From the NCBI GenBank assembly GCA_963169745.1, contig CAUJCU010000006.1, positions 1 to 47,979 of the forward strand: DNA of 47,979 bases, in the 5' to 3' direction. The stretch's first letter is position 1. Every line of letters starts with the position of its first letter. The position numbers and the translations under genes were made by a program. Of the stretch, positions 1 to 47,979 are shown piece by piece. Under the pieces are notes generated by a model that saw only the letters and a list, made by a program, of their open reading frames with translations, ran no database searches and was not told where the DNA came from. This DNA comes from Bacteroidota bacterium (GTDB taxonomy: Bacteria; Bacteroidota; Bacteroidia; UBA4408).

Positions 1-1648
1 ACTTTAAAGCTGCGCCACCGGCTACTGTAATTCCTTTCCACATTTCTTTGCAGGCTGCTTTAAGCACCGAGCCATTTTCTATAGTTAATGTGCAGTTAGG
101 CATTACATATATTGATGTTTGCGGTAATAGTTCAACAATTATATTGCTTGTAATTGTTAAATTCATATCAACCACAACGTTTCCACCCAATACCACATTG
201 TTATATGGTCCGCTTATACTCGACCCATTGGATACAGAAAACCCGGGACTAAGTACATTGTTGGTTGGCAATAAATTACCAAAAATCTGACTCAGGTAAA
301 TATCATTTGTGGCGTTGTTATCATCTTCAAAACCGCTGGCAAAAAAAGTATATTCTGTACCATTGGCACAGCAAGGCTCCACATATAAATAGCCGGGTAG
401 CAAACAAGGAAAACTTTGATTGCTTGTTACTTCAACAGTTCCATAGCCCGGCCAGGTGTTAGGATTCCAAGTAATAATAATTTGGTTGCCAATATTAGTA
501 TTAGAAGTTCCACCTGTTACAGTCCAATAGTAAGTAACACCATTTATAGGATTAGCAATGGTGTATGTACTTGTATTACCATTGCAGTTACTGGTATTGC
601 CTGCTATTTCAATAGTTTGTTCAGCAATAACCGAAATTGTTAAATTTGCGTTTCCGCTACACCCACCGGTAAAAGAAGCAAGTGCTGAGTATGTAGTAGT
701 GCTGCTTGGTGCTGCTATGTTAAGCGGATTTCCTATTCCTAATGAATTGCCATTTTGAAACCATTCAACACTTGCTCCTACCGGAACAGATGCGCTTAGG
801 TTAACAATAGCAGTGCCTTCGCAAATAGTTATGTTATTTGTTAAAACAGGTATAACATCATGCACCGTGTAATTTTGTGTAAACTGTGTAGTTCCGCAAG
901 CATTGCTTAAATTGAGGGTTACTGTATAAGTACCTGCATTGAAATATGGATTTAATCCAACTGCAGGGTTGGTAAGAAGGTTGAACATACTTTGTGTTAA
1001 AGTTTGAAAACCATTTCCGTCTCCAAAGTCAATTGTTGAATTACTAAGGTCTAAAGGTACTGTTGATGGGTCAAAATTAAAATATACATTTGTATAACTC
1101 TCGCATCCAACATAAGGCGGAATAAAATTTCCGACAGGAGCCGATGCCAGAACGTATAAAGTGGCAACATTCACACTTTGTGATATATTCGGATTATTGT
1201 TATCATTAAACCAAATCTCATATACACCGGGTGTACTAAATGCAGTTGTTGTAAAAGTATAGGTATTAGTATTTCCTAAAATCACATTACTTGTCCCGAT
1301 TGAAAAAGGAGTTCCACCACCAGCAATTGCAGCAAACCAATACAAATTAATAGGAGAACCATCTGGAGCAGCATACTCGTCACAAATATCAGCATACATT
1401 GTTACAGTATCTGAGGCACAAATTGTTTCAATATTTGACATAGAAGGATAAAACCAAGTATAATGATAGCAAGTTGCGTTAGACGAACTTACAATAAATA
1501 AGCTAAAAAGAAACGGAAGAAGTATCTTTTTTAGTTTCCTTACCCCCCCCCCATGAGGGTGTTTAAAGATGCTCACAGCGATGTTATGCTGCTTTTTGCT
1601 GCCGTTAAAAATGGGCTTTGCTGGATTAAAAGTAGTAAAATTTTTCAT
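1..1648 (-). CDS. Large secreted surface protein, 3' end outside window (partial)
   Basis: An uninterrupted minus-strand frame runs from an ATG at 1648 to the window edge, giving at least 549 residues. The first 35 residues are polar and basic. A signal peptide-like stretch follows: VRKLKK, then a hydrophobic core ILLPFLFSLFIVSSS, with probable cleavage near Asn-Ala at about residue 60. The rest is rich in Thr, Asn, Gly and Ser with Ig/PKD-like beta segments (for example STIDFGDGNGF) and ends in a WKGITVAGG-like stretch typical of beta-helical T9SS proteins. The sorting domain would be downstream of the window edge, so T9SS export is inferred. The n-region is unusually long and contains a G10 tract (1543-1552). 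No ATG, GTG or TTG lies in frame between the tract and the hydrophobic core; a GTG at 1576 is an alternative start. Exact function is unknown. Confidence 0.8.
   Translation of the reverse strand, partial: MKNFTTFNPAKPIFNGSKKQHNIAVSIFKHPHGGGVRKLKKILLPFLFSLFIVSSSNATCYHYTWFYPSMSNIETICASDTVTMYADICDEYAAPDGSPINLYWFAAIAGGGTPFSIGTSNVILGNTNTYTFTTTAFSTPGVYEIWFNDNNNPNISQSVNVATLYVLASAPVGNFIPPYVGCESYTNVYFNFDPSTVPLDLSNSTIDFGDGNGFQTLTQSMFNLLTNPAVGLNPYFNAGTYTVTLNLSNACGTTQFTQNYTVHDVIPVLTNNITICEGTAIVNLSASVPVGASVEWFQNGNSLGIGNPLNIAAPSSTTTYSALASFTGGCSGNANLTISVIAEQTIEIAGNTSNCNGNTSTYTIANPINGVTYYWTVTGGTSNTNIGNQIIITWNPNTWPGYGTVEVTSNQSFPCLLPGYLYVEPCCANGTEYTFFASGFEDDNNATNDIYLSQIFGNLLPTNNVLSPGFSVSNGSSISGPYNNVVLGGNVVVDMNLTITSNIIVELLPQTSIYVMPNCTLTIENGSVLKAACKEMWKGITVAGGAALK
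1543..1552 (-). repeat. G10 homopolymer tract inside coding start
   Basis: Ten consecutive C on the plus strand (G on the coding strand) fall at residues 33-36 of the minus-strand surface protein. The tract directly precedes the signal peptide's basic region. An ATG overlaps its upstream edge (1554-1552). That ATG is out of frame at G10 and stops at once, but it would be in frame with the signal peptide at G8 or G11. Confidence 0.9.
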
Positions 1649-2047
1649 TTCTATAAATTGTTTTAATGATTAAATAAAATAAGCTTTATTGCTATAACAC
1701 CATTTATTTAATTAAAATTATAACAGAGCTGTTTCATAAAAATTAGCTGAGCAATAATAATTAAGATACTTTTTTTAAAAACGATGTTGCATCACCATTA
1801 AAACTTGCGGTTGTTTGTTTTCGGGTTGGGCATTTTATAACCAACAAACAAATATATTTAATGCAATGTGCACATTAATTATGATTGTGCATAGATAAGA
1901 AAAATAATTGAAATTTGAACTAACAAAAGGCAATTATTTTTTGGTACGGTTTTGAATTGATTTTAAAGTTTACTGGGGCAAGTGCACTAAGTCACTATTT
2001 TTTTTCTATTGTAGCATTTGGGTTAAAAATTTCTTCATAAAATAGTT
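1649..2047. other. Divergent intergenic region
   Basis: About 400 bases of AT-rich DNA separate the leftward surface-protein gene from the rightward AIM24-like gene. A TATATTTG match to the Bacteroidota -7 element lies on the minus strand at 1849-1856 and could serve the leftward gene, with a leader of roughly 190 bases; no convincing -33 element accompanies it. A small dyad, TGCACA at 1869-1874 and TGTGCA at 1886-1891, lies just beyond it. No gene was recognised here. Confidence 0.4.
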
Positions 2048-2055
2048 TATTTTTG
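2048..2055 (+). promoter_or_regulatory. Putative -7 element of the AIM24-like gene
   Basis: TATTTTTG matches the Bacteroidota housekeeping -7 consensus TAnnTTTG and lies 18 bases before the ATG at 2074. A TTTG at 2017-2020 is further upstream than the usual spacing. The position argues against translation starting at the TTG (2053) inside this element. Confidence 0.5.
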
Positions 2056-2073
2056 CAAAAAAAATTTAAAAAA

Positions 2074-2868
2074 ATGAAATCAAATCACGAGTTAGATTAT
2101 CGCATTTTTGGCGAAGAAATGCAATGTGTAGAAATTGAGTTAGATCCTCAAGAAACAGTAGTAGGCGAACCGGGCAGTTTTATGATGATGGATAATGAAA
2201 TTCAAATGGAAACGATGTTTGGTGATGGAAGCAAACAAAACAGTGGCATTATGGGAAAACTTTTTTCGGCCGGAAAGCGGTTACTTACGGGCGAAAATTT
2301 GTTTATGACAGCATATACCAATCATGGAAGAGAAAAGAAGCGCGTAACTTTTGCATCTCCATATCCGGGTAAAATAATACCGCTCGATTTATATCAAATG
2401 CAAGGTCGAGTTATTTGTCAGAAAGACGCCTTTCTTTGTGCTGCAAAAGGAGTGAGCATTGGTATAGAATTTCAACGCAAGTTGGGAACAGGTTTGTTTG
2501 GTGGAGAAGGTTTTATTATGGAAAAATTGGAAGGAGATGGAATGGCCTTTGTGCATGCCGGAGGTACCATTTTGGAAAGAAACTTAAGACCGGGAGAAAC
2601 TTTAAAAATAGACACCGGTTGTATAGTAGCTTTTACCAGCATGATTAATTATGATATTCAATTTATTGGAGGAATAAAAAACACCTTATTTGGGGGCGAA
2701 GGTCTCTTTTTTGCTACCCTAACCGGGCCCGGAACAGTGTGGATACAATCTCTGCCAATTAGTCGTTTAGCAAGCCGCATCTTACAGTTTGGTACTGCTG
2801 GCGGGCGTAAAGAAGAAGGCAGCATACTGGGTGGCTTGGGCAATTTGCTTGATGGTGATGGGTCATAA
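2074..2868 (+). CDS. AIM24 / TIGR00266 family protein
   Basis: The 264-residue protein belongs to the AIM24 (TIGR00266) family, a tryptophan-RNA-binding-attenuator-like beta fold whose bacterial role is not settled. Recognisable features are the N-terminal IFGEEMQCVEIELDPQE, the segment GEPGSFMMMD, repeated Gly-rich turns (LGTGLFGGEGFIMEKLEGDG near 150; TLFGGEGLFFATLTGPG near 220) and a Gly-rich C-terminus (GGLGNLLDGDG). Length is normal for the family. I chose ATG 2074 over the TTG at 2053 because the latter lies in the putative promoter. It has no signal peptide and appears monocistronic. Confidence 0.85.
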   Translation: MKSNHELDYRIFGEEMQCVEIELDPQETVVGEPGSFMMMDNEIQMETMFGDGSKQNSGIMGKLFSAGKRLLTGENLFMTAYTNHGREKKRVTFASPYPGKIIPLDLYQMQGRVICQKDAFLCAAKGVSIGIEFQRKLGTGLFGGEGFIMEKLEGDGMAFVHAGGTILERNLRPGETLKIDTGCIVAFTSMINYDIQFIGGIKNTLFGGEGLFFATLTGPGTVWIQSLPISRLASRILQFGTAGGRKEEGSILGGLGNLLDGDGS

Positions 2869-3105
2869 GATTAAACATAAGGGCTTAAACTAACGAAGAG
2901 CTTAGTTTTTAAAATTCGGTTTTTCTAGATTTAAGTGGCTATTATTGATAATAGCAAAACCATGCCTCTTAATTTGTTTTACTTAGAAAAAATTGGCGTT
3001 CAAAGTATTATTAATTGCCAGAAACCAATTATTCTAAAGTTTTGCACAAAAGATACAACAACAAAAACGCATAATAGACTGTAAAACAAACAGATTAAAA
3101 TAATG
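2869..3105. other. Intergenic region with perfect 18-bp palindrome
   Basis: There is no gene in this stretch. At 2938-2955 GCTATTAT and ATAATAGC form a perfect dyad with a 2-base centre. It is followed by A residues rather than T on the plus strand, so it is not a standard terminator for the upstream gene. Confidence 0.4.
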
Positions 3106-3137
3106 TTTGGTATTTATTTATTTTTGTTGTACTTTTG
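3106..3137 (+). promoter_or_regulatory. Promoter of the initiator tRNA
   Basis: TTTG (3106-3109) and TACTTTTG (3130-3137) are separated by 20 bases. This matches the Bacteroidota primary sigma consensus TTG-N19/20-TAnnTTTG, with the expected start about 35 bases before the tRNA. Confidence 0.75.
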
Positions 3138-3177
3138 CCCCCGCTTTTAAAAAGTATATTACATTTTTCATAGATAT

Positions 3178-3250
<73 letters not shown>

Positions 3251-3259
3251 CTAAAAAAA

Positions 3260-3283
3260 GAGCCACATATTGTGGCTCTTTTT
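3260..3283 (+). terminator. Rho-independent terminator after tRNA-fMet
   Basis: GAGCCACA (3260-3267) pairs perfectly with TGTGGCTC (3271-3278) around a 3-base loop, followed by a T run. The preceding A run would let it act on the minus strand too, at the end of the tatC operon. Confidence 0.9.
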
Positions 3284-3392
3284 ATTCCAAAATAGTTCAT
3301 TTCTACATCACATAAGCGCAATCAAATACTTTTAAAGAATATGGTTGCCACTCTTGACTGTACCTGTTTTTAAAAGAGCCTCGGTTTTTACC

Positions 3393-4214
3393 TTATACAT
3401 GTGATTTTTTTTCAACATACATGCTTACGAAAATACTTATTTCGTAAAGTAAGTATAAAGGCAATGCAACCAATAGTTGCGAAGTGATATCAGGAGATGG
3501 GGTAATTACAGCAGCTACAATTAATATAACAACTACTGCATGTTTACGATAAGTACGCATAAAGGCCGGACCCATTAAACCTATTTGAGTGAGAAAATAG
3601 ATAACAATGGGCAATTCAAATACCAAGCCCGATGCAAACGTAATAGTGGTTACCGTTGAAACAAAAGAATCCATAGCGATCATGTTTTTAACATCAGAAC
3701 TTACCTGATATGTAGCTAGGAAATTTATAGACAAGGGGACAATTACATAATAACCAAATAGCACTCCTGTAAAAAACAAAATAGAGCTAAAAAACACCAC
3801 ACCTTTGGAGTGCTTTTTTTCTTTGTCGTGTAGAGCCGGTTTAATAAATTGCCATATTTCCCACAAAACATACGGAGCAGCTAATATAAAACCGGCCACA
3901 AAAGATACCCATATATGCATGGTAAATTGCCCCGAAAGTTCTGTGTTTATCAAATCAAATGGCAATTCTCTAATACACAGGGCGTCTCCTAAACTAAGGT
4001 AATCGCTTAATTTACAAAGCATCCTATAAGTCCAAAAATCAGGATGTTTTGGAGCAAAAAGAAAATTATCAAAAACGATTTCGCGATAGCAAAAAATTAC
4101 AATAGCCAAAAGAACTATAACAATTGCCGAACGCATCAAGTGCCATCTCAGAGCCTCTAGGTGCTCTAAAAACGACATTTCTGCCTGGTTGTTGTTTTGT
4201 TTAAAAAAAGCCAT
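3393..4214 (-). CDS. tatC: Twin-arginine translocase subunit TatC
   Basis: This is the receptor subunit of the Tat pathway, which moves folded proteins across the inner membrane. The 273-residue protein has the family's N-terminal signature FLEHLEALRWHL (15-26), six hydrophobic segments, and the conserved cytoplasmic loop FIKPALHDKEKKHSKG between segments 2 and 3, whose acidic residue binds the twin-arginine motif in characterised TatC. Near the C-terminus ITPSPD is also typical. It starts 25 bases after the patatin gene and is the last gene of a leftward set; tatA/B are not in the window. The tRNA terminator may also end this transcript from the other side. Confidence 0.95.
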   Translation of the reverse strand: MAFFKQNNNQAEMSFLEHLEALRWHLMRSAIVIVLLAIVIFCYREIVFDNFLFAPKHPDFWTYRMLCKLSDYLSLGDALCIRELPFDLINTELSGQFTMHIWVSFVAGFILAAPYVLWEIWQFIKPALHDKEKKHSKGVVFFSSILFFTGVLFGYYVIVPLSINFLATYQVSSDVKNMIAMDSFVSTVTTITFASGLVFELPIVIYFLTQIGLMGPAFMRTYRKHAVVVILIVAAVITPSPDITSQLLVALPLYLLYEISIFVSMYVEKKSHV

Positions 4215-4239
4215 CTTTTTTCTTTACTATCGTTGTTTC

Positions 4240-5256
4240 TTATACAAATACCTTTCTAATATCAATACTGGAACGATACCCTAAATGCTGATAATTTTGA
4301 TCTATCCATAACGAGGCACTTTCACGACCTTTTAAACGTAAAATATTTAAAAAATGCCACGATGCATTAAATTTACTGGCTAAGCTAAAATCGTCCAAAA
4401 CCTTATCGGCACTTATACTATGAAAATAAATTTTGCGAAGCCGGCCTCTTAAGTCATACCCCATTTTCAAAATCTTTTCTTTAAAATAAACCATTCGCAT
4501 TTCAGCCATTAAACTACTGTTAAAGCTTATGTCATTAATACGATCCTGAATTTCAGCAACTGTTTTCGGAACATCATTTATAACTACGGGGTTAACTTTT
4601 AATAGTAAAATGTCATTACTGTCGGTATGGTCAATAAGCGGATAAATAGAGGGGTTTCCCATAAAACCACCATCCCAATAATATTCTCCATTAATTTCTA
4701 CGGCCTTGTATAGCATAGGCAGACAGGCACTTGCCATTAAAGCATCGGCAGTAATTTCTTTGTCTTTAAATATTTTGGGCTTGCAGGTTTTTACATTGGT
4801 AGCACAAGCAAATACTTTAACTTTGCTGTGTTGTAAATCGTCAAAATCAATTAAATCTACAACAATATCACGAAGTGGATTTATATCAAGAGGGTTGAAT
4901 TGATAGGGTGAAAGGGTTTGGGTTATTAAATTAAAAAAATGAAATCCGGGCGAAAAATTCAGCTCTCCGGGATATAAAGAGCTATCAAGCCAATTGGAGT
5001 GAATGGGCGAAAACCGAGCAGAGTTAGCTACCCTTTTCCAAAAGGTTTCAAGTAACTCAATGGCTTTTTTTGTGCCCCCTTTATGCAGTCCATAAGCAGT
5101 AACAGCAGCATTCATAGCTCCGGCACTCGTGCCACACAAACCCCTAATGTCTAAAATGTCTTCTTCCAGTAAGCGCTCTAAAATACCCCAGGTAAAGGCT
5201 CCATGAGAGCCACCTCCTTGTAGGGCTAATGAAATTTTTTTCTTTTCGGAGTTCAT
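4240..5256 (-). CDS. Patatin-like phospholipase (PatD-type)
   Basis: The protein is a serine lipid acyl hydrolase of the patatin family, 338 residues. The oxyanion-hole motif GGGSHGAF is at 14-21, the nucleophile motif GTSAG at 42-46 (Ser44), and the dyad aspartate in DGG at 195-197 (Asp195). The long C-terminal part (about 230-338) resembles the extra domain seen in this subfamily. There is no signal peptide, so it is probably cytosolic or peripheral. The gene begins 8 bases after bdhA. The same pairing is known in Legionella as the bdhA-patD operon, linked there to 3-hydroxybutyrate and polyhydroxybutyrate metabolism. A role in polymer or lipid turnover is therefore inferred here; the substrate cannot be read from sequence. 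Confidence 0.88.
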   Translation of the reverse strand: MNSEKKKISLALQGGGSHGAFTWGILERLLEEDILDIRGLCGTSAGAMNAAVTAYGLHKGGTKKAIELLETFWKRVANSARFSPIHSNWLDSSLYPGELNFSPGFHFFNLITQTLSPYQFNPLDINPLRDIVVDLIDFDDLQHSKVKVFACATNVKTCKPKIFKDKEITADALMASACLPMLYKAVEINGEYYWDGGFMGNPSIYPLIDHTDSNDILLLKVNPVVINDVPKTVAEIQDRINDISFNSSLMAEMRMVYFKEKILKMGYDLRGRLRKIYFHSISADKVLDDFSLASKFNASWHFLNILRLKGRESASLWIDQNYQHLGYRSSIDIRKVFV

Positions 5257-5264
5257 AAAATTAT

Positions 5265-6038
5265 TTATTGTGCAGTCCAGGCACCATCTATAGGTAAGGC
5301 AGCACCATTTATTAAGGCGGCCTCATTTGAGGCCAAATATACCGCTAAAGAACCAATTGCTTCTACCGAAACAAATTCCTTTACGGGTTGTTTTACAAGC
5401 ATAATATCACTTACTACTTGACTTTCAGCAATACCATGCGCTTTGGCCTGATCGGCTATTTGTTTTTCTACTAAAGGTGTTTTAACATAACCCGGACAAA
5501 TGGCATTGGCCGTAATATTATAGGGCGCCCCCTCTAAAGCCAATGCTTTGGTTAACCCTAAAATGCCGTGCTTGGCGGCAACATAAGCCGACTTGTACTC
5601 AGAAGCAACAAGTCCGTGAGCCGATGCAATATTGATAACCCGTCCCCAGGCTGTGTTCTTCATTTGTTCCCAAAGGCAACGGGTGGTGTAAAATGCAGCA
5701 TTCAAATTAATATTAATAATTGCATTCCATTTGTCTATCGGAAAATGCTCAATGGCCGAAACATGTTGAATACCCGCATTGTTAACCAATATTTCAACCT
5801 GTCCAAAATGTTGTAAAGCTTCGTTGCACATATTCTCAACGGTACTAAAATTGCTAATGTCAGCATAAATAAAATGAGTACGAACACCGTATTTCTCTGC
5901 TAAGGAACGGGCAATTTCAGCTCCATTATTTTCTAACCCATTAATAATTACCTGATAACCACGACCGGCAAAGCTATGAGCTATTCCCAACCCTATACCA
6001 CTGCTGCCTCCGGTTATTAAAACAGTTTTATTTTGCAT
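5265..6038 (-). CDS. bdhA: D-3-hydroxybutyrate dehydrogenase
   Basis: This short-chain dehydrogenase of 257 residues interconverts D-3-hydroxybutyrate and acetoacetate with NAD. The cofactor motif TGGSSGIG is at 9-16, NNAG at 86-89, and the catalytic residues are Ser139, Tyr152 and Lys156. The substrate-binding residues of characterised 3-hydroxybutyrate dehydrogenases (Gln94, His144, Lys152, Gln196 in the Pseudomonas fragi numbering I recall) all have equivalents at a constant offset of three: Gln91, His141, Lys149 and Gln193. That makes the specific call firm rather than a generic SDR call. It is first in the leftward bdhA-patatin-tatC set. I saw no phaC or phaZ in the window. Confidence 0.92.
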   Translation of the reverse strand: MQNKTVLITGGSSGIGLGIAHSFAGRGYQVIINGLENNGAEIARSLAEKYGVRTHFIYADISNFSTVENMCNEALQHFGQVEILVNNAGIQHVSAIEHFPIDKWNAIININLNAAFYTTRCLWEQMKNTAWGRVINIASAHGLVASEYKSAYVAAKHGILGLTKALALEGAPYNITANAICPGYVKTPLVEKQIADQAKAHGIAESQVVSDIMLVKQPVKEFVSVEAIGSLAVYLASNEAALINGAALPIDGAWTAQ

Positions 6039-7859
<1,821 letters not shown>

Positions 7860-7873
7860 ATAACATAAATACC

Positions 7874-8107
7874 ATGTTTTTAGAAATTATAAGTCCAGAT
7901 AAAAAACTTTTTGAAGGAGAAATTAAAGCACTCACTTTACCGGGCAGCGATGGTTCATTAGGCGTTTTAAATAACCATGCTCCTATGATAAGCGCTTTAA
8001 AAGCAGGTAAGATAAAAATTACTAACCATGCCGGAGTACAAACCTTTGATATTAAAGGGGGCGTGGTTGAAGTGCTCAAAAATAAGGTTATCGTATTGGC
8101 TGAATAA
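7874..8107 (+). CDS. atpC: ATP synthase F1 subunit epsilon, short form
   Basis: The epsilon subunit couples rotation of the central stalk. At 77 residues it consists only of the N-terminal beta-sandwich (MFLEIISPDKKLFEG, LPGSDGSLGVLNNHAPMI, ending in a strand KNKVIVLAE). It lacks the two-helix C-terminal domain that gives E. coli epsilon (139 residues) its inhibitory function. It begins 14 bases after atpD and is followed by a terminator, so the two form a closed unit. Short epsilon subunits are common in Bacteroidota. Confidence 0.93.
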   Translation: MFLEIISPDKKLFEGEIKALTLPGSDGSLGVLNNHAPMISALKAGKIKITNHAGVQTFDIKGGVVEVLKNKVIVLAE

Positions 8108-8127
8108 GAAGTGTTAAATTCTAAATA

Positions 8128-8163
8128 AACGCTGCAAATAATTTTATTTGTGGCGTTTTTTAT
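8128..8163 (+). terminator. Terminator after atpDC
   Basis: AACGC-TG-CAAATA (8128-8140) pairs with TATTTG-TG-GCGTT (8145-8157) with an internal mismatch, followed by a long T run. Confidence 0.85.
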
Positions 8164-8168
8164 TTTTG
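8161..8168 (+). promoter_or_regulatory. Putative -7 element overlapping the atpC terminator tail
   Basis: TATTTTTG fits TAnnTTTG and lies 48 bases before the start at 8217. It overlaps the U-tract of the terminator, so the new transcript would begin just where the previous one ends. T-rich tails match this motif by chance fairly easily. Confidence 0.4.
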
Positions 8169-8216
8169 TATTAGGGTATTATTATTTGCCCAAAGTAAAT
8201 CCTAAATCTCTATTTT

Positions 8217-8693
8217 ATGAAAACACCCCCCTTAAAAGAAATAAAAGAGGCACTACAGGAACGTAACCATAAAGAACTGCTTGAACTTTGCATAACATTA
8301 ATTAAGTTTAAAAACGAAACCAAAGAACATTTAAGTTATTTGTTATTTGAATTAGCACAGCCCGATACCTTTATTAAAAAGGTAAATACAGAAGCAGATA
8401 TGCACTTTAGCGAACTACCCAACCTGAGTTTTAAAAACAAGATAAAAAAAATACGGAAAATTATTCAGTTGAATAAAAAGTACATCCGTTTTGCTGCCGA
8501 TAAAAATATTGAGGTTGCACTCCTTGTTCACATATGCCAACATCTTCAAAAATATGATTCTATTTATGAGAGCGTAACCATAAATAACTATTATAATAAC
8601 CAATTAGAACGACTTGAAAAAGCATTTAATTTACTTAATGAAGATTTAAAGTACGATTATAAAAACGAAATAGAGAACCTTTTAAACGAATAA
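8217..8693 (+). CDS. Small helical protein, possibly DUF6155-like
   Basis: The 158-residue soluble protein is rich in Lys, Glu, Leu and Asn and appears all-helical. Its N-terminal pattern (LKEIKEALQERNHKELLELCITLIK) resembles the DUF6155 family of Bacteroidota as I remember it, but I cannot confirm this. No signal peptide, membrane segment or catalytic motif is visible. Its stop is one base before the start of the MazG-like gene, so the two are probably co-transcribed and translationally coupled. Function unknown. Confidence 0.75.
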   Translation: MKTPPLKEIKEALQERNHKELLELCITLIKFKNETKEHLSYLLFELAQPDTFIKKVNTEADMHFSELPNLSFKNKIKKIRKIIQLNKKYIRFAADKNIEVALLVHICQHLQKYDSIYESVTINNYYNNQLERLEKAFNLLNEDLKYDYKNEIENLLNE

Positions 8694-8694
8694 A

Positions 8695-9015
8695 ATGACC
8701 TTAGAAGAAGCCCAATCACAAGTGGACCAATGGATAAATAACCATGGAGTACGTTACTTTAACGAACTTACAAATATGGCAATATTAACCGAAGAAGTAG
8801 GTGAGGTGGCACGCATTATGTCACGCCAATATGGGGAACAATCATTTAAAGCGGAAGAGCACAAAAATTTGGGACAGGAATTAGCCGATGTGTTATTTGT
8901 ACTTATCTGCATAGCAAACCAAACCGGAGTTAATCTTCAAAATGAGTTTCAGAAAAACCTGGAGAAAAAGGCTAAACGCGACCATAACAGACACCACCAG
9001 AACAATAAATTATAA
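8695..9015 (+). CDS. MazG-like nucleotide pyrophosphohydrolase
   Basis: This is an all-alpha NTP pyrophosphatase family member of 106 residues with the metal-binding pattern EExxE (Glu33, Glu34, Glu37) and ExxD (Glu62, Asp65 in ELADV). It is expected to hydrolyse NTPs or dNTPs to the monophosphate, cleaning the nucleotide pool or damping alarmones. The single-domain length matches the short MazG-like/iMazG group, not the two-domain E. coli MazG. It starts one base after the upstream helical protein. The true substrate cannot be read from sequence. Confidence 0.88.
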   Translation: MTLEEAQSQVDQWINNHGVRYFNELTNMAILTEEVGEVARIMSRQYGEQSFKAEEHKNLGQELADVLFVLICIANQTGVNLQNEFQKNLEKKAKRDHNRHHQNNKL

Positions 9016-9094
9016 GCAGTAAGATAAGTTATAGATCAAGCCTTTATACAGAAACACCTGCTATAACTATATAATTACACCTAACCGGTATATT

Positions 9095-9973
9095 ATGAAT
9101 ATAGAGAAGAAAGACAAATACAGTTTTAGAAAGATAATCAATTATTCTCAAAAAATTAGTGATGCCATTGGTTTTAAAAGGTTTTTAAATGAATATCTCT
9201 TTAACGCTGCTACGGGTATAGGAAAGCTATTTGAGATAACTCTTATGCTGGTTATTATGGTTAGCATAGCTACTGTAATACTACACAGTATGCCGAATAT
9301 AAATACGAAATACAACGCTATCTTATATTCACTTGATTGGTTTTTTACTGTTTGTTTTTTAATTGAATACTGTTTGCGTGTTTATGCTGCACCCGATAAA
9401 AGAAAATACATTTTTAGTTTCTTTGGTATTATAGATTTCTTAGCTGTTTTTCCTTCGGTTATGTCTCTCATCATTACCGGAAAGCAAACCATTCAAGTGG
9501 TTCGTATTGTTCGTTTACTTCGGGTGTTTAAAGTTTTACGTTTATTTCGATTTATATCTGAAGCTTATGCACTGGCAGCTATAATGAGAGCCAGTTTACA
9601 TAAAATAGCCGTGTTTATGACTTTAATTTTTATTATAGTTGTATTATTAGGCTCCGGAATGTATATTATTGAATCAGGAACACCCGGTTTTAATAGCATT
9701 CCAGCATGTATTTACTGGGGTATTGTAACTATTACTACAGTTGGTTTTGGAGATATTACTCCCGCTACTCCATTAGGAAAATTTATAGCCTCAGTAATTA
9801 TGCTGGCTGGTTATGCCATTATTGCTGTACCAACGGCTATATGGTCATTTGAAATAGCTAAACTACAAAACCATAGAAATACTTTTTTTTGTAAATCATG
9901 CGGTACAGTAAATGATAAAAAGCAGAAATATTGCGGAGAGTGCGGCTGTTCTTTTAAAGAAAACACAGCCTGA
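9095..9973 (+). CDS. Voltage-gated-type K+ channel with C-terminal zinc ribbon
   Basis: The 292-residue ion channel has six membrane segments (S1-S6). S4 is an Arg/Lys ladder at 137-152 (RIVRLLRVFKVLRLFR), and the selectivity filter TTVGFGD is at 214-220 between S5 and S6, as in Kv/KvAP-type channels. After S6 there is a four-cysteine zinc ribbon at 266-283 (Cys266, Cys269, Cys280, Cys283) in place of the more usual RCK or cyclic-nucleotide domain. The gate could respond to voltage; what the ribbon does (assembly, metal or redox sensing) is unknown. The gene stands alone between the MazG and YitT genes. Confidence 0.9.
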   Translation: MNIEKKDKYSFRKIINYSQKISDAIGFKRFLNEYLFNAATGIGKLFEITLMLVIMVSIATVILHSMPNINTKYNAILYSLDWFFTVCFLIEYCLRVYAAPDKRKYIFSFFGIIDFLAVFPSVMSLIITGKQTIQVVRIVRLLRVFKVLRLFRFISEAYALAAIMRASLHKIAVFMTLIFIIVVLLGSGMYIIESGTPGFNSIPACIYWGIVTITTVGFGDITPATPLGKFIASVIMLAGYAIIAVPTAIWSFEIAKLQNHRNTFFCKSCGTVNDKKQKYCGECGCSFKENTA

Positions 9974-10031
9974 ATATCAGCAATTTCGTACCTTTTAAGC
10001 CTTTTTTATGAGTAAATTATATGCTAAATAG

Positions 10032-10062
10032 TTGGATTTTTTCAACAGAATAATCATTTTTG
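10032..10062 (+). promoter_or_regulatory. Weak dyad and -7-like element before the YitT gene
   Basis: TTG-N8-CAA (10032-10045) has the half-site spacing of Crp/Fnr-type operators (TTGGA/TTCAA). It is followed by CATTTTTG (10055-10062), seven of eight matches to TAnnTTTG. Both are tentative. Confidence 0.25.
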
Positions 10063-10127
10063 TAAGAATTGTAAAAAAGTAACTCTATTAGCTTAAAAAC
10101 GAAACAACCATATCATTTGATTGCCCG

Positions 10128-11099
10128 ATGAATCCTATATGGAAATCAATAATTACTCAGTTTATACTGAAAAAGAAAAATAGAAAACGACACCGTAAAG
10201 AGTATAGTAATTTTGAACTTGCTAAGGGATATAAAGAGCTGTTTATTTATGTGAGGCGCTTTGTCAAGGATTTATTTTTAATTGCTATTGGCGTTTTTTC
10301 AGCATCATTTGGTTTAAAAGGCTTTCTATTAACCAATCATTTTATTGATGGAGGCGCTACCGGAATCTCATTACTCATTTCTGTTCTTACGAATATTCCG
10401 CTGCATTGGCTCATTGTTGGAATTAATATTCCCTTTATTATATTGGGATATAAAACAATGGGACGTTTATTTACAATTAAAACAATTATCGCTATAAGTG
10501 CATTATCAATAGTTTTAGCGCTAGTTGAATTTCCTAATGTTACCAATGATAACTTACTGGTGGCATTATTTGGTGGCCTTTTTTTAGGAGCAGGCATAGG
10601 GTTTGCTGTAAGAGGAGGCTCTGTAATTGATGGAACCGAAGTGTTGGCTATTTTTTTAAGTCGAAAACTGGGGGCTACAATGGGTGATGTGGTTATGATG
10701 ATTAACGTCATTATTTTCTCAACAGCAGCTTATTTTTTAGGAATAGAAATTGCTCTTTATTCGATGGTTACATATTTTTCAGCATCTAAAACTTTAGACT
10801 TTATCGTAGAAGGAATTGAAGAATATATCGGAGTTACTATTGTCTCTTCACACAGCGAAGATATTCGTCAAATGATTATTCATCACATGGGCAGGGGAGT
10901 AACCATATACAGTGGGAAACGAGGTTATGGAAAAAAAGGAGAGAGCAAAGAAGTAGATATTATTTATACTGTAATTACGAGATTGGAAATTACAAAGTTA
11001 ACAACTGAAATAGAGAAAATTGAACCTACAGCATTTGTAGTTATGAATAGAGTTAAAGATACCAAAGGCGGAATGATTAAAAAAAGACCACTGCATTAG
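10128..11099 (+). CDS. YitT family membrane protein (DUF161 + DUF2179)
   Basis: The 323-residue integral membrane protein begins with a basic cytoplasmic extension of about 45 residues (KKKNRKRHRKE). Five to six hydrophobic segments follow, containing the family's FLLTNHFIDGGATGISLLIS and GGLFLGAGIGFAVRGGSVIDGTEVLA blocks. The cytoplasmic DUF2179 domain occupies about 240-320 (GVTIYSGKRGYG). YitT-type proteins are putative transporters, and the substrate is not established for this group. The basic N-terminal extension is longer than I expect for the family. It appears to be a single-gene unit. Confidence 0.88.
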   Translation: MNPIWKSIITQFILKKKNRKRHRKEYSNFELAKGYKELFIYVRRFVKDLFLIAIGVFSASFGLKGFLLTNHFIDGGATGISLLISVLTNIPLHWLIVGINIPFIILGYKTMGRLFTIKTIIAISALSIVLALVEFPNVTNDNLLVALFGGLFLGAGIGFAVRGGSVIDGTEVLAIFLSRKLGATMGDVVMMINVIIFSTAAYFLGIEIALYSMVTYFSASKTLDFIVEGIEEYIGVTIVSSHSEDIRQMIIHHMGRGVTIYSGKRGYGKKGESKEVDIIYTVITRLEITKLTTEIEKIEPTAFVVMNRVKDTKGGMIKKRPLH

Positions 11100-11150
11100 G
11101 CTTTAATATGTGATAGATAATTAGAAATTTGCTGTTAAGCCCTGTTTTTT

Positions 11151-11840
11151 ATGAGTAATATTAAAGAGCATGAACTTATTGAGGGATATAAAAAAATACT
11201 GGTTAACTACTTGCCCAGCCCTACAGTACACACTATTGCTTTATGGATAAGACACTATAATTTCGATTTAAAGATAACAGCCGGGCGAAGTACCAAGTTG
11301 GGTGATTATAGGAGCCCTTATGGGGGCAAACGACATCGTATTTCTATTAATCACAACCTAAATCCCTACTCTTTTTTAATAACTCTTGTCCATGAGGTTG
11401 CTCACCTAACTACGTATCAAAAACACAAGCACCCAATTAAACCTCACGGACTTGAGTGGAGAAGCGAATTTCAAGCGCTAATGACTCCATTTCTTAATCA
11501 GCATATTTTACCTCCAGAGGTAGAAGAATCACTAAAACAATATTTACTCCATCCGGCTGCCTCAACCTGCTCTGACGATGCCTTATTGCGCGCATTAAAG
11601 AAATATGACAAATCCAGAGATCATTGGGTGCATTTAGAAGAAATACCACAAAATTCAATATTCAGGATAGCACAAAATCGCATTTTTGAAAAAAGAGAAA
11701 AGCTTCGAAAGCGCTATAAATGCATCGAAATAAATACACAAAGAGTCTATTTGTTTAGCCCTTTGGCAGAAGTAATACCCTTTAAACCTAAACTAGAGGG
11801 CAAACACAATAAAGAAAACACCCCCACCAAGGAGCTATAG
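11151..11840 (+). CDS. SprT-like zinc metalloprotein
   Basis: The 229-residue protein has the metallopeptidase motif HEVAH (81-85) and a second histidine in PHGLEW (His99), the pattern of the SprT/Spartan family. An N-terminal helical part precedes this, with GRSTKLGDYR near 45 and the strand HRISINHNL. Eukaryotic Spartan cleaves DNA-protein crosslinks; the bacterial SprT-like role is not established. The C-terminal 90 residues lack the zinc-ribbon cysteines of longer SprT proteins. The next gene, ctaB, starts after about 40 bases. Confidence 0.85.
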   Translation: MSNIKEHELIEGYKKILVNYLPSPTVHTIALWIRHYNFDLKITAGRSTKLGDYRSPYGGKRHRISINHNLNPYSFLITLVHEVAHLTTYQKHKHPIKPHGLEWRSEFQALMTPFLNQHILPPEVEESLKQYLLHPAASTCSDDALLRALKKYDKSRDHWVHLEEIPQNSIFRIAQNRIFEKREKLRKRYKCIEINTQRVYLFSPLAEVIPFKPKLEGKHNKENTPTKEL

Positions 11841-11878
11841 AAAGCTACTCAAAAACTTATAATATTTATATGTAATTT

Positions 11879-12811
11879 TTGAATAATTTAATACCTTTGT
11901 TCTCCGAAAAAGATTCCCTTTTGAGCGCTGAAATTATTAAAGAAGAAACTGCACATACCCGATTAAGTCTGCGTGATATTGCACTATTTGGAAAGCTTAG
12001 ACTGGCTACTCTTGTTGTTATGTCGGCTGCTTTTTGCTTTATCCTGGCATCAGATAAGGTAGATTACACTAAACTTTTAGTTATTGTTGTAGGTGGATTT
12101 TTGGTAACTGCTGCAAGCAACGGCTTTAACCAAATTATTGAACGTGATTTGGATAAGCTAATGACCCGAACACAAAACCGCCCCTTACCAACCGGGCGTA
12201 TGACTGTGAATCAAGCAATTTTTATTGCTGTATTTATGGGAATTTTGGGTATTGCCATGCTTTGGTTTTTTATTAACCCGTTAAGCGGTATATTAGGTAC
12301 TATAGCATTAATTTCCTATGCTTTTATTTACACCCCATCAAAACAAAAAACACCTTTAGCTGTTGTTATTGGGGCTTTTCCTGGAGCTATTCCGCCTATG
12401 CTAGGGTATGCTGCTGTAAGCGGGCAAATGACAATTGAGGCCTTTTCTCTGTTTAGTGGGCAATTTATGTGGCAGTTTCCACACTTTTGGGCTATTGCTT
12501 GGGTAATGGATCATGACTATAAAAAAGCCGGATTCAAGTTGCTCCCATCAGGCGGAGGGCGCGATAAAAGTAGTGCTTTTCAAATTTTAATTTATACACT
12601 CTTATTGCTGCCCATAAGTTTAATGCCTATTATTTTAAGAATGGCGGGTCCAATTGCTGCCGTTGTTATAATTATTTTAGGACTTTTCTTAATTGCACAA
12701 ACTATAAAGTTGTATCGTAAATGTGATATTAAATCTGCCCAACAACTCATGTTTGGATCGTTTATATATTTACCTGTGATGCAGTTAGCCCTTATTTTTG
12801 ATAAAATATAA
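11879..12811 (+). CDS. ctaB: Protohaem IX farnesyltransferase (haem O synthase)
   Basis: This UbiA-family prenyltransferase makes haem O, the precursor of haem A for cytochrome oxidases. It is 310 residues with about eight to nine membrane segments. The first Asp-rich motif lies in ERDLDKLMTRTQNRPLPTG and the second in DHDYKKAGFKLLP. The start is uncertain: the only initiator near the expected position is TTG at 11879, because TAA lies two codons upstream; another TTG occurs about 14 codons in. It is followed after three bases by a cytochrome oxidase subunit III gene, which supports its role in oxidase maturation. Confidence 0.93.
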   Translation: MNNLIPLFSEKDSLLSAEIIKEETAHTRLSLRDIALFGKLRLATLVVMSAAFCFILASDKVDYTKLLVIVVGGFLVTAASNGFNQIIERDLDKLMTRTQNRPLPTGRMTVNQAIFIAVFMGILGIAMLWFFINPLSGILGTIALISYAFIYTPSKQKTPLAVVIGAFPGAIPPMLGYAAVSGQMTIEAFSLFSGQFMWQFPHFWAIAWVMDHDYKKAGFKLLPSGGGRDKSSAFQILIYTLLLLPISLMPIILRMAGPIAAVVIIILGLFLIAQTIKLYRKCDIKSAQQLMFGSFIYLPVMQLALIFDKI

Positions 12812-12814
12812 CTG

Positions 12815-13402
12815 ATGGACAATTTAAGCAATGATTTGAACTTAAATCCCGGCCTAAAAGAGCGCACTGCCAAGTTGCTGCTGTATATTTCAATTGGAAG
12901 TATTGTTATGGCTTTTGCCGGACTAACCAGTGCCTATGTGGTAACTGTTGGGAGTGGTGCCGCCTTGCAGTTTGACTTACCATCTGTTTTATATTTGAGC
13001 ACAGCTGTTATCTTAATGAGCAGCTTAACAATCAATATGGCTTTGGTGTCTATACGAAAAAACAACTTTTCAAAAACTACGCTATGGCTGCTAATTACAT
13101 TTGTTTTAGGAATTATTTTTTCAGCATCTCAATGGCTCGCTTGGCAAGAGTTGTACCAAAATAAAATATATTTTGCAGGAGCTCAAAGCAATGCCGGTGG
13201 CTCATTTTTATATGTGATTACAGGTTTGCACGTAGCGCACTTAACTGGAGGTTTACTGTACTTGATAGGGGTCATAGTGCGGTCAATCAAAAAGCAATTT
13301 ACAGCCGAAAATCATTTAAAAATAAAACTTTGTGCTATTTATTGGCATTTTTTAGATCTACTTTGGATCTATCTGTTCTTATTTTTGCTCTCATTCCGGT
13401 AA
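12815..13402 (+). CDS. Haem-copper oxidase subunit III
   Basis: The 195-residue membrane protein has five predicted segments, the short form of subunit III. Recognisable blocks are LTSAYVVTVG in the first segment, AQWLAWQEL-like SASQWLAWQELY, the HVAHLTGGLLYL segment and the C-terminal YWHFLDLLWIYLFLFL. It supports the catalytic core of an aa3-type oxidase in the inner membrane. It starts three bases after ctaB. The catalytic subunits I and II are not in this window, so this is a split arrangement. Confidence 0.92.
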   Translation: MDNLSNDLNLNPGLKERTAKLLLYISIGSIVMAFAGLTSAYVVTVGSGAALQFDLPSVLYLSTAVILMSSLTINMALVSIRKNNFSKTTLWLLITFVLGIIFSASQWLAWQELYQNKIYFAGAQSNAGGSFLYVITGLHVAHLTGGLLYLIGVIVRSIKKQFTAENHLKIKLCAIYWHFLDLLWIYLFLFLLSFR

Positions 13403-13705
13403 AAACACCCCCATCTAAAATTGGTTTAAAAAAAATAAGCCAAAAGCACTAATTTTTTTGTAGTAACATTTTCATAATTGGTCTATTAATTGACCCAAAA
13501 TATAGTGTTATTCATTGACTTTTATGGGTTTTACATAAAAACAGATAATTTCATTTTAACACCCAAATATGACGGCCATCATATTTTTAAAATAATTCAT
13601 CTCCTAAAATTGTTTGATTTTTTAGAAGCACAATTGCTAAATAGCTTTTTAACTTAAATAGTTTTTTTGTAAAATTGCTTATCTAACAAATCAACACACA
13701 ACATT
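13403..13705. other. Intergenic region with 22-bp near-perfect palindrome
   Basis: No gene is visible here. At 13565-13586 a palindrome of 22 bases, AAATATGAyGGCCrTCATATTT in form with one mismatched pair, lies 120 bases before the first gene of the envelope redox set. It could be an operator for that set or a hairpin; no T run follows closely enough for a classic terminator (only five T). Confidence 0.45.
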
Positions 13706-14527
13706 ATGAAAAAAGTAATTATTATAGTTTTGGCATTTACAGCAATTTCGCTAATAGAGTATAAAAGTGCCATTAGCTATCCTCAGGGAGCACCAGATGG
13801 TAACACCGGTTCTCCGTATGACGCTCAAACATGCGCCTCCTATTGCCACGCAGGAGCCCCGGTTACAACTCTTCCCGGACTAATTTCCTCCAATATTCCT
13901 GCAAGCGGATATATACCCGGAACCACCTATACCATAACAGCTCAAATTAACGGAATAGGGCATACCAAGTTTGGGTTTCAGATTTCACCTATGGACAGTT
14001 TAGGAAATGTTTTAGGAGCTATGGCAGAGCAAAACTCAGAAACACAAATTACCGGTATGGGTAGGTATATTACGCACACCATATCTGCTACCGATGGTGT
14101 TGGCTCTCGCACATGGGTTTTTGATTGGACAGCACCCAATAATGTCTCTAAAGTTACCTTTTACGGGGCGTTTAATGTAACCAATAACAATAGCAGCAGT
14201 TCGGGAGATACCGTTTATACCACAACCTATAAGGTTCATAAAGATACTTCTAACCTTACAGCTATTGATGTTTTAGCTACAAAAACAGGATTGGCTGTAT
14301 TTCCCAATCCCGTAAAAGATTATTTTACGGTGCAAACTCAAGATCAAGATAGTGAAGCAGAAATAAAAATATACGCTTTAGATGGACGTGAAGTTTATCA
14401 TGCACATGTACCTCAGGTAAATGGCACATACAGTCTTCCGGAGCACGTGTTATCAGGAATTTATTATATACAAGTACAAACATTAAACAACCGATATCTC
14501 CATAAAATAATGGTTCATAAACAATAA
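13706..14527 (+). CDS. Secreted anchor-V / reeler-like protein with T9SS sorting domain
   Basis: The 273-residue exported protein has a signal peptide (about 1-24) and a choice-of-anchor V/reeler-like beta domain (about 45-185, including FGFQISPMDSLGNVLG and TWVFDWTAP). A T9SS type A sorting domain covers about 197-273 (VFPNPVKDYF, LSGIYYIQVQT, HKIMVHKQ). Relatives in this family carry a CxxCH haem-binding motif after the signal peptide; here the corresponding site is CASYCH (Cys43, Cys47, His48), with three residues between the cysteines. It should reach the cell surface or medium. It starts the co-directional 13706-20405 set, 19 bases before the lysyl-oxidase-like gene. Confidence 0.85.
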   Translation: MKKVIIIVLAFTAISLIEYKSAISYPQGAPDGNTGSPYDAQTCASYCHAGAPVTTLPGLISSNIPASGYIPGTTYTITAQINGIGHTKFGFQISPMDSLGNVLGAMAEQNSETQITGMGRYITHTISATDGVGSRTWVFDWTAPNNVSKVTFYGAFNVTNNNSSSSGDTVYTTTYKVHKDTSNLTAIDVLATKTGLAVFPNPVKDYFTVQTQDQDSEAEIKIYALDGREVYHAHVPQVNGTYSLPEHVLSGIYYIQVQTLNNRYLHKIMVHKQ

Positions 14528-14546
14528 AATTTAATAATCCAACCAC

Positions 14547-16619
14547 ATGAAAAAAATAGCTTTACTCGTTTCCTTCTTGCTGCTGCACCATTGGGTATCA
14601 GCTCAGTGCACTACTACAAATGCCACCAGTTGTATGTGCAAAGATCCGCAAGAAACTAATTGTGACTTACTTCCAGATATTACCATATCGTGGATGGGGC
14701 TTGAGTCGTATTCATCAGGGCCTACAGAATACAGTCAAACCGGAAATGGAGTAAATAATGGGCGATTAAAAGTGTCTGGTGTTACCCCAAATATTGGGCA
14801 TGGTCCTTTAAATGTTTTTGGACAGTGGGACTCTGCCGGAACAACCTGGTCTTATTTTTTATGTGGAAGCGATACCTTTTTGGCTCCGGCTTCGGGATTT
14901 ACGTGCCCTAATGGCAATCCGGTTCCTATGCAACTTCCAAAACAACGTATATATCATAAATCCGGAAACACCATGTCTTCCTATACACGCTTTATGGGAC
15001 CTGTTACTTATCGTGGCGGAGGCTCATTGTATAATGATGAATGGGGAATATTTTCCTTACGTATAAAAGACCCCGCAGTGCCTGACCCACGTGATTGGAA
15101 CATAGTAGGATGGGGTCATAAACTCGGTTTCTGTTTAATGGATTATAATGAATGTAGCGATTGGCCAGGTCATTGCCGTGATGACAATACCGTTTACCAA
15201 CAAGGCAATTCGTTGTCGAACGCTAATTTCCCTAACTGGGGTCTGGGTGGTGGTTCGTATGGCTGCTCCTCATACGGTCAAGGTATTTCAAGTGGTTATG
15301 AGGATATTTACAGTAAAAGCTTAGATGGTATGTGGATAAACATTCCGCCCGGAACTTGTAATGGTGATTACTGGATTGTATATGAAGTGGACCCCCGTAA
15401 TTATTTTTTGGAAGAGGATGAAACCAATAACTACACAGCAATTCCATACACTTTAACACAACAAGCTCCGGCCGGAAATCCAATTATTAAAATAATTCCG
15501 GAACATAGCAAATACCTTTGCAATGGGAATAATGAACTTGTGAAAATTACAGCAACTGCGGGATTATCTTATTTATGGTCAACCGGACAAACAACTCAAA
15601 GTATTATAGTTGGGCCGGGTACTTACAATGTTACTGTAACTAATTACTGCGGTACAGGAACAGCCTCTTATACCGTTGTAGGAAGTAATACGCCTGCAAA
15701 TCCGGTATCAAACGACCAAACAATTTGTACCGGTACTCAAGCAACGCTCACAGCATCGGGAAGTAATTTAACTTGGTTTGATGATAATAATATGATAGTG
15801 GGCACAGGAAATAATTTTACGACACCTATTCTAAGCTCAAATACCACTTATCATGTTCAAGATGAAGCTATTTATCCAGGACAAATAACCCATACCGGAA
15901 AAACAGATAATTCGGGAGGCGGAGGCAACAGCAACAGCAGTAGCTATTTAATATTTGATGTGTATCGACCACTTACAATAAAATCGGTAAAAGTTTATGC
16001 AAATGGTGCTGGAAACAGAACAATAGCAGTTATGGACGAAATAGGAATTGTTCTGCAAGGAGGTATTTTTAATATACCCGATGGCGAATCGCGTGTTAAC
16101 TTAAACTTTACCTTACAACCGGGAAAAAACTATTCCATAAGAACCACCAGTTCAAACCCCAATTTATATAGAAACAATGCCGGGGTTACTTATCCTTATA
16201 CAATGACAGATACACTGTCCATAATTAGTACAAATCAGGGAGACCAATATTATTATTTTTATTATGATTGGGAAGTTGAGGTTGGAGGAGCAACATGTTT
16301 AAGCCAACCAACACCGGTTACTGCCTTTGTTGATGTGTGCACAGGAATTGATGATAAATGGGATTTGAATAACAATATCTCAGTTTATCCAACAGCCTCA
16401 ACAGGGAAGTTTAATGTGGATATTTTTATGCCAGGCACCAATGATGCCCTATTAAAAGTACATGAATTAACAGGAAGAGAAATTTATTCAGATAAATTAA
16501 GTAATATTTCAGGTAAAAACACTTCTGTTATTAACCTTGAAGGATATTCACGCGGAATTTACTTACTGGATATAACTATAGGCCGAAAAAGTTATGTCCG
16601 AAAACTGGTAGTGCAATAG
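14547..16619 (+). CDS. Lysyl-oxidase-like T9SS protein lacking copper ligands
   Basis: The 690-residue secreted protein has a signal peptide (1-19), a lysyl-oxidase (PF01186-type) domain at about 40-305, Ig-like segments (310-590) and a T9SS type A sorting domain (about 610-690). The LOX match is clear in GHKLGFCLMD (190-199), EDIYSKSLDGMWINIPPG (252-269) and the VDPRNYFLEEDETNN block. Lys192 and Tyr255 align with Lys320 and Tyr355 of human LOX, which form the LTQ cofactor. The copper-binding His-x-His-x-His segment is missing: the aligned stretch around 154-166 (TYRGGGSLYNDEW) has no histidine, and none occurs between 138 and 190. Amine oxidase activity is therefore doubtful. Its neighbours are redox proteins. 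Confidence 0.85.
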   Translation: MKKIALLVSFLLLHHWVSAQCTTTNATSCMCKDPQETNCDLLPDITISWMGLESYSSGPTEYSQTGNGVNNGRLKVSGVTPNIGHGPLNVFGQWDSAGTTWSYFLCGSDTFLAPASGFTCPNGNPVPMQLPKQRIYHKSGNTMSSYTRFMGPVTYRGGGSLYNDEWGIFSLRIKDPAVPDPRDWNIVGWGHKLGFCLMDYNECSDWPGHCRDDNTVYQQGNSLSNANFPNWGLGGGSYGCSSYGQGISSGYEDIYSKSLDGMWINIPPGTCNGDYWIVYEVDPRNYFLEEDETNNYTAIPYTLTQQAPAGNPIIKIIPEHSKYLCNGNNELVKITATAGLSYLWSTGQTTQSIIVGPGTYNVTVTNYCGTGTASYTVVGSNTPANPVSNDQTICTGTQATLTASGSNLTWFDDNNMIVGTGNNFTTPILSSNTTYHVQDEAIYPGQITHTGKTDNSGGGGNSNSSSYLIFDVYRPLTIKSVKVYANGAGNRTIAVMDEIGIVLQGGIFNIPDGESRVNLNFTLQPGKNYSIRTTSSNPNLYRNNAGVTYPYTMTDTLSIISTNQGDQYYYFYYDWEVEVGGATCLSQPTPVTAFVDVCTGIDDKWDLNNNISVYPTASTGKFNVDIFMPGTNDALLKVHELTGREIYSDKLSNISGKNTSVINLEGYSRGIYLLDITIGRKSYVRKLVVQ

Positions 16620-16651
16620 CTACGAGCTTTTCGGAGAAATAAATACAGGGA

Positions 16652-18685
16652 ATGACTGCTAAAGCGAATATTAAACGAAAAGAGAAGTGGGGAAAATGGA
16701 GAGCAGCATCATTAACAGCAGTTTATGTTCTGATGGGTATTCATATTGCTCATTGGAAGATGTATGGCAATACGCTGGCCCCGTTAGAGTTTAATGAAGT
16801 ACTGTATTCCCTGCATTTGGGTATTATTACTGCAGGCTTCATTTTTATGGGATTAACCATTATTGGTACCCTTATTTTTGGTCGCTTTTTCTGCTCCTGG
16901 GCTTGCCATATTTTAGCCTTGCAAGATTTTTCAGAATGGATCTTGCTGAAGTTACGCATTAAGCCTAAAAATACTATTTCCAGAGCTTTTATTATAGTTC
17001 CTTACGTTACTATGCTTTATCTGTTTGTTTGGCCACAAATTAGCCGTATTATAGAGGGTAAAGCAATGGCTAAACTTCATATACAAACCGATGCAAATGG
17101 GTGGGCATCGTTTGTTACCAATGATTTTTGGAGAAATTTACCTAGTGTTCCGGTTACTTTATTGACTTTTTTTGTATGCGGATTTGCTGTTATTTATTTT
17201 TTAGGAACACGAAGTTTTTGCCAAAAAGTTTGCCCCTATGGAGCTGTATTTTCATTAGCCGATAAAGTTGCCCCCGGAAAAATAAAACTTACCGGAGATT
17301 GCAATCAATGTGGGGTTTGTACGGCTCATTGTAGTTCTCATATAATTGTTCATAAAGAAATAGAACAGTTTGGTAAGGTGGTAAACTCAGACTGCTTAAA
17401 AGACTTGGATTGTGTGGCTGTTTGCCCCAATGATGCCATACAGTTTGGATTTACAAAACCTTCTTTTTCACAATCATTTAAAAAAATAGAAAATCACAAA
17501 ACTCCTTATTCTTTTAGCTGGACAGAAGATATAGCACTAGGTGTATTAACCTTGGTTTTTGTTATTATATACAGGGGTTTGTACGGTGCTGTACCTTTTT
17601 TATTAGCTGTAACTATTGCCGTGCTTCTTGCTTGGGTTAGTGTTTTATTTGTACGTATTTTTACCAAAGATTTTGTTACATTAAGTAAATTTGTTTTAAA
17701 ACAAGGAAACAAAATAAATACAATGGGGCAAACCTTTATAGTGTTTATGGTGCTGGTTCTTACTTTTAGTGTGCATAGTGCTTATGTGCATTATCAAAAT
17801 TATAGAGGAGATATTTTATACCATGCCTATATACTTAATATCGGAAAAGCTGAAAATCAAGCTGCCCAAAAAGATATTTTACAAGCTGCCAAAACGTATC
17901 TGCAAACTGCTTCAAACTGGGGTTTGTATTCGCCATTTACGCTAAATCGGGAGCTTGCAGCTATTTATCTTACTGAGAAAGATTACCCCAATGCTGAAAA
18001 ATTTTTAAATAAAATGTTGGCCGAAAAGCCACATGACTTTGAAGCGCGCTTGCGGTTATCAAAACTTTATTTTGTTACGAAACGCGAAAACGATGCCGTA
18101 GCGGAGCTGCAACAGATTATTACAGCTAAATCAATGCATACAACAACTAAAGAGCTGGGCGTGTTAAGCGAAGCCCATGTTACCTTAGGGCATATTGAAG
18201 AGAAAAACGGATTTCCTTCTTCAGCACTAAATCATTATCGCGAAAGCTTAAAAATTAACCCTAGTAATAGTGAAGCAATGTTGGCTTTAGGGGTTATTTT
18301 AACACGCTCAGGTCAGGTTAAAGAGGCTGAGAAGTACTTAAGTGCCTGTATTAAATTAATGCCTGAGTCGGCTTTGTTACACAATAATTTAAGTGCTGTT
18401 TATTTAAGATTAAACAATACAGAACAGGCCGCTATACATCTTCAAAAACTCATTCAGTTGCAACCCGAAAATCCGGTAGCATACTATAATTTGGGAATGA
18501 TTACTTTACGCGGAGGCCATCAAAGCGAAGCAATCAGACTATTTATGAAAGCTTTAGCTTTAAAGCCAGATTATACACATGCTCAAATAGGCTTAGAAAT
18601 GGCAGAAGGAAACAACAAGGAATTATCAAAAGAAAATACAACACAAAAAAAAACCAACTTACATAAGTTAACAGCCCAAAATTAA
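16652..18685 (+). CDS. Membrane polyferredoxin (NapH/CcoG-like) fused to TPR domain
   Basis: The 677-residue protein has four to five N-terminal membrane segments with GRFFCSWACH (77-86) and SFCQKVCPYGA (187-197), the paired CxxxC motifs of NapH/CcoG/NosR-type electron carriers. Two [4Fe-4S] ferredoxin motifs follow: Cys217, 220, 223, 227, and a second with Cys248, 254, 258. A second membrane part (about 293-390) leads into a TPR region (about 400-660), probably periplasmic. It would pass electrons from the quinone pool or cytosol to an exported partner. It follows the LOX-like gene by 32 bases and precedes a cytochrome c by 9, suggesting one electron-transfer unit. Confidence 0.88.
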   Translation: MTAKANIKRKEKWGKWRAASLTAVYVLMGIHIAHWKMYGNTLAPLEFNEVLYSLHLGIITAGFIFMGLTIIGTLIFGRFFCSWACHILALQDFSEWILLKLRIKPKNTISRAFIIVPYVTMLYLFVWPQISRIIEGKAMAKLHIQTDANGWASFVTNDFWRNLPSVPVTLLTFFVCGFAVIYFLGTRSFCQKVCPYGAVFSLADKVAPGKIKLTGDCNQCGVCTAHCSSHIIVHKEIEQFGKVVNSDCLKDLDCVAVCPNDAIQFGFTKPSFSQSFKKIENHKTPYSFSWTEDIALGVLTLVFVIIYRGLYGAVPFLLAVTIAVLLAWVSVLFVRIFTKDFVTLSKFVLKQGNKINTMGQTFIVFMVLVLTFSVHSAYVHYQNYRGDILYHAYILNIGKAENQAAQKDILQAAKTYLQTASNWGLYSPFTLNRELAAIYLTEKDYPNAEKFLNKMLAEKPHDFEARLRLSKLYFVTKRENDAVAELQQIITAKSMHTTTKELGVLSEAHVTLGHIEEKNGFPSSALNHYRESLKINPSNSEAMLALGVILTRSGQVKEAEKYLSACIKLMPESALLHNNLSAVYLRLNNTEQAAIHLQKLIQLQPENPVAYYNLGMITLRGGHQSEAIRLFMKALALKPDYTHAQIGLEMAEGNNKELSKENTTQKKTNLHKLTAQN

Positions 18686-18694
18686 ACCATATTT

Positions 18695-19108
18695 ATGCAC
18701 ACATTGCGTGTAATCTTGATATCAATAGCCCTCTGGGTTGTTTTTAACAGCCATAGTCAAACAACCCAAACAGTATGGAAAGCACCGGCTTCATACGACA
18801 CATTACGAAATCCCTTTACAAATAATCCTAAGGCTATTGCCGAAGGAAAAAAAATTTATGAAAGCACTTGCTGGACGTGTCATGGGCTTTCAGGGAAAGG
18901 AGATGGGCCTGCTGCAGCATCAATGAACCCCAAGCCTGCCGACCATACTTCCGGAAAATTAATGAATGAATCTGATGGCGCTTTGCTATGGAAAATTACT
19001 AAAGGCAGAGGGGCTATGCCGGCTTATGAACAAATGTTTTCAAAGCAGCAAAGATGGAAATTGGTTAGTTATATTCGCGAATTAGGAAAAAATCAGACTG
19101 AAAAATGA
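18695..19108 (+). CDS. Periplasmic monohaem cytochrome c
   Basis: The 137-residue class I cytochrome c has a signal peptide (1-21), the haem-attachment motif CWTCH (59-63) and a likely axial methionine in GRGAMPAY (Met108). Soluble periplasmic electron carrier is the expected role. It overlaps the following beta-barrel gene by four bases (ATGA), which implies translational coupling, and it directly follows the polyferredoxin-TPR gene, its most plausible electron donor or acceptor. Confidence 0.93.
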   Translation: MHTLRVILISIALWVVFNSHSQTTQTVWKAPASYDTLRNPFTNNPKAIAEGKKIYESTCWTCHGLSGKGDGPAAASMNPKPADHTSGKLMNESDGALLWKITKGRGAMPAYEQMFSKQQRWKLVSYIRELGKNQTEK

Positions 19109-19998
19109 AACGTATTCTTATCCTGTTAGTCTTATTATTTTCAGAGATTACTTCAACTTTTTCACAAGAGGAGGAAAAATCATACGAAACTATTTTTAGA
19201 AGTATTCAACTCATTAACATGCAAACCACAGAAGTGATTCCTCAAAAAGGATTTGACTTCAGCATCCGTCATCGTTTTGGAATGACCGGCTTTGACAGCA
19301 CTTCATACAAGCAGTTATTAGGCCTTGATTTGCCGGCCAACATTCGCTTTGGTTTTGATTTCCCGATACTAAAAAATTTATATGTTGGAGCAGGCCGTAC
19401 AAAAAATGGGAAAACCATTGATTTGGAAACTAAATATTTGTTTTTAAGACAAACAGAAGATAACCTTATGCCATTTTCGGCAGCTGCCTATTTCAGCACC
19501 GGTATCATAACCGATGATTTTCCCAAAGTTCCTGATTATGCCTTTTTAGCAGATTTAATTACCCCATTTAAGTATCGCTTCAACCACCGATTAAGTTACA
19601 ATGTACAAATGATTTTTGCCCGAAAATTTACCGAGCGTTTGTCGTTCCAAATAGCACCGGTTTGGATTTATAAAAACCTTGTTTCTGCCGGAGCAGAGAA
19701 TCAAACCTTTTCGCTCCCCATAGGAGGTGCCATTAAAGTTGGCCTTAAGTCATCTGTAGTTTTTGAATATGCGTATCGCTTCAACAACCGCCCTGTAAAC
19801 AATGATTATCCATTGTCTATAGCATTTGAATCGGGAACTGCCGGGCACACGTTTCAAATTGTTATTTCTTCAACAGGTGAGTTGCTGGAACAAGATGCTT
19901 ACACCAAAACATCATTTAATTATATGAAAGGAAAGTTTGCCTTAGGCTTTAATATCCGAAGAGTTTTTTGGTATAAAAAGAAAAAATTTGCTCCCTAA
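19105..19998 (+). CDS. DUF5777-family outer-membrane beta-barrel
   Basis: The 297-residue protein has a signal peptide (1-20) and alternating amphipathic strands through its length (FSIRHRFGMTGFD, ANIRFGFDFPI, KVGLKSSVVFEYAYRFNNRP, FALGFNIRRVFW). It matches the DUF5777 beta-barrel family, which in Bacteroidota is often encoded beside cytochromes and YceI-like proteins; function is not established. The gene is sandwiched with overlaps between a periplasmic cytochrome c and a cytochrome-type lipoprotein, so a role as outer-membrane scaffold for electron transfer is a reasonable inference. Confidence 0.85.
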   Translation: MKRILILLVLLFSEITSTFSQEEEKSYETIFRSIQLINMQTTEVIPQKGFDFSIRHRFGMTGFDSTSYKQLLGLDLPANIRFGFDFPILKNLYVGAGRTKNGKTIDLETKYLFLRQTEDNLMPFSAAAYFSTGIITDDFPKVPDYAFLADLITPFKYRFNHRLSYNVQMIFARKFTERLSFQIAPVWIYKNLVSAGAENQTFSLPIGGAIKVGLKSSVVFEYAYRFNNRPVNNDYPLSIAFESGTAGHTFQIVISSTGELLEQDAYTKTSFNYMKGKFALGFNIRRVFWYKKKKFAP

Positions 19999-20405
19999 TG
20001 AAAAAAGCAACCCTTTGTTTATCCATTATCATACTTATTTTTGCATCGTGTAGCAAAGACAGTGGCCCTTATATTGTTAAACCGCCACCACCACCACCAC
20101 CGGAGAAACCTGTGTTGGTAAGCTTTTCGAAAGAGATACAACCTATTTTTGATAACCATTGTGTTTCTTGCCATAATGAAAATCACTCATTGCTCAATTT
20201 AAAACCATGCTGTTCTTGGTATGAGCTATTAGCTACAGGGCACAATGTTCCGTATCTTGACAGTATTAACCCCGATGAAAGTAAGCTGCTTAAAAGAATT
20301 ACCGGAGCCGTTATGCCAATTATGCCTCCAACAGGAAATCCCTTAGCTCAAGAAGATATTGACCTTATTAAAAAGTGGATTGGTGAAGGAGCAAGAAATA
20401 ATTAA
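19998..20405 (+). CDS. Cytochrome c-type lipoprotein
   Basis: The 135-residue protein has a lipoprotein signal ending in FASC (Cys18). A Pro-rich linker of eight consecutive prolines (29-36 region) follows, then a short cytochrome domain with CVSCH (55-59) and a possible axial methionine in AVMPIMPPTG. The pattern EIQPIFDNHCVSCH is that of planctomycete-type/C-type cytochrome domains. A further CC pair near 70 is unusual. It shares one base with the stop of the beta-barrel gene (TAATG) and ends immediately against the convergent feoB stop. It is expected to be anchored to the outer membrane. Confidence 0.88.
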   Translation: MKKATLCLSIIILIFASCSKDSGPYIVKPPPPPPPEKPVLVSFSKEIQPIFDNHCVSCHNENHSLLNLKPCCSWYELLATGHNVPYLDSINPDESKLLKRITGAVMPIMPPTGNPLAQEDIDLIKKWIGEGARNN

Positions 20406-22511
20406 CTATTGGAGCACATGGTAAACTACAAAGCTGCTACAATAAGCCAAAGCAGATAAGAACAGCAACTGAATTAGGGGCCATTTATAACCTCCTGTTT
20501 CACGATAAACTACCGCTATTGTGCTCATGCACTGTAAGGCAAAGGCATAAAAAATCATTAACGAGAAACCAACGGCCAAAGTATAAACGGGCTGTCCTGT
20601 TGTCGGATTACGTGCTTCTTTCATCTTTTCTCTTACACTTAATTCGTCAGCATCGCTTCCAATGCTGTAAATGGTAGCCATTGTTCCTACAAAAACCTCA
20701 CGTGCTGCAAAGCTAGTTACTAAACTAATTCCTATTTTCCAATCAAACCCTAACGGAGCAATGATAGGCTCAATAAATTTTCCAGCTATTCCGGCATAGG
20801 AGGCTTCTAGCTTGTCGCTTGCCTTTAAATGGTCTATCTCTTCAGGACTATATCTTTCTTTTTCCAGAGCATATTTCTCATCAATTTTTTGCATGGCGTT
20901 CCCCGGAGCATAGGAGGCCATTAACCATAGAATTACAGAAATAGCCACAATAATTTTTCCGGCTTCATATACAAACATTCTTACCTTATCGTATATTACC
21001 ATAATTACCTGCTTTACTTGAGGAACACGATAAATAGGTAGCTCCATAATAAAATAACTTTTTTCTTTTGTTTTTACAAAGTATTTAAGCAAAAAAGCGG
21101 CTCCTAATGCAGATAGAAATCCGATTAGATAAAGAGCCATTAGAACAATACCCTGCATATTTAATAATCCCAAAACACGTACATTGGGAACCACCAATGA
21201 TATAAGCAGCGTATATACAGGAATCCGGGCACTACAGCTCATTAAAGGAATAACAAGAATTGTTATGAGCCGTTCTTTAGAATTGCTTATGGTGCGTGTT
21301 CCCATAATGGCCGGAACAGCACAAGCCGCCCCGCTAATTAAAGGAATTATAGATTTTCCGTTAAGGCCAAATTTGCGCATAGCTTTGTCCATTATAAAAC
21401 TTACACGTGCCATATAGCCACTATCTTCGAGAATGGCTATAAATGCAAACAAAAAGGCTATTTGCGGAATAAACACAACAACTCCACCAAGCCCGGCTAA
21501 AATACCTTTAGTAAGAATATCATTTAATATGCCCGGAGGCAAGGCTTTTTCTACGGAGTTACTAAGCCATACAAACAAATTTTCTATCCATTCCATAGGT
21601 AATTCACTAAAGGTGAAAATACACTGGAATATACAGAACAAGATAAACAGAAAAATAATAAACCCCCATATTTTATGGGTAAACCAATTGTCTAGAGTTT
21701 TAGTTAGGGAGTTTATTTCTCGAAGCGGGTAGCTAACACAAGCAAGAACGAGTTTCTCACTTAGTTTAAAACGAGCTATTGATTCGTTTGTTTGTAAACT
21801 TATTTTTTCTGATTGCTTTTGTTCAAAAATAGCAGATTTTTCTTGTAAAGAGTCATTTGAGTTAACATATTTAACTAATGCGTCAAAAGGGGTTTTTGCT
21901 CCTAAATGTGTTTGTAAATCAACCCAATTGTCCGAACTAATTTCTTTTAAATCTACTAATGGTTTAGGGCTGTAAGGTACAAAGGTTTCAATAGCTTTTT
22001 TTAATTTATCCATACCAGCTCCACTCTTTGAGTTTACACTCAAAACAGATACTCCCAACATAAGACTTAGTTTTTCCTCGTCTATTACAATGGTTCTGCG
22101 TTGTGCTATATCAATCATGTTTAGCACAAGAATAACCGGCATCCCAATATCAATAAGTTGTGTGCACAAATACAAACTCCGTTTTAGGTTGGTAGAGTCG
22201 GCAACAACCAAAGTAAGACTAGGATGTTGTTTATGGTTTTTGTCACATAAAACATCAGTAGTCAGTTGTTCATCTAATGATTTTGGAAATAAGCTATAAG
22301 TACCGGGTAAATCAATAACTTCAATTTTTAAATGGCTGTTGGTTCTGAAAGTCCCTAAATGTAAATCAACCGTTACGCCTGGAAAATTTCCTGTTTTTTG
22401 ACGCAAACCGGTTAGTAAATTAAACAAAGTAGATTTTCCGCTATTGGGATTCCCGGCCAAAGCTATTTTTAGCGGAGGAGCAGGATTCGTTGAAGGAGTA
22501 AAAAACGCCAA
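20406..22511 (-). CDS. feoB: Ferrous iron transporter FeoB
   Basis: The GTPase-coupled Fe(II) importer of the inner membrane, 701 residues. The G1 motif GNPNSGKST is at 20-28, with G2 in NFPGVTVD, DLPGTYSL as G3 and NMID as G4. The membrane part (from about 280) has the two FeoB gate repeats (MARVSFIMDKAMRKFGLNGKS with PLISGAACAVPAIMGTRT, and the later ISLVTSFAAREVFVGTMA). It is complete. FeoA lies 11 bases upstream in the same operon. Its stop codon directly abuts the stop of the convergent cytochrome lipoprotein, with no space for separate terminators. Confidence 0.97.
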   Translation of the reverse strand: MAFFTPSTNPAPPLKIALAGNPNSGKSTLFNLLTGLRQKTGNFPGVTVDLHLGTFRTNSHLKIEVIDLPGTYSLFPKSLDEQLTTDVLCDKNHKQHPSLTLVVADSTNLKRSLYLCTQLIDIGMPVILVLNMIDIAQRRTIVIDEEKLSLMLGVSVLSVNSKSGAGMDKLKKAIETFVPYSPKPLVDLKEISSDNWVDLQTHLGAKTPFDALVKYVNSNDSLQEKSAIFEQKQSEKISLQTNESIARFKLSEKLVLACVSYPLREINSLTKTLDNWFTHKIWGFIIFLFILFCIFQCIFTFSELPMEWIENLFVWLSNSVEKALPPGILNDILTKGILAGLGGVVVFIPQIAFLFAFIAILEDSGYMARVSFIMDKAMRKFGLNGKSIIPLISGAACAVPAIMGTRTISNSKERLITILVIPLMSCSARIPVYTLLISLVVPNVRVLGLLNMQGIVLMALYLIGFLSALGAAFLLKYFVKTKEKSYFIMELPIYRVPQVKQVIMVIYDKVRMFVYEAGKIIVAISVILWLMASYAPGNAMQKIDEKYALEKERYSPEEIDHLKASDKLEASYAGIAGKFIEPIIAPLGFDWKIGISLVTSFAAREVFVGTMATIYSIGSDADELSVREKMKEARNPTTGQPVYTLAVGFSLMIFYAFALQCMSTIAVVYRETGGYKWPLIQLLFLSALAYCSSFVVYHVLQ

Positions 22512-22522
22512 ATTTATAGAGG

Positions 22523-22753
22523 TTACGATTTTTGTAAAACTACCATTGCTGCTTCATTTTTACGTAAACTTAAAGAGTAACCGGCAACACTTATGGCAAT
22601 AGGATCGCCCATTGGAGCAAAACGTTCAACCTTTATTTTTTCACCGGGTAAACAACCCATTTCCATAAGCTTTAAAGCAATAAATTGGTCATTAAAATGA
22701 TGCACAGTTCCCTGCTCGCCTACTTTTAAATCGGATAGCAATATTTCGGCCAT
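22523..22753 (-). CDS. feoA: FeoA domain protein
   Basis: A small SH3-like cytosolic protein, 76 residues from ATG 22753, that assists FeoB. The family pattern is visible in LSDLKVGEQGTVHHF, LKLMEMGCLPGEKIKVERFAPMGDPIAISV and the final YSLSLRKNEA. A GTG eight codons upstream is an alternative start, but the ATG gives the standard N-terminus. The spacing to feoB is 11 bases. No clear Fur-type site was recognised in the divergent region shared with the aconitase gene. Confidence 0.92.
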   Translation of the reverse strand: MAEILLSDLKVGEQGTVHHFNDQFIALKLMEMGCLPGEKIKVERFAPMGDPIAISVAGYSLSLRKNEAAMVVLQKS

Positions 22754-22862
22754 TTTTCTCTTATAAGATGAACCCACAAAATAACAAAAGTCAAAAAGAA
22801 AATAAAATAGCTTAAATAGGGTATTTTTTGATAGAATATGGTTCTGTTTTTCACTTCAGCTA

Positions 22863-22893
22863 TTGTTAGCCTCGTACAATTTTAGTAATTTTG
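22863..22893 (+). promoter_or_regulatory. Promoter of the aconitase gene
   Basis: TTG (22863-22865) and TAATTTTG (22886-22893) are 20 bases apart, an almost ideal Bacteroidota promoter, and lie 38 bases before the ATG. Confidence 0.75.
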
Positions 22894-22930
22894 CACGTCT
22901 TAAAAAAAGAACCTATTAACAAAAAAACAC

Positions 22931-25198
22931 ATGGCTTTTGACATTGAAATGATAAAATCGGTGTATGCCGGAATGCCTGCAAAGGTTGAAGCTGCACGAA
23001 AAATGACTGGTAAACCCTTAACACTTACCGAAAAAATATTATATGCTCATTTATCGGAACCATTACCGGCAACACCTTTTACTAAAGGCGACTCTTATGT
23101 TGATTTTAATCCTGATAGAGTAGCTATGCAAGATGCCACTGCACAAATGGCTTTATTGCAGTTTATGCAAGCCGGAAGACCCCAGGTGGCAGTACCAAGT
23201 ACCGTGCACTGTGATCATTTAATACAAGCCAAAGACGGAGCACAAGCAGATTTGATAACGGCAAACAGTAAAAATAAGGAAGTGTATGACTTTCTTTCAT
23301 CGGTATCTAATAAATACGGAATTGGTTTCTGGAAACCCGGAGCGGGAATTATTCACCAAGTAGTTTTAGAAAATTATGCCTTTCCGGGAGGCATGATGAT
23401 AGGTACCGATAGCCATACCGTAAATGCCGGAGGTATAGGAATGATTGCCATTGGTGTAGGAGGGGCTGATGCTTGTGATGTTATGGCAGGCTTGCCTTGG
23501 GAGTTAAAATTTCCAAAGTTGATTGGTGTAAAACTAACCGGAAAGCTTAGTGGGTGGGCATCAGCTAAAGATGTTATATTAAAAGTAGCCGGAATACTTA
23601 CCGTAAAAGGAGGTACAGATAAAATTGTAGAATATTTTGGAGAAGGAGCTGAATCTTTAAGTTGCACAGGAAAGGGTACAATTTGCAATATGGGAGCTGA
23701 AATAGGGGCAACCACCTCTGTTTTTTCTTATGATAGCAAGATGAGCTCGTATTTGAGGGGAACAGGTAGAGCCGAAATTGCAGATATGGCAGATGGTATT
23801 CAAATGTATTTGAAAGGCGATAGTGAAGTATACGCTAACCCGTCACAATACTTTGATGAACTTATTGAGATTAACCTTTCAGAGTTGGAGCCTCATATTA
23901 ATGGGCCTTATACGCCAGATTTAGCATGGCCTTTAAGCAAATTTGCTGAGGCTGTAAAGCAAAATGGGTGGCCTCAACAATTGTCGGTAGGTCTTATTGG
24001 ATCATGCACAAACTCATCTTACGAAGACATTTCGCGTTCTGCTTCTTTGGCCAAGCAAGCAGTAGATAAACAATTAAAAGCAAAGGCTGAGTTTACAATA
24101 ACCCCTGGCTCAGAACAAGTTCGGTATACCGTGGAACGTGATGGTTTTTTAGATATTTTTGATAAAATGGGTGGGGTAGTGCTTGCAAATGCCTGTGGGC
24201 CTTGTATTGGACAGTGGGCACGTCATGGGGCCGAGAAACAAGAAAAAAACTCCATTATTACCTCTTTTAATCGAAATTTCAGTAAACGAGCAGATGGAAA
24301 TCCGAACACGCACTCTTTTGTTGCATCGCCCGAAATAGTTACTGCTATGGCTATTGCCGGAGATCTAACTTTTAATCCGGCTACCGATTATTTAATTAAT
24401 GAAAAAGGAGAAAAAGTTAAACTGGAAGAACCTCAAGGAGTTGAACTGCCACCAAAGGGCTTTGCTGTTGAAGATGCCGGCTACCAGCCGCCTGCAAAAG
24501 ATGGAAGCTCGGTTCAAGTATTGGTTTCAACAAACAGCGACAGGCTTCAGTTGCTAGAGCCATTTAAAGCTTGGGAAAGAACAGACATTAAAAATCTAAA
24601 ACTCCTTATAAAAGCAAAAGGGAAATGCACTACCGATCATATATCTATGGCAGGACCTTGGCTAAAATATCGTGGGCATTTAGACAATATCAGTAATAAC
24701 ATGCTTATTGGTGCTGTTAACGCCTTTAACGATAAAACAGACCATGTTAAAAATCAATTGACTGGCCATTACGATTCTGTTCCTGCCGTACAAAGAGCTT
24801 ATAAAGCACAAGGTATAGGGTCAATTGTAGTAGGCGATGAGAATTATGGAGAAGGATCCTCGCGAGAACATGCTGCCATGGAACCACGCCATCTTGGAGT
24901 TAGAGCGGTATTGGTAAAGTCTTTTGCACGCATTCACGAAACAAATTTAAAAAAGCAGGGAATGTTAGCGCTTACTTTTGCTCATAAAGACGACTTCAAT
25001 AAGATTCAGGAAGATGACACTATGGATATTGTTGGGTTAACCCATTTTACACAAGGAAAACCCTTAACATTGGTGTTAAATCACAGCAACGGCACTAAAG
25101 AAGAAATAATCGTAAACCACAGCTATAATACCGGTCAAATTGAGTGGTTCAAGGCTGGTGGAGCATTAAATATTATTAGAGCAAGCACTGCTTCCTAA
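22931..25198 (+). CDS. acnA: Aconitate hydratase, mitochondrial type
   Basis: This TCA-cycle enzyme interconverts citrate and isocitrate through a [4Fe-4S] cluster. The 755-residue protein belongs to the mitochondrial-type branch rather than the longer AcnA/IRP or AcnB branches. Cluster ligands are Cys359 (GSCTNSS), Cys422 and Cys425 (ACGPCIGQW), almost the same numbering as mature mitochondrial aconitase. The swivel domain has [17 protein letters not shown] near 640-655. Start chosen at the ATG 38 bases after a strong promoter. It is divergent from feoAB, so the iron-cluster enzyme and iron importer share a control region. Confidence 0.96.
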
Positions 25199-25231
25199 TT
25201 TCTATTTGTGTACTTATTTTACCTGTAGGAG

Positions 25232-26290
25232 ATGTCAATTTTAAAAAAATTTGATGCCATTATAGTCGGACAGGGTATAAGTGGCACTATGCTTAGTACT
25301 GAATTTATTAAGAATAAAAAAACCTGTCTGGTTATTGATGAACAAAAGGCGAACACCTCTTCTAAAGTAATGGCAGGGGTGTACAACCCAATTGTTTTTA
25401 AAAGAGTTGTTAAAAGTTGGCTGATAGATGATTTGCTCCCCGTAGCAGAACAAAGCTATCGGTATATTGAAAGTTGCTGTAATGCTTCATTTCTGTCGCA
25501 TCGAAAAATAATCAAAGTATTTGTTAACGATGAGGAGAAAAAACTTTGGCTCAGTAAAGCAGAGCAACCAGAACTGACTTCTTATTTAGAAAAGGAAGTT
25601 CGCTATGATACATTTAATGAGGGGATAAAGCCGCATCAGGGCTTTGCCTTTGTGAAAAAGGCTGGGCAAGTTAATGTGCAAGATATGCTGCTTGCCTGGA
25701 AACAGTTCTTAGAGCAAAAAGAAAGCTATTTAGCATCACGATTTGAGTACGATCAGCTTCAACTGAACAAGACGGGAGTACAATACCAGAATTACCTGGC
25801 TGATTATGTAATTTTTTGTGAAGGGTATCATGCCCGTTTCAATCCATTCTTTCCGAACCTTCCTTTTGTTCCGGCTAAGGGCGAAGTTCTTACCCTTAAA
25901 ATTGAAGGTTTGGATACCGAGCAACACATACTCAATAAAGGGGTATTTATGCTGCCACTTAGCAAAAACTTATATAAAGTTGGAGCTACTTATGTTTGGG
26001 ATAAAATTGACGAAGAAACTACTGCAGAAGGATATAAGGAAATTACGGAGAAATTGGAAAAAATAATAAATACCCCTTTCACAGTTGTAAATCAGCAAGC
26101 CGGAATTAGACCCAGCAGCAAAGACCGCAGACCATTTGTTGGAGTGCATCCCCAAATCCCACAAATGGGTATTTTAAATGGAATGGGAACAAAGGCTGTT
26201 TTACTGGCACCTTATTTTTCCAAAGAGCTTTTTGAGCACCTTTATTATAATAAGAAAATTCACCCCGAAGCCTCTATTAATAGGCTGTGA
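25232..26290 (+). CDS. FAD-dependent oxidoreductase (DAO family)
   Basis: The 352-residue protein has the FAD dinucleotide motif GQGISG at 13-18, followed by an acidic residue at the end of the second strand (LVIDEQKA). The C-terminal half has the D-amino-acid-oxidase-type signature (AGIRPSSKDRRPFVG near 285 and GMGTKAVLLAP near 325). It probably oxidises an amine or amino-acid-like substrate, but the substrate cannot be predicted. It lies 33 bases after acnA and is convergent with rnz. Confidence 0.85.
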   Translation: MSILKKFDAIIVGQGISGTMLSTEFIKNKKTCLVIDEQKANTSSKVMAGVYNPIVFKRVVKSWLIDDLLPVAEQSYRYIESCCNASFLSHRKIIKVFVNDEEKKLWLSKAEQPELTSYLEKEVRYDTFNEGIKPHQGFAFVKKAGQVNVQDMLLAWKQFLEQKESYLASRFEYDQLQLNKTGVQYQNYLADYVIFCEGYHARFNPFFPNLPFVPAKGEVLTLKIEGLDTEQHILNKGVFMLPLSKNLYKVGATYVWDKIDEETTAEGYKEITEKLEKIINTPFTVVNQQAGIRPSSKDRRPFVGVHPQIPQMGILNGMGTKAVLLAPYFSKELFEHLYYNKKIHPEASINRL

Positions 26291-26295
26291 ATTAG

Positions 26296-26329
26296 ATTTC
26301 TTGAATGTATGGTTTACACCTCAAGAAAT
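26296..26329. terminator. Possible bidirectional terminator between convergent genes
   Basis: ATTTCTTGA (26296-26304) and TCAAGAAAT (26321-26329) form a perfect 9-bp stem with a 16-base loop between the convergent oxidoreductase and rnz genes. The T tracts flanking it are interrupted, so strength is uncertain. Confidence 0.5.
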
Positions 26330-26338
26330 TATATTTGT

Positions 26339-27253
26339 TTAGTTAAGAGAAAAAACCTCTCCTTCAATGGCTAAATAGGTTTCTTTAAAAGTTTTTCTCG
26401 CTTCGTCAAGCAGTGGGTTTAAGTCGGTATAACGTGCTGAAAAATGACCTATTAGTAGTTTTTTAACGGCACATTTTTCTGCAATTTCGGCTGCTTGTTT
26501 AGCTGTAGTATGATAGGTTTCATTAGCTCGTGGAAGCATTTCATGTAAAAATGTAGCTTCATGATAAAGCATCTTTACTCCCCGTAAGTGTTTACAGATA
26601 TGTTCATCATATTTGGTGTCTGAACAATAGGCATATGACTCAGCCTCACGAGGGGGATAGGTAATTTCCTGATAGGGAATAATACGCCCATCAGCACAAG
26701 CATAATCATTCCCTCTTTTTATGGATGGGATATCCTGTGGCAAAATTTTATAGGCATCAATTTTATCTTTTCGTATAGAGAGAAAAGCTTGCTTTTCTTT
26801 AAAAATAAAACCCCAGCACGGAATACGGTGGTTTAGTAAAATAGTATCAACACTTAACTTATCATCCTCATAAATAGTTTCACCGGCATCTTTATTCAAA
26901 AAGTGATAAATTATTTTATATCGTAAATATGTTTCGCTGTACTTAAACTGTATGTCCAAAATCTCTTTCAAGGGTTCAGGGCAGTATAAATGCAGCTCAT
27001 TAGTGCGATTCATCAAATGCAGGCTGGATAAAAAACCGGGTAACCCTAGTATATGATCGCCATGAAGATGACTGATAAATACATGATTAATTTTAGAAAG
27101 CTTTATTTTATATCTACGCATTTGCATTTGAGCCCCTTCGCCACAATCTACTAAAAAATGACGATCATGAATGCAAACCACTTGAGATGTGGGGTGCCTG
27201 TTTAAAGTTGGTGTGGCAGAACTGCTCCCTAATATGGTAATTTGAAAAGACAA
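26339..27253 (-). CDS. rnz: Ribonuclease Z
   Basis: The endonuclease that trims the 3' end of tRNA precursors, a metallo-beta-lactamase-fold enzyme of 304 residues. The zinc motif SHLHGDH is at 61-67, the N-terminal block ITILGSSSATPTLNRHPTS is typical, and later metal ligands are seen in YHEATF, NETYHTTAKQAAE and LIGHFSARY. The natural start MSFQITILG is encoded with a TTG codon at 27253; no ATG lies nearby in frame. It matters here because tRNAs such as the fMet tRNA in this window do not all encode CCA. Confidence 0.95.
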   Translation of the reverse strand: MSFQITILGSSSATPTLNRHPTSQVVCIHDRHFLVDCGEGAQMQMRRYKIKLSKINHVFISHLHGDHILGLPGFLSSLHLMNRTNELHLYCPEPLKEILDIQFKYSETYLRYKIIYHFLNKDAGETIYEDDKLSVDTILLNHRIPCWGFIFKEKQAFLSIRKDKIDAYKILPQDIPSIKRGNDYACADGRIIPYQEITYPPREAESYAYCSDTKYDEHICKHLRGVKMLYHEATFLHEMLPRANETYHTTAKQAAEIAEKCAVKKLLIGHFSARYTDLNPLLDEARKTFKETYLAIEGEVFSLN

Positions 27254-27470
27254 AGAGTAAAAATTAAAGTCATAAAACTACTAAAAAAATACATTCCTTT
27301 TACAAGTAACAAATTAATGCAAGCTTAACAAAGGTATTCCTTTTTTACAAATGGAGTTATTATAGCACTTCTGCTGTTTATGTATATAATTTAGTAAATT
27401 GAAGGGAAAATAAAAGCCTATTTAAAGAAAGCGTATTAATTAAAACTAAAAAGCTATTAAATTCACTTTT

Positions 27471-27514
27471 TGTGACATTTCTCATATTTATTTGTATTTT
27501 AAAGCATACTTTTG
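27471..27514 (+). promoter_or_regulatory. Crp-type operator and promoter of the Crp/COX1-like pair
   Basis: TGTGA-N6-TCATA (27471-27486) matches nine of ten conserved positions of the E. coli CRP box. It ends 20 bases before TACTTTTG (27507-27514), an exact -7 consensus, so it occupies the place where the -33 element would be, and no TTG is present at the proper spacing. Autoregulation by the downstream Crp/Fnr protein or control by a paralogue is a natural inference. Confidence 0.5.
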
Positions 27515-27538
27515 CCATACAAACTATATTAGTTACCA

Positions 27539-28162
27539 ATGCAGCTTGAAAAGTCGCAGATTAACACTATGTTTATTGATACAGACATATTGATTACATG
27601 GGGCGGAGCATCAAAAAAACTTAAAAAGGGTGACTATATTTTTCATGAAGGAGAGCGAGCGCGCTTTTATTATCAAATTATTTCCGGTCGTGTAAAAATG
27701 TTTAATATTAATTATGATGGACGAGAATTTACACAAGCTGAATTTACGGATGGAGAAAGTTTTGGAGAACCTCCACTTTTTATAGATGTTCCATATCCGG
27801 CTACTGCTCAAGCCTGTGAAGACACGGTACTGATAAAAATAGAGCAAGATAAATTCGATAGAATGTTAACTGAATATCCAGCCTTGCAACGAAAATTGAT
27901 TGCATTACTGGCTATGCGTATTTATAGGAAATCATCTACCTTAAGAGAAATTGTAAACAATGCTCCTGAAGCCAGAATACTGGCTTTTTTAAATTGGTAT
28001 AAAAAAGAACAAAATCCTACTCATAAAGAAGTGGAAATTCCCTTTACCCGACAGGAAATAGCTAATTACACCGGATTGCGAGTAGAAACTATAATTAGAA
28101 CATTGAGTAAAATGCAGGACAAAAAGCAGGTTAAAATTGTAAACAGAAAACTCTTTTATTGA
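27539..28162 (+). CDS. Crp/Fnr family transcription regulator A
   Basis: The 207-residue protein has an N-terminal cyclic-nucleotide-binding-like beta-roll (LKKGDYIFHEGERARFYYQIISGRVKMF, GESFGEPPLF) and a C-terminal winged helix with recognition helix RQEIANYTGLRVETIIRTLSKM. It has only one cysteine (in AQACEDT), so it is not an iron-sulfur Fnr. The effector is unknown: the pocket has GESFGEPPLF where E. coli CRP has its cAMP-binding block. The following membrane protein starts 3 bases after its stop, so the two are one unit. Confidence 0.92.
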   Translation: MQLEKSQINTMFIDTDILITWGGASKKLKKGDYIFHEGERARFYYQIISGRVKMFNINYDGREFTQAEFTDGESFGEPPLFIDVPYPATAQACEDTVLIKIEQDKFDRMLTEYPALQRKLIALLAMRIYRKSSTLREIVNNAPEARILAFLNWYKKEQNPTHKEVEIPFTRQEIANYTGLRVETIIRTLSKMQDKKQVKIVNRKLFY

Positions 28163-28165
28163 TAT

Positions 28166-29392
28166 ATGAAATTTGATCAGAAATTTTGGCTAAAAATAGC
28201 CTTATATAACCTTGTTATTGTTGTTATTTTAGGAGTATTAATGCGGTATAAAATAGGCTATGAATTACCCTTTTTAGAACAAAAAAACATGTTGCATGCT
28301 CATTCCCATTTTGCTTTTGCAGGATGGATAACGCATGCTATCTACTCTCTTTTAGCGGGCTATATTATAAGTCAAGTGCCTCAAAGTAATCCACTTATAT
28401 ACAAACGAGCAATTATTATCAATTTAATAAGTGCTTATGGCTCATTACTTGCTTTTGTAATTTTTGGGTATAATTTTTTAGCAATCAGTTTCTTAGCTCT
28501 TGCCTTAGTAAATAACTGCTTTGTTACTTATTTAGTTTTTAAAGATTTAAAAAATATTCAAGGAAATCATCCAAGTGTTGCATGGTTTAAATCGGCTATG
28601 TTTTTTAATCTTTTTTCATCATTTGGAACCATGTATTTGGCATATATGATAGTGACCCGAAGTTTTAATGAGTATTTTTATTTAAGTGCACTCTATTTTT
28701 ACTTACATTTCCAATACAATGGTTTCTTTACCTTTTCTTGTATAGGGCTCACTATCTATAAATTACCTGAGTTTTTGCCAGACTATAAATATGACCACAA
28801 GATTTTTATCATGTTTTTTGCTTCGTGTTTTCCGGCATACTTTCTGTCAATTTTATGGGCTAAATTTCCGTTATGGCTTTATATAATTATATGCATAGCT
28901 GCAGTAGTACAAGTATTTGCTTGGGTTATGTTTGCCATTCAAATTCGGGTGGCCTTAAAAAAGAAGAGTTTGTTTACCCAAACGCAAAAAATATTATTTG
29001 TTTTTGTTGCCACCGCTATTACAATTAAAATTTTACTACAATTGGGATCAACCATTCCGGTAGTGAGTAAACTGGCATTTGGGTTTAGGCCGGTAGTAAT
29101 TGCCTATTTACATCTGGTTTTGTTGGGCATTATTTCCTCATTTTTACTCATATACAGCTATACCATTGGAATTATACAATCAGGAACACGAACACTTATT
29201 GCTTTGGCTGTATTTTTAGTTGGAGTGTTTTTAAACGAAGCCGTATTAGCCATTCAGGGAATAGCCTCCTTTTTGTATTATCCAATAAAGCATATTAATG
29301 ATGCTTTGTTTGGGGTGTCATTAATATTGCTATGTGGGGCTTTACTTTTAGTTTTCTCACAGAGAAAGAGGAAAACACTACAACAAGCTTAA
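28166..29392 (+). CDS. COX1-fold-like 12-TM membrane protein
   Basis: The 408-residue polytopic protein has about 12 membrane segments. HAHSHFAFAGW (44-54) with His44, His46, His48 and His57 resembles the start of haem-copper oxidase subunit I/NorB proteins, and YLHLVLLGIISSFLL near 313 recalls their haem-ligand helix. The HPEVY copper-site signature of oxidases is absent. Proteins like this in Bacteroidota are often mis-annotated as beta-carotene monooxygenase. It is probably haem-binding or haem-related. Being co-transcribed with a Crp/Fnr regulator suggests a role in respiration or in sensing O2 or NO. Function is not established. Confidence 0.75.
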   Translation: MKFDQKFWLKIALYNLVIVVILGVLMRYKIGYELPFLEQKNMLHAHSHFAFAGWITHAIYSLLAGYIISQVPQSNPLIYKRAIIINLISAYGSLLAFVIFGYNFLAISFLALALVNNCFVTYLVFKDLKNIQGNHPSVAWFKSAMFFNLFSSFGTMYLAYMIVTRSFNEYFYLSALYFYLHFQYNGFFTFSCIGLTIYKLPEFLPDYKYDHKIFIMFFASCFPAYFLSILWAKFPLWLYIIICIAAVVQVFAWVMFAIQIRVALKKKSLFTQTQKILFVFVATAITIKILLQLGSTIPVVSKLAFGFRPVVIAYLHLVLLGIISSFLLIYSYTIGIIQSGTRTLIALAVFLVGVFLNEAVLAIQGIASFLYYPIKHINDALFGVSLILLCGALLLVFSQRKRKTLQQA

Positions 29393-29411
29393 TAGAATCT
29401 CTTTTTAGGCA

Positions 29412-29612
29412 CTATGATGTACTTTTGCCTTGAAACATGGAAAAAAGCAGGCCCCCCATTACTGCTCCATACAAGGAGCTGTTTATTGGATTGGAGGTTA
29501 TGGCACAAGTGCCCGAGTTGCATCCTATAAGTTTCCAATAAAAGAATCCGGCTAAAGCCCCAATTGGAATACCAATTAATGTAATCAGATTTTTTTTTAT
29601 AAATAATTTCAT
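29412..29612 (-). CDS. DUF6132 small membrane protein
   Basis: The 66-residue protein, starting at ATG 29612, has two membrane segments (LITLIGIPIGALAGFFYW and SSLYGAVMGGLLFSMF) joined by a loop with two cysteines, GCNSGTCAITSNP. It matches the DUF6132 family. It is the last gene of a leftward set of small redox/sulfur proteins and starts 7 bases after the DUF3365 gene stop. The cysteine pair may bind metal or carry thiol chemistry, which is inference only. Confidence 0.8.
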   Translation of the reverse strand: MKLFIKKNLITLIGIPIGALAGFFYWKLIGCNSGTCAITSNPINSSLYGAVMGGLLFSMFQGKSTS

Positions 29613-29619
29613 GCTTGGT

Positions 29620-30192
29620 TTATTTATCTTTTTGTACAAGTATTTTCCACATTCCTCTTAAGTCTCCTTGCTTATATCCGGTTGCCTTATCATTAGGATA
29701 TTTATTCGTAATTATTTTATGAGTACTTTCAGCAATATCGTTAGCTTTACCATGGCATGAAATACAGGTTGGCATAGCGGCAAAAATAGGCTTATAAAAA
29801 TATTTATTGCCGTCTTGCTCTTGCTCTAAAAAATACTGTTCTCCCGTAGTAATCTTTTCCCAAGCCATACTGTCTGTGGCGGTTTTTAAATAGTTCTCCG
29901 GGTTTCTATTTCGGTCCGTAAGCCTTTGCACTATAGTATAGTGGCGTTTTGAGATAGAATCGGTTAATTGGGAAGCACGCATGTTGCAAAAAGAAACAGC
30001 AAAGTCAGTACCTCCTTTTTGAATAGCCTGAGCAACATTCTGTAATAAAACACGCTGCATTTCCTGAGCAACACTATCGCCAAAACGAATTAAAAGAGAA
30101 TCACTTGGTTCGGTGTTTGAAACCTTGGGAGTAGTGCACGACACAAAATTTAAACCAAGAATAAATAGAAAAAAAAGAGCTCTTAAAGACAT
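29620..30192 (-). CDS. DUF3365 haem lipoprotein
   Basis: The 190-residue exported protein has a lipobox FVSC (Cys19) and a DUF3365/Tll0287-like domain. A single haem motif CISCH is at 143-147, near the end of the family signature PIFAAMPTCISCHGK. Related domains act as redox- or gas-sensing haem modules in histidine kinases and as stand-alone c-type cytochromes. Membrane anchoring on the periplasmic side is expected. It is 6 bases from the upstream Cys-rich membrane protein and co-directional with rhodanese and OsmC-like genes. Confidence 0.88.
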   Translation of the reverse strand: MSLRALFFLFILGLNFVSCTTPKVSNTEPSDSLLIRFGDSVAQEMQRVLLQNVAQAIQKGGTDFAVSFCNMRASQLTDSISKRHYTIVQRLTDRNRNPENYLKTATDSMAWEKITTGEQYFLEQEQDGNKYFYKPIFAAMPTCISCHGKANDIAESTHKIITNKYPNDKATGYKQGDLRGMWKILVQKDK

Positions 30193-30198
30193 AGGTAT

Positions 30199-30438
30199 TT
30201 ATTTTACTTCTTCATAGCTTATTTCCTCAAGATTATTGGAGTTGTTTTTTGCCGGAAGCGTGCTGCAACCTGCGGTACTACAACAGCCTATATTAAACAA
30301 AGGCATAGCAACAAACAAGGCACCCATAGCCAATGTAAACCACTCTTTGGCCTCTACTCCCTGAATAACTATTAGTAATCCCAGTCCTAGTCGGAGGAGG
30401 CGCAAAAAAGACCAATTTTTTATATATGTTTTTATCAT
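30199..30438 (-). CDS. Small Cys-rich membrane protein (DUF2892-like)
   Basis: The 79-residue protein starts at ATG 30438. It has two membrane segments (LLRLGLGLLIVIQGV and FTLAMGALFVAMPLF), directly followed by the cysteine cluster NIGCCSTAGCST. The pattern recalls the DUF2892/YgaP-type inner-membrane proteins found with rhodaneses, where a membrane-attached thiol relay has been proposed. The rhodanese gene is immediately upstream in the same direction. Function is not established. Confidence 0.8.
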   Translation of the reverse strand: MIKTYIKNWSFLRLLRLGLGLLIVIQGVEAKEWFTLAMGALFVAMPLFNIGCCSTAGCSTLPAKNNSNNLEEISYEEVK

Positions 30439-30519
30439 AGAGCTCTTTATTATTCTTAAAAGAAACAAACTTCAATATACAAAATTATTTTTAAAAATCA
30501 ATACGTACAGCATAACTAT

Positions 30520-30828
30520 TTATGAATTAATGGCAAAATAAATATTTTGCCAACTTCCGCCATTAACAACATTGCTAAAACCATGTTGGGTTAAAAGATC
30601 TTTTGCATAGCCACTTCGTGCCCCACTTAAACAAAATACAATTATACTTTCTTTGTTTTCAAATTGAGAAAGCGCATCAAGTACATGATCTACCGGGATA
30701 TTTATTGCCCCCTGTACACTTCCTGAGGCAAACTCTGCCGGAGTACGCACATCAACTAAAAAGGCTCCATTTTTTATTAATGTACTAAGTGTGTTCGTTT
30801 CATTTTGATTGTTGTATGTTTTTATCAT
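30520..30828 (-). CDS. Rhodanese-like sulfurtransferase
   Basis: This single-domain rhodanese of 102 residues has the active-site loop CLSGARSG starting at Cys66, after the LVDVRTPAEFASGSVQGAINIP block. It can carry a persulfide on the cysteine and pass sulfur to thiophilic acceptors; it is cytosolic. It sits between the OsmC-like gene and the Cys-rich membrane protein in a leftward set, in the same pattern as sulfide or persulfide stress loci. Confidence 0.93.
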   Translation of the reverse strand: MIKTYNNQNETNTLSTLIKNGAFLVDVRTPAEFASGSVQGAINIPVDHVLDALSQFENKESIIVFCLSGARSGYAKDLLTQHGFSNVVNGGSWQNIYFAINS

Positions 30829-30858
30829 GTGTTTAAGTTCTATTGTTATGAATTTATT

Positions 30859-31293
30859 TTAAATGATTACCGGTTTTAGAAAAACTTGTGTTTTCATAGA
30901 GTTGGTAACTAAACAAGCCGATTTAGACTTCTCTAACACCCTTAATACTTTATTTTGATCAACATCAGAATCTGATAGTGTTACTTCAGGAGTAATTTCG
31001 GCTTCAGAAATTTGAAATTTACCCTCAGCCATTTCTAACTTACATACTGTTTTACAAGTAAAACTTTTAAAAGATAATTTAAAGTTTTCGGCTACAGCCA
31101 AAAATGTAGCCATGTAACAACTGTTTATGGCAGCTGCATATAAATGTTCGGGTGACCAAATTCCCGGAACACCAAAAGGAAATTCAGGAGGTGTGGCACA
31201 TTCCAAGGTTTGGTTTAATACTGGAGAACTAAGAACCCCTTTTCGGCCTTCGCTCCATTTTAAGTTAACTTCGTAGTAATGGGTTTGTTGCAT
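30859..31293 (-). CDS. OsmC/Ohr-family protein
   Basis: A thiol peroxidase-like protein of 144 residues, starting at ATG 31293. The two family cysteines are in NSCYMATFLAVAEN and SKSACLVTNSM; the block PGIWSPEHLYAAAINSC is standard for OsmC. It probably reduces organic hydroperoxides or handles reactive sulfur species. Longer starts up to 31353 are ruled out by a promoter -7 element at 31320-31327. First gene of the leftward set. Confidence 0.9.
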   Translation of the reverse strand: MQQTHYYEVNLKWSEGRKGVLSSPVLNQTLECATPPEFPFGVPGIWSPEHLYAAAINSCYMATFLAVAENFKLSFKSFTCKTVCKLEMAEGKFQISEAEITPEVTLSDSDVDQNKVLRVLEKSKSACLVTNSMKTQVFLKPVII

Positions 31294-31319
31294 AGCTTTT
31301 ATATTTTGTATTTCGGATA

Positions 31320-31327
31320 CAAAAGTA
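31320..31327 (-). promoter_or_regulatory. -7 element of the OsmC/rhodanese/DUF set
   Basis: TACTTTTG on the minus strand is an exact TAnnTTTG match; the OsmC-like ATG follows 26 bases downstream. A TTG (31353-31351) lies 23 bases upstream. TTGGT and CAA segments at 31356-31367 could be part of an activator site. Confidence 0.65.
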
Positions 31328-31694
31328 CTTTCGTATTTTGTGGAGTACAGCAACTTTGGTTACACAAGCCTTAATAAAAAAGTATAATTATATGTAAGTT
31401 AAATTTTTGTTTTCTAATTTGTATGAAAAACTACCCCTCACCCCATAGTAATACCAACAACATTTAAAAAAAAATAAAATCAAGCCCCAGTTAATAAATA
31501 GGCTACTTAATGAAAACAAAAAATAGAAAATACCATGTCATATACCTATTTTTTATAACCTAATAGCTTATTTAATAAGGATATTCAATAAATAGGTTAC
31601 AGGAAATAATTAAAATATTTTTATACGTTTTTCAAAGCTGTTGACCACTACGCAAAGTAAACAATACAAGCATCATCAAAAAAATATTTCTTTG
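31328..31694. other. Intergenic region with repeated AATAGG motifs
   Basis: No gene was recognised. AATAAATAGGCTAC (31493-31506) recurs as AATAAATAGGTTAC (31587-31600), and an inverted copy TATACCTATT is at 31541-31550. A perfect dyad CTTATTTAATAAG lies at 31567-31579. The cluster may be regulatory sites or a decayed element. Confidence 0.45.
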
Positions 31695-32318
31695 CTACCG
31701 AAGCGTAATCCTATTTCGAGCCAATTCCAAAAAGCGGTTGTCTTCAAGTTGTTTTAATAACCGTGAAATAACAACCCTTGCGGTTCCTAATTCGTTAGCG
31801 AGTTGCTCATGCGTAATAACTAAAGTTTTTGATTGGGTTAACGTTGCTTTCTTTTGTAACAAATCTAACAAACGCTGATCTACCTTTTTAAAGGCTATGG
31901 CATTCACAATTTCAAGAAGCTCTTCAAAACGTTTGTGATACAAGCGAAAAATATAGTCAAGCCATTGCGGATATTCTTTAATAAATATAGGTACTTTCGT
32001 AACAGGAATAAAAAGAATTTCAACATCTTCTTCGGCCTCAGCCCTTACCTTGCTTGTTTCGTTATGTATGCCGCCTAAAAACGACATTATGCAACTCTCT
32101 CCAGACTTTATATAGTACAATAGAATTTCTTTTCCATCTTCTTCAGTTCTGATAACTTTCATCAACCCTTTCATAACAATAGGTATAGCATTGATGTGGG
32201 CATTCTCATTTAAAATAACACTTCCAGCTTTATAGTTTTTTTGAATACCATGCTCGTTCAGTTTTGCTATTAAATCGGGTGATGATTTGAATTCTGATAT
32301 AAGTTCCAGTTTTTCCAT
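31695..32318 (-). CDS. Crp/Fnr family transcription regulator B
   Basis: The 207-residue protein (from ATG 32318) has a beta-roll sensor (NYKAGSVILNENAHINAIPIV, GESCIMSFLGG) and a winged helix with recognition segment THEQLANELGTARVVISRLLKQLE. A cysteine sits in GESCIMSF, a position common to a Bacteroidota subgroup found beside rhodanese and sulfur genes; no Fnr-type cysteine cluster is present. It is unlike regulator A in sequence. An operator-like dyad lies directly in front of it. It is co-directional with the OsmC/rhodanese/DUF set, its likely regulon. Confidence 0.92.
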   Translation of the reverse strand: MEKLELISEFKSSPDLIAKLNEHGIQKNYKAGSVILNENAHINAIPIVMKGLMKVIRTEEDGKEILLYYIKSGESCIMSFLGGIHNETSKVRAEAEEDVEILFIPVTKVPIFIKEYPQWLDYIFRLYHKRFEELLEIVNAIAFKKVDQRLLDLLQKKATLTQSKTLVITHEQLANELGTARVVISRLLKQLEDNRFLELARNRITLR

Positions 32319-32361
32319 TATGTATGATTCTGTTAGAGAATATTTATTGTGCAATGCCTAT

Positions 32362-32375
32362 TTGGTCACAACCAA
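32362..32375 (-). promoter_or_regulatory. Crp/Fnr-type operator before regulator B
   Basis: TTGGT-N4-ACCAA is a perfect 5-4-5 dyad, the same architecture as the Fnr box (TTGAT-N4-ATCAA) with one base changed per half-site. It lies 44 bases upstream of the regulator start, a position that fits autoregulation. Confidence 0.5.
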
Positions 32376-32443
32376 GTTTTTTCAAAAAAATTAACCCAAA
32401 CAATATAAATAATGGAATTTTTAAGACTAAACAAAGATATATA

Positions 32444-32557
32444 ATTCAATGTACGGATAAATTATTATCTTAAAAAGATATGAAGCCTGAATTTTAATAC
32501 ATAAATTTGAGTTTATTTGCAAAATCATAAATCACTATATGAAAGGGGCTTGAAAAT
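32444..32557 (+). repeat. Left copy of 114-bp direct repeat
   Basis: This copy is identical to 38305-38418 except at two positions (32454 and 32551), at a constant offset of 5861 bases. It holds a duplicated promoter -7 element (TAAATTTG at 32502-32509) and the ATG and first codons (32539-32550) of the zinc protease gene. The difference at 32551 makes the fifth codon TGA, so the copied reading frame ends at once. Less exact similarity extends some 20 bases further left. Confidence 0.95.
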
Positions 32558-32587
32558 TAGCTCTAAACTTTAGGAGTGCTCCTGTCA

Positions 32588-34030
32588 TTATTTTTTAACA
32601 AACTTACCTGTTGTCATTTTATGTTGTTGTTGGTCTGTGATTATAAAAATATAAAAACCCCTTGCTAAGTTACTAATATCAATTCCATTAGGCTCTGCAT
32701 ATAAGTCTGCTTGTTGCAATTGCCCCATACTATTATAAATATCAATTTTAATGTTTTGGGTTATACCTTTAAAATATAATTTATTGTCAGCAGGGTTGGG
32801 GTGCGCTGAAATTTTATAACTTAAATTTTCATATTCATTATTACCAACCATTGTGCAGTTTGTCACCCAGCTATCAGGGTTAGCAAGTTTAGCTCCGTAA
32901 CGGATAGTTGTATCGCCAACATAATTAGTAAAATCACCAACTGCAAAAAGTGTGTCACCATAAAAAGCAATAGAAGTTACAGATTCATTAGTCGTTGCAG
33001 AACTAAAGCCTGTTGCCAAGGCGCACCAATTTGTTCCGTCCCACCTTGCAATGTTTGTTGCTGTTTTTCCACCAGCTTCGCTAAAATGACCACATACATA
33101 TAAATAATCACCGTGCACAATCATGCGCACAACACCAGCATTAACCCCATTTATTCCAAAGTCTTGTGAGGCATCACCTAAGCTGTGCCAGTTAGTTCCG
33201 TCCCAGGCAGCTATATTATTGCCAGGGTTTAATGCGTTGGTTTGTTTGGTAAAATGGCCACCAACAATTAATTCGTTTTTGTAAATTACCATATCACTAA
33301 TTGCATCGTTAGGGTTTGGTATTCCTGTTCCAACCTTTACCCAGTTAGTCCCATCATAAACAGTAATAGCGTTTACATCATTTGGTCCAAATCCACTATA
33401 AAATTGACCTGATACATATAATTTGTCTTTGTATTTAACCACTTTGTTTAAATAATTTTCATTTCCAACAGGTGAAAATTCGGGTATGTTATAAACATCA
33501 CTCCATGTTTGACCATCAAATTTAATTAAAGAATTTGCAGCTATTCCAAAAGCAGAATCAAAAGTTCCTGCTAAGTAGAGTTCATTATCAATTATACTAA
33601 AAACAGCTCCATAACCATCAGGGATACCTATACCACCAGAACTCCAGTTTTGTCCGTTCCACACACCAAAATTATTTGCTGGAATATTGCCCACTTTTTC
33701 AAAACCACCTGTAACGTATATGTTAGAGTCATAGTTAATTATAGAATAGGTAAAAAAACCATTTGCAATGTATGGAAAATTACAGTCCCAATTAATTCCG
33801 CAGCTTAATTGATAAATAGAGTCTGATTTATATTCTGCTACTCCAAAATATGGAGTATTATCTATTTCCACAAATCTTCCAATCATAAACATAGAGTTTC
33901 TGGAACTATCAGAAAATAAATACCAAGGCATTTGCCATTGGTCAAACTCAGCCACTTTTTGCCAAGGTTGAGAAAATAATTTTGGGGCGACCAGCCCCAA
34001 AATCATAAATATTATTATTAATTTTCTCAT
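32588..34030 (-). CDS. T9SS-sorted kelch-like beta-propeller surface protein
   Basis: The 480-residue exported protein has a signal peptide (1-20). It has several repeats of about 50 residues of the type 'voltage-like readout': LYVSGQF/LYVCGHF followed by AWDGTNWHSLG, and similar, consistent with a beta-propeller. The C-terminal T9SS type A sorting domain is at about 405-480 (AHPNPADNKLYF, GFYIFIITDQQ). Binding partner unknown. Its ATG overlaps the stop of the large upstream gene by four bases, so the two are co-transcribed. It lies inside the repeat-bracketed segment, and its stop is only 30 bases from the left repeat. Confidence 0.87.
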   Translation of the reverse strand: MRKLIIIFMILGLVAPKLFSQPWQKVAEFDQWQMPWYLFSDSSRNSMFMIGRFVEIDNTPYFGVAEYKSDSIYQLSCGINWDCNFPYIANGFFTYSIINYDSNIYVTGGFEKVGNIPANNFGVWNGQNWSSGGIGIPDGYGAVFSIIDNELYLAGTFDSAFGIAANSLIKFDGQTWSDVYNIPEFSPVGNENYLNKVVKYKDKLYVSGQFYSGFGPNDVNAITVYDGTNWVKVGTGIPNPNDAISDMVIYKNELIVGGHFTKQTNALNPGNNIAAWDGTNWHSLGDASQDFGINGVNAGVVRMIVHGDYLYVCGHFSEAGGKTATNIARWDGTNWCALATGFSSATTNESVTSIAFYGDTLFAVGDFTNYVGDTTIRYGAKLANPDSWVTNCTMVGNNEYENLSYKISAHPNPADNKLYFKGITQNIKIDIYNSMGQLQQADLYAEPNGIDISNLARGFYIFIITDQQQHKMTTGKFVKK

Positions 34031-37000
34031 TTTCTGATTAGTTTGAATGATTCAGTGTTACCTTTATCTCCAGTGATTTTCAAAAGATATATTCCTTTTG
34101 AGATTGTAGATAAATCAAGTGATAATACTTTGTCGGTATTATTGGTCGTTAACGATTGATTATAAATTTCTCTACCTTCAATATCAATTAGTGATAAAGA
34201 AACCTTGTTGCTGAATTGCCCATTCAAATATACATTGGTAAGATTGTCGGTAATGGTTGGGAAAACCTTATTAGAATTATTTGAATTTGAAGTTTCTTTT
34301 TTAATGCCCACATTAACTGCAGCCATATCGAATTTAGTTACAAATACATCAAAGTCTGTCCAAAGGTCAAAAGTTGGGTTTGTTTGTGTTGAATTAATTA
34401 CATCATCATAAAAATACGCTTGTCCAGTAGGTGTCATTCCAGCATCAACCATTGGTGAATAGAAACAATCATTTCCTGTGTATCCTGTTACAAACAAATC
34501 TTTATTTTGAAAGCAAGCAATACCGCTCGGATAATCAGATAGAAGCGGATAATATACAGCCCAAGCTGGTAGATCATCGACAACACCACCTCCCAAGTAT
34601 GAAGCCCAATTTTTGTTATTGTATTTATCAATGCTAATTATTGCGCAGTCGTACTGGTTGCTATGACCTGAACCATAAACACCATTATAGCTTACATCTT
34701 GATAATAACAACCTGCCCATGTTGGTGTTTGGGGATTAAAATTAGTTGAACTACCATTCGAACCATAAAGAGCGACAGTAAGTATAAATACATCGCCATT
34801 GTCGTTTGCATCCATGTCTATCAGTCTTTCAAGCGGCATATCATATGTTTCAAAGTTTTGAATTGCAGCATTATCAACCATACTGTATGTGAGCACACCA
34901 CCCGTATTAAAACGAGCAAGATACAGTTCTCCTGAAGTGTGTGAATAGCCACCATTTGAATTACACACTGGTACACCGACAGCTGTAGTTGGTTCTATGC
35001 AAGAAACTGTACCGCCATACAAAGTATGGCCAGCAGCGTAAATACTGTTGTTGGAAAATTTCAACGATTGAAAATCTTTCAAGTATTGAACAGTCGTACC
35101 CCAAACCATTTTTTCTAGATTATCAAATTCCATGATAAAGCCACCTGCCATACTTTGAAAATAAGCAGAACCTGCAATCTCTTTTAATGGAAAATCTCCG
35201 TTGTTTAAGGGGTTGCCATTAAACGGCCCTGAATTTGATGTTTTTTGAGTTTCACCACTTAAATAAAAATAGTTTGCACCACTGCTTCTAAATATAGGAT
35301 ATGGTTCAATATCGTATGCTTTATCGTCAGCATTACTTCCAATTAATGTACTCCATGTTAGTGAGTTGTCAGGAGCGAATTTCATAAGGAAAATATCTTG
35401 ACCACCAGAATTTGTTGATTTAATAAAACCTCCTGAGGAAGAATATGTTGGAAATGAACCATTGGATGGTGGTGTATTACTTACAGAAATATTTGTACTC
35501 TTTGTATTGCCTGTTAACATTACTACATCCCCAGCAATACATATTCCAGTGGCTTTGTCATAACCGCTACCACCAATATGAGTAATTAATTGCATGGCTC
35601 CATTTTTCCCACAAGAACCATATATTGCATCTTGACCTCCATTATAACTATTATCCCAATAAGCTGATGGTGGTTGAGTTAATGGCCAATTTGGACTATT
35701 CGAACTAGCAGTTGTACCACCAAAGTATAAATTATTATCTGTTGGGTTGTACGTTATACATGTAAGGGTATCTGCATCAGTACCGCCTATATGCGTTGTC
35801 CAACGCCTAACCATATCATTATTAAACGAAATAATAAACCCATCTTGAGAACCAGAAATGGACTGTTGAAAAGGACCTGGATTAGAGTTTTGATAAATTG
35901 GAAAAACCGGTGAATTAGTTAACCCTGTTATATAAATATTCCCATCATCATCTGTAGTCATGGCTGTTGAAACATCATTACACCTATATGGAGTGCTTAA
36001 CAAGTCGGGTTGTCCATAGTAAGTATGATGAAAGATATTAGCTTGGTCGAAGTAGGTTGGTATTCCACTACATCCCGACATTTGTAATTTGCTCATTGCA
36101 ATTTTTGTTTTAAATGCCATGTCAAATCCTGTTAGCTTTATACTAACTTTATTATTAATTCCTATGGAATATTGGCCACTAATATTGCCTACTACATTAT
36201 ATCCGCTGGCATCAACCTGCCATACATTAGGTAGCAAAAAATATTCTTCCACACCGTTTGATGCAATGTGAAGATTTCCATCTTGATCTAAATATATACT
36301 ATCTGCTCCTTGAAACTGCATTTCTATTTTAGACTCTGGTGTTTCTTTTTGTATCGTGTAAAACATATTTAACCCTGCGTTGCTTAATCTAAATTCTACA
36401 TCAATATTTTTAAAAATATTGGGAGCAAACAACTTTTGATAATTATGCACATTCGTTGCTCCTGATGAGCATTGAGGTAAATAATAATTTTGATAATCGC
36501 GTGTTGGGTTAAGTGGAAAAATTCTCATTTTAGCTCCAGTGATAAGCATATCAACACGCTTCAGTGTATCAACATTGGTGGGAATAGTGTCATGATGAGC
36601 AAAGTTAAAATGAACGGTATCATTACTAAAAAATAATTGGGGACTGTTTAACGCGGAATAAAATTTTACATGATTTACTGTTCTTCCGTCTGTTCCAATT
36701 AATTGGCCTAGGTTCTCTTCAAAAACCAAGCTATTTGAACTAACCATATTGGTTGGCACGTCTGTTTTATCATATTTAGCTTGATCGTAGGCTATTGTTT
36801 TATATTGATAATAATTACCGCTTTTACTTTGACCACTGACATATACTACTCCATTTTTCACTATTATGTTTGTTGCCATGTTATCCACATTGCCATCATT
36901 AAAGCGTTGTGTCCATATGGAATCGCCATCTGTTGTATAGGCTAATGTTGCAAAATCTAAGTTCGACCCATTACTACTTTGTCCTGTTACATATATATTT

Positions 37001-38088
37001 TTATCTTCATCTAAAGTAATTTTTTGAGCCTTGTCTGTATGTCCATTATTGTAATAGCGAACCCAAAGTTCGGTACCTAAACTATCATATTTAATGGTAC
37101 AATAATCGTCATTCCCAGCACTGTTTTTTGTTTCGCCAGTAACATAAACATTTCCTTCATCATCAACTGCTAATGAGTTAGCTTGGTCGTTTTGGTTGGC
37201 TGTATTATTAAAAGTTTTTATCCATTTAACAATGCCTTGTTGGGATAGTTTAATTGTTTTAAAATCTAAACCTGAGCCTGTATTAGCATAAGTACCTGTA
37301 ATGTAAATATAACCTTGCGCATCTGTTACCGCTTGTGTTGCATGGTCAAAACCCACTCCTGTGCCAGTGGTACGAATGGTGTCTGTTGATGTACCGCCTG
37401 TAGTGTAGGTAATTTGGGCATAATCCCAATCTGTTAAACTATTTTGGCTACCTCCATTTACAAAAACATTTGAACCTATAATATCAATATCAAAAGGAAC
37501 ATCAGCCAATAAATAATTATATCTGTTACTCCATATAAAACTGCCGCTACTGTTTAATTTTATGGTAGTATAATCAAATAAAGTGCTGTTACCAATACTT
37601 GCACCTGTCAAATAAATATTACCTCCGTCAATAGTCAAAGCACTAACTAAATCAGCCCCGCTGCCTGTTCCATTATAAGTGTAGGTCCATAGTAGTGTAC
37701 CTGTACTATCATATTTTAAAATTAGGTAATCATAATTATTTGTGCTATTAGTATAGGTAAAACCGCCTAGTATAATATTGTAATTGTCATCAACAGCTAT
37801 TGTTGTTGCTTGGTCTCGATGATTACCTGTCCCTGTAAAAGTTGCTGTCCAAAGTGTGTCACCATTTTCATTGTACTTTGTCAAAAGTATATCTGCACCT
37901 GTGATGCTGTCAATATTTGAACCTGCCACATAAAGGTGCTTTAATGAGTCAATTGTTGTTGGTATTTTTATTACTGTGTCTTGCAACCCAAAGGCTGCTG
38001 TCCAAATAGGTGTTGATGCCGTTTGGGCTTGTGTTTGCTCCAATATAAAAAAGAGCAAGATTAATATTAATGAGATTATTTTTTTCAT
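34027..38088 (-). CDS. Large SBBP-repeat / DUF7948-like T9SS surface protein
   Basis: The 1353-residue exported protein has a signal peptide (1-21). An N-terminal set of propeller-like repeats at about 25-440 follows (patterns DTLWTATFTG, GTELWVRYYNN, IYLTGAS/VYVTGE), then a DUF7948-like domain at about 455-660 (FEENLGQL, YKLF-like QKLFAPNIFKNIDVEFR). SBBP beta-propeller repeats cover about 690-1240 (NIYITGLTNSPVFP, IGGTDADTLTC), and the T9SS sorting domain lies at about 1275-1353 (KVFPTITDNL, KGIYLLKIT). It is the first gene of a two-gene unit within the repeat-bracketed island. Surface display or adhesion is likely; the ligand is unknown. Confidence 0.88.
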   Translation of the reverse strand: MKKIISLILILLFFILEQTQAQTASTPIWTAAFGLQDTVIKIPTTIDSLKHLYVAGSNIDSITGADILLTKYNENGDTLWTATFTGTGNHRDQATTIAVDDNYNIILGGFTYTNSTNNYDYLILKYDSTGTLLWTYTYNGTGSGADLVSALTIDGGNIYLTGASIGNSTLFDYTTIKLNSSGSFIWSNRYNYLLADVPFDIDIIGSNVFVNGGSQNSLTDWDYAQITYTTGGTSTDTIRTTGTGVGFDHATQAVTDAQGYIYITGTYANTGSGLDFKTIKLSQQGIVKWIKTFNNTANQNDQANSLAVDDEGNVYVTGETKNSAGNDDYCTIKYDSLGTELWVRYYNNGHTDKAQKITLDEDKNIYVTGQSSNGSNLDFATLAYTTDGDSIWTQRFNDGNVDNMATNIIVKNGVVYVSGQSKSGNYYQYKTIAYDQAKYDKTDVPTNMVSSNSLVFEENLGQLIGTDGRTVNHVKFYSALNSPQLFFSNDTVHFNFAHHDTIPTNVDTLKRVDMLITGAKMRIFPLNPTRDYQNYYLPQCSSGATNVHNYQKLFAPNIFKNIDVEFRLSNAGLNMFYTIQKETPESKIEMQFQGADSIYLDQDGNLHIASNGVEEYFLLPNVWQVDASGYNVVGNISGQYSIGINNKVSIKLTGFDMAFKTKIAMSKLQMSGCSGIPTYFDQANIFHHTYYGQPDLLSTPYRCNDVSTAMTTDDDGNIYITGLTNSPVFPIYQNSNPGPFQQSISGSQDGFIISFNNDMVRRWTTHIGGTDADTLTCITYNPTDNNLYFGGTTASSNSPNWPLTQPPSAYWDNSYNGGQDAIYGSCGKNGAMQLITHIGGSGYDKATGICIAGDVVMLTGNTKSTNISVSNTPPSNGSFPTYSSSGGFIKSTNSGGQDIFLMKFAPDNSLTWSTLIGSNADDKAYDIEPYPIFRSSGANYFYLSGETQKTSNSGPFNGNPLNNGDFPLKEIAGSAYFQSMAGGFIMEFDNLEKMVWGTTVQYLKDFQSLKFSNNSIYAAGHTLYGGTVSCIEPTTAVGVPVCNSNGGYSHTSGELYLARFNTGGVLTYSMVDNAAIQNFETYDMPLERLIDMDANDNGDVFILTVALYGSNGSSTNFNPQTPTWAGCYYQDVSYNGVYGSGHSNQYDCAIISIDKYNNKNWASYLGGGVVDDLPAWAVYYPLLSDYPSGIACFQNKDLFVTGYTGNDCFYSPMVDAGMTPTGQAYFYDDVINSTQTNPTFDLWTDFDVFVTKFDMAAVNVGIKKETSNSNNSNKVFPTITDNLTNVYLNGQFSNKVSLSLIDIEGREIYNQSLTTNNTDKVLSLDLSTISKGIYLLKITGDKGNTESFKLIRK

Positions 38089-38304
38089 TTGTGATTTGTT
38101 TAATGAATGATTAAAAGTATAAAATTATTTTGATAATTTTGATATAAAATTGAGGTGTCAAGGTGGGTCGAAATGATTTAAGGTTGCAAAAAGGGTATTC
38201 GTTAAAATGGAAACAGTCGGAATGCTAATTGTGGTTGGGGTGCCTTTAGGAAGTTTTGGCTTTTTTATATTTTATAGTGTAAACCTATTTTAGAACAAGA
38301 CATT
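38089..38304. other. Intergenic region inside the island's right end
   Basis: No gene was recognised. It is the divergent space between the large surface-protein gene and the right repeat. No clear TAnnTTTG element for the leftward gene was found. Confidence 0.4.
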
Positions 38305-38418
38305 ATTCAATGTATGGATAAATTATTATCTTAAAAAGATATGAAGCCTGAATTTTAATACATAAATTTGAGTTTATTTGCAAAATCATAAATCACTATA
38401 TGAAAGGGGCTGGAAAAT
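38305..38418 (+). repeat. Right copy of 114-bp direct repeat
   Basis: This is the probable original copy, because it runs uninterrupted into the zinc protease gene that starts at 38400. It pairs with 32444-32557. The -7 element TAAATTTG is at 38363-38370. Confidence 0.95.
38363..38370 (+). promoter_or_regulatory. Putative -7 element of the zinc protease/rimK operon
   Basis: TAAATTTG fits TAnnTTTG and lies 29 bases before the ATG at 38400. No TTG was seen at the normal -33 spacing. The whole element lies within the direct repeat, so it exists twice in the window. Confidence 0.5.
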
Positions 38419-38840
38419 CCTTAAGTGTTATTGGGCGCAGAGAAAGGGTTAGTTTTCCTGAAATGAATTTGTATGATGTAGAGGCTAAAATTGATACCGG
38501 AGCTTATACTACAACTATTCATTGCCATGATGTAAAAGTTTGTGAAATTAATAGTAAGAGGGTACTTAGCTTCAAATTATTGGATCCTGAGCATACCAAC
38601 TATTGCAATTCTGAACAGATTTTTGAAAACTTCAAAATAAAAACATTTAAAAACTCATTTGGCGACCAAGAAGATCGGTACGTTATAAAAACCTTGATTG
38701 TATTGGGGAAAAGAAGGGTACGAAGCACCGTTTCACTAACAAGCCGAGCGAATATGCGCTATCCGGTGTTAATTGGACGAAAGCTTTTAAAACACCGATT
38801 TATAGTAAATGTTGCAGAAGAAAATATACTTACAAAATAA
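38400..38840 (+). CDS. RimK-associated ATP-dependent zinc protease family (RimB-like)
   Basis: The 146-residue protein belongs to the PF05618 family, which has a retropepsin-like fold despite its 'zinc protease' name. The active-site-like motif [11 protein letters not shown] is at 31-41 (Asp32, Thr33, Gly34), and [11 protein letters not shown]-like [12 protein letters not shown] appears at the C-terminus. Members are found beside rimK and linked to glutamate-tail modification of ribosomal protein S6. Here rimK starts 13 bases downstream. The first 19 bases of this gene belong to the direct repeat, so this is the gene whose 5' end was duplicated by the island. Confidence 0.88.
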
Positions 38841-38853
38841 CAAAACTCAAACT

Positions 38854-39741
38854 ATGAGAATAGCCGTTTTATCCAGAAATCCGAATCTGTACTCCACCAA
38901 AAGACTTATAGAGGCCGGAAAACAGCGTGGTCACGATATGATTGTTTTAGATCACTTAAAGTGTGTATTGGTTATTGAACAAGGAAAACCTCGAATAGTA
39001 TATGGAGGTAAGGATATTGTAGGTATTGATGCCATTATACCCCGAATTGGAGCTTCGGTAACTTTTTATGGAGCTGCTGTGGTGCGGCAGTTTGAACAAA
39101 TGAAGGTGTTTTCTGCTGTAGAGTCTCAAGCTTTGGTTCGCTCGCGCGATAAATTGAGAAGCTTGCAGTTGCTGGCTAAATCGGGTATTGGCATGCCTAA
39201 AACGGTTTTTGCCTCTCTCCCCAAAGATATAGATAATGTTTTGGAACAAGCCGGAGGCACTCCAGTAGTTATAAAACTGCTCGAAGGAACACAAGGAATA
39301 GGAGTAATTTTAGCAGAAACAAGAAACTCAGCGAAATCCGTAATTGAAGCATTTTGGGGTGTTGAAGTAAACATTTTGGTGCAAGAGTTTATTAAAGAAG
39401 CAAAGGGAGCAGATGTAAGAGCTTTTATTGTTGATGGCCAAATAGTAGGTGCTATGAAAAGACAAGGGGCAGCCGGTGATTTTAGGTCTAACTTACACCG
39501 TGGCGGGGTAGCTACTATAGTAGATTTGACCCCCGAAGAAAAAGCCACTGCAATTAAAGCAGCTAAAAAGTTAGGATTGGCTATTGCCGGTGTTGATATG
39601 CTACGCAGCAATAGAGGGCCTTTGGTAATGGAGGTAAACTCCTCTCCCGGCTTAGAAGGTATTGAGGGAGCTACTAAAGTTGACATAGCTGGAAAAATAA
39701 TTGAATATGTTGAACGAAACGAATTTACAAGTCAAGAATAA
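38854..39741 (+). CDS. rimK: RimK alpha-L-glutamate ligase
   Basis: This ATP-grasp ligase adds glutamate residues to the C-terminus of ribosomal protein S6. The 295-residue protein starts with [18 protein letters not shown] at ATG 38854. ATP-grasp segments are visible in [55 protein letters not shown] and the metal site [14 protein letters not shown]. The longer frame up to 38809 overlaps the previous gene and lacks family similarity. It forms an operon with the RimB-like gene. Confidence 0.94.
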
Positions 39742-39828
39742 AAACAATTCTTAATTTACAAACTGTGAGAAGCATAAATAGAATATCTGTTTTGAAGCAA
39801 TCATTTTGAGATATAAAATGGAATAATT

Positions 39829-41415
39829 ATGCAACAAAAAGAGGTTGATTTTTTGGTTATTGGTTCCGGAATTGCCGGTATTAGCTATGCATTGAAGGTT
39901 GCCTCGTATGGAAAGGTACTGATGCTTACTAAAGCCGATGAAGATGAAAGCAATACGAAATATGCCCAAGGGGGTATTGCAGCCGTTATGTATGAACCCG
40001 ACTCTTTTTACAAACACATTGAAGATACATTAATTTGTGGCGATGGCGAGTGCGATGAGAATATAGTAAAGATTGTAGTTGAAGAATCAAAAGAAAGAAT
40101 AAATGAGCTTATATCATGGGGAACACATTTTGACAAAACAGAGAGTGGAGTTTATGACTTAGCTAAAGAAGGGGGGCATTCGGAACACCGGGTATTACAT
40201 CATAAAGACAATACAGGCTTTGAAATTGAGCGGGCTTTGTTAGCTCAAGTTCATGCTCATCCTAATATTGAAATACAATCACACTACTTTGCCATGGAGT
40301 TAATTACTCAGCATCATAAAGGCGTGTGGGTAAACAGCCAAACTCCCGGAGTAGAATGTTATGGGGTGTATGCATTAAATTTAAAAACACAAAAAGTAGA
40401 AGTTGTTCTTGCTAAAACTACATTAATGGCAAGCGGGGGTTGTGGTAATATATATGAAAGTACCACCAATCCGGTAATTGCAACAGGAGATGGAGTAGCT
40501 ATGGTATATCGGGCTAAAGGAAAAATTAAAGATATGGAATTTATTCAATTCCATCCTACAGCCTTATACCAACCGGGGAAACATCCCTCATTTCTTGTTT
40601 CTGAAGCAGTAAGAGGCTTTGGGGCTGTTTTACGCAACCAGTCAGGCGATGCCTTTATGGAAAAATATGACCATCGAAAAGATCTTGCCCCACGTGATAT
40701 TGTTGCAAGGGCTATTGACAATGAAATGAAAACTCGGGGTGATGATTTTGTCTATTTAGATTGTACCGCTTTGAATAATGATGAGTTTATTAATCACTTC
40801 CCTAATATATACAATAAATGTCTTTCACTAAATATTAACCTTTTTGAAAGCTATATTCCCGTAGTTCCTGCGGCACATTATATGTGTGGAGGCATACAGG
40901 TTGATGAGTATGGAAGGAGCAGTATTCAAAATTTATATGCAGTAGGTGAATGCTCACGAACTGGCTTACATGGAGCTAACCGATTAGCATCAAACTCGCT
41001 GCTGGAGGCCTTGGTTTTTGCACACCGTGCGGCTGTTCACGCTTCTGGCCGAATTAATAGTATTGTTTTTATGCAAGGAATACCCTCTTGGAACGATGAA
41101 GGCACTGCCAGCCCCGAGGAGATGATTTTAATTACCCAAAGCTTAAAGGAATTACAGGCTATTATGAGCAATTACGTAGGTATAGTGCGTAGTAATTTAA
41201 GGTTGAAAAGAGCTTTTGACAGGTTGTTGATTTTACACATGGAAATTGAAGATTTACACGAAAGAACAACGGTAAACAAAGCTTTGTATGAACTTCGAAA
41301 TATGATAAAGGTAGGTTACATCATCATAAAACATGCTATGCAAAGAAAAGAAAGCAAGGGCCTTCATTATAATTTAGACCACTTTAATCATCAGGTGCGC
41401 AGGAAAACAGAATAG
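39829..41415 (+). CDS. nadB: L-aspartate oxidase
   Basis: The first enzyme of de novo NAD synthesis: it oxidises L-aspartate to iminoaspartate using FAD. The 528-residue protein has the FAD motif GSGIAGISYA (11-20), the TKYAQGGIAAV block near 43-53, a capping domain with EAVRGFGAVLRN, and the C-terminal GANRLASNSLLEALVFAHRAA that separates NadB from SdhA-type flavoproteins. It is complete. nadA and nadC are not in this window. It converges on mqnE with 17 bases between stops. Confidence 0.95.
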   Translation: MQQKEVDFLVIGSGIAGISYALKVASYGKVLMLTKADEDESNTKYAQGGIAAVMYEPDSFYKHIEDTLICGDGECDENIVKIVVEESKERINELISWGTHFDKTESGVYDLAKEGGHSEHRVLHHKDNTGFEIERALLAQVHAHPNIEIQSHYFAMELITQHHKGVWVNSQTPGVECYGVYALNLKTQKVEVVLAKTTLMASGGCGNIYESTTNPVIATGDGVAMVYRAKGKIKDMEFIQFHPTALYQPGKHPSFLVSEAVRGFGAVLRNQSGDAFMEKYDHRKDLAPRDIVARAIDNEMKTRGDDFVYLDCTALNNDEFINHFPNIYNKCLSLNINLFESYIPVVPAAHYMCGGIQVDEYGRSSIQNLYAVGECSRTGLHGANRLASNSLLEALVFAHRAAVHASGRINSIVFMQGIPSWNDEGTASPEEMILITQSLKELQAIMSNYVGIVRSNLRLKRAFDRLLILHMEIEDLHERTTVNKALYELRNMIKVGYIIIKHAMQRKESKGLHYNLDHFNHQVRRKTE

Positions 41416-41432
41416 CTACTTTTTAAAGAAAA

Positions 41433-42560
41433 TTAATCCGCATACTCTTTGATAATATTGTAGAGTGTATCACGCTCTGCGGGAATTCTGCCTCCTTGTT
41501 TTATTAAAGCAACCAGCTCCTCGGTACTTAATGAAGGATGACTATCTTCGGCACCTGCCATACTGTAAATTTTTGTCGAATCATCAATAGTGCCATCTAT
41601 ATCATCAACCCCAAAACTCATACTTATTTGCGCTGTACTTTTGCCTATCATAGGCCAATAGGCTTTAAGATGCTTAAAATTATCCAAAAAAATACGGGCA
41701 ATAGCATAATTTCGAAGATCTTCAATAATACTTACTTCGGCAATATGACTCATTTGGTTGTTTTTGTTACGAAACTTTAAAGGAATAAAAGTATTAAAGC
41801 CACCGGTTTTATCTTGTAATAAACGTAAGCGATTCATGTGATCAACACGGTGTGTAAAACTCTCGATATGACCATACAGCATTGTGGCATTACTGGGCAT
41901 GCCTATACGGTGAGCAGTTTCATGAATTTCAAGCCATTGAGCACTAGTTGCTTTGTCAGCACAAATTTGTGCTCGCAGTTCTTCATCAAAAATTTCAGCT
42001 CCTCCGCCAGGTAATGAGTTTTGCCCGTGGTCTTTAAGAATTTGCAGCCCTTCTTTATACGTAACTTTGGCCTTACGGCACATATATTCTAGCTCTACCG
42101 CAGTAAATGCTTTTACATGTATATCAGGTCTAATTGTTTTAATTTTTTGAATTAGTGAGGCAAAATAATGCAATCCCATTTTAGGATGTACACCGCCCAC
42201 AATATGCACTTCAGTAATGGGTTGCGAGTCGTATGTCTTTAGTTTATTCAGAATTTCCTCTTCGGTCATTTCCCAACCCTCCTCTTTCTGCTTGGTTAAG
42301 CGTGAGTAGCTGCAAAATTTACAATCATATACACAAATGTTTGTAGGCTCAATATGAAAGTTGCGGTTAAAATAAGTATAATTTCCATTTTTTCGTACTC
42401 TTACAATATTAGCTAAACGTCCCGTAAAACTTAAAGAACCATGTTCATACAAATACAAACATTCTTGAGTGCTTATACGTTCTCCTGCCCGAACTTTCTT
42501 TTCTATGATTTTATGTAAAGGGCTATTTAGACTACTTGTTTCAATTTTACTAGGAATCAT
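41433..42560 (-). CDS. mqnE: Aminofutalosine synthase MqnE
   Basis: A radical SAM enzyme of the futalosine pathway of menaquinone synthesis, which joins 3-[(1-carboxyvinyl)oxy]benzoate to SAM to give aminofutalosine. The 375-residue protein has the cluster motif CVYDCKFC near 76-83, TEVHIVGGVHPKMGL near 115-129 and ADKATSAQWLEIHETAHRIGMPSNATMLYGHIE (here read in parts), which are typical of MqnE rather than MqnC. A -7-like CATCTTTG (42598-42591, minus strand) lies 31 bases before the ATG. It indicates that this organism makes menaquinone by the futalosine route. Confidence 0.9.
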   Translation of the reverse strand: MIPSKIETSSLNSPLHKIIEKKVRAGERISTQECLYLYEHGSLSFTGRLANIVRVRKNGNYTYFNRNFHIEPTNICVYDCKFCSYSRLTKQKEEGWEMTEEEILNKLKTYDSQPITEVHIVGGVHPKMGLHYFASLIQKIKTIRPDIHVKAFTAVELEYMCRKAKVTYKEGLQILKDHGQNSLPGGGAEIFDEELRAQICADKATSAQWLEIHETAHRIGMPSNATMLYGHIESFTHRVDHMNRLRLLQDKTGGFNTFIPLKFRNKNNQMSHIAEVSIIEDLRNYAIARIFLDNFKHLKAYWPMIGKSTAQISMSFGVDDIDGTIDDSTKIYSMAGAEDSHPSLSTEELVALIKQGGRIPAERDTLYNIIKEYAD

Positions 42561-42897
42561 AAACTTAAAAGTACTGTTATTAGAATTTTACAAAGATGCG
42601 AATTTAAACTCCCAAAGATTAAAATAATTAAGTAAACAAAACCTAAGCTATTGAATTGTATTACATTATGCAAGTAAAATCAATTTGGATATGAAGCAAA
42701 AAGAGGGCTAAATGTTGGCTGCTTCCATATCATTCAGCCATTTTATGAAAAAGAAAACACCAGTAGAAGATTGAAAAGAGTTAAAATTATACCCGTTTGT
42801 CAATTTTTTGATTATTTTAGCAACTTAGAATTTAACATCTGAAGTGTGTTTTATTTTAGATTATTACCGCATTTATAACGATTATTATATTTTATCC
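42561..42897. other. Intergenic region with two competing hairpins
   Basis: No gene was recognised. GATATGAAGC (42688-42697) can pair with GCTTCCATATC (42721-42731) with a one-base bulge, and TGGCTG (42716-42721) with CAGCCA (42735-42740). The two stems overlap and exclude each other. They lie about 160-210 bases before the giant surface-protein gene and on the far side from mqnE. No exact -7 element was found for the giant gene. Confidence 0.4.
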
Positions 42898-45800
42898 ATG
42901 AAACGCTTTTTATTTCTTTTCCCCATTACGGCTTTAATCTTTATGGGGGCTTATAATAGCCTATTTGCACAAACTTCTGTACAAGTGCTTTCTGTGATGC
43001 CCACACCTAACCAGCCCGATGTTTCCACAAGTGCTAATGTAATTTTTTATTTTAATAAACCGGTTAAAAGATTGCCAACAAACATATTTTTTCCTATTAC
43101 AAGCCCAAGGCCCCGATTGTTTGGAAGTTATTATGGTCTTTATAACATTTTTTCCAATACTGGAAACGGGTCATCAACTTATACCTATAACTACACTCAA
43201 GATTTTAAACCAGGTGAGAGAATAAGAGTTAGTTTACCAAGTGCAACCGGAACAGATAATACTACTTTAAACCACCCCTATCAGTTTGAATTTTCTGTTG
43301 CTGCAGGTATAGGAACAGCCCGTTTTACTTCTCATAATATTACACAGAACTCAAAATATTTACGCTCTATTACTGCCGGAGATTGGGATAGGGATGGATT
43401 AATAGATTATGCCATAACTTCATACAGCGGAGGGTCACTCCCTGCTGTTGAAATAGTGAAAAACAATGGGAGTTTACAGTTTTCTGTTGCCGCATCTTTT
43501 TATGATTCAACAGGAGGTAGTGTTGCTATTGCCTCAGGCGATTTGGATAATGATGGAGATATTGATTTGGTAACTGCAGTTCCAACGGCTAACAATAAAA
43601 TATGCTTTTACCAAAATGGAGGAACGGGAAATTTTACTCAGGAATTTTCGGCATGGAATACAGAAGCTGCACGAAACATTCAACTGGCTGATATGGATGG
43701 AGATGGTGATTTGGACATTGTATGCAGCAACCCTACTACCGGAAGATTGTTTTACTATATTAATACTGGGGCAGGTAGCTTTAGCACGAGGTTTAATACC
43801 AACCCGGTTGTAATTAATACAATAACAAATATCAACTCATTTGCTATTGCTGATTTTAATAATGATGGTTTATTTGATGTAGCCATTGGTCGTACAACTT
43901 CTGGATTTATACGTATTCATTACAACACTCCGGCAACACCAGGAACATTTCAGGCCGCTTTGGCTATTAATCCTATAGGGACTAATACAGAATTGTCAGA
44001 ATTGAAAACGTTGGACTATGATCAGGATGGAAACATGGACCTAGTTGCTCTTAAGAAAAATGACAATACTGTGGTGCTTATTAAAAACAATTTTCCAACG
44101 CAAGGGGCTGGAGGCTTTACAATTACGCAAACACTTACGCTCAGCAATCCCCCAAGTGCTGTTGAGGCTGCTGATTTTGATGGCGATGGTGATTTTGACT
44201 TGTATGTTGGTGGAAGTCCGGCAGTTTATTTACAGAATAATAGCAGTACCTTTACCATTACTACTAATGAAACAGGTGGTAGTCCCAATTATATTTGCTC
44301 AGCCGACTTTGATAGCGATGGGGATATTGATATAATCGGGGACAAGGCAAGTTCTATGGCTGCTTACGAAAATCAAGAATATATCGTATCGGCTACATCA
44401 GGGCCATTATATTGTGCAGGAACTTATGGTTATTTCTCAGCATCTGTTAGCCCCGGCTACTGGCCCACAACAAATTTTACACTTCAACTTTCAAATGATA
44501 CAGGGGGCTTTAATACACCGGTAAACTTAGGAAACTATACCGGAAATTATGGATATAGTAATTATTATTTTATTCCGGCTAACACTCCTACAGGTACTGG
44601 TTATCGCATACGCTGGGTAAATAATTTAACCGGGTCAACGGTGGTTCCATCTGCTGCGTTTACAATTTATGCAAAACCAATACAATTTAATGTGAGTGGG
44701 GGTGATACTATTTGCCCAACAGGATTTACTTCTATTAACTTATCAGGCAGTCAAACAGGTATAACTTATGAGCTATATAAAAATGATACGACATTAATTG
44801 CTACTCAAACAGGAGACGGTTTCCCTTTGTCTTTTAATAACATCAACCAAAGTGGGATATATAGAATTACAGCTTTAAACACCCCTTACTGCCCTATGCA
44901 AATGGCAGACTCTGCTGTTGTTGTTGTTTCAGGCGTGCCACTTTCTGTTAATAGCGCCATCCCCGCTATAAATGCCCTAGCTGCTGCTTATACTACCAAC
45001 ATCAGTAGTATTTTGAACGGAAATGTCCCTGTTTCATCTTCATCAGGCACATATTTTAAAATTTATGGTGCTCAAAGCGGATTAAAGTCTGGAACATACT
45101 CTTTACCTGTTTCCAACACCATGTTGTTTAACCCAACAAATGATTTTAAACCCGGAGAAGAAGTTTGGGTAAGTCATGTTTCGGGAACACCGGGTATAAA
45201 CTGTACTATGATACCAGGATTTACCTATAGACTAACTACTCAAGCCGCTTCAGCCCCCGCAAACTTTAACCCGGTCAATAACCCCAATTTACAAGGTACG
45301 CGCTTTGCAGGTTTAACTGCCGCTGATTTTAATAATGATGGACAGGTGGACAATGCTTTTATTGGATTTTTTGAGATGGGAGTTGGAGGTTTTGGTGTGG
45401 GGAGTGATTCGGGTTTATTTTATGTTTGCTTGAATACTGGAAATGGGAATTTTTCAAGCCCCCAAAGTATATCTGTAGGGAACAAAAATCTTATGGCCAT
45501 AGATAAAGCAGATTTAGATAATGACGGAGATATTGATTTAATTCTATCATACGATAGTGGGGTTTTAATTTTCAGCAATAACGGAGTAGGAGGATTTACT
45601 CAAACTCAAGATATTAATCTTGGGTCAGCTGTAGTTGATATTGCTGTTGCTGATTTTAATGCTGATGGCTTGCTGGATATTGCAGCCGCGAAAGGAAGTA
45701 ATGGGCTCGTTATTGTGACGAATTTAGGCGGGCAAGGATTTGTACCACTCACTACAATTACAACAGGCTTTAATCACCGTCACATTGCTGTTATTGATTA

Positions 45801-47979
45801 TAATAAAGATGGCTTGCCCGATTTAGTTGCTACCAATCATTCAGACCAGTATATTGATTTCTTTACAAATAACCAAAACTCAAACAGCTTAGTTGTGTAT
45901 AATTCGGGCTTGTCTGTGATGGCTAATAACGGAAGCAACGGTCAAGCAGATGTTATTGTTTTTGATGCGGATGGCGATGGCGATGAGGATGTTGTAACGG
46001 CTGGCGTAAATGCTGATGCGGTTAGTGTTTTTATGAACAATTCGCAAAGTTATTTTAGTGCATCTCCTGCCGTTCATATAGCGAGTGCACGTCCATTCCG
46101 GTTAACTTCAGGTGATTTTGATGGTGATGGCGATATAGATATTGCCGTTGCAGACACCCTAGGAGGTAACTTTAATATTCTAAAAAATAATGGTGGTATA
46201 TTTTCAGTATTTGCCCAAAACTCTACTTATGCTGCTAATTTCATAGCTTCTGCTGATATTGACAATGACTTGGATATAGATTTAATTGGATTAAATGTTG
46301 ATGGAATCAGTGCAGCATTAATTAATGAACTGCCTTGTATTGTATATATACCAGATGCTAATTTTAAAGCTGCCTTATTAGCTCATAACCCGGTTATTGA
46401 TACCAATAATGATGGTGAAATACAATGTGATGAAGCCGATGCTTTTACTGGTACAATTGGAGTGAACAACCAAGGTATATATGACCTTACGGGTATAGAA
46501 GCATTTGTTAACATTACGGGATTGAATTGTAATTATAATAATCTTTATAATTTAGATATTTCCAATAATTTAGCTTTAACGATGTTAGCTTGTGGATACA
46601 ATAGCTTAACAAGCCTAAATGTATCATATCTTTCAGGTTTAACCTATTTATATTGTGATGGGAATTATCTGAGTTCTCTTGATGTTACAGATAACACTTT
46701 ATTATCTGAACTTTATTGTGGTGTTAACACAATAAGCTCACTCAATGTTTCAAATAACTCATTATTGCAAACGCTATGGTGTTATCAAAATAACTTAAGT
46801 ACTATAGATTTTACGGATAATTTGGCTCTTCAAAGTTTAAATATTTATGGCAATAGCTTAGGAGTTTTAGATTTATCAATGAGTACAAATTTGAACTTTC
46901 TGGATTGCAGCTCTAATAGCTTAACTTATTTAAACGTACAAAACGGTAATAATATTAACTTTAACACTTTTAATGCAGTAAACAATACCTTATTACCATG
47001 TATATTGGTTGATAACCCAACATTTATGTACAGCGTTTGGAATGGAGGAAAAGATGTAAGTGCAGCATTTAGCTTAAACTGTAGTTTAACTGCCGACTTT
47101 GCAGCTGATACCACAGTAGCTTGCCAGGGGCAAAGTATTGTTTTTACTAATTTATCAACCGGAACTTCAGTCAATACTACATATAGTTGGAATTTTGGGG
47201 CTGGAGCAAGCCCTGCAACAGCTACAGGAGCAGGTCCTCATACAGTTAATTATACAACTTCCGGTTCAAAAACAGTTAGCTTAACAATTACCGATGGTAT
47301 TTCAGACACCCAAACAAAAAATAACTACATCACAGTTAATGCAACACCAGCAGCCCCAACATTGGCTGTAGTGAATAACTGTGGAACATCAACGATAACA
47401 GCAACAGGAGTGGTAGGCACATTAAGCTGGAGCGATTTTGGCAGTGGCAATCCACGAACAGTTAGCTCGGGCACCTACACCGTAACACAATTCTTATCGG
47501 GCTGTACCAGCCCTAGCAGTAATAGCGTAACGGCTAGTCCTTTAACTATTCCGGCAGCTCCAACATTGGCTGTAGTGAATAACTGTGGAACATCAACGAT
47601 AACGGCAACAGGAGTGGTAGGTACATTAAACTGGAGCGATTTAGGCAGCGGTAATCCACGAACAGTAAGTTCAGGCAGCTATACGGTAACACAAACGGTA
47701 TCGGGCTGTACCAGCCCAAGCAGTAATAGTGTAACAGCTAGTCCGTTAGCTATTCCGGCAGCCCCAACATTGGCTGTAGTGAATAACTGTGGAACATCAA
47801 CGATAACGGCAACAGGAGTGGTAGGCACATTAAACTGGAGCGATTTAGGCAGTGGCAATCCACGAACAGTAAGTTCGGGCAGCTATACGGTAACACAAAC
47901 AGTATCGGGCTGTACCAGTCCAAGCAGTAATAGTGTAACGGCTAGTCCGTTAACCATTCCGGCAGCCCCAACATTGGCC
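42898..47979 (+). CDS. Giant FG-GAP / LRR / PKD surface protein, 3' end outside window (partial)
   Basis: An open frame from ATG 42898 runs without a stop to the window edge, at least 1694 residues. Order of parts: signal peptide (1-24); an Ig-like SbsA-type domain; FG-GAP/VCBS repeats with Ca-binding DxDxDGxxD loops at about 160-480 (for example ADMDGDGDLDIV); Ig-like domains (480-800); a second FG-GAP set at 800-1140 (ADLDNDGDIDLI, GDFDGDGDIDIAV); short leucine-rich repeats at 1150-1360 (LDISNN, LNVSYL); a PKD domain at about 1400-1475; then near-identical 68-residue repeats. The C-terminal sorting domain would lie beyond the edge. T9SS export and adhesion or gliding-related display are inferred. 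Confidence 0.85.
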   Translation, partial: MKRFLFLFPITALIFMGAYNSLFAQTSVQVLSVMPTPNQPDVSTSANVIFYFNKPVKRLPTNIFFPITSPRPRLFGSYYGLYNIFSNTGNGSSTYTYNYTQDFKPGERIRVSLPSATGTDNTTLNHPYQFEFSVAAGIGTARFTSHNITQNSKYLRSITAGDWDRDGLIDYAITSYSGGSLPAVEIVKNNGSLQFSVAASFYDSTGGSVAIASGDLDNDGDIDLVTAVPTANNKICFYQNGGTGNFTQEFSAWNTEAARNIQLADMDGDGDLDIVCSNPTTGRLFYYINTGAGSFSTRFNTNPVVINTITNINSFAIADFNNDGLFDVAIGRTTSGFIRIHYNTPATPGTFQAALAINPIGTNTELSELKTLDYDQDGNMDLVALKKNDNTVVLIKNNFPTQGAGGFTITQTLTLSNPPSAVEAADFDGDGDFDLYVGGSPAVYLQNNSSTFTITTNETGGSPNYICSADFDSDGDIDIIGDKASSMAAYENQEYIVSATSGPLYCAGTYGYFSASVSPGYWPTTNFTLQLSNDTGGFNTPVNLGNYTGNYGYSNYYFIPANTPTGTGYRIRWVNNLTGSTVVPSAAFTIYAKPIQFNVSGGDTICPTGFTSINLSGSQTGITYELYKNDTTLIATQTGDGFPLSFNNINQSGIYRITALNTPYCPMQMADSAVVVVSGVPLSVNSAIPAINALAAAYTTNISSILNGNVPVSSSSGTYFKIYGAQSGLKSGTYSLPVSNTMLFNPTNDFKPGEEVWVSHVSGTPGINCTMIPGFTYRLTTQAASAPANFNPVNNPNLQGTRFAGLTAADFNNDGQVDNAFIGFFEMGVGGFGVGSDSGLFYVCLNTGNGNFSSPQSISVGNKNLMAIDKADLDNDGDIDLILSYDSGVLIFSNNGVGGFTQTQDINLGSAVVDIAVADFNADGLLDIAAAKGSNGLVIVTNLGGQGFVPLTTITTGFNHRHIAVIDYNKDGLPDLVATNHSDQYIDFFTNNQNSNSLVVYNSGLSVMANNGSNGQADVIVFDADGDGDEDVVTAGVNADAVSVFMNNSQSYFSASPAVHIASARPFRLTSGDFDGDGDIDIAVADTLGGNFNILKNNGGIFSVFAQNSTYAANFIASADIDNDLDIDLIGLNVDGISAALINELPCIVYIPDANFKAALLAHNPVIDTNNDGEIQCDEADAFTGTIGVNNQGIYDLTGIEAFVNITGLNCNYNNLYNLDISNNLALTMLACGYNSLTSLNVSYLSGLTYLYCDGNYLSSLDVTDNTLLSELYCGVNTISSLNVSNNSLLQTLWCYQNNLSTIDFTDNLALQSLNIYGNSLGVLDLSMSTNLNFLDCSSNSLTYLNVQNGNNINFNTFNAVNNTLLPCILVDNPTFMYSVWNGGKDVSAAFSLNCSLTADFAADTTVACQGQSIVFTNLSTGTSVNTTYSWNFGAGASPATATGAGPHTVNYTTSGSKTVSLTITDGISDTQTKNNYITVNATPAAPTLAVVNNCGTSTITATGVVGTLSWSDFGSGNPRTVSSGTYTVTQFLSGCTSPSSNSVTASPLTIPAAPTLAVVNNCGTSTITATGVVGTLNWSDLGSGNPRTVSSGSYTVTQTVSGCTSPSSNSVTASPLAIPAAPTLAVVNNCGTSTITATGVVGTLNWSDLGSGNPRTVSSGSYTVTQTVSGCTSPSSNSVTASPLTIPAAPTLA
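47350..47979 (+). repeat. 204-bp tandem repeats (68-residue units)
   Basis: Units start at 47350, 47554, 47758 and 47962, exactly 204 bases apart and in frame; the array continues past the window. Each unit begins AAPTLAVVNNCGTSTITATG and carries a Cys pair 42 residues apart. Units two and three are almost identical at DNA level; unit one has diverged more (for example LSWSDFGSGN versus LNWSDLGSGN). Confidence 0.95.

Follow-up and report, generated by a model that had tools for sequence, protein, structure and literature searches.

A two-gene T9SS surface-protein module inserted between two copies of a rimB promoter in a Bacteroidota genome

A module of two T9SS cargo genes lies in the promoter of a rimB-like gene between two nearly identical copies of that promoter. 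This arrangement most probably arose by a duplicative integration that happened once, with help from the end of an IS3-family element. It has the look of one accidental event, not of a new machinery for exchanging genes, and no dedicated exchange system was found. The locus provides a well-delimited case in which a surface-protein operon enters the promoter of a core gene without harming that gene, since the duplication restores both the promoter and the start codon.

The repeat and the genes at the locus

The window is one entire contig (C6) of 47,979 nucleotides. Its only pair of long non-coding repeats is a 114-bp direct repeat at 32444-32557 and 38305-38418 (both on the plus strand), the copies of which match at 112 of 114 positions and differ at repeat positions 11 and 108, confirming the two mismatches given in the original prediction. 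In the right copy rimB has its working promoter and its first codons. Part of this copy aligns with the rimB promoter block of three congeners (TTTGCAT...TTTATTTGC), which marks the repeat as native to rimB. On the left stands an orphan of the same promoter; it ends after rimB codon 6, and its codon 5 is a stop (MKGA*). Joining the two flanks with the left-copy allele gives this same MKGA*. The left copy is unselected and decaying, and rimB keeps the intact promoter and start. The proposal that the module was inserted into the rimB promoter, which was duplicated in the process, is supported. The two mismatches may be the alleles of donor and recipient, for which reason the divergence of the repeats does not date the event, and the recent origin that had been read from this low divergence need not follow.

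A search of the whole genome (2.99 Mb, 24 contigs) returned exactly two copies of the 114-bp sequence. None of 60 relatives had a full-length match, and only pieces of 28-43 bp were found, in three distant genomes. A genome-wide dispersed element, which the original prediction had named as one of the findings that would count against it, is ruled out by these two results.

The insert carries two minus-strand genes that overlap by 4 bp. One (32588-34030) encodes a 480-aa T9SS cargo protein with beta-propeller-like repeats and a type A sorting domain (PF18962 / TIGR04183), and the other (34027-38088) encodes a 1353-aa T9SS cargo protein with SBBP beta-propeller repeats, DUF7948 and a type A sorting domain (PF06739, PF25778, PF18962 / TIGR04183). 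The TIGR04183 scores of the two proteins are 33.1 and 38.1 bits (cut-off 23), and their N-termini resemble signal peptides by eye. Since the genome encodes GldM (TIGR03517, 319.5 bits, above cut-off), a T9SS is present. These two genes are the only ORFs of 80 aa or more inside the insert, with no transposase amongst ORFs of that size. Also on the minus strand, a 3' UTR occupies 32558-32587 and an upstream region, alignable in part with the upstream regions of other modules, occupies 38089-38277. No other part of the contig deviates as much in composition as the insert, but this carries little weight because surface proteins often deviate. No known RNA elements were found in the region. Integration associated with a tRNA was considered and rejected, the only tRNA being 29 kb off.

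To the left of the insert is a minus-strand gene for a Crp/Fnr-type regulator (31695-32318; PF00027 and PF13545), and to the right are the plus-strand genes rimB-like (38400-38840) and rimK (38854-39741). The first of these had been called a zinc protease gene, but this name is outdated: recent work classes RimB proteins as retropepsin-like aspartic peptidases (PMC11957791, PMC12239564). The encoded protein scores 85.8 bits with PF05618 and 76.9 bits with the RimB equivalog NF052261, which is below the cut-off of 200, and by its domain it would best be termed RimB-like. RimK, a ribosomal protein S6--L-glutamate ligase, scores 382 bits with NF007764 (cut-off 331); its listed ORF starts at 38809 and relatives align from about 38854. 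The RimB-RimK pair was found in most of the loci examined.

The edges of the insert

The right edge of the insert is the outer terminus of an IS3-type element at 38302, 2 bp from the repeat. About 41 bp of this element remain as a left-end remnant on the minus strand (38262-38302; TGTCTTGTTCTAAAATAGGTTTACAC...), so that the earlier statement that nothing else lies between the repeats has to be amended. The remnant matches the left end of a copy on contig C8 of the same genome over 26 bp with one mismatch, and window shuffles gave 0 such matches. The element, assigned to the IS3 family on its rve domain, its two-frame organisation (by eye) and its termini, encodes an rve-domain transposase fragment and is present in several decayed copies in the genome. 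A 107-bp MITE-like derivative consisting only of the left and right ends joined end to end was observed on contig C19 (L168 2438-2544).

At the left edge, homology to the 3' end of a module in congener G002 (contig C16; L100 1-181) starts at 32560, 2 bp inside the insert. The left junction is the edge of the repeat itself, within 2 bp of where module homology stops. No IS end was found at this edge, where alignment scores were unremarkable.

The locus in relatives

In the congeners G001-G003 a nupC-type gene is divergent to rimB-rimK-nadB and no module is present there. In the source genome nupC is on contig C21 (L094 8462-9745), apart from rimB-rimK-nadB, and a separate rearrangement parted them. 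The Crp-type gene has a 74% ortholog in G002 beside the same OsmC/rhodanese genes, the whole group being located elsewhere in that genome. Neither a Crp gene nor a module adjoined rimB in 80 database-contig loci, gathered with RimK as the query, or in 19 further loci. The comparison of the locus across relatives, which had been proposed as a check on the insertion, therefore found the module absent from this site in all relatives examined; amongst these genomes the insertion is known from the source genome only, and the adjacency of Crp and rimB may likewise be genome-specific. The Crp-side flank was no more similar to the sequence upstream of rimB in the congeners than expected by chance. As this test was negative, the empty site of Crp, 114 bp and rimB is a reconstruction rather than an observed arrangement. 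Conserved upstream sequence marking the ancestral flank gave no signal in either flank.

Origin of the duplication

The arrangement is best fitted by duplicative single-crossover (Campbell-type) integration, to which we give about an even chance of being correct. We propose that a fragment carrying the two-gene module, the left end of the IS3-family element and at least 114 bp of the rimB promoter would have been integrated by one homologous crossover at the resident rimB promoter. Before or during this integration the far end of the fragment, lying within rimB codon 6, would have been joined illegitimately to the 3' UTR of the module. The product would read Crp, promoter copy 1, module, IS end, promoter copy 2, rimB and rimK. 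Homology between donor and resident DNA would begin at the IS end, and for this reason the right edge would be an IS terminus, while the left edge would mark the chance point of end joining. Under single-crossover integration an IS terminus is expected at the start of the homology, the opposite junction may fall anywhere, and the duplicated stretch should be as long as the homology that remains. A point against it is that the donor must already carry the module and the IS end upstream of rimB; the IS may have prepared this donor arrangement.

There is precedent in E. coli, where a duplication product was obtained in 56 of 60 clones and the 14 sequenced clones had duplications of 109-950 bp, explained by the authors as a single crossover with a donor that had been trimmed and recircularised (PMC3240628). 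As in those integrants, foreign DNA here lies between direct copies of the target, of 114 bp, and the event is reversible in principle; unlike them, it is a natural chromosomal event rather than one with a plasmid in a designed experiment, it has an IS end at the start of the homology and its donor is inferred (PMC3240628). Homology-facilitated illegitimate recombination similarly combines one homologous end with one illegitimate junction, but its usual product is a loss of resident DNA, with microhomology of a few bp, whereas here the result is a duplication. Repeats that are 98% identical should recombine at some rate, freeing the module. Reversible excision is accordingly a prediction of the repeat-flanked structure: rare RecA-dependent excision between the two copies should be possible and would restore the order Crp, promoter, rimB.

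The main rival is repair of a break in the promoter by a replication template switch, which would leave identical anatomy and which we consider possible, though unlikely. Synthesis would have run through a module and its IS end and then returned to a point 114 bp upstream, or a long staggered break would have been filled in with capture of that segment. Such repair can produce a target duplication of any length without a transposase, and the literature documents an IS that separates the two copies of a duplication while lacking a target duplication of its own (PMC11708052). The likeness to these IS-associated duplications is limited to IS sequence between two duplicate copies, since there a whole IS accompanies a large duplication and here about 41 bp of IS stand beside a 5.7 kb module (PMC11708052). 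Copying within the same genome would, however, have left a near-identical donor module. Within the genome the best matches reach 33% over 600 aa (contig C24), or 61% and 52% over short N-terminal pieces. It would also be a coincidence for the right edge to fall on an IS terminus. That same terminus, together with the IS3 element directly upstream of the C24 module, could point to IS3-family transposition, with the module in an IS-bounded or one-ended transposon. Since only one of the two edges is an IS end and 114 bp is too long, compared with 1-14 bp for the target duplications of most IS (PMC11708052), simple transposition fails and we regard this route as having only a slight probability. 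In this respect the original prediction, which held 114 bp to be too long for an ordinary transposition target duplication, is upheld.

The original prediction had preferred a cassette-like exchange of surface-protein modules, by recombination in trans amongst other means. Recombination in trans comes close to the single crossover proposed here, but a locus at which modules are recurrently swapped through the 114-bp repeats is improbable. In length and similarity the repeats suffice for homologous recombination, and the modules form a family in which recombination occurs (see below); against this, there is no third copy of the repeat, the other modules examined lack a comparable direct repeat around them, and no relative examined has any module, or an alternative occupant, at the site. 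An assembly or strain-mixture artefact, in which two haplotypes were joined via the 114-bp sequence, is comparably slight in probability to the transposition route. It is true that contigs end at module copies elsewhere in the assembly, C1 and C11 both beginning with the same 141 bp, yet the two repeat copies differ at two sites, the junction at 32557/32558 lies outside any shared sequence and would need its own reads, and the contig is otherwise coherent. Insertion as an integron-type cassette is the least probable reading and close to negligible. It is suggested by the attC-like hairpin elements that follow the modules of G002 and recur there in clusters resembling cassette arrays, but no attC-like element was seen at either edge of the insert, the array element is absent from the source genome, the tyrosine recombinases score under the integron-integrase cut-off (TIGR02249, 265 bits) and an integrase would not duplicate 114 bp. 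The earlier remark that no recombinase is present holds for the insert, but not for the genome, which encodes tyrosine recombinases.

The module family

The two-gene module is a dispersed family. Modules with the same order and domains are present on contig C24 of the source genome and contig C17 of G002, and both genes of the insert share with other T9SS cargo genes with SBBP repeats the terminal type A sorting domain; what sets the insert apart is its duplicated promoter context. Directly upstream of the C24 module, in the same orientation, is an IS of the same family as the remnant, hence IS-plus-module units exist. Two more module 5' ends form the starts of contigs C1 and C11 (L096 1-345, L097 1-345), where they break the assembly. 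These ends share 141 identical bp encoding the mature N-terminus and have a nearly identical upstream promoter, but their signal peptides differ, and from this mosaic pattern we conclude that recombination amongst modules takes place. No direct repeat comparable to the 114-bp repeat was found around the modules of C24, C1, C11, G002:C17 and G002:C16, a check that covered both sides for C24 and G002:C17, the other three being cut by contig ends. No module was found on phages, and plasmids had only distant SBBP proteins.

Sequences flanking modules are 91-92% identical between two species (L097 341-419 with L098 6099-6177, and L166 5803-5869 with L098 165-300), the RimB-like proteins of which are only 54% identical. 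Judged from these identities, recent transfer is likely. A broader proposal is that the two-gene T9SS modules are mobile cassettes in the genus, bearing shared attC-like hairpins or IS ends, that move between sites and species and are reshuffled by swapping signal peptides while keeping their bodies, the rimB insertion being one acceptor event of an active, repeat-assisted exchange; we consider this doubtful. The wider family, with its mosaics, its IS ends and the attC-like elements of a congener, suggests how Bacteroidota may diversify the surface proteins exported by the T9SS.

attC-like elements in a congener

In G002 a hairpin element and a second conserved element come after the modules on C17 and C16. 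The second element is present in about 30 copies in this genome, in same-strand clusters directly after the stop codons of HipA, MazF-like, ParDE and Fic genes. The elements in these clusters (L162 3424-9380, L163 2313-10970, L172 1808-3712) measure roughly 50-115 bp and stand 0.8-2 kb apart, separated by accessory genes that include toxin-antitoxin and Fic genes. The integron core is GTTRRRY, which is fitted by the GTTGAAT contained in the G002 elements, and the short form of the element folds as a hairpin. The clusters resemble a cassette array of the integron type, here in a lineage of Bacteroidota. The cut-off for an integron integrase was not reached, the nearest recombinases falling below it; tyrosine recombinases with a SAM_4 domain in the source genome (contig C16; L165 776-1978) and in G002 (contig C38; L164 5506-6582) are near but below the XerA and integron-integrase cut-offs. 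A search for the array element in the source genome was negative. The hairpin elements of G002 do not explain the rimB insertion, and they are a more novel lead than the insertion itself. The same element was also observed at 71-76% identity in G033 (L254, L256, L258), a distant relative from another family of the class, which suggests either horizontal spread or a wider system.

At the far end of the window the contig terminates within a 204-bp tandem repeat (47347-47978), the copies of which are 89-92% identical.
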